A DNA stretch of 64,000 nt from Byssothecium circinans (lineage: Eukaryota > Ascomycota > Dothideomycetes > Pleosporales > Massarinaceae). The position numbers and the translations under genes were made by a program. The notes beneath the pieces were generated by a model. The model searched no databases and was not told where the DNA came from. It worked only from the letters and a program-made list of their open reading frames with translations. The stretch is from NCBI GenBank assembly GCA_010015675.1, contig ML976984.1, positions 1,256,568 through 1,320,567 on the forward strand. Direction: 5' to 3'. This document shows positions 1-64,000 of this stretch, one piece after another (within the stretch, counting starts at the first letter, position 1; each line of letters opens with the position of its first letter).

Positions 1-2
1 AC

Positions 3-377
3 CAAGGCAAGCTGGCCGAGGCGGAGGCCATGTACAGTCGGGCGCTGCAAGGCTACGAGGAGGCACTTGGACCCGAACTTCTGCCGTCGTATTTACCAGC
101 GTTGAATACAATGTTCTCCTTTGGTGACCTGCTCTCACAGACAGGTCGTGAAGACAAGGCGAAGATAATGTATTCTTGGGCATTGGCTGGATTCACAGCT
201 GTCCAAGGGTCTTCTTCGAAATGGTGTAAGCAGCTTACAGATCGACTTCAAGCGTTGCAAGTCACGTCTGTTGAGCCGAAAGAAGGTCAGGGTGAGTCTA
301 CAGAGATTAGGGCGCCAAAGTTGAGGTCTGTGAAGCGTCTATTCCGCAAGCTGGGAGGGCGATTGCACGCAGCGTAG
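3..377 (+). CDS. C-terminal end of a tetratricopeptide-repeat protein (partial, NLR-like)
   Basis: The frame is open from base 3 to a TAG at 375-377, so this is the end of a longer gene that starts outside the window. It holds a TPR pair of the kinesin-light-chain type: one helix pair with the AEAEAMYSRALQGYEEALGPE pattern, then a second with DKAKIMYSWALAGF. The ALGPE spacing is typical of TPR tails of fungal NB-ARC/NACHT (NLR) proteins, where the repeats act as ligand-sensing or assembly domains. The last 40 residues are basic and without repeat. The nucleotide-binding part is not in view, so assignment to the NLR family is inference; a stand-alone TPR protein is possible. Confidence 0.7.
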   Translation, partial: QGKLAEAEAMYSRALQGYEEALGPELLPSYLPALNTMFSFGDLLSQTGREDKAKIMYSWALAGFTAVQGSSSKWCKQLTDRLQALQVTSVEPKEGQGESTEIRAPKLRSVKRLFRKLGGRLHAA

Positions 378-1490
378 GCCGTGAAGGCAACATTATATTT
401 CTAAATTTCGTTAGCTTCTGGCCTAAAACCGGCGTAAGTTCTAAGTACGTTAAGAGGGAGATCTTTTGCTAAGGCTTGGCTAGCTCAGTCTTTCCTAGCA
501 GAATGGCCAATAATGACTATACGATTATTAGTAAGAATAGCCAACGCGCGTAACCACTCGAGCGAAAAGAGAATGTTCTAGATGTATGCGCCATTGCTAA
601 CCGTCCGTGGTCAAGCGCGTAATAAGTAACGTTACGTTTAGCGAGCATCATATAAGCATGCTAATTCCTGCGCTAAAACACGGAGTCTCTGCTCCAAAAC
701 GGAGAAACTTTTTACAGATCATGTCCTAAGGGCTGAGCATCTTTAAGAGTTGATTTATTATATTCTTCTCATAGGAGTACACTATTAAGGTACCGAAATG
801 AGATAATATGCAATCGAGCTTGATGAAGTAGGGGTTTAAAGTGAAAGCAGTTTCTAACACTCTGAAATGAACAGTCGACGACGTGATCAACATTAGTGTA
901 ATTATTTAAGCTACAGAATAGATCTTAGAGAGAAATATATAGAGAATCTTATTATATTACTAGGAGCTTAATAGAACGGCGGGGAAAATTATTAAGTTGC
1001 CGAAACAACAGATTCGTTTCGGCACAGGTGGTTTTTCGCTACGCATGGAGGTACGTTAGCTGTGCTGACATGTCACATATTAAGCCAAAGGTCGGAACCT
1101 TCGGAATTGAGGAGGAATGCTGCCAACGACGATTCTGCGAGAAGTCAGGGTTTCATTAAGTAGACAAGCCTTCCTCGGTACCTCAAGTGCTATACAGAAA
1201 TATCATCTATAACATCGTGTCACGCGTAAACATCATCGGTAACATCATCGGTGACAACAGCATCCCCCTCTCTATGCACTTATCTAATCAACGCTAGCGG
1301 ATTCGATCCAAAACGGAAGAAGCAATTCAAGACAACACCCATGCACGCAGTGGTATCCAAGAAAAAACAGATCCATGATGCGAAGATGCAAAAATGCAAA
1401 TGCAGTCCCCCTTCTATGTGCAATGTGTATGCAAAACAAGCAGAAAACGCCATCGTGCAAAATCGTCTGATACTTCGTTGGCGGGCGACC
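378..1490. other. AT-rich intergenic stretch
   Basis: No convincing gene. The DNA between about 390 and 1000 is rich in TpA steps and poor in CpA/TpG, the look of RIP-mutated or old repeat DNA. No terminal repeats or coding remnant were recognised. Confidence 0.5.
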
Positions 1491-4400
1491 TCACCACGCG
1501 TCGGGTCCAAACGTCTGGCCGTCCTTGACTGTCTTGTACGAGCAAGCTGTCCAATCGCAGCCCTAAACCACTGTTAGCACATATCCCCAAATATGCAGAG
1601 AAATACTCACCCTCTTGTAAATCTCAGTCCCCCACCATGAGAACCCACTCATCCACCCCGGATACACGATCCCAAAGAAAATAACCACAACACCAATCGC
1701 AAGCCCCGAGTCCAGCGCCGCGCTCAACGTCATGTTGTACTTGCGCCACCAATCTACCCTCCTCCTCTTGATCTCAAAGTTGAAGATGTAGCAAACAATA
1801 GCCCACACGCTAAAGTTGAGACCAGTCGCAGGCGGGATCCACGAAAGCGCACCGAATACGACGGCGAGGTTGACTTTGCGTAAACGGGATTTGCGGTTGT
1901 TGCGGGCGATGAGCCAGATCGGGATGGGGGCGACGAAACCGAGGAGGAAGGCCCAGACAAGAGGTCGGTAGAGTGCTCCGGGACCAAAGAAGCGCTGCGG
2001 ACCGACGACGCCCCAGAGGATGCTGCCGTTGAAGTGGACGCGTGCGATGGGGCAGGTGAAGCCGTTCATGGCTTGGGGCGTGCAGATGCCTGGGATGAAT
2101 TGCAGCATCCAGTTGAGGACACCGATCTGCGTGAGACTGGAGATGATGGTAGCGGAGAGTTGGACGTTGAAGAGTATTTTAGGTGGGATCTTCATGTAGT
2201 GGCCCAGCTTTAGGTCGGCGGAGAATTTGAGGCCTTGCGTGCTCGTGATGTATCCGTAGGTTGTGAAGACCATGTTTGCAACAGGGCGGCCGGGAAAGGC
2301 CATGCCGCAGATGAGCTGGCAGATGAGGTAGAGGCTGCTCTGCTGATTGGTAATGGCCATGACGATGCCGATGGGGATGAAAAGGATGGCGCTGATGCTG
2401 AGTGCGAGGAGAAGTCCGTACCAAGGAAGATGAATGGGATAGTACTCGACGATGAATATTCCAATAGCCGCCATACTAACACCGGTCATCAGATACCAGA
2501 ATATGGGCACGTCTTCGTACCGCCGCATGAGGCGATTGTGGACATCTTCGGAAGTGAGCAAATCCTCCAGTCCTGGTTCCGACGCCGTGATATCCCTGTA
2601 CATTACCGGTGAGGCTGGCCGGCCGTCGCTTGGACTGGTATCCTGAAGAGGCTCGTATTCGGGTCCTGGCTGCCTTCGAATCTCGGCCCACGAGCGGCGC
2701 CATTGTCGGAGAATGTCTCTACCATGCCAGAGTGCTGTGTGCGAGATCAAGGCTGTGAGGCCTGCAAACTGCAGCGCGTAGCTCAAGGCGTACGTGATTG
2801 GTAGGAATACTCGGCTGTAGTTGTCGTATGCTTTTTTATCGAACAGAAAGTCGTCCGTGAGGATCTTGCTAACATCGTACGGCTTGCCTCGGTTATCAAA
2901 AACCGCAGATGAGAGAATCGGCATATATGACGAGTACATCACGTTTGCATAATCTGGCACATCGTCAGTGATGAAAAGAGGACGGGTTCTGCAAACATAC
3001 ACATCAGAGGAGCAGCGATCCACATCACAAAGACGAGCCCTCCGAGAATGTTGAGTGCAGCCCAGAATGGAGTGACAAGGGGAGATCCAATGTACGCAAT
3101 TTGCGCCCAGTCAAAGGTCAGAGGGAAAAGTCCAAGGCCAGATGCGATACCAAACTATGCTTGTTACTACACGCTCGCTTATCATGTACTTGGTGACTCA
3201 CCAAATTTGATACGACGACATTTTTAGGTGCAAACCAGGTAATGACACTGAAGTAGCTCAAGGCTGGCATAAGAAGGCCGGGCAGGAAGTAAAAGGCCCC
3301 CGAGCCTAGAAACACGCGCACAAAGAACTGGGAGGGCGAGATGGTCCAGCCGTTCGCGGGCTTGTTTTCTTCCGTGTGTAGCGTCGTAAACATGGACGTT
3401 GACACAAGAGTGCCGGGCCATATCATACCACTCGGTCGAACAAGATATTGGCGAGTTAGGCCAGCCAGTGCATAGCCGAGAATCTGGGTGGAGAGCGTGA
3501 GCAGAACTTGGTAAACGACGCCAAGGTCCTGATTGTAGAACTTGGTCTGCTCGACGATGACCTGCTGACGTTAGCCGTGGATTACAGTATTTTTTGTCGT
3601 ACTGACATCCGTCGCGAACGCAAAGCCGAACGAGACATTGCTGCCGATGTACACACAGCAGTGCTCCTTGGCGTTCCAGCGGCCCTGGGCCAACCAAAGC
3701 CGGAATCGAGTGGTCCATGGCGGTCGCGCCTGTAACATGGAACTGTGCGAGTTGGGTCGACTGCCATCGCCGCAGAAAGAAGCACCTCGAGATATAAGGA
3801 TGCCGTTGACAAAAGTCTCGTCATCGTCGTCTGAGCGCTTGAGAATCTGGTCCCACAGGAGACCAAGAGGATGAACTAGGAGAAGGGCAATAATAGGAGT
3901 GATGCTGACGCTCGGGTATCTCAAAGAAAAGAATAGGTTAGTGGAAGATCCTAGGATTGCGAAGAATATAGCAAGTGTCCACATGCGTGGGGTATTAATG
4001 GATAGGGTGTGATCGTCGGTGGCAGCGACCGAAGCGCGCACCTGAGCATAGGGAGAGTCGTCCATGAGCTCGCTGCTGGATTTCACGTCGTCCATGCTGT
4101 CGCTACCGCTTTCGGATGATTCATCAAGGTCAGCCCCCTCGACGTGGCTGCTGGAAGACGAAGAGTGAAGGCCATCAAAGACGCGCCGGGCGCCTAGTGC
4201 CGCGGGATTCACGCCGTTGTTGAATCGTGATTCCAAATGAGGTCCTTCCTGCCTGTCAAGGGCATCGTCGAGCGAAGTTGAGCTGCTGCCTTCCCTGGTG
4301 CTGCGCCGTCGAGCGCGCGATGCGGTAAAGAGAGGCTCGCTTCCGAATGAGTGGTCGTGGATGTCTAGAGAGGCCTGGGAGCGCTTTTTGGCAGGTTCGC

Positions 4401-4830
4401 CATGTCGTAGCTTGCTTTTGCCCTTCTTCTTGCGGCGTTGGAGAAAGCTGGTCACCTGATCCTCGTTCGGGTCGTCAGGGGATGAGCTCAGCGAGAGGAC
4501 TGGCAACCCGCCATAGGAACCGGTGCCCTGGGCTGGCGACGAGCGCATCAGCAAGGGCGTGCGCGACATGTTCGCTCTGTCGCGATCGGAGGCTCCAGCG
4601 GGCGATGTGGCCTCGCGGTCATCAGGTCGGGGTTCGGTCGGGGCTATCTGCTGCGGTAGAACATGAAGCTCGTAGGACGTTGTTGAGGCTTCGGTGGTGT
4701 CTGTGAGACGGCGAGAGCCTAGCGAGGGAACTTGGGCTTGCGTGGCGACTGAAGGCTCAGCAGGCCGAGCAGGGCGGGCTTCTGACCCCATATGTAGGAG
4801 CTGGCGGCATGGGCGCGTGAAGGACGCCAC
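1491..4830 (-). CDS. OPT-family oligopeptide transporter
   Basis: Five exons on the minus strand: 4830-3607, 3561-3202, 3154-3001, 2953-1611 and 1562-1491; introns are 45-48 nt. The product is about 1,050 residues. The first ~280 residues are a Ser/Arg-rich cytosolic tail, longer than usual for the family. Many membrane segments follow. The family signature WNAKEH plus NVSFGFAFATDV closes exon 1, and exon 4 carries the YMPILSSAVFDNRGKPYDV segment and the later membrane helices. The last exon ends in TFGPDAW, the usual kind of OPT tail. Such proteins take up tetra/pentapeptides or glutathione, or metal-siderophore complexes in the YSL branch, across the plasma membrane by proton symport. Substrate cannot be read from sequence. 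The intron 1 donor is the less common GTCAGT. The start could instead be the ATG 13 codons downstream. Confidence 0.9.
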
Positions 4831-5270
4831 GGATGGGGATTAGCATTGGAAGTCTCGCAGGCCAACTGGCTTATCAGATCAGATAAAAATCAGATAGACG
4901 GTTAGATCCGCCGCGCCCAAGCTGCTTCCAAGCCGCTTCGTGGGGCAGCCAGGCTCACGCGCACCGTCAGGAGACAATCGACCCATCAGAATCAACACAT
5001 CAAACAATAGCAGCGGGCCCTACAATCCGCCCAGCCGTACTTCTTTCAAACCAGGCTGCCGTCATTATTATCAGATCCGGTGCGGGCTTCTCTTCTCTCG
5101 ATTGCGCGCTCCCGACGCCGGCCAAATGCCAGACAAGCGCGCTGCACGCCATCCCATGCTGCATGCCATTAATAATTGCGTGCTTGGTCAAAGTTTATTC
5201 CGAGGCTGCAATAGATACTAATAATAATATACATTTCTTTTGTACGTCTACGTCATACAGCGACCATGCA
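4831..5270. other. Intergenic region upstream of OPT gene and downstream of bcs1
   Basis: Holds the promoter of the leftward OPT gene and the 3' end of the leftward bcs1 gene. No further gene seen. Confidence 0.5.
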
Positions 5271-6737
5271 TCATCGAGTCCCGACGTGGCCGGGAAGCTC
5301 CACATTTTCCTCCTCACGCCGCCCACGACTGGCGGCAAGCCCGTCTAGCATGGAAATGGCGCCCTCGACATCGTCCTTGTTGTACAGAAACAGACCCTGT
5401 AGCGCTGCTGTGCTCACCGCGTTCTTCAGCCCAAGATCGGTAACCTTGGCCATGAATCGGCGCTTCCCTTCACCGGATGCATCGAAGTCGGCGTAGAACC
5501 GGTCCCAGAGCTGCTCCATCTGGTACTCGGTAGCTTCGCCCAGACGAACAGTCATGTCTACGCGACCCGGCCGTATGAGCGCCTCATCTAATCTCTCGAC
5601 ATAATTCGTCGTCAAAAACACGATGCGCTCTTCGGCGCTTGCAACACCGTCAAGCGCGTTTAGTAGGCCCGAGAAAGTCACCGTGGCACCAGAGTAGCCG
5701 TCGGCGTCCTGCTTTCTGCGATTAGCGAATGCCACATCGACGTCTTCCAGAAGCACGATGGTGCGTGGTGGGATTTTCGTCAGAAGATGGCTCAGGCGGT
5801 CGTCGTGCAGCCCGCGCTGGCTGACGTTGAGAATGGCAATGTTGAAGTCTAGATGACCGGCCAGGGCCTGTATGAAGGAGCTCTTGCCTGTCCCTGGCGG
5901 TCCATAGAGTAAATAGCCCCTTCTGTACGGTATACCGCGGTCGAGATACCAGGTGCGTGCGGCAAGAAATGCTTTCACGTCCAGCACGATCCTCTCCTTG
6001 ACGCCACGCTCGAGAATGACAGAGTCTAACGGCCGTTTGCGCTTTGCCTCGCCAAACGGCGTCCAGTCCGGCCCCATTGCGTTGTAGATAACCGTCTTGC
6101 CCTCCTGCATCTGCTGGTGCATCTTGTGTGCTTCGGCAAAGATCTCTTCGAACACGTTTCGGTGCGAGTAGAGGGTCGTGAGCGTGATGGTCTCGAAGGG
6201 CTCGCCGGTGGACAGGTTGAAGGCCTTTTCGCGCTGGCGGTCGACGAAGATGAAGGAGGAGCCATAGCGCAGGATGTGCTTGCCATGGCCGGGCACGAAG
6301 GAGAAGTGGGCGGCGTGCGCGGGGCCCGTCTGCGACTGGACGGTGCTCACTTGGAGGTGGTGTAGCCGTGGATTGATTCGGCTGATCAGAGACGAGAGGA
6401 TGCCACCCTGCGACGGTGAAGATGCCCCCGCCTGGGCCCTGTGGAAGTTGGTCATCCACAGCAGCAGCCATGGGTAGGCGTGGTCGTGACGTGTGATTTC
6501 GAGGTCGACGAGCATGCGACGCCGCAGCAGCGAGGCGCCATGGGTGAGGCCCTTTTGACCAACGCGCGCTGCCGTCGCAAGCGCTGCGAGACCAAAACCC
6601 GCAGTGAAGAAGGGATTGCCGGTGAGCTGGGCAAAGTAGGCGCTCAAGCCGAAACCCTCGCTGCCCTCGAGGGGCGCATTGGATGCGAGCTGCTGCGATG
6701 GCGATGGCGATGACGCGGGCGGTTTGGGGGAGTCCAT
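5271..6737 (-). CDS. bcs1: Mitochondrial AAA chaperone Bcs1
   Basis: A single-exon gene of 488 residues when started at the ATG at 6737; the open frame extends 44 codons upstream, but that stretch is unlike the family. One membrane segment near residues 43-60 (FFTAGFGLAALATAARVG) is followed by the BCS1_N domain with the LLRRRMLVDLEITRHDHAYPW block. The AAA module has Walker A GPPGTGKSS near 279-286 and Walker B IVLLEDVDVAF near 328. A second-region-of-homology segment contains RPGRVDM. Bcs1 sits in the mitochondrial inner membrane and moves the folded Rieske iron-sulfur protein into complex III. The length is close to yeast Bcs1. It is divergent from the next gene with about 350 bp between them. 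Confidence 0.92.
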   Translation of the reverse strand: MDSPKPPASSPSPSQQLASNAPLEGSEGFGLSAYFAQLTGNPFFTAGFGLAALATAARVGQKGLTHGASLLRRRMLVDLEITRHDHAYPWLLLWMTNFHRAQAGASSPSQGGILSSLISRINPRLHHLQVSTVQSQTGPAHAAHFSFVPGHGKHILRYGSSFIFVDRQREKAFNLSTGEPFETITLTTLYSHRNVFEEIFAEAHKMHQQMQEGKTVIYNAMGPDWTPFGEAKRKRPLDSVILERGVKERIVLDVKAFLAARTWYLDRGIPYRRGYLLYGPPGTGKSSFIQALAGHLDFNIAILNVSQRGLHDDRLSHLLTKIPPRTIVLLEDVDVAFANRRKQDADGYSGATVTFSGLLNALDGVASAEERIVFLTTNYVERLDEALIRPGRVDMTVRLGEATEYQMEQLWDRFYADFDASGEGKRRFMAKVTDLGLKNAVSTAALQGLFLYNKDDVEGAISMLDGLAASRGRREEENVELPGHVGTR

Positions 6738-7089
6738 GGGAGGACAAGAGCAATGACGCTCCAAAAGTTTGAATCGCTTCCCGCTACTAGGCCCAAAGGA
6801 GCACACGCACAGAGTTGGAGTCGCACCGCGGAAATGCCATCTGGAATTCAAATAATAATGCGCGAACACGAACTATCGCTTGAAGCTGCAGCTACCGTCT
6901 CCACAGCGCTGGGAAGGCGCGATGCATGCACATACAGGGGAAGGAGTTTAGGAGCTTGGGCGGGCGATTGCTCGACGGCTGGACTGCTGTAGTCAACCAC
7001 ACGCCCTCCCACCAGCGTCCAGTCCAGCCCGCCTCTCCTCCTACTCTCCCAAGCTCCTCCAGGCCTCGAGCCCTCTATCCCTGCCCGCA
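6738..7089. promoter_or_regulatory. Divergent promoter region between bcs1 and the RRM gene
   Basis: 352 bp separate the two start codons, so both genes must be driven from here. CT-rich runs lie just before the rightward ATG, as is common in fungal promoters. No specific operator recognised. Confidence 0.5.
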
Positions 7090-8482
7090 ATGGCTACCGT
7101 CACCATAGGCCAATCCTATTTCGAGGCCCTATTACGTCGGTGAGTGCCCGCGCTGGGGTTTGCTGCGCCGTAGTTTGCTAATTGCCGGATAGAGCTGAAT
7201 GCGTGAGTTTCTCCAATTGTGCACAGGACGGCCACGGCCAGCAATCCTGACCGAGCACAGCATACAAACGGCCGTGTGTTCGACACCACCCCCAGCTTGT
7301 CGGCCAATGTGACCATTTCGAAGAGCGAGCACGACTATCTGGTATGTGCCGCACGAATACTACAACCACCCAGCACTGACATGGCCAGCTCCAAGCAGCG
7401 CGCGAGTTCAATCTGCTGAAGAATGCTCTGTTTCGAGGAGGACTGACGGCCGATACCCTGGAGACCCTCCTCACCGGCGAGGGCGTGACTGAAGCGCCTG
7501 CGCCGCCCCAGACCAGCTCATGGGAAGACACATTCGTCCGACCGCAGCCCGTACCTGTCTCCGTCGGCCGCACCTACTACCCGGACACATCCCCAATTTC
7601 TGGCAACACTGCAATTGACGACCTCCCTCGGCCGAGGCGAACCAACTACGAGAGCGTCCCCACTCATATCCAGCCCGACCCCGACTCTTCAGTCGAATTT
7701 CCCGACAAGGACGACGACTCGAATGAAGCCTCGCAGCGCATTCCGCTCCATGACCAACGCACGATACTGATTACGAATCTCTCCGACCGCGCCACCCACA
7801 AAGACTTGACAAGCATCATACGTGGTGGAAGGCTTCTGGACATCTTCCTTCGCAACGATAGGACAGCGATAGTATCCTTTGTGGAAGGAGCTGCCGAGTT
7901 TCTAGCATATGCAAAGCGCAACGACATCTACCTGCATCAGAAGAGGGTGAGTCTGCCATGCCGCTGTCTAAATTGTGACTAACAAGCCAGCTCGACTTCA
8001 AATGGAACGAACGCCAGTTCCACGTCCCGCCGCATGTGTCGAACAAGATCGCCAACGGAGCCAGCCGCAACCTTATCATCCGGGGCGCCGCGGGAAAGCT
8101 CACTGCCGACCAGATTCGCGACCATCTCGACCATATCCACAACCTGGTAGTGGTTGACATCTACTTCAAGCATGGCGATGCATACGTCTCGACCAACTCG
8201 ATTCACAACGCTCTGTTTGCGCGCACGTGTTGCATGTCTCGCAGTGTGTACAAGGGGCTTAGGATAGATTGGTCTCCGGATGAGTGTGCCGCCCCGTTGC
8301 CGCGCCAGCCCAACAGGGCACGCACCGCTGCCCCCGCTGTTTACGTGAAGCCCATGCCAATTACCAATCCATACGCCCTCTTGGACACTGGATCGAGTGC
8401 TGACACTGATTCCGAGGATGGATCGTATATGAACAACGGGATCCGTATCAGTAATCAGTGGGCCGACGCTGCAGTGGCTTGA
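7090..8482 (+). CDS. RNA-binding protein resembling Nrd1 (negative regulator of differentiation)
   Basis: Four exons: 7090-7139, 7227-7341, 7389-7946 and 7991-8482; 404 residues. The short N-terminus (VTIGQSYFEALLRR, then VTISKSEHDYL joined to LQAAREFNLLKNALFRGGL) is the hallmark of this fungal family. Two RRM-like domains follow. The first begins at RTILITNLSDRATHKDL and ends in KRNDIYLHQKR. The second begins at RNLIIRGAAGKLTADQIRDHL and runs to ALFARTCCMSRSVYKGLRIDW. Fission-yeast Nrd1 binds RNA and restrains sexual differentiation; the exact targets here are unknown. Exon 3 ends within the linker between the RRMs (QKR joined to LDFKWNERQF), which supports the splice model. The Ser/Asp-rich tail is short compared with larger relatives. 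Confidence 0.85.
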
Positions 8483-8907
8483 TATCCTCCACGAGCACGC
8501 CAAACCAGGCCATCAAGGGCAGCAGTCATGCGTCAAAAGACTTGCAACGCCGCGTGCGGGCCTGTTAAAGCGTTGCAGCTCTTCTGGCCCAGTACTGTGG
8601 GCTTTCTCCACTACCACTTCCGCGAAATAGCCCTATGGTCTCGCGGCTTTTCCTTCGACGAGAGCAACATGCACTTCCTTTACATACTTCTACAACTCAG
8701 CATGGGCGTAGCGGATATCACATAGGACGGCAAGCTCGCTGGGGGATTACGAGTTTCTCTACTGTGCATTCATTCCGGATAGGGCTGGAGTTTAGGGAGT
8801 GCCACCTTTCACGATGGTCTTTCCTACATACTTTTTTCCTAGTAATGCCGGATACTTTTTTCATGGCTGGCGCTTCTTCAATACCGTCAATAACCTTTCA
8901 TACGTTT

Positions 8908-8946
<39 letters not shown>

Positions 8947-9643
8947 ACCTGTGTAGATATTGATACCCCCACATGCCGCCCGCGCAGGGCGAAGCTTGAA
9001 ATGCGATTTCTTAAGGGAGTACCCAACGTATCGAACTCTCCTTGCCCTTCCATAAAAAAAAGCCCGTTTCTCCAGTAATCTGAAACCTAGTAGGAACTAT
9101 GTCAATGTGGGGCTGAGGGCTTTCTTGCTTATAGCTTGCTTGGAGCATGACGGTCTTTGCGCTCTGCTAACTTTGCCGGCAGTGTCGTATACGCCGCCTG
9201 GATACGATACAGCACCTCCAGTCAGTCATCATCCCGCAGCATTAATGATTCTCCGATTCTACGACAAGGGTTTCAAACTTGTCTATCGCCCCGAAGACGG
9301 TTTCTACGATGGAATGGTGAGATGGTGGGATGGTATACTGCCTTCTCTTTATCCTCATCGTTGTTAATTCTCGTAACGTGGGTACTGTGCTGTGCACTAA
9401 CTCCCGGGGCCTTCAAACGTCGCCCAAGGTCATGCCATGTATGCGAATTGCCTGCCTCAGTGTCGTCGTTTTTATCTCCGCGCTGCGCTTCTTAACGCCG
9501 AAACGCGCTAACGCTAGCGCTAGTCGTGTTCTCCGCTTTGAGCATCCCGCATCACTACCATTGGCAACGTTAGTCGTCAACTACCTTTCCCATCCGAACG
9601 AGTATCGCAAGTTCCATCCTATCTTTAGACTGCTGGGGTAGAG
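8483..9643. other. Intergenic region between RRM and nitrilase-like genes
   Basis: Contains the 3' UTR of the RRM gene, a CT microsatellite and the promoter of the next gene. Small open frames here have no family features. Confidence 0.5.
8912..8941 (+). repeat. (CT)n microsatellite
   Basis: About 15 perfect CT dinucleotides, in the 3' flank of the RRM gene. Confidence 0.95.
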
Positions 9644-11307
9644 ATGACGCAGATCATCAAGATTGCTGTTATCCAGCTTTATCCTAAGGTGAGTGAGTGC
9701 GATCAACACGCACCGTATAGTACTTGAGGGAAGAACAGAAAGCGAGAAAGGATATTTACGTTGGGTTGAAGATAGATTTACTTATTTACTTCTTTGCTTA
9801 TTTACTGATGCCATATTGTTTGGTCCATCGTATAGCCTTTGCAAGCCGAGCATAATTTCAACAAGGCGGTGGGGTATATCCGGAGTGCGGCGGCGCAGGG
9901 CGCTGAGTTGGCGGTTTTGCCTGGTGGGTATAGTTTTCTTGTCTGTCTTCTTTATTTATCGTGGTTCAGGCGTTTTGAAGGGCGAGAATTTCTGCGTTAT
10001 CTTGTACCTGTCCTTTTTTTAACACCCCCGTCCCATCCTATTCCCCCTTCCATCCCACACGTCTTTCCACCCCATCCCAACCCGTCCACTCTCCATTCCA
10101 CCTCCCTCCAACCCGTACCCATTTCATTTCTTCCCAAGACTCTTCCTTCCCCCTGACGCACTTACTCACTCACTCACGCTACTTCCTAGAATACCACCTC
10201 ACGAACTGGAAGCCCGAAGACCCGTCCTTCGCGCCCCTCTGCGCACAATCCCAACTCTACCTCGACAAATACAAGCAGCTCGCCCGGGAATGCGGCATCT
10301 GCATCGTGCCCGGGACGATTGTGGAGCGCCATCCCGACGAAGCGAGTGAGAGCAGCAAGGAAAGGGAGAAATTATTGAACGTAGCGTATTTTATCGACGA
10401 CGAGGGTGTGGTTAGGGGGAGATATGTCAAGACGAATCTATGGTATGTACTGCATCCCCCCCTTCTCTCTCTCAACATTCCCCTACCACCCAAACCAAAC
10501 CCCCGAAACGGAAACACCACGTCCTTATCCAAGACACAAAAACCCACCAGAAACCAAATCCTAACGCCCATAAAAAAATCAAAAAGGCACCCAGAACGTC
10601 CCCATCTCACCACAACCCCGCACACCCCCCACACCGCCATCGACACGCCGTTGGGGAAAATCGGCCTGCTCATCTGCTGGGACCTCGCCTTCCCAGAAGC
10701 CTTCCGCGAGCTCGTCGCCCACGGCGCCAAGATCATCATCGTGCCGACGTTCTGGACGCTGAATGATTGCAGCGACGCCGGGCTGGCGCGGAATCCGGCG
10801 GCCGAGGCGCTGTTTTTGGATGCTGTGGTTACGGCTAGGGCGTTTGAGGGGACGTGTGGTTAGTTTACTTCCTCTCTTTCGCTTTTGTGTTTTGGTTGCG
10901 CGGTGTTGGTGTTGGTGTTGGTGGGGTGGGAGGGGATGAGGAGTTGGGATGAGAAAAGAGAAAGGATGCTGACATATATATATACAGCAATCGTCTTCGC
11001 AAACGCAGGCGGCCCCCCGGGAAAAGGCTACGCGGGCCTCTCGCAGGTCACGGCGCCGTTCGTCGGGCCGTTGACGCGGCTCGGGAGCTGCGCCGAGGGG
11101 ATGGGCGTTGTGGATCTCGATATGCAGATTCTTGAGGACGCCGAGGAGAATTACAAGATTCGGCGGGATTTGGCGAGGCCGGACTGGCATTATGTGTATA
11201 GGCATACGAGGGCGAAGGGTGGGGAGAAAGGGTATAGGGACGGGGGGGAGGAGAATGGGAAAGGGGGGCGGGGGGTTGGAGAGGGGAGGGTTAAGGGGAA
11301 ATTGTGA
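9644..11307 (+). CDS. Carbon-nitrogen hydrolase (nitrilase superfamily)
   Basis: Five exons: 9644-9688, 9836-9923, 10190-10442, 10587-10858 and 10988-11307; 325 residues. The Glu-Lys-Cys triad is visible. The Glu is formed exactly across intron 2 (LAVLP joined to E-YHLTNW). The Lys lies in RYVKTNLWHPERPHL, again across an intron. The Cys is in GLLICWDLAFPEAFREL. This superfamily cleaves amides or nitriles via a cytosolic thiol nucleophile; members include omega-amidase and carbamoylases. Substrate is not deducible. The introns (129-266 nt) are long for this genome, and the last ~30 residues are Gly/Arg-rich low complexity. The third acceptor is AAAAAG, atypical but needed to keep the WHPERPHL block. 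Confidence 0.88.
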
Positions 11308-11615
11308 GGGTGTTTGATCTTTTTTTTATTTTTTTATTTTTGTGGAGTTTCGATTTCAATTTCGTACTCATCTCCTCATGTCTCGCAGTGTTTGGTACAA
11401 TCTAGCGAACAAGCGTAATCAAAATCTTCCGCAAAGCTTATCGAAGGTGGCTACGACGCGTACCGTAGTACTTTACCCAAAAAGGTCAATTCCTACACTT
11501 ATCGTAATTCCTCAATATCGCTCGCCTCTCCGTAAAAGGCTGTATGCACAGCCCCTCCTCCAAAATCCCCCCTTCATATCCATACGCCCCTTTCGAATCC
11601 CATATTCTTCCTCCC

Positions 11616-13358
11616 CTAAATCATATACCGATACCCCTTCTGCATCCTCCTCGCCTTCCCCACATCCACGCCCTCCACCTCAGCCGTCTTCTCCAATTTC
11701 TTCACCTCCCGCTCACTCAACACAACATCATCCTTCTCTAACAGCTCTAACTCGCGATTCTGCCTCTGCAGATACCACCTCATGCCCACAAAGCACACCA
11801 GCGCCAAGACCTCGAGCCCAATGCACACCCCGAGCGCGGGTCGGTAGTGCGGCCCACTCGACGGGAAATACGTGAACGGCGTCCAGATACTCGCCGAGTT
11901 CCCGATACTATTTATGAACGCGAGAGCGGCGGCGCGTTTCGCGGGCGGTCGCGGGATGGCGTTGGAGATCCAGGCGTAGATTGTGCCGTTCTGTGCAAAG
12001 ACGAAGTTCATGAGGAAGAAGGAGAAATAGCGCGGGCCGAAGCTGTCGGTCGTCATGAAGACTATGAACCCCACGATGCTGACGAAGGCCGGGTAGACGA
12101 GGAACCAGAACCGGTTGCCCAGGTAGTCGCTCGCGTAGCAGTGCGCGAACGAGTAGAACACCATGAATACGTACGGCGGCGCGACGAGGAGGAGAGAGAT
12201 GGTCTTTGAGTAGCCTAGCGTTTTTGTCAAGGTGGGGAAGAAGTTTTGGAAGCCGGCGGCGCCGGTTATGCCCATGTAGGCGAGGGCTAGCATGTAGGTT
12301 TTTGGGTCCAGGAAGGCGAGTTTCATGCCCCGGATTTGAGACATGCCGCCTGCTTCGTCGAGGTCGGCTTCGGCGGCGTCGATGGCGAGGCGTCGGTTTG
12401 CGACGCGGCGTTCGGGTTCGGAGAGGGCGGTCCAGTTGTCGGGGAAGTCGGGGAGGATTAGGACCACGGCGATGCCGACGGCGATTGTGATGACGCCTTC
12501 GATGATGTAGCTGTGTAGTGGATTAGTTGATGTGTTTAAAGAGATTTCGATACGGTGAAAGTAGACGTCAAAGGCCTGTGATGTTTATGCCATGAAATTA
12601 TCACTGGATTTTTGCCAATACTGGTGGCACTGGAGGGAACTTACAGCCACTGCCATGCAGACATTCCGCGCTCACCCGCTAACCCATCGAGGATACCAGC
12701 AGCGATGAGATTGCCGAAGGCGCCCGAGACGAGAGAACCAGAGTAGAAGATGGCATTGCGCTTGGCCAGCTCCTCTTTAGTATACCATTTCGACAAGTAG
12801 AACAAGACACCGGCAAAGAATGGCGCCTCGACAATACCCAAGATGAAGCGACACGCGACGATACCGCCGTAACTTTTGACCTGCGACGTCACAGCGGACA
12901 CCAGTCCCCACGCGATAGTAAAGCCGCCAAGGTACCACGACGGCCGTCCAACATAGCTGAGCAGGATATTGGACGGAACCTGCATGAGGATATAACCGAC
13001 GAAAAGGATGGAAAGGCCAACCTGGTATTGGTCCCCAGTTAATCCTAAATCTTCCTCGAGGCCTTGGAGTCGTGCGGCGGCATAGTTGTTCCTGCAAGAA
13101 ACGGTAAGCAATGCCCAGAAAGCTTGACAGCGGGAGATCCTTCGGTAGCGAAGGTACGCACCTGTCGATGTAATTCATCAAGTACACCAAGATGACCATA
13201 GGCATGATACGGATATCGATCCTTTTCCGCAACTTCTTCGCAATTACCAGCTCATCTTCGGTCAATTGCTCATGGTGTTGAACGTGTTCTTTACTCTCCA
13301 CCCCTACCTTCTCGGGATCCCCCAAGATCTCATTGTCGCGTAGTATTCCGTCCGTCAT
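11616..13358 (-). CDS. MFS anion:cation symporter, Dal5/allantoate-permease type
   Basis: Three exons: 13358-13162, 13091-12645 and 12510-11616; 512 residues. After a ~45-residue cytosolic N-terminus the first membrane segment holds RIDIRIMPMVILVYLMNYIDR joined to NNYAAARL, the usual entry of the ACS family. Further marks are QVGLSILFVGYILMQVPSNILL, RFILGIVEAPFFAGVLFYLSKWY and a late GNSASIWTPFTYF block. Yeast Dal5, Tna1 and Vht1 relatives import allantoate, nicotinate, biotin or small peptides at the plasma membrane. The substrate here is unknown. The gene converges with the nitrilase gene (about 300 bp apart), so a shared role in amide nitrogen use is possible but only suggested by position. 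Confidence 0.88.
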
Positions 13359-13932
13359 TGCGTGGAATCGAAGTAATGAAAGGCCGCAAAAAGCAAAGAC
13401 TGAATAACCGGACGTGCGATGGGGTTAAGGAAGGAATGCCTAGGGATATATGAACCTCGGGAGATGGTATCTGGGGTACTGAAATAATGACGAGGGGGCG
13501 CGGACCGAACCCCTCCATATTAACCCACAGTCCCACAGCAACGGTACATGTGAGTGAAACCTGACACAGAAAAAGACGAAATGGTACCCGTCTCGGCACT
13601 TGATTGGACCGTCGCTCCATATCCCCGCGTTGCGGCAGAAAGCGGCGTTAGATCTGCATGCGAAGCCGCTTGAGCTTGACCAAAGCGTTGCAACGCTAAG
13701 CATGCGAGGGTGAATAATCAGGCAGGAAGTTGAAGCGCAAAACTACCGTGTGATGTGGATTCAGGCGTGCCAGGACAGCATGGATGGTGAATGTGGGCTG
13801 CAGGATAAGAATAGATTGGTATACAAAACAGAAACTACAACACAACATTGCGTAAAGTGATATCTCGAATCAACCAACAACGCCATTATCTAAAACATTT
13901 TGCGCATCGGCCGTAACATAAAGGATGATTGT
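13359..13932. other. Intergenic region
   Basis: Holds the promoter of the leftward MFS gene and the 3' end of the leftward DUF7053 gene. No gene seen. Confidence 0.5.
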
Positions 13933-15078
13933 TCACCGCCCCGGATTATAAGCTGTATATTGCGGTGGTTGGGCGTAGTTGCGATCCATCCTCGCAAAGT
14001 CTTGCGGGTTGTACGTATATTTTTCAGGGCGCTCGCTTCCTCGTCGCCGCCGGTCGTCGTGCTCTTCGCGCGTCTCGTCTTCGATGGTGGGAAGTTCGGC
14101 TGAGAAACCCTTCTGCTCCAAGCCGGGCGATCGGATTCCATCTGAAGCGTATGAGCTGGGACGCGAGCTGACGGAGCTTTGGTAGTCGTTGGAGGTCTGT
14201 GACCACCTGCTATCTGACATGTTGGGCGAGTGCCCGGATGCTTCGGAGGCGGCGGAATAACGGTTATCGTGTGGCCCCAGGTGGCTCTGCGATGGTTGAG
14301 GATGGTAAAAATCGCCTGGCAACTCCATCACAACATTGTTCTGGCCGTCGGCATGCTTTGGCGGCATGTATTGCTGGCGCTGTGCTGCAGGCTGCGCGAA
14401 CGTCGTCCCTCGTGGAGACGTAGGCATGTTGTACGGAAGTCTTGGGGATGCAAGCGGCGAGTGCACATTCGCTTTTGAAGATCTGTCGGCTGGATTGACC
14501 GTCTTGAGTTTGCCGTTCTCCATCATGGCCGATAGCGCACCGGCATCGAGCAGCTCTGCCTTCTTAATCAGGCGCTCAACCAGCACCTTCGACGCGGCCT
14601 TCATCTCCTTCTTCACAAAGTTGACCATGGTGACGTTGCATTTGATTTCAATGTCTTCGCGTAGATAGAGCCCCTCCGCCGGGGCCCCAATGCCTAGTTC
14701 GCGCGCCACAGGCGGTTCTCCGAGCTGGTTCCCGCATATCTGCCACTTATTCCTCATGTCCACACCAGCCGGAGCATATGTATGCGTCTGCAGACCCCAT
14801 GGCATGTCGTGGAAGCAGCCGTTGAACTTGATGTTGCCCGACCCAAGCTTCCCGATGCCCGGGACGTACTGGATGCGCTGGCTGATCTCATACCAAGTCG
14901 CATAGTACTCGTCTGCTGGTGCGTCGCGCGGTGCTTTGATGGGTTGGAAGCTCAGAACCAACGGGTTCAGCTCGATGATTTCGCCATGGCTGTGGAGGAT
15001 GTCAATCGCAAGCTGGCGCGGGATGAAGCTCGGAATCGGCGTTACGTTCGTGTAGGTTGCTTTCTTGCGCATCACCAT
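13933..15078 (-). CDS. DUF7053-domain protein
   Basis: Single exon, 381 residues. Residues 1 to about 185 match the fungal DUF7053 pattern: KATYTNVTPIPSFIPR at the start, IIELNPLVLSFQPIKAP, WYEISQRIQYVPG, then FHDMPWGLQTHTYAPAGVDMRNKWQICG and LYLREDIEIKCNVTMVNFVKKEMK. It is a START/Bet v1-like fold by general knowledge of the family, with no known ligand. The rest is disordered, rich in Ser, Pro and Gln. The start is the ATG at 15078, two codons before the next Met. No signal peptide or membrane segment. Confidence 0.85.
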   Translation of the reverse strand: MVMRKKATYTNVTPIPSFIPRQLAIDILHSHGEIIELNPLVLSFQPIKAPRDAPADEYYATWYEISQRIQYVPGIGKLGSGNIKFNGCFHDMPWGLQTHTYAPAGVDMRNKWQICGNQLGEPPVARELGIGAPAEGLYLREDIEIKCNVTMVNFVKKEMKAASKVLVERLIKKAELLDAGALSAMMENGKLKTVNPADRSSKANVHSPLASPRLPYNMPTSPRGTTFAQPAAQRQQYMPPKHADGQNNVVMELPGDFYHPQPSQSHLGPHDNRYSAASEASGHSPNMSDSRWSQTSNDYQSSVSSRPSSYASDGIRSPGLEQKGFSAELPTIEDETREEHDDRRRRGSERPEKYTYNPQDFARMDRNYAQPPQYTAYNPGR

Positions 15079-16288
15079 ATTGGCAGTGTATAATGGGTCT
15101 GTTCTTGGTGGGAGAGTGTCGAGCTGCGCGCGGAGGAGGGGGATAAGCAGTAATATGTTGCTTACTGCCTTGCTGCGCGGCCGCGTCCCTGGAGTCTTGG
15201 GAGCTGGTGGTTTTGCCTAGATCGACGCCTTCTTCCAATACGGCCTAGCCGACGTCATGGGCAGCGGAGGGGCGATGATGTCAGCTTCTTCCGGAGGGCG
15301 GAGCGATTCGTGTGGCTTTGAGATGAGCACGACGGCAATTATCCTCGCCGAGAAGGTCGCAAGAGGTGTTGAATAGTGTGCGATGGTCTCGAAGAACTAT
15401 CAGTTGTTCGAGAAGATGTCCCTCGTCCCTCACTCTTGAACCGCTATTTTTAGTAGTCAGCCCCCAAGCCATTCAGCACACCACGCTGTCGTATATTCAC
15501 CCCCTCTGCGGTAGGAGACTCTGGGTAGCGTTTTAGTGCGTGCTGACGTGCCGGTCTTCAGCTTCCATCTGGTCGAGTCCAAGGCGCTGACGGCGGCGAC
15601 ATGTACCGGATGCCCCCCATCCCGTCCCGCATCTTTCGGGCTGAGCAGCGCTGACTGCCTAGAAGCATGGCAAGGTCACCGTTGATGGACGGGCAGTCCG
15701 ACCTGGCGCCTTAGCTGGTGTTTGCACTCAGGCACCTCATCTCAGAAGGGATTGTTTTGTGACCCATCACCGTGGATCTGGGGAAGAAATCGGCGTGGCG
15801 GCACGTTTCGCGTTCCACCCTGGGAGGATCCACAGTTTTGGTCATAACAGGCACGGAAGAAAGTCATGCAGTCCAGAAACATTCGTACCACCAACACTTT
15901 GTCTTTTAATGAGACAATTCCTCGTGTTTGCGTCCTGAATCTATGGTACACTCGCCGCAAGAAGACGATCGCGGCATGTAAGAAACCCGTACAACTTGAC
16001 TTTTTTGGGCCAAGTACTACGCGCTGTATCTACCTTGGACAACTTTTGTAAAAGATTTTGCAAGGCTAAGTCAAGACGTTGTTGCGTCAAGTTCACTGTC
16101 AAACGTCTGGCACCCGCCCAACATGAATATTCAGGTCGACCCGCCTCGAGCCAGTACCATGGGCGAGCTTTCTACTCAGTTGCGTCATGAGGCAGGCACG
16201 GCGCACACATACATGGAACTGGTTTACCGTTCTAACCCATAACACTGAACACGTACACGACACAATCGACCAAACATCAAAAATCATC
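15079..16288. other. Divergent intergenic region
   Basis: About 1.2 kb between the leftward DUF7053 gene and the rightward DUF3669 gene. No open frame with family features; both promoters must lie here. Confidence 0.5.
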
Positions 16289-17272
16289 ATGAACACCACG
16301 CCAATTGAGCACTACCGCTGCATCGGCCGAGGAAACTGCGGCAGCGTATGGGCGCTCGACGGGGACCAAGAAGACGTCTACAAACGCGAAGACGGCGCCC
16401 AAGGCCGCTCGATCCTGAACGACCAGACCATGCACCGCCGAGTCCTCTCAAGCGCTCCACCCATCCGAGTCCCTCGTTCCTTCTCGATAATCGAGGCCAG
16501 CGACAGTGAATGGTGGGCCGGTGCTAACGGTCTCGCTCGTTTCCCCAACGCCATGTCTCCCTGCCGAACATATCACATGCAGCGCATACCCGCGATGCCG
16601 GAAGCCGTACGGCGGAAGTTAATCGACGAATACTGCCCCAAAAGCCTCCAAGCGTTCGTTACCACAAACCGAGACGATGAAGACTGCCTCATCCGGTTGT
16701 ACCTTGGCCGAAGACGAGCATTGCGTCAGGCTGCACGCTTCCAGTTCTTCTCTCTTCGGAACTTTCCTCTACACGTCAACCAGATGGAGGACTTGGGCAT
16801 GGATACGCACGCTTTGGCTCGTGTATTGGCGGATTGCTTGGCTCATTGTCACTGGAAAGCGCGGGTCGATGCGAATGATGTTGAATTCGTGCTCGCCCCG
16901 GCAACAGTGAGGGAAGACGATCGCGCAGAGCTGCCGCTCGTCCAAGCGTTTGGCGGCGAGTATGCGGTCTGGATGCTCGACTACGATTGCTGTCGAGAGA
17001 TGAGCATGGATGAAGAGGGTGTGGATCAGGCAGTGCGTGCGTTCTATAGGAACGACCCGTATTATCCTCGGCCTTTTGCGTACGGATATACGGATGTAGA
17101 TGGTTTGCTTTGGCAGACTTTTCGCACGCGATTCCTCGAATGTAGTCGGAGGATCTTTGGGCAGAGCGATGGAAGCAGGATGGGGTTTGCGGCCCTTTTC
17201 ATAGAGAAGATTGAGGGAGAGGGTCGGCGTAGGAGCGAGAGGGCGAGCGCGAGTGAAGTGGGCTTCGGGTGA
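16289..17272 (+). CDS. DUF3669 (fungal zinc-finger-associated) protein
   Basis: Single exon, 327 residues from the ATG at 16289. The frame is open 34 codons further upstream, but homology starts at HYRCIGRGNCGSVWAL. The N-terminal half has a kinase-like opening (GRGNCGSVWAL, then VYKRED) without a visible catalytic loop. The C-terminal third has the DUF3669 signature: VWMLDYDCCREMSMDEEGV, then AVRAFYRNDPYYPRPF. The domain is common in fungal accessory genes and its function is unknown. The fold is perhaps a degraded protein-kinase-like fold, which is inference. The last ~25 residues are Arg/Glu/Ser-rich. Confidence 0.82.
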   Translation: MNTTPIEHYRCIGRGNCGSVWALDGDQEDVYKREDGAQGRSILNDQTMHRRVLSSAPPIRVPRSFSIIEASDSEWWAGANGLARFPNAMSPCRTYHMQRIPAMPEAVRRKLIDEYCPKSLQAFVTTNRDDEDCLIRLYLGRRRALRQAARFQFFSLRNFPLHVNQMEDLGMDTHALARVLADCLAHCHWKARVDANDVEFVLAPATVREDDRAELPLVQAFGGEYAVWMLDYDCCREMSMDEEGVDQAVRAFYRNDPYYPRPFAYGYTDVDGLLWQTFRTRFLECSRRIFGQSDGSRMGFAALFIEKIEGEGRRRSERASASEVGFG

Positions 17273-17668
17273 GAGTGAGAAAGTTGGCGGTAGCGGCTCT
17301 GCGTGGAGCTCAGTGTTGGAGTTCTGTCATTACTTTGCGGGTTGTAGTGCCGGGTTCTTTTCTTTATTAATACTACAACGTGGACATTGGAGAAGGAGTT
17401 CAGTGTATAGGAGTATCAACTGTGAGTTGTATTTTCTTTGCTCAGTACCTGGACTTCCAAAAGTTAACGATACTCTTGTTGATTTCCGTGTCGCCACCCA
17501 AGGTAACGAAGGCCGAGAAGAATGAACGGTTGTGGTAAGGGGGAGGGAGAGAATAAATTGTTGGTCTACGGCGGAGGTCCAGACTTGGTACATATGTAGC
17601 TCTGTTAGACATTTGAATACCCGCTATATGTAATCTTGTGAACATTCGGCACGTTACAGTGCCAGCGT
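17273..17668. other. Convergent intergenic region
   Basis: Space between two convergent gene ends. Nothing recognised. Confidence 0.5.
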
Positions 17669-18686
17669 CTATATGACCCAGAAGTCAATCTCCTCGAACG
17701 TGCTGTCGCCTCTCTTTCCCGCTGGAAGTGGATACAAGGCTCGCTTTAGAGTGCCATCCAACTCGATGAGCCTCACGCATAAGCGTCCACGCCTAACGCA
17801 AATATCACACGCCCTCTTCGTATCTCCCTGCGCCAGGATAAATGTCCCACTTGTCGCCCTGTTGACGCACATCGTTGTGCCGGCAAACCTCCTCCAATCC
17901 TTCACCATCTGATCACAAGAGGTCGTTTTAGACTCGTCTCCTTGGTAGGCTGTAGCAAACCTGTACTTAATCTCGCGGATAGTGCGTTGTGGAAGACTTC
18001 CCAAGCTCACCCAGGTCCCGCCGCCAACCTTGTCGGGCTTCCATAGAACCATGTGGAGATCCAGGATACCATCAAAACGGATGTTGTGGTATGTTTGACG
18101 TTGTTGTTGATCTTGTTCTTCGTTCCCCAAGTCGATCACCTCAGCTAATTCGCTCTCCAACTTCACGGGCACTGGGCCATCCGTGTCGACTACGGCTTCA
18201 TCCTCACCATCCGTAGACGTCGCGTTGGCAACATGGCTTGCCGGCCGCCTTCCCAAGTCTCTCCGCTTTGATGGTGCTGCGCTGGCTAAATCTTCACCTC
18301 GTTTCTTCGAGTGTCGTGGACTCGCGTCCTCATTGTCGTTTGCCTCCGATCCCGCGTTCTCCGCGTCTAGATTATCCGATCAGTCCCGAATAGACATGTT
18401 CAACGCACAATGACTTACCCTTGGATACGCGTTCCACCCTCTGATCAGCGTCACCAGCTCCATTAGCAGGCCGTGTTTTCTGCTCTTCAGCGGCGAGGTC
18501 GAACACCAATGCAGCTACCTTCTCTTGGCTCTCGCGGCTTAGGCCGCTCGTGAAGGTGTCGAGTGTGATCTTGACGAGCTCCCCGTTGCTAAAAGTGTCG
18601 AAGACTCGATTCCGGGCGTCAGTGAGAGCTGCATCGCCAGACAGTGCGAGGAGCACTTTCTGGTAGCCGTAGGTCGCGTTGGCCAT
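17669..18686 (-). CDS. Hypothetical protein with a C-terminal Cys motif
   Basis: Two exons: 18686-18419 and 18366-17669, joined by a 52-nt GTAAGT intron; 321 residues. The start is the ATG at 18686 (MANATYGYQKVLLALSG), since homology-like sequence begins there. The middle is acidic and disordered with a lysine/arginine patch (KKRGEDLASAAPSKRR) that could be a nuclear signal. The C-terminus has a compact region ending in RACDICVRRGRLCVRL, a Cys-x2-Cys...Cys cluster, then LYPLPAGKR. I do not recognise a named family. The Cys cluster recalls fungal proteins of unknown function with degenerate zinc-binding tails. Confidence 0.75.
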
Positions 18687-20953
18687 GATGGTGGTGCGGA
18701 AAGACGGTGAGGGGAGAATTTGAAAGTGATGAGAGGTGTGTGGAAGTGCAAAGACGTATGTGGAAAAGCGGGCGGTGTTGTGGCTGGGGTTGATAGAGGG
18801 AAGGAGCACTGTGCACGCGATTAAAACAATTCGCCGCACACCAAAAATCTTCAGCTCATATTTACCTACACCCAACGAAGCCCTTTTAACCTCTTCTTGC
18901 TACTATGTAAAAGAGCAGGCCTAGCTTTACAATTTTATGTTTTGTTAAAGTTAAAGGAGAGTAATTAACGTGTTAGTTATTGTAGGTAGTCTTTGGTGAG
19001 AGACTATTATGTGTGCGGGAATTCTTTCAATCGCGTGTGTGGTGATGAACGCCACCATCACCGTCGCCCATCAGTCTCACATAGATCGACCCCCTCAATT
19101 GAGCACACATGAATCTAAGCAAAGGCCTTGGGCGTATCAAGATACACTAATCTCCTGATTCCCAATTTTAACCTCACATCTGTACGAACTTCAATGCTTT
19201 ATGGCACAGGACAGTCTACAACCCATGGACCAGTGGACTCAAATGTTTAACGAGGTAAATAGTTTATGAAAATACCAACGCTATTTACATGGTATCCGAA
19301 CTTAAAACTATGCCTTCCAGAGGCTCTACTTGGGAATATGTTTCTCATACATTCATACCAGACACAGTTTACGAGTCTCCGTTCACTGCACAAACTCATT
19401 CCTTTTCGAAACCAACACAGTCGTGGAAATGTTAGTCCTCCATTTAAATACGAAGGAGGCGATCTTGCGGACTCGCGACGTGCGTCTAGGCTTATTCATT
19501 TTTTATATAAATCTCATAACAACATATTGTCCAAGCATCCAGCTTTTTAGATCGTTGAACTAAAACTTGAAGTTTTAACCTTCTCTCTTCTACATCTCAA
19601 GGGAAAGACCTTCCCGATCTTCTCCCATATGACTTTCATGTTGAGATTTTCATAAGCATCCAGACTCGAAGCAGCCAAAATCTTGCTTTCTTCCACAGGC
19701 CACCGCAGCCATTTCAGCATATGCGTTCCGATTTTGGAAAGATCGGAACCAAACGCTCATTGCAAATAATCAGAGTGGGTTTTGGAACGCCATGTTCGTC
19801 CTTCACATTGCTCACGGCTCTTCGGACTGAATAATCTTCCTTTTCAACATGGATATGAGCTTGGAATGATACCGCGGACATGTTCGGGTATTGTAATACT
19901 TTTGAGAAGCTATTACTGGAAGTTTTGAACATTTAGAGAGTTGGAAGAAGGGAGGGAAAGTCGTGTACAACATATTGAAATCGATTTTTTTGCCTCCAAT
20001 TTTTTACCCAGAATCGCCCCAACGGGCCATGAGCTCGGGGAATACGGATTTTGACACCATTTACCCAACTGTAACATTTTTCAAGTCTGATATTTTCATT
20101 TTAAATCGAGAGGGAGATTTCCGCTAGCGCGGGAAAATATAGGATAGCGTTGAAGGATTTCGATCACTCGTGGTAACATATAAATACTCATCTGGAAGGA
20201 CGCAGCACTCTATTCCAGAGGACTCTATCCATTTTGGAATCCCTGAATTTCCTCTTCGCAGCAGGTGAAAACATTCAAGTAGTTCTTTGCGGGTTTCAGA
20301 GAAAAGCCGATCCACGAAACACATCGTGTGCCTTGATTGGAGTTTTTTCCATGCCCACGATACTCATACCGTGGATTGCACCCAGATTCCGTTCAATCAT
20401 AGAATCTCTCGAATCCTATGTTGGAGAAGGCTGGGGAACATAGAGTCGGACATATGTCATTTGGTTTGGACAACAGTGCAGAGATACAGCATTTGAGAAC
20501 TCCTCTTCGTACTTTAGTGCTGCCATGGCATCTTGTAAAAGATGTTTTTGGAGCTCGAGAAACTCTGTGTGTGTGTGTGTGTGTAGTGAGAAAGAGGGCT
20601 AGAGAGGACAGTTTATATATATACTTGTTGCGGCAGAGAGATGCGCTAAGCTGAACAAAACGTAGTGTACATAGAACGTGGCGATGATTATATTAACGAT
20701 AGTGGTAGGAATCATTATCAGCAATTAAACCCAAACTCATAATCATAATGCGACAGTTGTCCAAACCAAACAAGCACAAAATCCCCCCACCCGAAAACAA
20801 AACCCCCCCAAAAAGAAAAACAAAGGAAATTTCAGTCAACCGATATTAAGTCTCCCATCTATAACCACCATACAAAAACCCGCCTTAGTCTAGGCGCCAA
20901 CGCTACTTTAAAAACTATAAAGGAATGTATTAACTAATCATCACATCACCTCC
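18687..20953. other. Long AT-rich intergenic stretch
   Basis: About 2.3 kb with only short open frames, none with family features. TpA-rich with blocks such as 18900-19050 that look RIP-mutated. No terminal repeats found. Confidence 0.5.
20565..20584 (+). repeat. (GT)n microsatellite
   Basis: About nine GT dinucleotides in an otherwise featureless spacer. Confidence 0.9.
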
Positions 20954-23028
20954 CTACTCCAGCATCCTCTCCAGCAACCTCTCGCCCTCGTCAAAGCTCC
21001 ACCGCGACGGCACCTCGTAACTGAACCTCTCAAATTCTCTGTTGGCTGCCTCGATATCTGTCCTCGTAACTTCTCTCGACGCATCGTCCGCGAGACTATT
21101 TCGTTTCTCCGTTGCTTCATGTCTCGGATACTCATTGCGGCTTCCTTCGTTTTCCCTTTGCTCGGGGTGGGGAGACTGGTCGGCGCTGTAATCGTATTTC
21201 TTGGGCAGATCGGGGGAGGGAGACGTTGCTGGATTGGAAAGAGGCGTATAAGTGTGTTTCTTGGGGAGGTTGGAGGAAGAAGAAGACGGCGGTCGATTGG
21301 AAAGGGGAGATTTTGGTGTGGGAGGCATATAGGTAGAGGAAGATTTTTTGGGCATGTCTATGGAGGCTCTGCAGGAGAAACTGGGTGGGTAATGGTAGGT
21401 TTGAGTGGGAATGTTGGGGCTATCGTCTACGCTCGGACTGTAGTCGTGTTTAGATTTCAGGGAGCGACTATACCGCGAGGTAGTGGAGCTGTACAGTGGT
21501 GGGAGGTTCGATATCTCGCTATTCGCTTCAAGCTGGCGGGCCGCTTGCTCAAGGGCGTCGCTTCGCTCAAGTTCCGGTGTTGATGATATGGATAGTTTAC
21601 TCTTTGAAAAGCGCGGGGATGACACACTGCCTCGATTGCGGTGCTCCAGTTTCGGTATCTGGCCCGTTGGTATCTGCGACTCGCGAAGCGGCCAGTCAGA
21701 GTTGGGTAGCGGGGGCGCATCCTGTATCATTGAGTTCTGCGAGTAGTTGGCGGTGGCTACGCTGTGCATAGAATTAGGTCGAGACACGCGCTTGACTTTC
21801 CAATGGCCGCTCTTGCGATCAACCTCCAGGACCGTGGATGGGTAGCGCAGAGAATCGGCAAGAGTCTGCGAATCATCGAAGAGAGAGCCTTCGTACTCCT
21901 GGAGCGTCTCGGTGGAATGATTGGAGTGGATGCTGTTTTTGGAGCGGCGCTTAAGTTCCTTCTCGCTGCCGGCAATGTTCACTTTGAACTTGCTCTGGCG
22001 CTTGGCTTGGTAGTCGCCTGGGCCCTTGCAGCCGTCGGGGACATGGAAGCGCAGGTCGATACGAACTACGGCATAGGCCATCGCGACGAGAATCTCGGTA
22101 GTGAAGTTGAAGGTGTAGAAGCAGGCTTTGGAGTAGTACCATGGTGTGTCGTTTGGTCGGCCTTGGGCGTTGCGAAGGGATGTTGCTGGGAGCCATGCGA
22201 TGACAACGCGGAATATCTGGCCGACGGCGAGGATTGCTGCTGCTATCAACAGGATAGCGATGTTATTTTTCATTCGACCAGCACCAAATTTGTCTACATG
22301 ACTCCGAGGAACAATGAGTGAGAGAGTGACCGCCACTATTGGCGCAATAGTGAAGACGGCGAAATATGTTTGACCAGTAAGCTGGAGATTGCGGTCGATA
22401 CGAAGGGTGTTTGCGTCCAAAGTAAAACACTGCTGGATGGCACCGACGATGAGCAGGAACAGACAGAGAATCATACACACAACTGCGCCCCGGTGAAGCA
22501 CTCGATACGGTTTCGACCAGCCAAAGCGTGGATGTTGTGCGCGAACGATACGTTGCGCGAAGAACCAGTTACAGATGTAGAGGATGATTGTGCCCACATA
22601 TACAAAGACCTGGGCGGCGATTCCAAGACTAACGTTTCGTGGGTAGCATGCCCATGCTATCCTGAGGGACATTGTCACTATGCGGATCGCGCAGAAACCT
22701 GTTACCTTGTCAGCAATCAATTGAAAAGCCCGGGAATGGAAGTAATTCGACACGTACCAAATAAGGCTCCACTGAAGTTGAACTTGTGCCCGCGTTGCTT
22801 GTTCGTTATGAAAATCTTCTGATGTGTCGCCGCGAAAACCACATAGAGGAAGAGGAACACAGCCGTCGGCGGTATATCGGGTATCACCGCGGGAAGGCCG
22901 CCTAAGCTCGAATTTCGTGGTGTATATGGAGGACCACGCTGCGGTGGGCCCTTGAACCTGTCAGTATTTAACCCTTCAGCGACAGTGACAACACTTACTG
23001 CCTGACCTCCACCCGGTGCAGAAGACAT
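20954..23028 (-). CDS. DUF3112 multi-pass membrane protein
   Basis: Exons on the minus strand: 23028-22999, 22950-22758 and 22698-20954. The product is about 655 residues, or 671 if the 48-nt first intron is retained; it is in frame and stop-free. The first intron has GTAAGT, a CTGAC branch and a weak AAG acceptor. The N-terminus shows PPYTPRNSSLGGLPAV and PTAVFLFLYVVF...RGHKFNFSGALFG, the start of the DUF3112 family. About seven hydrophobic segments follow to residue ~310, and the rest is a long disordered Ser/Pro-rich cytosolic tail. The layout is reminiscent of fungal RTA1-like or receptor-like proteins, but function is unknown. Confidence 0.83.
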
Positions 23029-25010
23029 GTTGGATAGTCTTTACGCCCCTATTTAATCCCCAGGTTGAAGAAACAGAGAAGAGTTTACCATTACCAGCGA
23101 AGTTACGATGTAAGAGGCTCCACGACTTCTATAAACTGGAGTGGGGCAGGGACATTGTTCCTTGAAAGCTCAGAAAGGGCTGAGGAGGATCATATGGATA
23201 ACAGAGACTGACACCTGGGCAGGACGCCCTTGAAACTGTTCTAAGAAGCTAATAATAGGCGGAGGGCGTGATCAGCTAGATGCGTACCGGAGGTAGCAAA
23301 TACTGGTCCTCATTCCGATTGGGTTGCACGGATAACGCCTTGCTAGATTGGGGGGCCGTCTGAACTTTGTAATTGTGGCGAGGTTCTACTACGAGTAGCC
23401 GACGGCGGCGTTTTAGTAACCGACGGCCGTTGTCTAACTTTGTCAAGTACTGTGCAGAGAATCTCCCGACATCAAAATCGATCTTCAAGCAATATTCTCG
23501 TTTCTCCGAACCCTTTTCGTTTGGAAGCAGTTTTGACAATTCGTCAAAAGGTATGGGTCAAACAGAGGGGTGAGGCGGTGCGTGCGAGACACAAGTGTTG
23601 ACACGTTCGTGCCTCAAGGTCGGCTCTCCTCACAAGAAGCCGACGGGTCCGCCAGGTGCCGCATCATCACCAGTAACAAGTGGACTGGAGGGTTCAGCAA
23701 TAGTCAGGCAGATGCACGGCGTCAGTAGGCCACAGATGACGTTGTTGATCGGAGGGGTCTCGAGGATGAGCCGATGCTCGCTTGTCTACCCAAATTGGGG
23801 CATCGTGGTGAATTGCCAACCCTGCGCCATCGCAAAGCGTGTTGGATCGTAAAAGGAATACTTGAAAGCGGTGCAATTATTTTGTATTTAAGGGAGAGTT
23901 TCTTTCATCTACTCGTTCTGAATTAGTGGAGCTGCCTGGATTCTGCATAGCTTTTCCGTCGATACAGGTCTTTCACCACGGAAGGCCGACATTCTTGTAC
24001 GGTTTGGGGTGTATCTTTGTACCCCAGAGGTCCTCGAGATGCATCTGCCAAGCATTTCACGAATACCGATTAATCGAGAATTGTATGTCCGCGCTCGTTC
24101 TGTGTTGTAGAAGATGCGCTTGGTAATCCGCATCGGTGCACGGCATTGGGGAGGCTTCCATGCTTGTAGCTTGAGAACCTAAAACCTTTCTGCACTGCCA
24201 CTGCACCGAGCGAGGCGTTGGACTGCATTCAACGGAGACAATCTGCCGCCGCTTCGCCGGCCAAAGAGCTTCTTCCGTGGCGCTGACCCTGGGTACGAAG
24301 AAATATACCTCAAGGCTCATTGAGAGCGTCAATTCCGTAACACGTGGAAAACTAGGTGCATCGACTAATGGGTTCCGACTGGTTGCCCATTATTGATATA
24401 ACAGCACAGACGCGCCCTGTACCATTCGAGTAAACCTGGAGATATGGTTAGCTAAAGACGCAATCAATTTTCGAGCTGTTATTTAGGCTGCACTGTTAGA
24501 GTGCCAGCCTCCAGCTCGCCTCCTCGATTTGGAACTTTTGAACCTCCCAACGCACCTGATGGTCCCTCCGCTAGCCTTCAAGTCATCATTGATGTCTCAG
24601 GAGAGATACAGCCACGTGACAGCCCACTGCAATTCTCAGTATCGGTATCGGGCGAAATCCTGTCCCGTTAATCAAGAACCACGGTAGCAAGCCTTCAAAA
24701 TGAGGACATTATTGTTGTTGGATCCTAGATCGGCCTGGAGAATTCTCCGTGATATGGTAATGCTCGCCCTTCGGCCTGAGAAGACATGCAGTGAATACAG
24801 AGCTGAAAATCGACACGTGATGAATTTGGGTAGTGGAAGTATCTAACGATTTTCGAAGCACTGCTATCAAATAGAAGTACCAGGATTTGATGGATCTGAA
24901 ATGCTGAGAGACGAGAAGTAGGGTTTATGCACGGACCACATATTTTACTGCAGCTCCCACCTATTTCACGGTCTCCGTTCCACAGCTTCTCTCCCCCACC
25001 TTTCGCAACT
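23029..25010. other. Long intergenic stretch
   Basis: Almost 2 kb between divergent genes. Short frames only, no recognisable domain or repeat. Confidence 0.5.
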
Positions 25011-26128
25011 ATGCAAGCTTCCGTCTTCGGCTCCTCAGAAGCAGCTGGAACTTTCGATCACAACCAAGGAGAACGTCATAAACGCTCACGATCCAAATCT
25101 CCACACCGCGAGCGAAGCCACAAGCATCGACACCATCACTCTCGCCGCTCGCGCTCTCCCCGCCGTGATGACGACAGACACCACCGTCGCAAGCGACATC
25201 GCTCACGCTCTCCTCAATCGCGGGCTGTAGTCCTCCCATACAAGGCGAAAGAACTCTCCAAACGGGACTATGAGGAGTACAGAGCACTGTTCCACTCGTA
25301 CCTCGAGATTCAGAAGCAGATCAACCTCGACGAACTCGACGAGCGAGAAGCAAAGGGCCGGTGGAAGAGTTTTATAGGGCGCTGGTACGTCATCGAATAA
25401 AGCTAGTATATGGATATAGATTTGCTAACAGGGTGAGGAATCGTGGAGACCTAGCACGCAGTTGGTACGATCCTTCTATGCTGCAGAAAGCAAAAGAAAC
25501 TGTCCAGCCTGTCCAACATAAACCTGCCGAGCCGAGACAACGCGCGTCCCCCGAGTACGGTACGCGAGATGACCCCGAACCCCAGAGTGACCCTCAGAGC
25601 GACGACGACTTCGGACCAGCACCTCCACCGGGAACCTTACGCCGCCCAGGACATGGTCCAACAATACCTCGCATCGATGACTTGGCGGTGAGAAACGAGC
25701 TTCGTGAGGAAGATCTTACCCGCGAGCGATCTAACTACGTCGACGATATTCGCTACGAGAGGAAACAGGATCGCAAGGCACAGAAGGAGCGCTTGGATGA
25801 GCTTGTACCGCGCGCAGACCCTAGTTCACGAGAGCGGCAGCTGGAGAAGAAACGGGAAACGACCAGCACGTTGAAGGACTTCCGTGATGCCAAGGAGGGC
25901 GGGGATGTCGAGATGGGCGAGGCGGACTTGATGGGCGACGATGGGATCGAAGGGCACAAGAAGCGCAAGGCCGAGATGGAGAGAAAGAAGAGCGAGAGGG
26001 AGATTCGACGGGAGGAAATCATGCGCGCCAGGGCAGCAGAGAGGGAGGAGAAGATGGCAGAGCGTAGGGCGAAGGAAGCCAAGACGATGGAGTATCTGAA
26101 AGCCATCGCCAAAGAGCGCTTTGGATAA
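25011..26128 (+). CDS. RS-rich nuclear protein (HEL117/SCI1-like)
   Basis: Two exons: 25011-25384 and 25432-26128, joined by a 47-nt intron with a GCTAAC branch; 356 residues. Residues 20-75 are Arg/Ser/His-rich (SRSKSPHRERSHKHRHHHSRR and similar), as in splicing-related proteins. A conserved helical block follows: LSKRDYEEYRALFHSYLEIQKQ, then WKSFIGRW joined to VRNRGDLARSWYD. It recalls the SCI1/NKAPD1-type motif. The C-terminal half is highly charged coiled coil (KKRKAEMERKKSEREIRREEI). Probably nuclear and RNA-associated, which is inferred from composition. The frame is open 28 codons upstream of the chosen ATG. Confidence 0.8.
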
Positions 26129-26309
26129 AGCTCTGTCAAGGATAGCTAGCTTGAGGAGGTATTATTACAAACAGTATGGCCTTGGTGGGCAAGGCAGATC
26201 CCAGAAATTCTAGCTCACTACCCACATGAATGCCACATTTCCCAAACGCCGTGATATGCCCTTTGAACTCTACTCGTGAACGCCTAATGACAGTTGCCTT
26301 ACCTTGTGT

Positions 26310-27021
26310 CTACTCGTCGCCGAGGATGGAATTCGCCAGTGGACCAAAGAAAGGAACCTCGAATCTGTCAAGAGTCTCCGCTATATCATAAATTAGCCCA
26401 AGCCTCACCACACAAGAAATCGCCTTACCATCCCGATACGCGCGCATAGTAAGATACCCAATCAGCGCCAAATCGCCCACAAACAAGAACCACGATATTA
26501 TGCTCGACCACGAGAAAATGACATGCACGACAAAGATGAAGGCAAACAGCAGACTCGACTGCCACGCATGGAACCTATCCCTCATTAGCCTTGTCCTTCC
26601 CTTCTCCCTCCCTCGACCTGCACCGCTGTCTCCCAACATACCGCACATAGTCACTCCGATGCTCAAACATCAACAACAGCACCGGCCCCGCAGGCGGCAG
26701 CGCCAAATACGCCAAACACGCTTCATAGTCCATCCTCAGTCCCAACCGCGTCTCAAACATATCCACATCCTCTCTCGGGCCGCCGAAGCCGCCGGGCGCA
26801 TTCCACGCTACGCGCTCCTCGTCGTCATCGCGGGTTGGGTGGGTGAAGTAGTCGCGCTGTTGGTAGGAGGCGGAGGCGGGCGAGGTCACGGAGGCGGTGC
26901 CGATGTTGCGCGTGCTGCGGTCGCGGTCGCGGTCGAGAGAGGGGCGTGGGGAGGTGAGGATGGGTGGGGAGAGGGCGCGGGTGGTTTCGGGGATGTCTTG
27001 GTAGGGGGCGAAGTTTGCCAT
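26310..27021 (-). CDS. Small multi-pass membrane protein (DUF4870/Tic20-like)
   Basis: Three exons: 27021-26642, 26574-26429 and 26380-26310; 198 residues. The first ~90 residues are disordered and polar. The membrane part begins at MDYEACLAYLALPPAGPVLLLMFEH, continues over intron 1 into RFHAWQSSLLFAFIFVVHVIF, then a third and fourth hydrophobic segment (IISWFLFVGDLALIGYLTM). It ends in RFEVPFFGPLANSILGDE. The RFHA.QS element after the first membrane segment is the mark of the DUF4870/Tic20-like fold. The fungal members have no established role. Confidence 0.85.
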
Positions 27022-27535
27022 TTCTGTGGGGGAGCGTGGGCGTCTTGTTTCGTCGTGGGATGGTGTGGTGTGAAAGAGATGGGGGTGTCGCGGTTGAGGA
27101 TTCGTAACTGGTACCTCGCAGTTGAAAGGAGCTGGAGCTGTAGGGCTGATGACGCATTTGCAGTTTGCAGGGGCATCTCGGCTAACGTTTCACACATCAT
27201 CGTTTGCATTTCCGACGCCGAGAAGAAGAAGAATCGGCGAGGGGCGATTTATCCTCGGAGTGACGTCCCGCCATTCTTACTGTACGGTAGTTGAAAAACT
27301 TCGATTTCCTGGTCACAAGCAGGTCAAGGACTGGCCGGGCCGAGACCGGAGTCTTGAATGCATTCGCGGCTATTGGGCGTGAGTGGTACCACGTTCACCT
27401 GAGCCCAGGCACGCCAGCCTGAATTCACAGACTTTGCATGTTCAACTTTGCCCTTTTCTTCTTTCGATCCCCTCGTTCAGCGGCACTTAAAGTGTCACAA
27501 ACTTCTACGACGCCCGGAAAGATTAGAAGCTTAAA
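27022..27535. promoter_or_regulatory. Divergent promoter region
   Basis: 514 bp between the start codons of the small membrane protein and the TANGO2-like gene. No specific site recognised. Confidence 0.45.
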
Positions 27536-28545
27536 ATGTGCATCGCCATCGTATCGACAGAACACCCTCAGTACCCCTTCATATTACTCAACAACAGAGA
27601 TGTAATCGTACCGCTCACTATAAATCCTTCACTTCTTAACAATGAATGCAGGAATACCTCCACCGCCCGACGCAGGAAGCAACATGGTGGCCCGCGCCCG
27701 ACGACCAAGTCCTCGGAGGCTACGACCTCCACCGCCCAGTCCACGGAACATGGCTCGGAATAACGCGCCAAGGAAGAATAGCAGTCCTAACCAACTACCG
27801 CGAAGAAGACGAATCCATCATCATCGGCGCCCGAAGTAGAGGACTCATCCCCAACGCATGGCTCAAATCCGACCCTAAAGAAAACGAAACCGCAGACGCG
27901 TTCGCGCACCGGATGCTAGAAAAAGAAGGCGTAAAAGGCGTCGGCGGGTTCAGCTTACTCTACGGCCTCGTCCAGGATGTCGTCAAGGGGGGAACGAAAG
28001 GTCTTGGAATCGTGTCGAACCGGACTCCAGACGTCAAAGGCGTTATTCATATCGCCGGCAAACCCGGGGAAACGCATGCCCTCAGCAACGCGGCCTACGG
28101 CGACCGCTCCTGGCCTAAAGTCGTCAACGGCGAAAAATGGACCAAGGAAGCCATCGACACAAGCGTCGGACTGGGCGAGACGCGCGAACAGCTGGTTAAT
28201 CGGTTACTGGACCTCTTGCACACCGATACCATGCCCAGGCAGAAGGAGAACGAGGAGTGGGATATGTATCTCAATCAGCTGCGGCACAGCATCTTTATTC
28301 CGTCGATTGGAAGTGATCATCTGGAGGAGCATAAGATGCCCGCGCATGAGATTGGGGATGTTGTTAAGAAGAAGGCGGCGAGTGCGACGGACGGCGTGTA
28401 TGGCACGCAGAAGCAGATTGTGATTTTGGTGGATCGGGAGGGAGGGGTGTTTTATTTGGAGAGGACGCTGTATGATAGGGATGCGAAGCCCATTCAGGTG
28501 GGGGAGGGGGATAGGAGTTTTGAGTATCGGATCGAGGGGTGGTAG
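27536..28545 (+). CDS. TANGO2-like NRDE-domain protein
   Basis: Two exons: 27536-27601 and 27652-28545; 319 residues. The family-defining start MCIAIV...PFILLNNRD is joined over a 50-nt intron to EYLHRPTQEATWWP, forming the NRDE signature across the splice. GGYDLHRPVHGTWLGITRQGRIAVLTNYRE is the second conserved block, and the chain runs to FEYRIEGW. TANGO2 proteins act in Golgi organisation and in lipid or heme handling in animals; the fungal role is unclear. Its last 90 coding bases and its 3' flank are duplicated downstream (29140-29229, 32546-32567 and 37193 onward), so this gene borders the accessory island. Confidence 0.9.
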
Positions 28546-29139
28546 GGAAGCAGTTAGTTTATATTTTTATAATGTGACTCGTTTCAATATCCTCGAGTCA
28601 GATATAAGAAAAATGTCGGTGGAGTTTGAACAGCATTAAATGATAGCTGGATCGCGGCTCGTTCCAGGCTTTACTCTTGCCCATGCCCCAGCTTCTGAAT
28701 CAGAACTTTTTTAGTCCGAGCTAAATCGACTGCTAAGTTGAATTTAAGTAGTCACTACTAGGAACTGAATCCTAGAATAGCTACAGTACCATAATAAATT
28801 GTTGGACAGATGAGCACCGAGAGCATGGAGAGAAAAGGTGAATTGTGTGTGGAGCGAAGGTGCTCAGGAGACGAAACTATATAGGCGAGGATCTGACGCT
28901 TGACCAGATGAGGCTGGTGAACAGTGATGAACAGTTCAGTACAGTTCGGTACTGTATATCCAACATAGATTTAAGTTAAATCAGATTAATTCTAGAAAAG
29001 GAGTACCTTTTAAAAGGGTTTAAAAGTGTAGGTTATCGTAGAAGGGAGGCATATATATATGTAGCTATCTTAGCTTAGCGAAAGTAAGGTGACGTCGTTT
29101 TCGTTCTAGTTTGGCAAACATTCGACCGCCGCGACTCCC
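28450..29139 (+). repeat. Tandem-duplicated unit, copy 1 (TANGO2 end, 3' flank, RING-CH promoter end)
   Basis: Starts inside the TANGO2 last exon and ends in sequence matching the RING-CH promoter near 38715-38885 (GACGTCGTTT...ACCGCCGCGACTCCC). Copy 2 follows directly at 29140. The copies differ mainly by C/T and G/A changes, as RIP would leave. The middle (about 28796-28970) does not align with copy 2. Confidence 0.8.
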
Positions 29140-29352
29140 TTTTATTTGGAGAGGACGCTGTATGATAGGAATGCGAAGTCGATTGAGGTCGGGGAGGGGG
29201 ATAGGAAGTTTGAGTATCGGATTGAGGGGACTCTTATTTAATCATTTTGTCGCATGTGCCGGACGCGTACAAGAAACAGAAAACGAGGAATGCAAGCGGA
29301 AAAAAGGGGTGAGGTTACCATGACAATTATTTATCGTATTAAAATCGTACCC
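28546..29352. other. Intergenic DNA made of duplicated flanks
   Basis: No intact gene. Consists of the TANGO2 3' flank, a segment of about 170 bp of unknown origin, a RING-CH promoter copy, a 90-bp TANGO2 exon copy, and the first ~120 bp of the 3.3 kb insertion. Confidence 0.7.
29140..29229 (+). pseudogene. Duplicated fragment of the TANGO2 last exon
   Basis: Ninety bases aligning without gaps to 28450-28539, both ending in GAGGGG. Here the match stops abruptly and unrelated DNA begins at 29230; the next expected bases (TGGTAGGGAAG) reappear at 32546. It is the left half of copy 2 of the tandem duplication and cannot be expressed as a protein by itself. Confidence 0.85.
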
Positions 29353-31472
29353 TTATGGACTTCCGGTCCCTTGAAAGTTATGCTTTGCGCGTTTGCCCTT
29401 TCTTTCGTTATATTCCTCAAGACCTCGTTTTTTCCGCTCTTCCGAGTGTGAAGCTTTGAACCTCTCCGCTACCGCTAATGCTGCTCTTCTGTGAATCTCC
29501 TTGAATGCCGATATCGCGCTTTCATTGATGGTACCATTATGCACCCTGGCGAAGTGCCGTAAATGCTCCTCTGGCGAGAAAATGGCATAGCCAGGATAAT
29601 GTTCGGTTCCACAACGGCCAATTACGCATCTGACGCAAGGTTCTCCAGGTTGTTCCTCTATACAGATCTTGATTAATAACTTGCCGGACTTTTGCTTAAG
29701 TGCAGTTTTGAAATCTGCACCAAAGTTTTTAGCCCAACCTGGCGTGTCGAAGATAATGAGCGTCCCAGAAGTAGCAAAGTCTTTGCCCAAGACGAAGCGT
29801 AAGGTGCTCGCATCATTGGCCCAGCCTACACGGCCAAATCTATGCCAGGCTTTCAGATGGCGTATGATGTAATCACGGAAAGTCGTGACACCCCAATCGT
29901 GGATTTGGTCCACCAGGTAGAGGAGCTTCCAGGCACTTCGTTCATCCGCGATACGACTGCTCCAAACCCTTTGATATAACTGCTCCGTCAATAGATATTA
30001 GTGAAATGGCTCATGACGTGAAACAGGTGTGATGTACATACATAGACGGTGTCGCTCACGCCAGGGTGGCCTGCATGTTCTCGCTTCAAACGCGGGCGCC
30101 TATAGCCTACCATGATGTGCCAGTGTGCCCCAAATGAAGTGAGCGCAAAAACTTGAGCACTATGGCTTTCCTCGAACTGGTATTCGCGATCCCTCACCTC
30201 GGACTGACCGGGAACGCGAGCGAGAGCATCCATCATATCCAAATATGCTGCTCCAGCAGCGCAAGCTTGATGTCGAGCCTCGCGAGGATCACCATTCCAA
30301 CCTTTCGCTTCGTACACCGCGAAAGGGAATACCAAGTCTGCCTCACCGCAACGCGGATCCGAGATAAGCCCGCAAGATCGATGCAATGCTAGAGCCTGGA
30401 GTCGTTCGGCATCGAGCTCGTAAGACGCAACTGCGTTCTGGTAGTGTTCCGGGCGAAATGTTGCCAGCCCAAATGTCGCATCTGGAATCCTCTTTGCGAA
30501 TCTGGACTTGCCCGTCAATGTGCATGAAACTGGATGGACGTCCGGAATCTCGGCGTAATATTCACGTTTGTCCCTGATATCTCAACAAAGTAAGCATCGC
30601 CTCACATCGGGCCTCAGGACATAGCAAGCACTTACGCAGCAAGAGCTGGGTCGTTTCTCATCTGGCCAAAGACATCAGTCCATGCATCAGCCTCCCAGGC
30701 ATACTCGGCCTTGTTCCATCGCTCATTGTCCATCACGTGCAGTAGGAAATTCCTAGCTCTTGCTCGACGATGATCTTCAGTAGGGTCATCAAACATACTA
30801 TCGTCGATCGTCGGTATCCATAAGTCGTGGTCTGCAGTTACCCAATGAGGTGAGTAGTGATGCCGATAATAGACTCCCCGCGCATTCCAGCTCCAATCAC
30901 GACCAAACCTTTCCATGCTGTAGGGTGGCATGGCTTTCCCAGGTAGGAGGTAGCTGTCGAGAAGGTCAGCATAATTTTCTAGGTACGTGGTGAGCAGCAT
31001 ACATATGGCAATTAACAAAGGTTTGCTCAACCGCGCGTTCAATCTTGTCTTTGCAAGTCTCTAGCATGCGCTCCATGTCCACAAGTTGTTCTACGAACAT
31101 AACTTGTTCCACCTTCATGCGTCCCCTCCTCTCAGATTTCGGCAATTGGCGCATAGGTTCGAAGAAAGCATCGACGTGTTCCCGGTAACAGATACGATAA
31201 TTTTCAACATCGGTATCAAGCGGGAATTGAGCATTTGAAAGCGTACAGACCCATTCCTTGATTTCGTTGGGATGTCGTATCCAAGGGCCGTCTAGACGTC
31301 GCGGTACATCAAGTTGCCTCTCCTTGATCCCCTCATTCTCGGGGGTGGGTCGCAGTCGGAGGACGGGTGCCGTGGGTGCAGTGTACGTCTTGTCAAGATT
31401 GTCAGTCATGTTGTGGCTTGCGTTCAATGGAAAACTTTGTGGAGATGGACGGAACATATTTGAACATGTCAA
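29353..31472 (-). CDS. Protein with PD-(D/E)XK nuclease-like motif, accessory
   Basis: Four exons: 31472-31003, 30953-30636, 30573-30042 and 29979-29353, with 49-62-nt introns; 648 residues. In exon 3, FAKRIPDATFGL supplies an Asp, and about 50 residues later ADLVFPFAVYEAKGW supplies a Glu-x-Lys after a beta-strand-like run. Then ARHQACAAGAAYLDMM and FGAHWHIMVGYRR follow. This D...ExK order with a downstream Gln helix is the pattern of PD-(D/E)XK nuclease-like domains found in many fungal accessory proteins. The nuclease assignment is inference from the motif. The C-terminus has a Cys/His cluster (CVRCVIGRCGTEHYPGY) and a basic tail (RKKRGLEEYNERKGKRAKH). The start may be the ATG at 31457 or 31412. 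No frame breaks, so it may be active. Confidence 0.65.
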
Positions 31473-32545
31473 GTTGCACAGGCAGCAGCTCGACAGGGAT
31501 ATTCAGCTACTGCGCCATGGTGGCTATGATGTTTCATCTGGTACGAACACCTTCTTGATGTGAAGAACGCAACATCTTTAATTTCTTGGCTCATAATCAG
31601 CTAAACTCTACAAGCACTGCGCCTTGTCACCCTCGACGGGACAAACAGGGCTACCAGCCACCATGGTAGGATATGGACTCATTCTTTATGCGGCCTCTTT
31701 GATTGGCGTACACTCTTTAACATAAAAATCTCTACCAATATTAAGGAACGTCTTCAAATTTTAAGACGAATCGTTGCCAGATCCAGATATTTTAGTCACT
31801 CTATTGGCTGTTGCCTGTTGTAGAATCCCTACCGGACAAGGCACAGTATTTGTGTCGGCCCCATTCTAATGCAAGACGCGTCGCGTCAGACGAGGCTGTC
31901 ACAAGAAGAGAGCGTGCGCAGGGGATCGCGCGAGCCACATGTGGTTCCCAACTGTACCGTAGAGATTGGACTGCTGGGCGCCAGGCATGTCAGAATTGAA
32001 CCTCTCGCAAGCTATAGGCTATCCGAATACGTGTGTTCAAGTCACTTCCCCGTTCACTTATCGCTTGTTGCGCGACTGCGACTGACTGTTGGTCAGCAAA
32101 TTCACCACGCTATCGGAAGACGGGCATTTGATTCCAGTCCGCTACGGAAGCTCAGACAGTTAATTCTTGGGAACTTCTGCAATGTCTTCTTTGCTCTTTG
32201 GCCAACCTGGCATGCGTACTGCCATGCAATGCGATCTGTTTCTTCCCCGTAGCAATCTATGTGTTTGAGCGTCTTGGCGTCGGCTACAGTGGCTGTGTCT
32301 TGCCTTATTTGGTTGTATTAGTCCTATTAAGGGAAATTAGCGCGCTTAGTAGTGTAGCGCGCTTGATAGTACTTTACGTTATTAAGTATCTTAAGCTTAC
32401 CAGCTTCACTAACGACTTTTGTGCATTATGTCGTAAAGTATTGGTAGCTGAAGTGATTTCCCTCGAGACAATAGATGTCAGCCCTGAAGCATCGCACACC
32501 ATATTTGGTGGTCTGCTCACAGCACGTACGAATCTTGCGGCAGCC
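31473..32545. other. Gene-free right part of the 3.3 kb insertion
   Basis: Upstream region of the leftward gene. Short frames only. An AT-rich block near 32300-32400 with repeated GCGCGCTT motifs has no clear identity. Confidence 0.5.
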
Positions 32546-32567
32546 TGGTAGGGAAGTAGTCCGGTTA

Positions 32568-32803
32568 CAGTGGTGACCGAAATCGGTTTCCGGTTCCTAT
32601 ACTTCGGTTATTCTGCGTGCACGGCCGCTGGAAAGGCGCTTTACTAAATAGATAATAGCGCTTTGCAGGGGTGGTACATAAGGCTTGGAAAGTGGCGAAA
32701 TTATAAGCCGCGCCGCATGTAGCTCTACCTACCTGTTCTCTATACATTTTGAAACATTTACAAGGGTGTGGCCGGTGCGGGTCGGCCGCCCTCCCTGCTA
32801 GCA
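32568..32803 (+). repeat. Left terminal inverted repeat
   Basis: Reverse-complement match to 36957-37192 over about 236 bp, with scattered C/T and G/A differences; the inner border is near GGCCGCCCTCCCTGCTAGC. Confidence 0.88.
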
Positions 32804-33239
32804 CGATCAAGCCGTTCCTCTGCCTTTTGATGAAGCCTAAGCGTGGCAAATCCTCACAGGTCGTTCTATAATTAGCTATCTTGCCACTGAGACGATTCTC
32901 AAAGCATCAACGCAGCGAATGGTCAGACTATATATATTTACGCTTATCGCTTTTGAAAATAGAGATCCAACCTTTTACCAATCGTACAATTTGTCCAAAC
33001 GCAACCCCGGTTTCCTTATCTTTCGTCTTAGAACGGAAACTGAAGCGAGCAAATCGCTGAGAGCCACATAGCAGTTGGACGGGCATCCCACCTTGCCCCG
33101 CTCTCGGTTCACTATCGTTTCGCTTTCAACCTGAGTGCTTATCCCCAAACCGGTCGCACTTCATATTTATTTCCATTTGCTAGGTGGGCTATATGGTTGG
33201 AAAGTATCATCAGCAAGCTACGTGATCCCTTTGAACGAA
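32804..33239 (+). promoter_or_regulatory. Presumed promoter and leader of the micro-exon/RelA gene
   Basis: About 430 bp between the left inverted repeat and the ATG at 33240. A TATATATTTA run lies near 32931. It has pyrimidine-rich patches and no long open frame. An upstream ATG at 33193 opens a short frame ending at TGA 33223-33225. Promoter function is inferred only from position. Confidence 0.4.
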
Positions 33240-34919
33240 ATGGTACGTGAGGCAACCTGAAACACAGTGGAGCGACCCTTTGAGTTGGATCGATGGCTGA
33301 CTTGGGCCTGCTTGGCGGTTATAGGAGGTAAGTAAACCTGAATGCGCAGAGAATATATTTTGGACGTATGGCTGACTTTGGCCTGCTTGGTGGTTACAGA
33401 GGGTAAGTAAACCTAAATGCGCAGGGGATATGTTTTAGACAGATAGCTGACTTAGGCCTGCTTGGCGGTTATAGTCTGTAAGTAAACCTAAATGCGCAGA
33501 GAATATATTTTGGACGGATTGGCTGACTTAGACCTGTTTGGGTGGTTATAGAAGGTAAGTAAACCTAAATGCGCAGAGAATATGTTTTAGACGGATAGCT
33601 GACTTTGGCCTGCTTGGCGGTTACAGAAGGTAAGTAAACCTAAATGCGGAGAATATGTTTTGGACGGATGGCTGACTTAGGCCTGCTTGGCGGTTACAGA
33701 AGGTAAGTAAACCTAACTACGCAGAGAATATATTTTGGACGGATGGCTGACTTGGGCCTGCTTGGCGGTTATAGTTCGTAAGTAAACCTAAATGCGCAGA
33801 GAATATATTTTGGACGGATTGGCTGACTTAGACCTGTTTGGGCGGTTATAGAAGGTAAGTAAACCTAAATGCGCAGAGAATATATTTTAGATAGATAGCT
33901 GACTTGGGCCTGTTTGGCGGTCATAGTCTGTAAGTAAACCTAAATACGCAGAGAATATGTTTTAAATAGATAGCTAACTTGGGCCTGCTTGGCGGTTATA
34001 GGACGTAAGTAAACCTAAATATGCAGAAAATATATTTTGGACGGATGGCTAACTTAGGCCTGCTTGGCGGTTATAGGACGTAAGTAAACCTGACTGCGCA
34101 GAGAATATATTTTAGACAGATGGCTGACTTGGGCCTGCTTGGCGGTTATAGTACGTAAGTAAACCTAACTNNNNNNNNNNACTGCGCAGAGAATATATTT
34201 TAGACAGATGGCTGACTTGGGCCTGCTTGGCGGTTATAGTACGTAAGTAAACCTAACTACGCAAAGAATATGTTTTAAATAGATAGCTGACTTAGGCCTG
34301 CTTGGCGGTTATAGGAGGTAAGTAAACCTGAATGTGCAGAGAATATATTTTGGACGGATGGCTGACTTGGGCCTGCTTGGCGGTTATAGGAGGTAAGTAA
34401 ACCTGAATGCGCAGAGAATATGTTTTGGACGGATGGCTGACTTGGGCCTGTTTGGTGGTTATAGCGAGTAAGTAAACTTAGCCGTAACAGCGTGCATCTC
34501 TTTGTTGAATGGATGGCTGACTCTCAGCGGTTATAGCTACAGCCAGTAAGTGACCCTAGTGGATAAGAGGGTATTTCTTCATTCATTTGATCACTAACTC
34601 GGGCCCGCTCGATGTTCGTAGTCTGTAAGTAAAGAGGCTGGGAATGTCTGCCCGTTGAATCGATAGCTAACTAGAGCCCGCTTGGCGGTTACAGCCACGT
34701 CCGGTAAGTGACCCGGAGACAAAAGTATTTTTTTGTTGATTTGATTGCTGATACAGGCCTTGCTGGTGTTGTAGCCACAGCCAGTAAGTGGAGCAGGTGC
34801 GGAATAATCTTGATTGAATTGGTAGCTAATTAAGGCCGGCATTGCCGGTTACAGCCAGTAAGTGAATCGAATTGGAACAGAGAGTATTTCTTCGTTGAAC
34901 TAATCTCTTTTTGCATTAG
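33240..34919 (+). other. Tandem array of introns separated by one-codon micro-exons (5' part of the RelA/SpoT gene)
   Basis: ATG 33240-33242 directly abuts the donor GTACGT. Then come about 21 units, the first 16 with a 75-bp period. Each has GCTGAC or GCTAAC (branch point), about 20 bases, TATAG or TACAG, three bases, then GTAAGT. Presumed micro-exons: GAG 33325, AGG 33400, TCT 33475, AAG 33552, AAG 33627, AAG 33700, TTC 33775, AAG 33852, TCT 33927, GAC 34002, GAC 34077, TAC 34152, TAC 34240, GAG 34315, GAG 34390, CGA 34465. More diverged units follow: CCA 34543, TCT 34622, nine bases at 34695, CCA 34781 (or nine bases from 34775), CCA 34855. The core introns are mostly 72 nt. All micro-exons are multiples of three. 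Splicing is inferred from signals, not shown. Confidence 0.75.
34171..34180. other. Assembly gap of ten N inside the array
   Basis: The flanking units (micro-exons at 34152 and 34240) are nearly identical. The gap probably hides collapsed or unresolved units, so the true unit count is unknown. Confidence 0.95.
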
Positions 34920-36300
34920 CCGGAATCATGACCCGCCAGAGCCTGTGATATCCAATTTCATTGACGGATATGAATTTAAGTACGACTTTTACTTCGCGTT
35001 GGCCCAACGTGCAAGCTTGCGATGTGAGGAAGCGCTCGAACAGAACGGAATACGTGCCATCACCACTTTCCGTGCTAAACGACCCGACCGACTCAAGGCG
35101 AAACTGCAACAACGACAACAGCAAAGACGCGAAGAGAGTCGGAAAGTGTATGCAAACGACTATGATATTCGCTCCGATATAGTGGATCTAGCGGGCGTGC
35201 GCATTGCGCTATATTTTCCTGATGACCGTGTCAAAGTCGAAGAGATCATTAGGGAGGCGTTCATCGTGAAGAACAAGAAACAAATGGAGGGATGGAAAGC
35301 AACTCCCAATGGACTCGTCCAACGGTTTGATGGCTACGTTGCCGACCACTACTGGGTGCACCTGCAGGAGCACCCATCCACAGAGCAGCGCTATACGGGA
35401 CAGCTCATCGAAATTCAAGTTGCATCTTTGTTAATGCACGCATGGTCCGAGGTCAACCACGACCTTGGTTACAAGCCGGTTCACGGAACCGCATCCCAAG
35501 ATGAGCTTAGAATTCTCGATGGCATTAATGGCCTTGTGCTTACGGGCGAATTATTCCTACAACAACTGCAAGCCGCTACCAAATCCCGCATATCATCTGC
35601 GGATCGAAAGTTCTCGAATCAGTACGAGCTCGGAGCTTTTATGCAGAACCACATTTCCAAAAACACTTCCGAAACACCATTGATGGGTCGTCTTGACATA
35701 CTCCTCGAGGTCTTGAAAGCTCTGGACCTAGACTCGCCAAGACATTTGGATACTAAGCTGGACGGATGGGACAATCAAAGGGCATCCGAATCTTCAGTCG
35801 CTCTCACAGTCATGGATCATATCTTTTCGACTCCAGTGGCTGGAGACTTTTCGGAAAGTTATCCCTCAAAACGCCAAATTCTGCTCAATGCCATAGCGGT
35901 ATATGACGGGCTGTCCGGACCAATGAGAAGACCTGTTCGAGATCTCGTCGGCTCTCAGCGAGGAATGGCTCGTTTTTACCAGCTCATGACGGTCCTGGAC
36001 CGGAACGACTCTGCCGAGGATCGGAATTGTCATTCGCAAATAGATGAATTATGGCATTGGTTTGAGAAAAGTGTCTATATCGAGGCTCGAGTTGCCATTG
36101 GCATAGCCTCCTTGAGGGTACAGCAAATCATAGACCGACTAAAGCTGCACTTAGAAGCCGGGAGACAACAGAGTAAAGGAGAAGAGAAAAAATGGAAGGA
36201 CGGGAATGGGGACGAGAGGAAGAAGAAGGAGGAGGAGGAGGAGGAGGAGGAGGAGGAGAAGGAGAAGGAGAAGGAGAAGGAGAAGGAGAAGGGTTATTGA
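34920..36300 (+). CDS. RelA/SpoT-domain protein, large 3' exon of the micro-exon gene
   Basis: A long open frame with no ATG before the domain; it begins at a TTGCATTAG acceptor (34911-34919). Numbering from the GTG at 34945, the RelA/SpoT nucleotidyltransferase domain spans roughly 4-180. It shows TFRAKRPDRL (about 41), DIVDLAGVRIALYF (about 78, the metal-binding Asp in DLAG), GYVADHYWVH (about 130) and GQLIEIQVASLLMHAWSEVNHDLGYK (about 152, the second metal ligand Glu in EIQ). These are the synthetase motifs of (p)ppGpp-type enzymes; no HD hydrolase is present. The remainder is helical and ends in a long Glu/Lys tract encoded by a GAG/GAA microsatellite. The product's nucleotide substrate is unknown. 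The N-terminus must come from upstream exons. Confidence 0.85.
36220..36291 (+). repeat. GAG/GAGAAG microsatellite coding the acidic tail
   Basis: A purine-only tract of (GAG)n followed by (GAGAAG)n at the 3' end of the RelA/SpoT ORF. It encodes Glu-rich, then Glu-Lys alternating residues; length changes here would keep the frame. Confidence 0.92.
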
Positions 36301-36956
36301 GCAGCAGCCCGCCACTCGCCGCCCGCCACCATATCGGACAGCCATTGTGTCAACGACAGATCTCTATGCACTTTCACCTGCAGCATTAATCTAAGAGTAA
36401 TGGAAATATAAAGTATAAAACTATTCATCAATTCTCGCCCCTAAGGTGCTAAGATTTGCTAAGCCTAAAGTTGCATACCCACACCTTTCTAGATCTAACA
36501 CTAATGTCGATCGTCTTCCATGACACAGCCGAGCATGACGGCCAATGTTCTAAGGGTAGCTATACTAGGTTCTCTGAATCGTGTGTTATCCAAGCTCCAT
36601 CTGGACTCAAAGGCCCGCGTTAATATTTACGGATTTGGGGTTCCGTCACAGTCTCTGTTATACTTGAAACTGAGAATGCAATAATGACGATAGCGCCAAT
36701 TTCAGTGTGCAGATACCGGTATGAGCCAGTGGTGTCAAATGATATATTGAAAAATACCTTGCCAGTGTTGAGCGTCTGGAGGCAGTCGCTACAGCTCGCA
36801 TCCATATCTTGACCGTGCACGTACGACTGACTGCACAGCCTAAAGTGTGGCGCGGTAAGGCAGATGTGTAGGGTCGGACTTTAGGAAGGCGATTGTGCAA
36901 GCGACTAAACTCAATACGCTTATATCCTAAGAGAAGTTGAACGAACACCTCGGTCA
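36301..36956. other. 3' flank of the RelA/SpoT gene inside the element
   Basis: No gene recognised; AT-rich with short frames on both strands. Confidence 0.5.
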
Positions 36957-37192
36957 CGCTAGTAGGGAGGGCGGCCGACCCGCACCAGCCACACCCTTGT
37001 AAATGTTTCAAAATGTACAGAGAACAGGTAGGTAGAGGTACATGTGGCGCAGCTTATGATTTCGCCACTTTCTAAGCCTTATGTACCACCCCTGTAAAGC
37101 GCTATTATCTATTTAGTAAAGCGCCTTTCTAGCGGCCGTGCGCGCAGAATAACCAAAGTGCAAGGACCGGAAACCGATTTCGGTCACCACTG
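36957..37192 (-). repeat. Right terminal inverted repeat
   Basis: Inverted copy of 32568-32803. It ends with CACCACTG followed by the duplicated TA. Confidence 0.88.
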
Positions 37193-37410
37193 TATATTTT
37201 TACAATGTGACTCGTTTCGATATCCTCGGATATAAGAAACATGTCGGTGAAGTTTGGGCATTGAATACCTAATAGCCGGATCGCGGCTAGATCCAGGCTT
37301 TGTCCTTGCCCCAGCTTCCGAATCTGAACTATTGCTCCAAGAAAAAACGACCGCCAAGTTGAATTTCAGTAGTCACTACTGGGGATCTGAATCCTAGGAT
37401 AGTTACAGTA

Positions 37411-38298
37411 CACATTCCCCATGGGCCCATACGCCGAGGCCTAGCTAGTGGGTATTGGCTTTCCGCTAGTTCCGCGCACCTCTAGTAGGGGATGGAATAT
37501 TTTCGATTTCTTTAACACTCCGTACTAGTTATACATATATGTACGCACCGTTACTACACCTCCAATAATAAGTACATGTATCGGCCCGTCCCCTGCTAGG
37601 GGTGCACAAAACGGGCGCAGAATTATATGCAATAACTATCGATCATGCGACTGACCTAGACCAGATACGCTAGGAAGCTCCGGTACAAATTACAATATAA
37701 TAAATAAATCCGGGAGCGCTCATTTTCTTTTTCCAACATTCCTCGTGTGAAATACGGGAATAAAATTTACGAAATCCATCATGTTGTTTGCGAAATCGTC
37801 ACCTGTGGTTTTGGCAGGCGCGTATGCGTGTTGCGCCGCTCCGTATGAGGGCCTCGGCATGCGATCGCGAGAGGATGTGGCGTAAGATGATATCTTGAAC
37901 CTAAAGGAGACTTTGAGAATGGAAAGAATGTGCCGCTGACGGGTTGATACTAGAGCTCCTGTGCGCAAAACGTGTGGGTCGACTGTCGACCCATCTACCC
38001 TCGCAGCCTCCAAAGCGAACGTACAACGTAGCACGTCGAAGTTGGGGAACCCATCAGGCGCGCCGATAACGCTTCTGTGCTTCTTGACATCGATGTGCGA
38101 AACCGACCCTTACTCGGAATCAAAGCTTCAGGCTGCTGATTACTGTGTTGTTAGCTGTACTGGCAGATCATCAGTGCCGATGGCACGGAAGAGGGAGGTG
38201 ATATCAGGTACGCTTTCTTCCCGCGCTGGCTGCAGAAGATTTAGGACCCAATCGCCATACTAACCGCTTCGCCTTCTAGTGACGAAAGAATCTAAGCG
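37411..38298. other. Unidentified DNA within copy 2 of the duplication
   Basis: No intact gene. Blocks such as 37411-37640 have the look of an old repeat (CGGCCCGTCCCCTGCTAGGGG) but no ends could be defined. Confidence 0.45.
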
Positions 38299-38542
38299 CA
38301 GACCGATTACCTGAACAATGCCTTCCGTCCTGTCGGATTCCAATTCCACATCCGCGACACGATTCGCACCATCAATGAGAAATGGTATGCACCTCACCGT
38401 CTGCTTCACCCACGATATATCCGCTCACTGGGTTGTTTCCCACAGGTACCTCAATCTCAAGCCCGAGTCCGCCACAACACGTGAGGTCGCTACGCTACGC
38501 AAGGGTGACAATGCCACGCTGAATGTCTACATGATGGGGTAA
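38299..38542 (+). pseudogene. Truncated M43-type extracellular metalloprotease remnant
   Basis: The first segment reads TDYLNNAFRPVGFQFHIRD then TIRTINEKW. A GTATGC...CACAG intron (38385-38445) joins it to YLNLKPES, then LRKGDNATLNVYMMG and a stop. These are the conserved blocks just upstream of the zinc site in fungal M43/pappalysin-like secreted proteases (LNNAFxxxGFQF, LRKGxxxxLNVY). The signal peptide and the HExxH catalytic half are missing, so it cannot be an active protease. The upstream start of the remnant is unclear. Confidence 0.7.
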
Positions 38543-38981
38543 TTTATCCAACAGCGAGCAGTCTGGAGCTGAGTGCTAAGTGTATCCAAGGGTTGTTTTG
38601 GGAGTTGATTGTGTGTGTGTTTGGATATTATAGTAGAAGTTGATAATGTGGGTGCATTCGGAGCAGGTTGGTACGGAAGCATGGAGGGGAAGGCGGTTGT
38701 ACATAGCCATGGTGAATTTAAGTTTGGCCGGATTAATTCCGGATAAGGAGTGCCTTTTCAAGGGGTTCAAAAGTGTGGGTTATTTTTGTAGAACGGAAAT
38801 GTTTATGTAGCTGGCTTGGCATGGCGAAGGTGACGTGACGTCGTTTGCGTTCTCGTTCGGCAAACAGTCGACCGCCGCGACTCCCACGATCAGCCCTAGC
38901 TCCAGCCTCCTCTGTAACAGCATGGCTGATACCTAAAGCTCCCTCATTTATACGCGCAATATCCAATATAAAGACCTCGCC
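38543..38981 (+). promoter_or_regulatory. Promoter region of the RING-CH gene
   Basis: About 440 bp before the ATG. The part to 38885 is duplicated at 28970-29139 with many transition differences. Contains GTGACGTGACGTCG near 38830-38845, a CRE-like TGACGTCG element that is also kept in the other copy as TGACGTCG. bZIP binding is a guess. Confidence 0.45.
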
Positions 38982-40748
38982 ATGGCGTCGCTGCCGCCCC
39001 AACGACCTGCCTCAGCCCGGAGAGCTGCCTCGCCAACCGCCGACCTCTCCTCCGAACCCTCCGGAGCCGCCCACACCCACACCCACGCCCACGCCCACGC
39101 CCACGCCCACGCCCACGCCCCAAGAACAAACAGCTTCTCCGCCGCCTCCGTAGACTCCCAAACCGTCCTCCTCAACTCTCCGCCATCGCAAACCGCTAAT
39201 CCCATTGACTCCACTCAGCAAGAGATATCGGCGCAAGCGCCCGCGCAACCTCCGCAGCCAGACACAGAGCCCCGCAAGTGCTGGATATGTTTCAACGACG
39301 AGACCGAAGACGGCGAAAATGCGTCCGAATGGCGGTCGCCGTGCCCCTGCGTCCTTGTCGCACACGAGAAATGCCTACTGGACTGGATCGCGGACATGGA
39401 GGCGCCGAGTGCCAGGCGGCGCGCGGGCGGCAACGCGGGGAAGGTCCTGTGTCCGCAATGCAAGGGAGAGATTGTAATTCAAAGACCTAAGAGCTTTGTG
39501 GTAGAGCTTGTACGGCGGATGGAGCATCTGACGAGCATCTATCTGGTGATGCCCGGCTTTCTTCTTCTCTCGGGGACCGCGGCATATACAACACTCAGGC
39601 TGTCAGGCGTACATACGATATATGAAATTTTCGGGCAAGAGGATGGAGTGCATATTCTGGCGCCGCTATATCAAGCACCGACCGCAGATGTGTTTAGGGG
39701 CAACATGGCGCAGCGACTCTTCCATCGGATCAAGCATCACTGGAGGTTGGACCTTGGCCTTCCCATGATTCCTACAGCCCTCATCGCGAGCCGCACATCT
39801 CTCGCAGACTCCTTCCTACCTCTACTCCCCCTCGTTTTCTTTGCTAGCTCAGACGCGGGAGAGGAACTGCTGCAGCTCTCATGGCCACCGAGCGCTGCCT
39901 TTACAATGGCCACCTTGCCTTATTTCCGCAGCCTATACAACGCATACTATGAACGCGTCTGTTTACCGCACGAGAAGCGTTGGTTGAAGGAAATCCAGCC
40001 CCGTGCTGGCACAGAGGATGAAGCAAACCGTGCAGACCAGCCACAGGGAAATCACAATCATGTCGAAGACATAATCGATGCGCTCGGGGATGAGGACAAC
40101 TTCCACATGGACGACGAGGGCAACGAGGTTATCGAGTTGGAGGTGGATTTGGGGATGGATGATGTCGGCTTTGACATTTTTGCAGGCTGGAATGAAGGTG
40201 GAGAAGTCGACAACAACCAAGCGGCAGAGAACCCTCCTATACCCATCGCTCGAGGTCCCGGGGCACCCATAGATGCGCCGCCTTTGGAAGAGAACAATGA
40301 CCGACCCCCACCGCACATGGACGCAAATGAACCTGCACCTCAAGGCGATGCGCATCAGGACGCCGCGCCCGCCCCCAACGTCCCTCTCCAACCCGCCCAA
40401 CCCCGTCGCCAACGCGCCCGTCGCGAACGAAACGTCGGCTTCGAAACCACAGTCAACCTCGCCGATGCCATCCTCGGCGCCCTCGTCTTCCCTTCCATCG
40501 CTGCCGCTGTCGGAGAAGCGCTGAAACACGCCCTTCCGCGGTCATGGGTCACACCACCCGCGACGGGAAAGCCCACGGGGTTCTTGCAGGCTAGGTGGGG
40601 AAGGAGCATTGTGGGTGGGTGTCTGTTTGTGGGCTTCAAGGACGCGGTGTATCTGTACGTGAGGTGGAAGATGGCGCAGAATCATCGGAGGAGGAGTGTG
40701 CTAGATTATGGAGAGAGTAAGGGGAGGAAGAGGGCTGGGAAGGCGTAG
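38982..40748 (+). CDS. RING-CH (MARCH-type) membrane ubiquitin ligase
   Basis: Single exon, 588 residues. The N-terminus is disordered with a His-Ala/His-Thr repeat (about residues 29-46) coded by a CACGCC minisatellite. The RING-CH finger is CWICFNDE...WRSPCPC...AHEKCLLDWI...KVLCPQCK (C-x2-C, C-x-C, H-x2-C, C-x2-C), near residues 100-163. Hydrophobic segments follow (SIYLVMPGFLLLSGTAAYTTL, FLPLLPLVFFASS), then a long acidic stretch, and a final membrane-like region with VGGCLFVGFKDAVYLYVRW. Such ligases ubiquitinate membrane proteins at the ER or Golgi with E2 partners. Position suggests it was the original right neighbour of TANGO2 before the island arose. Confidence 0.88.
   Translation: MASLPPQRPASARRAASPTADLSSEPSGAAHTHTHAHAHAHAHAHAPRTNSFSAASVDSQTVLLNSPPSQTANPIDSTQQEISAQAPAQPPQPDTEPRKCWICFNDETEDGENASEWRSPCPCVLVAHEKCLLDWIADMEAPSARRRAGGNAGKVLCPQCKGEIVIQRPKSFVVELVRRMEHLTSIYLVMPGFLLLSGTAAYTTLRLSGVHTIYEIFGQEDGVHILAPLYQAPTADVFRGNMAQRLFHRIKHHWRLDLGLPMIPTALIASRTSLADSFLPLLPLVFFASSDAGEELLQLSWPPSAAFTMATLPYFRSLYNAYYERVCLPHEKRWLKEIQPRAGTEDEANRADQPQGNHNHVEDIIDALGDEDNFHMDDEGNEVIELEVDLGMDDVGFDIFAGWNEGGEVDNNQAAENPPIPIARGPGAPIDAPPLEENNDRPPPHMDANEPAPQGDAHQDAAPAPNVPLQPAQPRRQRARRERNVGFETTVNLADAILGALVFPSIAAAVGEALKHALPRSWVTPPATGKPTGFLQARWGRSIVGGCLFVGFKDAVYLYVRWKMAQNHRRRSVLDYGESKGRKRAGKA
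39072..39120 (+). repeat. CACGCC/CACACC minisatellite within the RING-CH ORF
   Basis: About eight six-base units coding His-Thr then His-Ala. In frame and probably length-variable. Confidence 0.9.
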
Positions 40749-43700
40749 GTTGGTGAAGAGGCGAGGGGCGGGTTAGGAGTAGTGGGTGGCTGTGGTGTGG
40801 AGGGTGGGTTGGTGGTGAGAGCGGCGTTGTTTGAGGAATGTTAGTTCAAACTTCGAGTATAGCGACGACTCCAATCAAATTATAAACACTCTAGTTCGAG
40901 CGTTCCATGCGCTTGGCTCTGATCTGACCTAGCTGTTTGTTTGTGCTGAGTAAACGGAATCCTTTCTTCCGTCTCATTTTCTTGTCGTCCCGGGCACTTC
41001 GTCTCAGGCTCCTTCGTACAGTCCGTCGTCAATGTCTACATGTAGATAATAATAGCGCAAGTCCACAGTGTGCACGCGGGACAAAACGCGCCAAACCGCG
41101 CGTTGGCGTGGCACGCCAGCGAAAGGAAGGGAAGCTTTTGACTTAGATTATTCCTCCGAACTTTCAGAGTAATGTGATGGAGTCGATGCGGGTGTGATCG
41201 AGTTGGGTGGTTGCGATAATGTGAAGCTGGAATGCGGGGATTGTTTTTTTTTTTTTTTAGGTACGAAGAGTTGGTTGGAGTGCATATGTATTGCGTGAGT
41301 GAGGGAGGGAGGGAGACTGAGGAGAGATTGGGGACGGGGAAGGGGAGGGGTGCTGGGGATGTTTGTTGATGTTGATGTTGATGGGGTAGGGTCATGTACT
41401 AAGGTACGCTTTAGATCAATGGACCTGCATAAAAGAACGCGGAATTTGAGAGGCTCAGGGAAGAACGGAAATTTTAACGAATGTTGAACAAATTCCACTT
41501 TCAGTGCAACTGGCTGAAACCGTCTTTAAGTCCTATCGTTGATAGGCTGCTGTGGCTATGGACCGGCATGGGAATTGCAACACCATTAGACGAGGTCGTC
41601 GAGTTGGATGTGCATGGGTAAGGTAAATTATGTATGGCCGTACGAGAGCCATGTTTGACGGGTAACTACCTCCTCAGAACGCAGACGCCCACGCTTACAA
41701 GCATTGATACACTCGCTTGAGATCTGGACGGCACATGATAACGCTAGTTACGCTCCAAAGCGTGTTATGAGTATCTTCTTGGAGCACATAAAGAGGCTCA
41801 AGGCCGATGTCGGGGTCCTGTCTGTAGTACGAGGGATTGAAGGCCGAAGTTTCGTGGTCGATCATCAATAGTGCTTCCAAATATTTACAAACCTCGAACG
41901 GAGAGGCGTCCTCGGAGCTGGTTCTTGACCGGGACCAGAGTTTGGTGTCGAGACCCTTCTCCGGAACTGCAAATACCATAACGGATCCAGCAACTTGGAC
42001 GGAAGTGGTGCAAAGCGACCAGTTGCCATATCATAACACGACTTCGAATGGAAACGCTGGCTACGAACCATTTGGAGAAGATGGGGATATGGATCAGCTT
42101 TTGACTGAGCAGCTTTGGGACTTAGAATTCGCCATTTGGGATTCATGGATGTGGGGTCGATATCAGTGCTCTGCCTGGGATTCTTGTGTTAACCGCAGCC
42201 CGTTTCTCTCACTTACTCTGCAAGGATGAGTTCCGCCGGTGAAGGCAGAAAGTGAAGGTCTCAGACGCCGAGCTAGGGTCTGAGGTGAAGGTGATAGAGC
42301 GAAGACCAGGGACTCAAGGTGAAGGCAGCAACCAAACAGCCCTGCGTCCGTGCGCTCTCCACATATAAGTACCTCGCCCGCCCACCTCGCCGACCTTTTT
42401 TCCTCCACGGCTCTCGCTCCTCATTCTCTGCATATCTCTGCTTATGTACGAGGGCCGTCCTTCGAGCAGTTCCACGCTCGTCGCACCCGCCAACGACGCG
42501 ATACTCTGGGAAGTCATGCCCTGGAGCCTGTCCGTCGCTTTTGGCCCTGGCATTCTTAAGTTTACTGGGCGGGGTATTCCCCTTCTTTTCACTTTCTGAG
42601 CTTTTCGAATCTCTGGTATACTTCCTCTCAGGTCTATACGATGCACGATGCACGATGCACAGGTACATCATACGACACCCGGATTTTTCGCAATCCAAGG
42701 CCGCCATCTGAGCTGTTACCTGCTAGCTATCGACGTAAGAGGATGCGACAGCTCTGGAAAGCAATGCCGCGGGGCCTGACTGTCACCTATTTTCCCAGCT
42801 ATGCTCGACTTCAGCACGACAAAGACTTCCCTAGAGCCCGTGACCTACATCCTCTCATGGCTATACTCGGCGTCAGTACTCCCTCACTCCGACAACCCGG
42901 TATCTTCAGGATCACCCGGTGCCTACGAGACTTTCTGGCAGGTCCGCGAAGTCGACAAGTCTCATAGGCGGCGAGCTTGGGATCACACTCCACGAAGACG
43001 ATCCGGAGGTATTAAAGGGCCTGGAAGCAGCGGAAGGGTTTAGACGGCTCTTCTGCAGACGCATCCTAGCTAAACGGTTCTTCGGGCAATTCATGGAGCG
43101 CCCTCGCTTTCCACGACTATCTTTCTCGCGCCACCATGCCTGCGCCGCCCCAGTGGCCTTTCACAACTACAACACCTATCACCCGCAAAACCAACGCTCC
43201 CCCTCCTCGACATCTCGATCAGTATACTATCTTCTGTTTAGCTTGGCCAGCCTTGCGACGGAGATAGACCCTCTTTTCCTCAAATCGGGTTGGTGCTCCC
43301 GCTAAAAGCACCAATTTACACCCTGCAGCTATCTCCTTTCAAATGGGAAACCCGACCTCGATTTTCATCCTCCTCATAAGATTGAGCCACATGTTGAGGG
43401 TTTTGGATCTTCTGGACGGTCGACACGTAAACACGACAAGCTTTTCCGCACCAGCCTAACTCAGCACAATGAAGGTGACCGAGATTGACTCTTTCCTTAC
43501 GAGCGTTCTGCCCGAGAGAAGTCGATCATTTCATTGCTCTCATGGGTCTCGGCGCTTCTACTCGGTGGCAAGATACCAGGTCGTTGTGTTTGAACGTCCA
43601 CACGCGGCTGTAAAAAACTTCTCCGAAAACCCTCTTGTCACGGTACACGATAAATTACAATTACGATTGTCACTCCAAGGTTCTTTTACCTTAGAGGCAT

Positions 43701-44723
43701 GTGCTGTGCAGGTCGACCACCCCGCCATTGCACACCAGTGGACTGCATCTTTGTACGCAAGAACCTATTACACGAGACTGTCCGGCTATACTGATCGAGT
43801 ACCCATCCACGAGCCTATCAGCCAACTTCCGCGACGAACTCAATCCAAGCTGTGGGTCTGCCACAATCAATGCTCTTCATACCTGGTCCATTCGGCACAA
43901 TCTTCCTCGTCACCTTCCCGGCATTCCCTCGCGCTAGCTACCCAAAGCAGTCGACATCTCCGCTCCTACGAAAATATGACAAAGGCACTCGCATAGGCGC
44001 AACTTGGTCGGAGAAGGGTTGGTATGAAAGGGTTGGAGGCATGGAGCCGTTCTGCTTGTCACTGGGCTTGGACGGATCCGAGAAGAGGAACTTGCGGCGA
44101 GCGATATGAGTCTCTTATGGGCTGTGGTCAATAGCAATCAAAGAGTAGCAGTCAAAGAAATGCGACATGTGCCATGTGCGTCCGAATTGCTCCTGACTTG
44201 GTGAGTGCGTGGTCTTCCTTATCGTGTATGCTGTGACTTTGTGGTAAATAGAAGGATGTTTGAAGTAGCTCTCCCGACGGAGTGGCTGTCGCTTCTCCTT
44301 TTCGTCATTTGGTACAATTGAGGGCGAAGTTGGGTTGAGAGCCGAGAATATGTTGATATATCGGGAAGTGATTCAGCGACCCCAGGCCGATCTTCATCTT
44401 CGGAATCCGAGATATTAAGCGTAAGGTCGGCCTGAGTCAAGTATAGGGATGTTGTAGCTGCGCAGGTACCTTTCGGAAGACAATTTGACTTTCTCTGACT
44501 GGCGTCGCTCTTACTGAGTATCCCATGGACTCATTTCTGTGGATGACTGGAAGCGTGAGTCCATTTCGATCTGAATCATCTCTATGAGTCTATTACAGTT
44601 AGTCATAGTTGGTATATAAAAGCGCGCTCTCTGCAGTTGTCTTAATGGAAGCACTTACAACTTCTCCTTCAAAACTCATTGCTACGTCTCAACAGTACTG
44701 AATAAGTACACTTCCAACCACAG
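40749..44723. other. Four-kilobase region without an assured gene
   Basis: Contains a poly-T run (near 41246-41259), a short GATGCAC triple repeat (near 42639-42660), and several medium frames that switch phase. At 42800-43110 two overlapping frames read like a broken protein (SPGAYETFWQVREV, then GGELGITLHEDDPEVLKGLE). At 43470-44110 another pair behaves the same way. I could not assign a family; decayed coding DNA is likely. A TATA-like GGTATATAAAAG at 44615-44626 precedes the amidoligase. Confidence 0.45.
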
Positions 44724-45838
44724 CCTACCTACACGCTCGAGACAAAGGAAAAATCCGGCGATGTGGAATTTACAATCGGCATCGAGCTGGAGTTCGGCAT
44801 GGAATCCAAGGCTTTAACGGAGAGGATCAACAAAACTAAGGATAGCGGCGAGTACTCGGTAAAAGTTGGGATCGGTCGGGAATACATGAGCGAAGTGTTT
44901 AAAGAAGCCGACATTGCCTACGACGTGATAAAGACGGACTTAAAAGCGAGCCGCAACGGCCGTCAACGCTACGAAAAATGGGTCATCGGACCGGAAAGCT
45001 TATTAGTAAAAGAAAGTACGTATTGGAAACTGTGGAAGTACGGTTATTGTACGGTTATTGGGAACACTGGAAGTACTGTGCTAATACCGCAAAAGTTCCC
45101 ATAGAGCTTTCCTCGGCGACTTACGACGATTTGGCCGTGATGCGTTCGGCGGTAGAGAAATTGTTCGCTTGCATGGAGACGAAAAAGATCAAAATTGAGC
45201 TCAATGAGTCCACCAGTACGCAGGTGCATCTATCGACCCCCGGGGAATTCTCCGTCCAGGAAGTCAAGAAGATTGCAAAGTCGGTACTTTATTGGGAGCG
45301 ATGCGTCGATTGCTTAGTGAGCTCCAAAAGGGTCAACAAAGGGTACGTTGAATCGAATCACGCAAGCGTATATTTCAACCAAAGAAAGACGGACGCCAGC
45401 ATCGAAGCTGCCATCGCTGCGGTCGAAAAGTGCGAGACCGTCGAGGGCGTGGCGCTGCTTATGTGTACCCAGCCAGACGGTTCTGAGATAGCGCATCGCG
45501 GATTCCGTGTCAATTTTCGTAATCTTCTCGAGGGCGAACTGGGTACGATAGAATTCCGCCAGGCAGATGGTTCTGGGGATGCTGCGACCGCGATTGCTTG
45601 GCCTGCGTTTTGGATCGGCTTCTGTGTATCGGCGATCAAGACGGGGATTGACGGTCGTAAGATGACTATGGAAGGCCTTAAAGGTTTTGTCGTGGATGGG
45701 TTAGAGACTTATGGAAAAGCGGATCCTGGCTGGGTAGAGACAATATTCGAGGGGAAGATGAACCGCAACCCTACGACGGTGGATTTTACAGACGAGAAAA
45801 GAGGATTGGCGGTTGTGCAAGGTCATGCATGGGGGTAG
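44724..45838 (+). CDS. Amidoligase-family enzyme (start not resolved)
   Basis: Two sure exons, to 45015 and 45096-45838, joined by an 80-nt intron with a GCTAAT branch. The reading begins PTYTLETKEKSGDVEF and then FTIGIELEFG, the first motif of the amidoligase_2 (glutamine-synthetase-like fold) family. Later blocks are STSTQVHLSTPGEFS, NHASVYFNQRK and NFRNLLEGELGTIEFRQADGSGD followed by WPAFWIGFC, the family core. These ATP-dependent ligases form amide bonds on peptides or small molecules; partners are unknown. No in-frame ATG precedes the first motif, so an upstream exon is needed. A candidate is 44525-44554 (a ten-codon exon with a GTGAGT donor, phase 0) spliced to the CACAG at 44719-44723. 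The TATA-like box at 44615 would lie in that intron, so this start is doubtful. Confidence 0.82.
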
Positions 45839-47764
45839 GCGATGCCGAAGCATAGCGCGCTCCAGAGGGAGAAGGTCCGGAAGATGTTAGGAGGCTGAAA
45901 GCTACTAAGGGGTGTCAAAGTGGACGGAGTGCGTGGGGAGTGGTTCTCTTATGTACCTGTTGTGATATTGACGACTTGTGTATTTTATGTAGATAGTCGA
46001 GTAATGAAAGTTAGCTAGTACGTTCGTTTTGCTCCGAGATGAAGAAAATGTGATGTCGACGTGGAAAGATTGATGCAGGAGAACCAACTCAATCTAATTC
46101 TATCGGAGCAAACACACCGCAAAAGGCTATGCCTTGTCGAAGGAGAATAAGAAGCCTCTTGATGATACATCTTGCCGTCCTGTCAATTTGTATGACCCCC
46201 GAATCTCTAGCCACCCTCATGTGACTGTGCGCCTCTGTCGTTCAACGCGGCTGCGAAGGCGGACCGGTGCGAGTATTGTGGAGGGAGATCCGGATTCATA
46301 CAGTGTGCGCGCTGTCAATGGCGGCGGTCCGTTGATGGTAGTTGTTAATGAAGCCGCCTTGTCAAAGCTAGTGTCGTAACGGGAGGTGACGGTGGAGAAG
46401 ATCTTTTCAGGATTGAGTTACTGCATTGCATCTGCACGTCGGGCCATCTTTCAGGAAGTAAAACTGTATTGGAAAAGGGCTGAACGCGAGTGTCAAGATA
46501 CAGACGGCTCCGCCAAGCGAAATGTGGTGTTCAAGAATGACGACGTCCAGTTAGCGCCCAATGAGTCGAAGCAAGGATGACTAACGACTCGTTTAGTAAG
46601 CAGCGAAAATCAACCTCTCCCCAGCAATGAACCAAGGGTACGGCTCTGCCACACTCTCATCCATCGCCGTAGTCATGTTTGTGACCTCTATCCTACTCTT
46701 GCATCCAAAATCCAACCCTCCATTTTACCGCGCAAAAGACAAATTAGATGATAGCAGCCCTTCCATGTGGATACCTCAGCGCACTGTTTCTTGAGGAATG
46801 TTCGCACATCCTGTCGAAAACGCAGCAAGAGTACTGGTGTGCTGCTCCGCGTCAGAAGCCAGGCAGAGCCACCTCGGAATTATACAGACTATCTTATACG
46901 GCAACGACGGGGGAATGGCATGAATGTGTACATGCATGCTCCATGTTTGCCGATGCTCCCCGTTGCGCAACAGGCGTCCACCTCACATTCGGAGCGACCT
47001 ACTGTACGGATGGACTACAATATTGAGTAAAGAGCAGCCGATATCCCACGGGAAAAGGAACGTAAGCGCTTCCGATGCTGCATGGATTTCCCAACGAAGC
47101 ATCAGTTTTTCGATCACATCGCAGAATCGCGCAATTTCTAGCCTAAGCCTCGGCTCCAACGTCATCGACAAAGTGTTTTCGGGTCCTCATCGGCACCTTT
47201 GAGAAAACGATACACATGCTTGTCAGAGGCGCATGTACGCATCCGTCAACCGTTGCGCCTCTCCCGCTGTCATTTTGTGCAGATGCGCCGTTCCATGGGC
47301 CACACGCTGGCAGGCGGGTTTCTGTAGAGGAACGTCTCGTTGCTGTATCCAGTAATCGCATGAGCATCTTCCAACTCGGTAGAAATGTCGGAAGAACAGC
47401 GATCAACTGCCTTAGCCTGCCGCTAGAAGCTTCTTTGCATACAAGCTCCACCAAGAGCTCGGACGTAAAGCTTGTCGACCCACTAGTCTTACCGTTTGTG
47501 CCCGACCTGCATGGAACATGCAACGTCAGTCACGATGAACAGGTAGTAAAATTTTCACCCGGAGGCTTGGAGACTCCACAAAGCCGTCACGAGGAGAGGT
47601 AAGGAAAGATGAGGAGCGCCATGGGGTGCTGTTGCTGGGGTCGTTTAAAGGCGGAGAGATACCCCGTAATATGACTGGCAACTCCTTTTCCTCTTGCTGC
47701 TTCCCACCACCGCCTCTAGCGATCCGACAATATAAACGACAAGGTTACGCAGCTCACTGCTGCC
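45839..47764. other. Intergenic stretch
   Basis: About 1.9 kb. Two consecutive rightward frames (46134-46376 and 46386-46580) are separated by one stop but show no known domain. Nothing else recognised. Confidence 0.45.
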
Positions 47765-49472
47765 ATGGACGAGAAATCAGAAATCCAAATCGCTCCTCCG
47801 CCTAGCTATGATGCTCCCAAGGCCAAAGCGGAGCGGATGGAGAACGCTCGTGGTTGGGAGTCGGAGAACCTCATCCACGATTTGGAAAAGGAGTTGGAGC
47901 AGACCGGCTACAAGAAGGGGTTTTTCGACCTTGAGTTCAAGAATCCGAAGCATTTCACCAGGATACTAGTCATCTTCGCCTCCATGGGTGGGTTGCTTTC
48001 CGGACTGGACCAATCGCTCATCTCCGGGGCCAACCTCACGCTCCCCAAAGATCTCCACCTCACCGACCAGCAAAATTCTCTCGTAAATTCTGGCATGCCA
48101 TTGGGAGGTAAGATTCCACTTCCCTGCTTATTATCACTTCGCTAATGACTTTGCAGCTGTCGCTGGTGCTGTGCTCATCTCGCCATGTAACGAATATTTC
48201 GGCAGGCGATGGGCCATCATCATTTCCTGCATCCTGTACACGATCGGAGGCGCGCTCGAGGCCGGTGCCATGAACTACGGGATGATGGTGGCCGCTCGTG
48301 TCATCCTTGGTGCTGGTGTCGGTCTCGAAGGTGGAACCGTACCCGTCTACGTCGCCGAGACTGTCGAGAGTCGTCTTCGCGGAAACTTGGTGTCGCTCTA
48401 TCAGTTCAACATCGCTCTTGGAGAAGTTCTTGGCTACGCTGTTGCTGCCATGTTTATCACGCTACCTGGCTCCTGGCGCTATATTCTCGGCAGCTCGCTC
48501 GTCTTCAGTACCATCATGGGCATCGGCATCCTGTTCATGCCGGAGTCTCCGCGCTACCTCATGCACAAGGGCAAGCCACTCGAAGCCTACAAAGTCTGGC
48601 GTCGTATTCGAGGTATTGAGACTCACGAGGCGCGCGAAGAGTTTTTTGTCATGAAGGTCAGCACCGAGGCAGAGCAAGCCGAAGTCGCCGCTGGCCGCAC
48701 AACCAACTACCCCTGGATGGACTTCTTTACCAAGCCCCGAGCGCGCCGCGCCATCATCTATGCAAACGCCATGATCTTCCTCGGACAGTTTACTGGTATT
48801 AATGCTATTATGTATTATATGTCCGTGCTTATGTCCCAAGTCGGATTCGACGACTATGACGCCACCTACATGTCGCTGGTGGGGGGCGGCTCGCTGCTTC
48901 TCGGTACCATTCCCGCCATCTTTCTCATGGAGACATGTGGTCGCCGGTTCTGGGCTATTGCCATGCTGCCTGGATTCTTCGTTGGCCTGGTGCTGGTCGG
49001 CGTAAGCTACCATCTCAACACCCTATCCCAGCAGCTGGGTGTTTACCTCAGCGGCCTCATCCTCTATATGCTTTTCTTTGGATCCTATGCCGCGCTTACC
49101 TGGGTCGTCCCATCCGAGGTTTACCCTACATATCTCCGATCCTACGGCATGACTACCTCCACAGGATGGCTTTTCCTCTCTTCCTTCATTGTTACGTACA
49201 ACTTCACTGGCATGCAGAACGCCTTCACCAAGACTGGCCTCGCGCTCGGGTTCTACGGAGGTATTGCTGTCCTCGGTTGGTTCTACCAGATCTTTTTCAT
49301 GCCCGAGACCAAGGACCTTACGCTCGAGGAAATTGATCAGCTGTTCCAGATGCCGACGAGCCAGCTGGTGAGAAAGAATGCGAAGAGTTCTTGGGAGGTT
49401 ACGAATGATCTTGCGCACTTCCGCTTCCGCAAGGTCTTTATCGAGAATAACCAGCGACGCAGGGCGGAGTAA
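47765..49472 (+). CDS. MFS sugar transporter
   Basis: Two exons: 47765-48107 and 48157-49472, with a 49-nt intron; 552 residues. Twelve hydrophobic segments. Sugar-porter marks are GGLLSGLDQSLISG in the first segment, the NEYFGRRWAI loop, the PESPRYLMHKGK motif after helix 6, GINAIMYYMSVLM in helix 7, and PETKDLTLEEIDQLF at the end of helix 12. The N-terminus has about 60 cytosolic residues. Likely a proton-coupled hexose, polyol or quinate-type importer at the plasma membrane; the substrate cannot be told. The next gene, a P450, starts only 280 bp downstream on the same strand, which may mean shared regulation. Confidence 0.9.
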
Positions 49473-49751
49473 GATGGGGGATGACGAATGACGTATGTTG
49501 CGATGAAGCCTGAGGAAGAGTGTTGTATAATCTTCCAGGAAGTAACTATGGTACGGCTAGACACTAAATACACTTATGCTTAAAATACTTTGGTTGCACG
49601 GATCTGTGACGTTGCACGCACCCCGCCGCTGGGCATTCCTTACGCCGTAAGGTTGCGGCACAGTCAAAGATGCTTCCAAGGCATTTGCGACAATGCTCAC
49701 CACTTACCATACAACCTGCCACTTTTCTTGTCGAGACTTCTCTAGATTTAC

Positions 49752-51555
49752 ATGATGGATTGGAGCGTGTTGGAGGCACTGCTCCTCGTCGTGAGATACG
49801 GCGCTCTAGCCTTTGTCACTAGAGTATGTCATTCCAATAGTGAGATGAACTCGCTAACAAGCCGTTGCCAGTGCATCGTGGTATACAGTTACCGACTCAC
49901 TATCCACCCACTCAGCAAGTTTCCAGGGCCACGGCTGGCTGCAGTGACGGACTGGTATACGGTGTATTACTCGTTGCTCAAGCGCCTTCATCTGGTGACA
50001 TATCGTGACCATGGGAAGTATGGTATGTGATGGCTGCGATTTCGCAATTGATTTAGAGTTTGCTGACGTGGATACAGGATCGGTTATACGGCATGGTCCC
50101 AATAAGTTGGTCTTTAACTCGGGCCAGGCCTTGCGTGGTGAGTTCTGTGAGGAGTCGCGCGACAGCTCGAACTGACAGTCTAGATATCTATCAGAGTGAA
50201 CACACGAACAAGGTGAAGTCGTACCTCGCAACTCAAATCAAACCGGGAATCTACAGCGTGTTCAACTGCATCGACAAGCGACTCCACAAGGTCAAGCGCC
50301 GCATGATCAGCAGGGCCCTTTCTGAGCAGAAGATGCGAAATTTCGAACCCATTATACTAGAGCATGTGCACATCTTCCTACAGCAGCTCCTCAAAGCGAG
50401 TCGCGCAAATGAACCGGTCAATTTGACCGATCGATGCAAGCGTCTTGGAACAGATATCATCGCTCGCTTCGGTTTCGGATATCGCCTCAACATGCAGACG
50501 GACCCGGCAAACGACTTCGTGCTTCCCGGATTGGCTGGTGTAAGCTACAAGAGCAACGTGTATATTCAGGCTCCGATGATGATGTGGTCAGGGTTGGGGT
50601 TCTTCTTTCCTAGGCTGTATGCGCTGAAGTTGAAGTACCTCTTCCTTCTTAAAAAGATGGTCAAAGATCGCTTGAAGGAAGGCAAAGAGGCCAAAGAAGA
50701 TCTCTTCTCGTACATGATGGATGCGAAGGATCCGGAGACAGGAGTCAAGATTAGTCTGGCAGAGCTAGTGTCTGAAGCTACTTTTTTCTTTCCGGCAGGC
50801 GAGTACTACGCTCTTTTAATTTAACTTGCACTCCATTGCTGATTTGCTTGATAGGGGGCGACACGACCAGTACAACGCTGACCGCGGCGTTCTTCTACCT
50901 GTCACGCAACTCCAACTCTTACGTAAAGCTCGCATCCGAAATACGTCGCACCTTCTCTGATGGGGACGAGATTCGGTCAGGATCTCTCCTATCCAGCTGC
51001 ACCTACCTCAGAGCCGTCCTCGATGAGACCATGCGCATATCTCCCCCCATATCTGGGACACTATGGCGGGAACTTCCCGCGGGCGATAGAGGAAACAAGG
51101 AGCCCCTTGTCATAGACGGCCATGTAGTACCCGCCGGTACTTGGGTTGGCGTCAACATGTATAGCATCCACCATAACGAGGACTACTTTCCCAACCCCTT
51201 CGCGTTCAAGCCGGAGAGGTGGTTGGGAGGAGAAGATGATTCAGCGCCAGAGAATACTGCTCGCAAGTCTTTGCGCGAGGTTTTCTCGCCCTTCGGCATT
51301 GGGTCTCGGGCTTGCACTGGAAAGACAATGGCATATCTAGAGGCTAGCCTCACGTTGGCCAGAACTGTGTGGTATTTCGACTTTGAGCGTCCTAAAAATG
51401 CACAGTTGGATAGAATCGGAGGTGGTACGGTTGCAGATACACAGGGTAGGGGGCGTGTTGATGAGTTTCAGATTGGCGACCAGTTCATTGCGGACCATGA
51501 TGGTCCGTACTTGGCATTTAAACCCAGGAAAGAAGTGTGGAAAGATCTTGAGTAG
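49752..51555 (+). CDS. Cytochrome P450 monooxygenase
   Basis: Five exons: 49752-49823, 49872-50022, 50078-50137, 50184-50798 and 50855-51555; 532 residues. A short N-terminal membrane anchor is followed by the [12 protein letters not shown] hinge and the [15 protein letters not shown] block. The I-helix is AGGDTTST, formed across intron 4. The ExxR motif is in DETMRIS, and the heme loop is [16 protein letters not shown] with the Cys ligand. Intron 4 has a GC donor (CAG|GCGAGT), and no GT alternative keeps the I-helix. It resembles fungal P450s of secondary metabolism or xenobiotic use (benzoate hydroxylase or pisatin demethylase types). No other biosynthetic core gene is in view. ER membrane, needs a P450 reductase. 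Confidence 0.9.
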
Positions 51556-51600
51556 TTTCGGCGTTCCTTATGATGAGCATCTATCTAAGATGCAGGCTTC

Positions 51601-52751
51601 TTACTCTGTTCGTGCTCTATCAAAATGCAAAGACACTTTCCAGAACTGAGGACCGTGTTCCATTATTTTGTCATGCCACCGCTTCTGCCATTCCCATGAC
51701 TCTATCATCTCTAGATCTACAGCCCAGTGGCTTTTCTGTACACTGTACCAAGATAAATCGCCATTTGAGTCCCTTTTTGCTCCGTCGAGCGCAATATTGG
51801 CGTTTCTCTTCACTCCTAGAACGAGAAGCTCCTGCAGGCGCATCTGGTTTCTCCTGGTCTCATTAGTAGCCGTCATTGAAGGGTAGAATTTCCCAAATGT
51901 GGGTGGTCCTGCAGAAACCTCGAGTCTTTGCAGTCCTTCCATGCACTCCGTGACATCCAAAATTTTATGCCACAGCATTTTCCTCTTCTCTTTGGATGAC
52001 ACTTCGCGGGGCAGTTTGTTGTGGATGCGTAGGTGTGTTCTGCGAACAATTTTGAAAGAGTCATACAACATCTCATTCAAGTGGCTGTGGCGTTCTCGTG
52101 GGATGAGATCTCCTGGAGGTAGTGCTAAGAGGTCGATGTTGACTCGTCGGATGTTGTGGAAGCGAGACGGGATGAGCATGGCGGAGAAGGCGAAGAAACT
52201 GAATGGGTCGAGAAATGTGAAATTTGGCAGAGTGTAGATGAGGCGAATGAGCTCGGAGTACCTATCCAGGATTTCGTCAGTTTGGAGAGTTGTGGGGCGA
52301 AGCGGGAAATTTACGTTCTCCTGCAGGCCAGAAGCAGCGGCAAGAGATCAACCCTGCGCCGACCCGCATCATCTGAATGATCTCCCAAGTCTTCAAATCC
52401 ATGTATTCTTCCGCTTTGCAGTAGAATTACCCAGATGTTCCCGCTTCCGACGTATTCACAATAAATCATCTCGCGTACTTCCAACGGCAGTGCGAAAAAA
52501 CCGACCCCGGCCTGCTGTTCGGTGTGCGGTTTGTTGACCCGCTCTCGAAGCTTGGCTCTATAACCAATTGCGTTTCCCTGCTCCTGGGGTTCGTTGAATG
52601 GTAGCGTTAGCCTTCTCTTTCTCTTCCTCGCATGAGGTGGGCGCACGTTCCACACGTTTAAGACCCAGCTTTCGAACGTCCGTTCTGGGATATAGAATAG
52701 AAGCGCTGGAACAAGGCAGAACAATGAAGGAAATGGCGGATTACTCGTCAT
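51601..52751 (-). CDS. DUF7730-like protein
   Basis: Two exons: 52751-52315 and 52261-51601, with a 53-nt intron with a CTGAC branch; 365 residues. The N-terminal ~30 residues are hydrophobic and may be an anchor. The conserved block FFALPLEVREMIYCEYVG runs to LLPLLLACRRT joined to YSELIRLIYTLPNFTF. This is the F-box-like start plus 'CRRxYSE' segment typical of DUF7730 and related fungal proteins. A later part follows MLIPSRFHNIRRVNIDLL. The first helix resembles an F-box, so a role as a substrate adaptor is possible but unproven. It converges with the P450 gene, ends 46 bp apart. Confidence 0.8.
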
Positions 52752-54437
52752 TGTGATGGATTGTAGTTTCGTGATGTAGAGATGAAAGTTGAAATGCGAA
52801 ATGCGTGTTGGGCGTCAGGCGTGAGGCGCAGCGCGAAGGAATACGAGCCTTGGCTGACCTCTGCAAGCAGCCCTCATGCGAATCAAATACTTTTTCGGGT
52901 TTCCGTTCAATCATACACTCTACTCTTCTTCCTACGTTCGACTACGAAGTTTCGCGCCCCTTGTTGGACTGGCGGCTGCAAGTGAAGGACACTATGGCCT
53001 GTTTCCCTAGGACCATGGTGTTAGAGTTTGGAATCACGTCTGCAAGAGAGACGTGTTCAAGCTTACATTAAACAAGACTATCAAGTAGTTCAGAATAAAT
53101 GGTAGGGAGGGGGAGTTCGTCTGGTTTCAGTGGCTGATAGGGGTCGCTTGAGATAGTACTTGGTTGTGCCTCGGGCAGAGTTACTGGGTCCATGATAACC
53201 ATAATAGCGACCCGCCTTAAAAACGAGGTAGATGTCGCCAAAATGTGGATAGGCGGGGTTGTTAGACGCAGGACGATTTAGGGGGCTAGTGTTCAACAGG
53301 ACTAGAGTGAAATGCTAGCCGACGCCTCGTCGCGGGGTTGATCTCAACCACTTCCTCAACACCATTGAGCGGAATTTCATCAACTGCTTGTAAAATCTCT
53401 TACCAGTATTCCGTGTATAAGAAGAGATAAGATCGCGCATTAACGCTAGAACTCATCCTTAATTTGGTCTTAACATCTCCCTGAGCCGTTACTATCAGAT
53501 GACGTATTTTAAAAGCGTGTTTATTCGTCGAAGAATACTTTTTGTACCCGAAATAAATGGAGGTAGAACGGAAACTTCGTATATAAAAACACCACTTCTT
53601 TTGAATCCTTTGCTATCGTGCGAGTAGCTTATACAATGGGACGGAGCCAGAACCATTTGCAAACAGAACCGGAATGAGCAAGTTGTTTGGAAACGAACTA
53701 GCAAGGTTACTAATCCTGCAGACATAACATTGACGACGAAAATAATACAGAGATCAAGAGCGGATCAGATATAGGTATTGACGCGTTGGTGAAGTGGGTT
53801 GAGGAAGGTGTTGCGCCGGAGACGTTGGAGGCGCACATTTGAAGGGTCGGGGCGGCCGACTGGGGCTCCGTTGGCAGGCACTTTGGGAGCGACGCAGTCT
53901 CATTGTGCCTGTGTTTTGGAGTTCATCGATTTGACTCCCAAGTGGGGCTGATCGAGGAAGAAGTTTTGGCTATCGATACCGAAAACATTCTTCTGAGTAC
54001 TCTCAAGTTGACTCACTCTCCCTGCCGCGCCTCACGGTTTAAGCGACAACTGCCTCACAAGAAAGGTGTCGCAGCCTGCTCCTTCCCAAAAGCTACTGAG
54101 TTACGTCAGTTTTGTGAAGCTCGGAAGTGCCCAAGTTCACACCCGCCGTTGAGAGCTGCGCATGCATAGCTCAAAACACTTTGGATTGAGCAGCCGACTG
54201 TCTTGCGCATTACCTTTAGAGCCCTCATCCGGAGCTTCTGCTCTGATTAACCTGCGCTTTCTTGCAAACGAGCTCCTGCTTTGATGAGGTGCGAGCAGTT
54301 CGTCTGCCGCAGTAACCTTGGTTCAACTAACCTTGGTTCAACCTCTTATCTTATCCTCGCGCACACACATAAGCTCACTTTTCGCCATCTGACTCTCCAT
54401 TACCACCTCCGAAAATTCGTCCTGAAAATCGTCCATC
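52752..54437. other. Intergenic stretch with a tannase-gene fragment
   Basis: Mostly non-coding; contains the duplicated and shortened tannase locus at 53490-53845, listed separately. No other gene. Confidence 0.5.
53490..53845 (+). pseudogene. Collapsed duplicate of the tannase locus (promoter fused to 3' coding end)
   Basis: 53490-53765 aligns with 55320-55590, the tannase upstream region. 53770-53843 aligns with 57169-57236, inside its last exon (KWVEEG, APETLEAH). The ~1.5 kb between is missing. Differences are mostly C/T and G/A. Non-functional. Confidence 0.8.
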
Positions 54438-54832
54438 ATGTCCGTCATCGCCGACTTGTGTCAAATCTTCTTGCTCACCGTTGCATACTCCATCTCGTAC
54501 CTCGAGTCTACAATTCTCAACATCCCGCCGCCCCTCCGCTACTTCGAGGAAAATATCTCCGACGATAGGCGAATGATGGCCGCCGCCGTACTCGTTGTCC
54601 TGCCTCTGCACGTTTACATCACGGTCCCGGCACTTGAGTGGGTACTTGGAAGGGAAGAAAACAACAAGTTGAAAAATACGGACCATCCTGGTGGGCGCTT
54701 GGGGATGGTTGCGACGGGTGTTGGAGTGTTCTGGTCGCAGATGATAATGGTAAGTAGACAATCTGGGAAGAAATTCGGAGAGGGTCTGAACAACTGCTAA
54801 TGGGTGTACAGGTGAGATATCTGAGGAGCTAG
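54438..54832 (+). CDS. Small two-helix membrane protein
   Basis: Two exons: 54438-54749 and 54812-54832, joined by a 62-nt intron with a GTAAGT donor, GCTAAT branch and TACAG acceptor; 110 residues. The first helix is FLLTVAYSISYLESTIL, the second MMAAAVLVVLPLHVYITV, the third region GMVATGVGVFWSQMIM. No family recognised. The good intron signals and regular hydrophobic pattern argue for a real gene. Confidence 0.6.
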
Positions 54833-55678
54833 GGCGTCAGGAAGGCTCAGAGGCAAACTAGACGGAAGCCTGCGATCGATTATCCTGGAACAATGGAAAC
54901 CCGGCATCAGATGCGCAAGGGAGATCATGGTTGGTATTCATCAGTCTGCTTCAAGATACAAAAATAATTAGGGGGAGGGTGAACGATGGACAAGCGAATG
55001 GCTGTTAGGAAAGGGTTTAGACTAGCTTTCGAGGCTAAGTGGTCAGCCAGCGACTTCGACGGGACGCGCTGGATGAAGCATACATTGTTACCATAAGCGA
55101 GGCGCAGATTACTAGAATAGGATGCCTCCATTTTCTAATAAGGACTTGTCGTCTGATAGTTTACTACCTTAAATAATCCGACGGCGTCGGCCGATTCTGA
55201 AGGTTCGTGATGCCGTTTCTGGAGGCTGACTTTGCACTCGAGCGCACGTGCGCTTCGGCTTTCCTACCTAGGCTAGCGTATGCGTAGCTCCAGATGCCGA
55301 CCCAAACTGAGGCCACCACCAGATGACATATTTCTAAAGCAGGTTTATCCTTCGAAGAATAGTGTTTGCACCCGGAAACGAATAAAGGTGGATCAGAAAC
55401 TCCTCATATGTGTTATGAAAAGACCACTTCTTTAATCATTTGCTGTCGCGAGCGAGTAGCTTGTGCAACTTTACGGAGGCAGAACCATCTCCGGCTGCGC
55501 GGGAATGAGCAAGTTCTATGGAAATGTCGAGCAAGGTTGCCAATCCTGCCGACGTAACGTTGACGACTAAAGAATACAGACACTAGACGGATCGGATGCA
55601 GGATGTCTATCCGTATCGTGTGCTATGCTAAGTAGCTTAAGGTATATATGAGTCTTGATCTTGCTCATCTCAAGCACG
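54833..55678 (+). promoter_or_regulatory. Upstream region of the tannase gene
   Basis: About 850 bp before the ATG. The part 55320-55590 is present a second time at 53490-53765. A TATATATG run lies at 55643-55650. No coding sequence seen. Confidence 0.45.
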
Positions 55679-57342
55679 ATGTCGTTCACCTCCAAAATGC
55701 GGACTTTACAATTGCTCGCAGCAGCGCTGCCCACTTGCGTTGCTCTCAATGTTGCTTTACCTTGCAGCCCATATTTTCTTTCCAATCTCTCTATTACCGG
55801 CACTTCCATCATAAATGTTGCTGCCTCTTTTATCAGCAATTTCACCGCTCTGGCCGGAGAAGACGTAGAAGCAAACCATTACCCGGAGGATGTCACTAAC
55901 CTCGACGCATGCCGTGTCAACATTACATACACGCATCCCGGCCAAAATGATACCATAAACGTCTTCCTCTGGCTCCCTACAATCTGGACCGGTCGTCTTT
56001 TGGGTGTCGGCGGAGGAGCTTGGAACGGAGGCAATCCGAAGGCGCTCGCATGGCCTGCATCGAAAGGCTTCGTCTCCGTAACGACCGACGCTGGACATGC
56101 TATCGGATTACCTGAGAATAATTGGGCACTGAGAGCTGAAGGCAATGTAAATTGGGTTCTTTTGCAGGACTTGGCTGGTATTGCCCTCGATGATGCAGCG
56201 TCGCTGGGCAAATCAGTCGCTGAGCTTTATTATGGTAAAGCACCCAAAAAGTCGTATTTCAGTGGCTGCTCAGCCGGAGGCAGGCAGGGATACATGCTGG
56301 CGCAGAGATACCCGCAACAGTACGATGGCATTCTTGCAACTGCGGCTGCGATCAATTGGGATCGGTTGATACCTGGAATCCATCATGTGCAAAAGGTCAT
56401 GGACTGGCTTGGTAAGGTGCTTTCAGTCCTTGTGATGTTATGAATCTGACACTAATAGGATATTACCCACCTCTTTGCGAGCTCGAAGGTTTTACCGCTG
56501 CTGCGGTCGCTGCTTGCGATGAACTCGACGGTGTTAAGGACAACATCGTCACTAACCCCTGGGCTTGCCATTTCCATCCAGAGGCAATAGTTGGGCAGTC
56601 GTATGCATGCGCTTCCGGAAAATCTGGGACATTTACCGCCAGGGGCGCTGTTGTTGTGAAAAGGATTTTTTCGGAGTCCACATTCTCAGACGGCACCCTT
56701 TTGAATGGCCGCCCGCTGGATTATGGCTCTCTACCGACGACTTCTCTTTTTGCTGTTGCAAACACCACATGCACAGCAGGATCGAACGCCGCAGATCATG
56801 TTTGCAAAGGGAACCCCTTCCTTCTGCCTGAGGAGTGGATCAAGCTCTACGTTCTTCAAGATCCTGCGGCAAACTTGACCGCCCTCACTCCCCGCGGATG
56901 GGATACCATAGTCCGCCAATCAGTCAACCGCTACTCCTCCATCATCGGAACTTCAGACCCGGATCTGACAGACTTTAAAGATGCTGGCGGTAAGCTGATC
57001 TCTTGGCACGGACTGAATGATCAAACACTGCCGCCTAACAACACCATTGAGTACTGGGAAAGGGTGAAAGAACGGGATAGCCAGGTCGATGACTACTATC
57101 GCTTTTTCGCCGCACCCGGGGTGGGCCATTGTCAGCCAAGCCTTGGGCTTGGATGGTTCCCAGGAAGTGGTATCGACGCGTTGGTGAAGTGGGTTGAGGA
57201 AGGTCTTGCGCCGGAGACGTTGGAGGCGCACACGATTGGACAGGGGAAGGAGAGGAGCATTGAGCTGTGCAAGTGGCCTGCGCAGGTCGTGTTTAAAGGT
57301 GGGGATGCGGACGCTGCAAATTCGTGGGGTTGCTCAATTTAG
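55679..57342 (+). CDS. Secreted tannase/feruloyl esterase
   Basis: Two exons: 55679-56411 and 56459-57342, with a 47-nt intron; 538 residues. The ATG at 55679 gives a signal peptide (hydrophobic LQLLAAALPTCVALN) with a second Met six codons on. The tannase fold is complete: the nucleophile motif GCSAGGRQGY, the Asp in the DAGGKLISWHGLNDQTLPP block, and the His in GVGHC. Two neighbouring cysteines around Ser and His fit the family's CS-D-HC arrangement. Several N-x-S/T sites are present. These enzymes release gallate or ferulate from plant polymers outside the cell. A broken partial copy lies 2 kb upstream. Confidence 0.92.
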
Positions 57343-57785
57343 GCCAATCTCAAATTGAGCATGGAAATTACACACCAAGCTTGAAGGTGATATTTCGAAG
57401 GGATGCAACCAATTTGGAACCCATCTTAACTTGGCCCAAGCCGAGGACTGGATACATGATTTTTTGAAATCAACTCTCAGGAACTTCATGTGACTCACCC
57501 GTGGGGGGCGAAGTCAGGTGATGCAAATTTGAGCATCTATATCGGCTACGAGGCTAGTCTTAGCGAGTAACGATTGATCCTTTTGAACCGGTCCCAATAA
57601 TGTTGTTTCTCATCTGACCTTACATCGTCTTTGCGACCATGCCCCACTATTAATTGAGTTCCCCTGTATGCGTAGCAAATCAGGCCCGACTTGCTTGTCG
57701 TTCCGAGAAGATAACACTGGAGGGTTTAGGCCGAAGAATCGGTATGGAGCATTTAAAGGATGCACTTACATGTTCATGTTCTCGC
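57343..57785. other. Convergent intergenic region
   Basis: Space between the ends of the tannase gene and the leftward Cys-rich gene. Nothing seen. Confidence 0.5.
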
Positions 57786-58559
57786 CTAGTGGCCGATGAA
57801 TAAATTGTAAGCGACACGCCCTTTCCGATTCATCGTACTAGATGAACGAATGCTTCGTTCGCAATCTGGTGATTTATACTCGCTCGCCCAATGACAAAAG
57901 TTTCTGCCTCTTACGTTGCATTCTAAGCATACTGGATATCTGTAGCAGCCTTTTTCAGGCGCCCGAGCGTCGCAAAAATTGTGGTTCTGATTCTCACAGG
58001 ACTGACACGGTGGATACGCGCCACAATATAAGTCGACATTGTCTTCTGCGCAGGATACCAAACCACGACCACTACATGCTTCGCACAATGGTAGGGAAGA
58101 CTTTGGATCCAAGGGAGTATTCGAAACACTGGTGGCTGGGTTTGACATCCCAGAAACGCCCGGCGACAAACTAGCAACCGAAGTTCGATGTTCCTGCTCT
58201 TGATTTGCGAAACGTACAGAAGCGGCTGATATTGCCTTTGTAAAATCCCATCGGGGCGGGGGCTGCGCTTGAATTTTGATGTCCTTCTTGCGGTCGACCT
58301 GGGAAAAGTCGGAATAGGGCCTTGGTCCACCGAGCGCACCAGAATTCCACGTGCATAACTTGGGTTTTGGAGCTTCGATATATTCATTGAGGTGAGAAGG
58401 TTCTGTATCGTTTTGACTACGGGGATCGTTGTCGTTCGACCGACCGTCACCTTCCCACCGATTGCTGCTGTTCGGATGGTTGTCGTCCTGTGATTGGCAT
58501 GAATCCTCCAGTTTCTTATCCTCAAATAAATCCATATTGTAGAGATGTCGCAAATGCAA
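57786..58559 (-). CDS. Cysteine-rich hypothetical protein
   Basis: Single exon, 257 residues from the ATG at 58559; a start at 58535 (MDLFEDKK) is equally possible. The first ~150 residues are polar and disordered. The C-terminal ~100 residues hold repeated Cys pairs: CEACSGRGLVSC, CQSCENQNHNFC, CYRYPVCLECNVRGRNFC, spaced like three related zinc-binding or disulfide units. No signal peptide, so metal binding in the cell is more likely than secretion. Family not recognised. Divergent from the DUF6594 gene. Confidence 0.6.
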   Translation of the reverse strand: MHLRHLYNMDLFEDKKLEDSCQSQDDNHPNSSNRWEGDGRSNDNDPRSQNDTEPSHLNEYIEAPKPKLCTWNSGALGGPRPYSDFSQVDRKKDIKIQAQPPPRWDFTKAISAASVRFANQEQEHRTSVASLSPGVSGMSNPATSVSNTPLDPKSSLPLCEACSGRGLVSCAEDNVDLYCGAYPPCQSCENQNHNFCDARAPEKGCYRYPVCLECNVRGRNFCHWASEYKSPDCERSIRSSSTMNRKGRVAYNLFIGH

Positions 58560-58816
58560 TTATAGAGTAAGACTCAGTGTGTGGGTAGGATGGATGGAAT
58601 TGAATCGTGCTGCGGGGTAGCTCTGCATTTATGATAAGTAGCCCTTTGCCGACTGGAAAAATTATACGAGCATGGCTGTATTCTATAGGCTTGAGTGCTC
58701 ACCGGTTTCTATGCTCAGCCCCCCCACTCTCGCATCCATCGCCACCCGTAGTCAACCAACGTTGCAACGCGGCAGCACTATTCAGCACTTCGACACTTCA
58801 ACACAAGTTCTCGCCC

Positions 58817-59786
58817 ATGATGCGCAAACAAAACTCTGGTTGCCTTCCTGCACAAATATTTAATCAAGATGAGATCGAAAAACCATGGAAGTATATCGGA
58901 TATCGAGGCTTCTCCGCCTTCCTTTCCTTAGATGAAGATTTTCTTATCTTCGGAAGGTTCGGCACACTGAACACGCGGGTCCTCCTGCACCTCCAGGATC
59001 AAATGAGCATCCTCGAGACCGAGTTGAACGAGATCGATCGAAAACACTCACAGAAGAATGCTGTTGATATCCACAACGAGTCATTTCGCCAGGAACGTGA
59101 TCCTCGACGCACTGAGCTCCTGTTCGCAATACATACATTGTTGAAACAATACAGTGAGAGAATTTTACACGGAAGACATATTTCGCAGGCTAAGACATGC
59201 TAGACAAACTTCTCATCCAGCACTCGGATTTGTGTTCCCGAGGACCGGCCCTAAAGAAAGACGTACAGAGCTTAGAGAACTGGCTCCGTAATACACAGAA
59301 CGCGATTCTAGACGAAGAGCAAGCCTATGTGAAGCACACGCATGACTTGGTACCACTTGTCCCAAAAGTCCGAACGCCGCTTCGCAGGTTATTGGAAAGA
59401 TCGAGCCGCTTCCGAGTTTGGAGGTGGTGGATGAAAGAACCTCCCAACGACCCGAATATCATATACCCATATCCAGAGACTCTCCATTACACGTCCGACA
59501 AGCGCATAGACATATGCATCGGAATCACAATCACGGCACTGGGGATGGTAATGCTCATTCTACCGTTGTGGGTTCTAGCAGTTACCCATGGCACCATGGC
59601 CCGTATTGGTGTTATCACAGGATTTATCGCATCCTTCCTTGCGTTGGTCGCATTCACCACCGTCGCACGACCGTTTGAGAGTTTGGCTGCAACAGCGGCG
59701 TAAGCATTACTATTAAGAGCTCTTGTTACGTTCTAATCCTGTACAGGTATGCAGCGGTACTCGTCTTCGTACAGATAGCTGGATGA
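58817..59786 (+). CDS. DUF6594 membrane protein
   Basis: Three exons: 58817-59153, 59204-59699 and 59747-59786; 290 residues. The family start is KPWKYIGYRGFSAFLSLDEDFLIFGRFGTLNTRVLLHLQDQMSILETEL, a coiled-coil-like helix region that runs across intron 1. The C-terminus has three hydrophobic segments: IDICIGITITALGMVMLILPLWVL, MARIGVITGFIASFLALVAF, and the last one completed by exon 3 (AATAA joined to YAAVLVFVQIAG), as is usual in DUF6594. The frame is open upstream to 58607, but the family homology begins after 58817. Function unknown; common in plant-associated fungi. Confidence 0.85.
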
Positions 59787-61525
59787 CGACTGAGGGTGAG
59801 AGTATTTAGAGAAAAAAAGGGTGTGTCGATTTGGCATATGCTGCGCCACATAGAAAGGGAGCGAGCAGTAAAATTTACTTTTACATATGCGCACAAGTCT
59901 TCACCTCGTACTGTTGTACCGGATCCAAGATATGCAAACGTTGCGCGTTACGGTTCGAGTTAAGAGGACGGAAAGGTCACCAAACGATGCGCGCAGCACA
60001 CGCAACTTTGGATTTGCCAAAATCGCCACTAGTTAAAGTAGTTCAAAAAGGATTTGCTGTGGAAAAGCTACTGCGATGGTTTGTATGGGGTCCATTTGTA
60101 ATACATGGGTTGACTTACGGGGATCAGTCAAATTGATTAACGGACTTCAATATGTGGTAGGATTCTTTGATATGTTACTTTGGGTTTCAAGCTGCGCAAT
60201 ACGGAAGAGGGTTTTGGGATAGGAAGATACGTGCAAAAGGTAAGTCACGTGTGCTGTTTTGTCATGGGCGGTTCGTACATACACAGTACTCACACGCACG
60301 GGTGGTTAAAGAATCACGTGCTTTTGCCACCCGCGCTCTAATTCGTTGCATACCACTAATTAGATTGTTGCGTGGAGCCTTATTGGTTTGCTAGGGATGC
60401 AATATCCACGTGATTCTTTTATCAGCCGTATCCACTACGCTCCGCGAGTAGGCTACCTATCGACTGACCTTATATGGATGGCGCTCTTAACATCTAACGC
60501 CACACCAGCGCAAAGAATATGCATCCGTCTCCAAACGCCCATGACGACATCTTCTCACTTGCTTTTTCGTGTGAGTCCCGAGGTCGTTGCCGAAAGCTGC
60601 CTGCAGTATGTGACTGCGAGGAACGCTCTCCACGAACGGACACACACAGCCGTCTCGATCCTGCAATACATCCGCAAACCTCTTAACGCCTCCTTTGCGG
60701 TTCAACACTCAACATGGCTCGAGCTTCGAGTAGATCGCGCCTAGATCGGATACTAAAGACTCCGGGTATATATGTGATGCAGCCGCTAGCTGCTACCCGA
60801 CACCTAGCCAGTAGCATCCCAGGACTGACTGAAACGACGAGGGCGCATCCCGACGTCACTGTGAAGAGTTTTCACATCAACAAACCGAAATGGCCGCACC
60901 TCTGCGACAATTAATCCCATGCTGCTATTATTGATAGCAGCTTGCAGATCGGAGAGGCAGAGAACAGTGCGTGTTTTATGCTGTGGTTCGAACGATGTAT
61001 GCACTCTGTTGGCCTTCTGTTCTGTTCTGCATCGTACCAACACCAAGACGATAACCAGGACATTTTCGCAGCCCAGATGAGGGCTGAGAGGATAATCCAG
61101 TCTCCTAGCCTTACGACCTAAGCTTGCTATGACATCTCGTACGCAGATCCTTGCGAACTTGGAGGCTGAAAAGTGGTAAGGGAGTGGTCGAGCCGAGGGC
61201 ACTACTGGAGCTTCGCATGTCTCTTAGAGAGAAAACGCAGGGACTGGGGCACATCGGAATGCTTGGAGGTGGTATTGCGGAGAGATTTCCGGGGAGAGCA
61301 GCGCTGCAGACGTGGAGAGACCAATGACTGCGCGCGCCAAGGGGGGCCACACATCTGTAGTCCCATCTGGACTCCAACCATCGCGACTTTGTACGTTGTC
61401 GAATGCTCTTGCCGGCCTTCGTAACCGACTTTTCGTGAGTAGAAATATCTTGCTTTCCCTCATGGATTCAAATCATCAACCAAGCTCCTCATTCAGCATT
61501 ACTTTTACTCCTTCATTCATCAACA
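59787..61525. other. Intergenic stretch
   Basis: About 1.7 kb, AT-rich to 60400. No gene, repeat or RNA recognised. The last ~300 bp must contain the promoter of the sugar permease. Confidence 0.5.
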
Positions 61526-63189
61526 ATGGCTGGTGGCGGAATCCCCACTGATGCTCCTATGGTTGCGGGGGGATACCTGAGTGGCAAGAAGCTCATCTTC
61601 CCGCTCAGTCTAGTCATTTCCCTCTTCTTCCTCTGGGGTTTCTCTTACGGCCTGCTCGATGTTCTGAACAAGCACTTCCAGACTGTACTCGGCGTCACTC
61701 GTCTCGAATCGACCGGTCTCCAAGTCATGTACTTTGGCGGCGGTTACCTCTGCTTCTCTCCCGTCGCCGCTGAAGTTCTCAAACGCAAGGGCTACAAGGT
61801 CACCATCCTGATGGGACTTTCGCTCTACTCGCTCGGGGCCATCTTCTTCTGGCCGGTCGCCCATTTCTCCTCGCCAACAAATCAAAAAGCCGCCTTTGGT
61901 GGTTTCCTGGCCTGCACATTTGTCGTCGCGTGCGGTTTGGCTACCCTCGAGACGTCTGCCAATTCATACGCTGTCGTTATCGGCCACCCGGCCACTGCAT
62001 CCGCACGTCTTCAATTCTGCCAGAGCTGGAATGGCGTTGCATCTTTCATCGGTCCTTTGATTGCGTCCAAGGCATTCTTTAGCGGCGAAAATGCAAACTC
62101 CCTAACGGTAAGCTCTCCCCTTTACGTACACTCTTTGCATATTAATGGATATAGAACGTACAATACGTATACCTCGCCGTCGCCTGCGCCGGGGTGGCGG
62201 TCGGTGTAATGTTCTACTTCGCCAAACTGCCAGAAGTTCAAGAAGCCGCCGTGCGTTCTGCCTCCATCGTCGCCGCTGACTCCGAAGAGCTCGGCATCGT
62301 GGACCAGTACGGCAACATTATCACACAAAAGCCGCTGTTCAAGGAGTACAATATGATGCTCGGTTTCTGCGCCCAATTCTGCTACGTCGGTTCCCAGGTC
62401 ACCATTGCCACCTTCTTCATCAACTATGCCACTGAGGCTTCGGGTTATTCGTCTGCCGAAGGCTCGCGCATGCTGTCGTATGGACTGCTCGTCTTTACCA
62501 TTGGCCGATTCGTGGCTGCTGCCCTCGCTATGCTGCTGGAGAGTAACTTTATTCTCATGGTCTATTGCGCAATCTGCATCGCCCTCACCGCATATGTTTC
62601 GAATGGACATGGAACCTCTGGCGTCGCTTGCCTCATCGTCATCTTCTTCTTCATGGCGCCCATGTACCCCAGTCTGTTCACGCTCGGCACCGCCAACCTC
62701 GGCAGGAACACTCGTCGCGGTGCTGGTATTCTCGTCATGGGCGTGTCTGGAGGAGCCGTCTTCCCCCCGATTCAAGGTGCCATCGCCGACTCCTCCAACA
62801 CACGTATTTCCTACCTCGTTCCGATGGTCGGGTTCATCTTTGTAATGGTCTATGTTGTGTCGCACTGGATCCGCCACGGCTTCCACATCCTCCGCGTCAA
62901 GGGCGAGAACGTGGTAGCGACTGCGCTCGAGGGCGGTGCAGTGGGAGGCGCTGTGCAGACGGTGCACTACGACGAGAAGCGTCTGTCTGTTACCGAGGTG
63001 GAGCAGGTCCGCAGGTCGAGTCTGGCAGGTGCGAGCGTCAATCCCATCACCGGTGGATATCGTCTGGAGGCTGACCACGAGGCGGGTTTGGATCGCCGCT
63101 CGAGTGTCGCGGGGCGAGTGAATTCCATCTTTGGGGGGTATGATATGAAGCAGCAGGAGGAGAGGGTGGAGACCAACAAGGCGGAATGA
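61526..63189 (+). CDS. MFS sugar permease of the FucP (fucose/glucose:H+) type
   Basis: Two exons: 61526-62107 and 62155-63189, with a 47-nt intron; 538 residues. The N-terminal block ISLFFLWGFSYGLLDVLNKHFQTVLG is the typical FucP opening. GLATLETSANSYAVVIGHPATASARLQFCQSWNGVASFIGP is its central signature, and late helices include GVSGGAVFPPIQGAIAD. Twelve membrane segments are split 6+6 by a loop near residues 220-260. The C-terminal ~100 residues are cytosolic with repeated RRSSLAG/RRSSVAG motifs, each followed by a GGY element; these RRSS sites look like kinase A targets, which is inference. The substrate could be L-fucose, glucose or galactose. Confidence 0.9.
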
Positions 63190-64000
63190 GTAAGTGTTTA
63201 TCGAGGATGGATATGTTCTGGTGCCACGTTGAACGATGGCCGCTGTATATATTGTATGAGGGGGTCTTTTTGGATCTACTGGCCACGCACTTGTTTAGAC
63301 CGCGCTGTATTACCATCTGCATTTTTATGATGCGATAGTCTGCAATACCATCTGCTTTTATCCTACTCTTATTCTTCTCCCCTCCGTGCGACGACGCAAT
63401 CTGGCGTCCATTGGTGGTGGTTCACTGACAATCTTTCCCATTTTTTTAACCACGACGTCGTCGGCGGCATTTTGCTCACTACTCCACACCTCTTCCACAC
63501 ATCGTCCGCCAGTCTTCTCCTCCCCAAAAACAATGCATACAAGTAGATGAAGACACTTATACTTTTGGCGCACTCGAGGCATTGGTTTGGACCATCCAAC
63601 CCATCCTTGAATGGTGAGAGGATGTAAACGTACCATTGCAGTTGAGGACGGAAGAAGAACAACATATAAGAGTTGGAAGTGAGAAATGGTCCGTATCGCC
63701 TTTGGTCGTTTGAAGTCGCTGTTAACGAGCCACGCGAGTTTGGCTCATGCGCGATATTAGGAAATTTCGCCCGCTGATAATGTTGAGTATCAAGAGGGTA
63801 TGGGACTCTGACTCGCAATCGGAAGAAGGTTGATAGGATAAAGAGGAGCTTCGGATTGCTAAATAAAAGAATAGACGAACAGTTCTTGTCTGTCCGAAGC
63901 AACTGTATGATACTGTCTCGTACAAAGGAAACCTGTCTGTGTTGCCGTGACTGTGTCGGATGATAACCTTGGAATGAAGCTAATCACATGACTGTGGGCA
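63190..64000. other. Terminal non-coding stretch
   Basis: No assured gene. A leftward open frame near 63902-63369 lacks features and is probably chance. Confidence 0.5.

Follow-up and report, generated by a model that had tools for sequence, protein, structure and literature searches.

How a fungal gene could come to hold a run of exons of a single codon each, separated by near-identical introns, and whether such a run is spliced as it is written, is the question raised by a tandem array in Byssothecium circinans. The array lies in a window of 64,000 nucleotides (assembly GCA_010015675.1, contig ML976984.1, positions 1,256,568 to 1,320,567 of the forward strand). The window is this whole stretch, in which the positions below are counted unless a contig is named.

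Organization of the array

Between 33247 and 34919 on the + strand, the sequence reads as 21 consecutive units of an acceptor, a short exon and a GTAAGT donor, i.e. as a tandem array of 22 introns and 21 microexons. The original prediction had named about 21 tandem units, each with a branch site, a TAG or CAG acceptor and a GTAAGT donor, and all of these were recovered: GTAAGT follows the microexon in 21/21 cases, the acceptor is TAG or CAG in 22/22, and a branch-like CT[AG]A[CT] site is present 20-29 nt upstream of the acceptor in 22/22 introns. Exactly three bases per unit had also been expected, which holds for 18 of the 21 microexons, the remaining three (starting at 34537, 34695 and 34775) being 9 nt long; all are multiples of three, as predicted. 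Two of the three 9-nt microexons contain an internal CAG, use of which would shrink them to CCA.

In order, and all on the + strand, the microexons are GAG (33325..33327), AGG (33400..33402), TCT (33475..33477), AAG (33552..33554), AAG (33627..33629), AAG (33700..33702), TTC (33775..33777), AAG (33852..33854), TCT (33927..33929), GAC (34002..34004), GAC (34077..34079), TAC (34152..34154), TAC (34240..34242), GAG (34315..34317), GAG (34390..34392), CGA (34465..34467), CTACAGCCA or CCA (34537..34545), TCT (34622..34624), CCACGTCCG (34695..34703), CCACAGCCA or CCA (34775..34783) and CCA (34855..34857).

TRF reports a 75-bp period with 15.7 copies. Introns 1 to 11 measure 78, 72, 72, 74, 72, 70, 72, 74, 72, 72 and 72 nt, and introns 12 to 22 measure 72, 85 (including a run of ten N), 72, 72, 72, 69, 76, 70, 71, 71 and 62 nt, about 11-12 of the 22 being 72 nt long. 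The 75-bp period given for the first 16 units therefore describes most of them, with intron lengths of 70, 74, 78 and 85 nt also found there. Reading each unit as a 72-nt intron followed by a 3-nt exon is still the best reading, supported in a sister array by a conserved peptide (see below), once intron lengths of 62-85 nt are allowed. Across the array intron length is free modulo 3 and exon length is always 3n, and retention of the introns would introduce 37-55 stops per frame.

The run of ten N at 34171..34180 is probably an assembly gap. Its flanks are identical in 78/78 bases, and because of this overlap the unit count is uncertain: scaffolding may have duplicated one unit, with microexon 13 a possible duplicate of microexon 12 across the unmerged gap, or further units may be missing.

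Chains of such units were searched for in the window and 15 loci (one consisting entirely of N, several chosen by pattern match and not at random), with the reversed sequences as a control. Runs of at least three units were found only in the window array and in two loci described below, L029 and L040, and the reversed sequences of the 15 loci and the window gave no run of this length. Chains reached at most 2 units in 1000 dinucleotide shuffles of positions 33000-35200 (each N taken as A), compared with 21 observed; in 1000 shuffles of L040 the maximum was also 2, compared with 4 observed under the strict rule. This confirmed that the array of splice-marked units is real.

The host gene and its reading frame

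The array is followed by a main exon (34920..36300, +) that encodes a RelA/SpoT-domain protein and whose frame requires two bases from the array. RelA_SpoT (PF04607) is its sole Pfam domain and scores 46.2 bits, above the cut-off of 27. In a homologue search, 869 of 7999 scored candidates matched at E 0.001, and P0001, a relative with 90% identity, is among the matches listed (120 of the 869); no relatives of P0001 were found in viral contigs. The RelA/SpoT protein has an EKEKEK tail, encoded by a hexamer repeat of 12 copies at 36221-36292.

Since the main exon has no in-frame ATG before PVISNF, the gene must start upstream of it. Upstream, an open frame without ATG extends over 33044-33247, and to this frame belongs a probable upstream exon (33184..33246, +) which would follow the acceptor TTTGCTAG and end in ..RDPFERNG(T). 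No start codon was located. The first donor had been placed at 33243; 33247 (GTGAGG) fits better, matching the next unit in 12/15 bases without gaps, and the route through ATG and the GTACGT donor at 33243 gives no joint open frame. With the donor at 33247, the upstream frame, the array and the RelA/SpoT exon form one open frame (phase 2), which reads ..WLESIISKLRDPFERNGT RGLRRSSSLTTTTRSDYSHLHVRHSHH RNHDPPEPVISNFIDGY.. into the RelA/SpoT domain and is the most consistent frame. When all microexons are read and the TAG acceptor at 34919 is used, the other two phases are closed, the third by stops inside the array. Another in-frame route would start at the ATG at 33193 and leave at a weak donor at 33204 (ATGGTTGGAAA followed by GTATCA). 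A start at ATG 33240 with the donor GTACGT was rejected, as it gives MERSKKKFKSDDYYEERLQPSPRPPQPPPES and then a stop three codons into the main exon.

The region search found no homologue of the N-terminal portion of the protein encoded in the window, matching only P0001-P0004 at 48-50% coverage. The upstream frame before the array has no Pfam match, hence neither NACHT nor ANK, and eight further + strand segments (31300-33068) contained no NACHT or ANK; the one match there, to YdjM, was weak at 14.3 bits and below its cut-off of 29. No nucleotide-binding domain was identified in the main exon or in the upstream segments examined, which may not include every upstream exon.

RelA/SpoT domains also occur elsewhere in this genome. 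L035 (C7:1150500-1157000) combines one with ankyrin repeats in a single frame of 791 aa, and in L038 (C72) ankyrin-like sequence was recognized by eye in a frame next to that of a RelA/SpoT domain. Across the whole genome at least 153 matches to the HET domain were counted, some of them carrying internal stops.

Sister arrays in the genome

The genome of 48.4 Mb in 109 contigs was searched with the pattern GTAAGT-gap-AG-NNN-GTAAGT, which gave 36 matches compared to 47 for the reversed control. Eighteen fall in the window array, five on C38 (L029), one on C7 (L040) and one on C48 (L030), and 11 are single; only their clustering, not their number, marks the arrays. The chain scan gave nothing for four of the single matches (L031, L032, L033 and L039), and the other seven were judged from the pattern output alone. 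The estimate of how frequent arrays are in the genome rests on this GTAAGT pair pattern. One-codon exons with GTAAGT showed no genome-wide excess (567 matches, 652 for the reversed pattern), and the idea that isolated exons of this kind characterize the whole genome was dropped. Arrays with GTGAGT were likewise discarded, as 40 matches were found for 42 in the control and these looked, on inspection by eye, like simple repeats and isolated matches.

One window unit used as a query gave 16 matches, all inside the window array, and no dispersed copies; none were found for the L030 unit either. A shared 5' motif matched 23 times, 18 times in the arrays on C8, C38 and C48 and five times elsewhere (five in the control), with no array visible by eye around those five.

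L029 (C38:17400-18100, minus strand) is a near-identical array of 68-bp units in which nine triplets were read. Its donors are ATAAGT in 2/9 cases, and its TpA/ApT ratio of 1.72 is RIP-like by the usual threshold. L030 (C48) encodes ankyrin repeats in frame (Pfam), followed by Y, an intron, the microexon GAT and a second intron; the two introns (71 and 54 nt) are alike where both are readable. Since only this one microexon is present before at least 10,095 bases of N, which may represent a gap or masked sequence, L030 is only a possible array start. Its ankyrin exon carries an in-frame TAG within an ankyrin repeat. The sister arrays follow the same plan with intron sequences unlike those of the window, and the genome contains, in all, two further arrays and the apparent start of a third.

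A conserved peptide at the kinase-HET array

In L040, a protein kinase exon is followed by seven 3-nt exons, set among eight introns of 47-155 nt, and by HET exons; the kinase exon and the HET exon are both in phase 0. The microexons spell A D Y T L P P, with ..GILGRNYR before them and LKGWEF.. after them. This reading was fixed before any homologue was compared, on the basis of the frame, the splice signals and the 3-nt plan. The strict chain scan gave the first four microexons, and the last three were added by eye, aided by the frame; these depend on one intron of 155 nt, a GTAAGC donor and an AAG acceptor. A second AAG acceptor is needed for the final HET exon. No mutual likeness was seen among the L040 introns.

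A corresponding contiguous peptide,.DY.[LVS]P[PK], was found in 26/31 homologues of L040, and DY[TS]LPP in 17/31. P0122 reads GRNHK ADYSLPP LKGWEF and P0123 (Neocucurbitaria) reads GRPIR ADYTLPP LKDWEF. Five homologues have no motif (P0121, P0146, P0147, P0148 and P0149), of which P0147, P0148 and P0149 cover only 36-54% of the queried region and P0146 covers 99%. The gene model of P0121 (Kalmusia) reads GRNHR LVGWEF and misses exactly the seven linker residues, perhaps because a gene finder overlooked the same microexons. Kalmusia and Neocucurbitaria, both Pleosporales, provide the two best organism-named homologues, which by themselves make this order probable for the fungus.

Half of the motif carriers (13/26) end at RCET... 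At this point the L040 frame runs from its exon into the following intron and a stop there, so that the endings are those expected of a single undivided frame for kinase, linker and HET in these 13; P0139 (Alternaria) is the only organism-named protein among them. For some of the 26, which are proteins from annotated genomes, exons may have been joined in the gene models. Taken with the homologous peptides, runs of one-codon exons seem to reach protein in this fungus, and the L040 introns appear to have been inserted between pre-existing codons. As the peptide has the same length as in the contiguous homologues, introns and not residues would have been gained. Loss of the introns in the relatives via reverse transcription is possible and is less economical, since many relatives seem to be uninterrupted.

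Apparently different histories of introns and triplets

In the window, mean pairwise identity is 0.90 for the introns (15 units) and 0.40 for the triplets; in L029 it is 0.86 (8 units) and 0.43. In both arrays the triplet is the most variable 3-base stretch of the ungapped sequence examined. The kind of change differs as well. Pairwise comparisons, which are not independent and were therefore weighed together with the raw columns, gave 602 transitions and 70 transversions for the window introns (2-16 without 13), and 59 transitions and 126 transversions for the triplets, close to the 1:2 ratio of unrelated bases; the corresponding values for L029 are 227:23 and 26:40. Among the 72 intron columns of the window 22 vary, 19 of them by transitions alone, and all four bases are present in each of the three triplet columns. 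Judging by the contrast in transitions and transversions, introns and triplets do not appear to share a mutational history, which suggests that the introns were copied and the exons were not.

An alternative that would still be spliced is that exon and intron were duplicated together by unequal exchange, after which the codon diverged under diversifying selection. The near-identical tandem units with their fixed period are in line with this, and fungal immune repeats are said to evolve in such a way. Introns 4 and 8, which share the downstream triplet AAG, differ at 1/74 positions, and introns with the same upstream triplet were on average closer (distance 0.103 compared to 0.148, in a comparison that was not permuted and included the divergent intron 1). 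Equal neighbouring triplets are also commoner than chance (5/15, reached in 67/10000 shuffles), one of the five pairs being possibly an artefact of the gap; such pairs may stem from stretches of similar amino acids or from some duplication of whole units. Against this stands the transition/transversion contrast. Moreover, introns with the same triplet were not significantly closer in permutations (426 and 1000 of 5000), and the L040 peptide is no longer than that of its homologues. When half introns were compared with flanking triplets, no tracking was observed (889, 2338, 1081 and 1714 of 5000 permutations), and in 11/16 of the closest intron pairs of the window no flanking triplet is shared. 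Duplication of whole units is therefore considered unlikely. For the same reasons, namely the transition/transversion contrast and the equal length of the L040 peptide and its homologues, the earlier idea that units are gained or lost whole and that the peptide grows residue by residue is doubtful.

Inclusion or skipping of the microexons

It is rather improbable, and slightly more so than duplication of units, that the array is skipped or its microexons are only partly included, which would make it a hypervariable intron or a regulatory delay. Splicing from the donor at 33247 to an acceptor at 34939 would skip the whole array in frame and give the product MVQPVISNF.., and homologues such as P0002 and P0006 begin just a few residues before that point. 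However, this product bypasses the TAG acceptor at 34919, the donors after the microexons are intact GTAAGT in 21/21 cases, and exons stay 3n while intron lengths vary; in L040, the codons are found in homologous proteins. An unspliced minisatellite or assembly artefact, to which the TRF call and the overlapping flanks of the N run might point, is highly improbable in view of splice signals common to arrays of other sequence, the variable triplets with their contrast to the introns, and the peptide in the L040 homologues.

Discussion

The reading that is preferred here, and that we consider probable, is that copied introns of ~72 nt split the code for a linker of the RelA/SpoT protein and are spliced out, so that single codons are joined. 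The stretch would be the linker-coding part of a fungal gene with the RelA/SpoT domain after it, into which an intron of ~72 nt was copied repeatedly in successive codon-sized steps. Each intron would be a near-identical copy, and each 3-nt exon an old and distinct piece of coding sequence. The spliceosome would remove the introns from the transcript and the single codons would be joined, with skipping of some microexons as an optional source of linker variation. Since introns in fungi are short and recognised across the intron, a tiny exon flanked by well-marked introns can be spliced. The array anatomy, the sister arrays, the peptide of the L040 homologues and the contrast between introns and triplets were computed here; from these we infer for the window gene that all microexons would be included, that introns would be copied one codon along, and any function that the linker may have.

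The linker is likely to be flexible and to precede a RelA/SpoT effector domain of the fungal NLR-type kind. N-terminal domains of fungal NLRs are reported to include RelA/SpoT, HET and kinase domains. On account of these domains, of L035 and of the HET-domain matches in this genome, the array may serve to diversify the linker in a protein of immune type. Of the four places observed, three are in or beside immune-type domains, namely RelA/SpoT, kinase with HET, and ankyrin. More tentatively, introns of this lineage might multiply by copies placed exactly one codon from an existing junction, making arrays in immune-type genes. A conceivable route would be reverse splicing with a slip of the exon by three bases, followed by reverse transcription and recombination.

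Small exons in series are known from other organisms. Schistosome microexon genes have runs of very small exons with lengths divisible by three, as does the window; their exons are longer than one codon and their introns are not known to be near-identical, in contrast to the one-codon exons and near-identical introns described here.

A closer parallel is found in Tuber melanosporum, where NACHT-ANK (nank) NLR genes are described as having dozens of 3-bp exons with reported alternative splicing (PMC4986451, PMC3689799, PMC10197012, PMC9815663; NLR genes in all four papers, specified as NACHT-ANK in three), so that the idea that genes of this build are unknown is not supported. Tens of consecutive 3-bp exons are shared with the window, in which 18 of 21 units are exactly 3 nt, and the L030 microexon also sits after ankyrin repeats. 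For the Tuber microexons, Iotti et al. 2012 is reportedly the source, being credited by citing papers. In contrast to the Tuber genes, the window array precedes a RelA/SpoT domain and that of L040 separates a kinase from a HET domain. For Tuber, the accessible text does not mention near-identical introns or an origin by intron copying, and alternative splicing is a reported feature there. By analogy, the array may work like those of Tuber. A 2024 paper states that functional microexons had not previously been described in filamentous fungi. In the open-access literature, a scope that mostly excludes subscription papers, no arrays of one-codon exons were found outside Tuber, and none with near-identical introns. 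Single-codon arrays as such are not new; the novelty lies in the gene contexts, in the near-identity of the introns and in the evidence on origin.

The introns themselves can be compared to introner-like elements of Dothideomycetes, described as spliceosomal introns that are nearly identical and have recently multiplied inside genes (PMC4457414). Near-identity is shared with the window array (0.90 over 15 units); insertion into existing coding sequence, a further trait of these elements, is supported by homologues for L040 alone. However, introner-like elements are reported in hundreds of copies in unrelated genes, whereas the window unit was found only in its own array, and in four fragments neighbouring elements are 145-626 bp apart (PMC4457414). 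Proliferating stwintrons and sister introns of Hypoxylaceae are said to be inserted seamlessly as copies at novel gene positions, without target duplications; one-codon spacing is not mentioned in the accessible part of that work (PMC8469720).

On a practical level, gene finders may drop one-codon exons, of which the Kalmusia model lacking seven residues may be an example, and the arrays suggest that a fungal spliceosome copes with runs of three-base exons. The origin and spread of spliceosomal introns is an old open question. With near-identical copies in one array, and unlike introns with unbroken homologues in another, the gain of introns could be traced one codon at a time, and the location of three of the four places gives a hint that intron gain may be connected with rapidly changing recognition genes.
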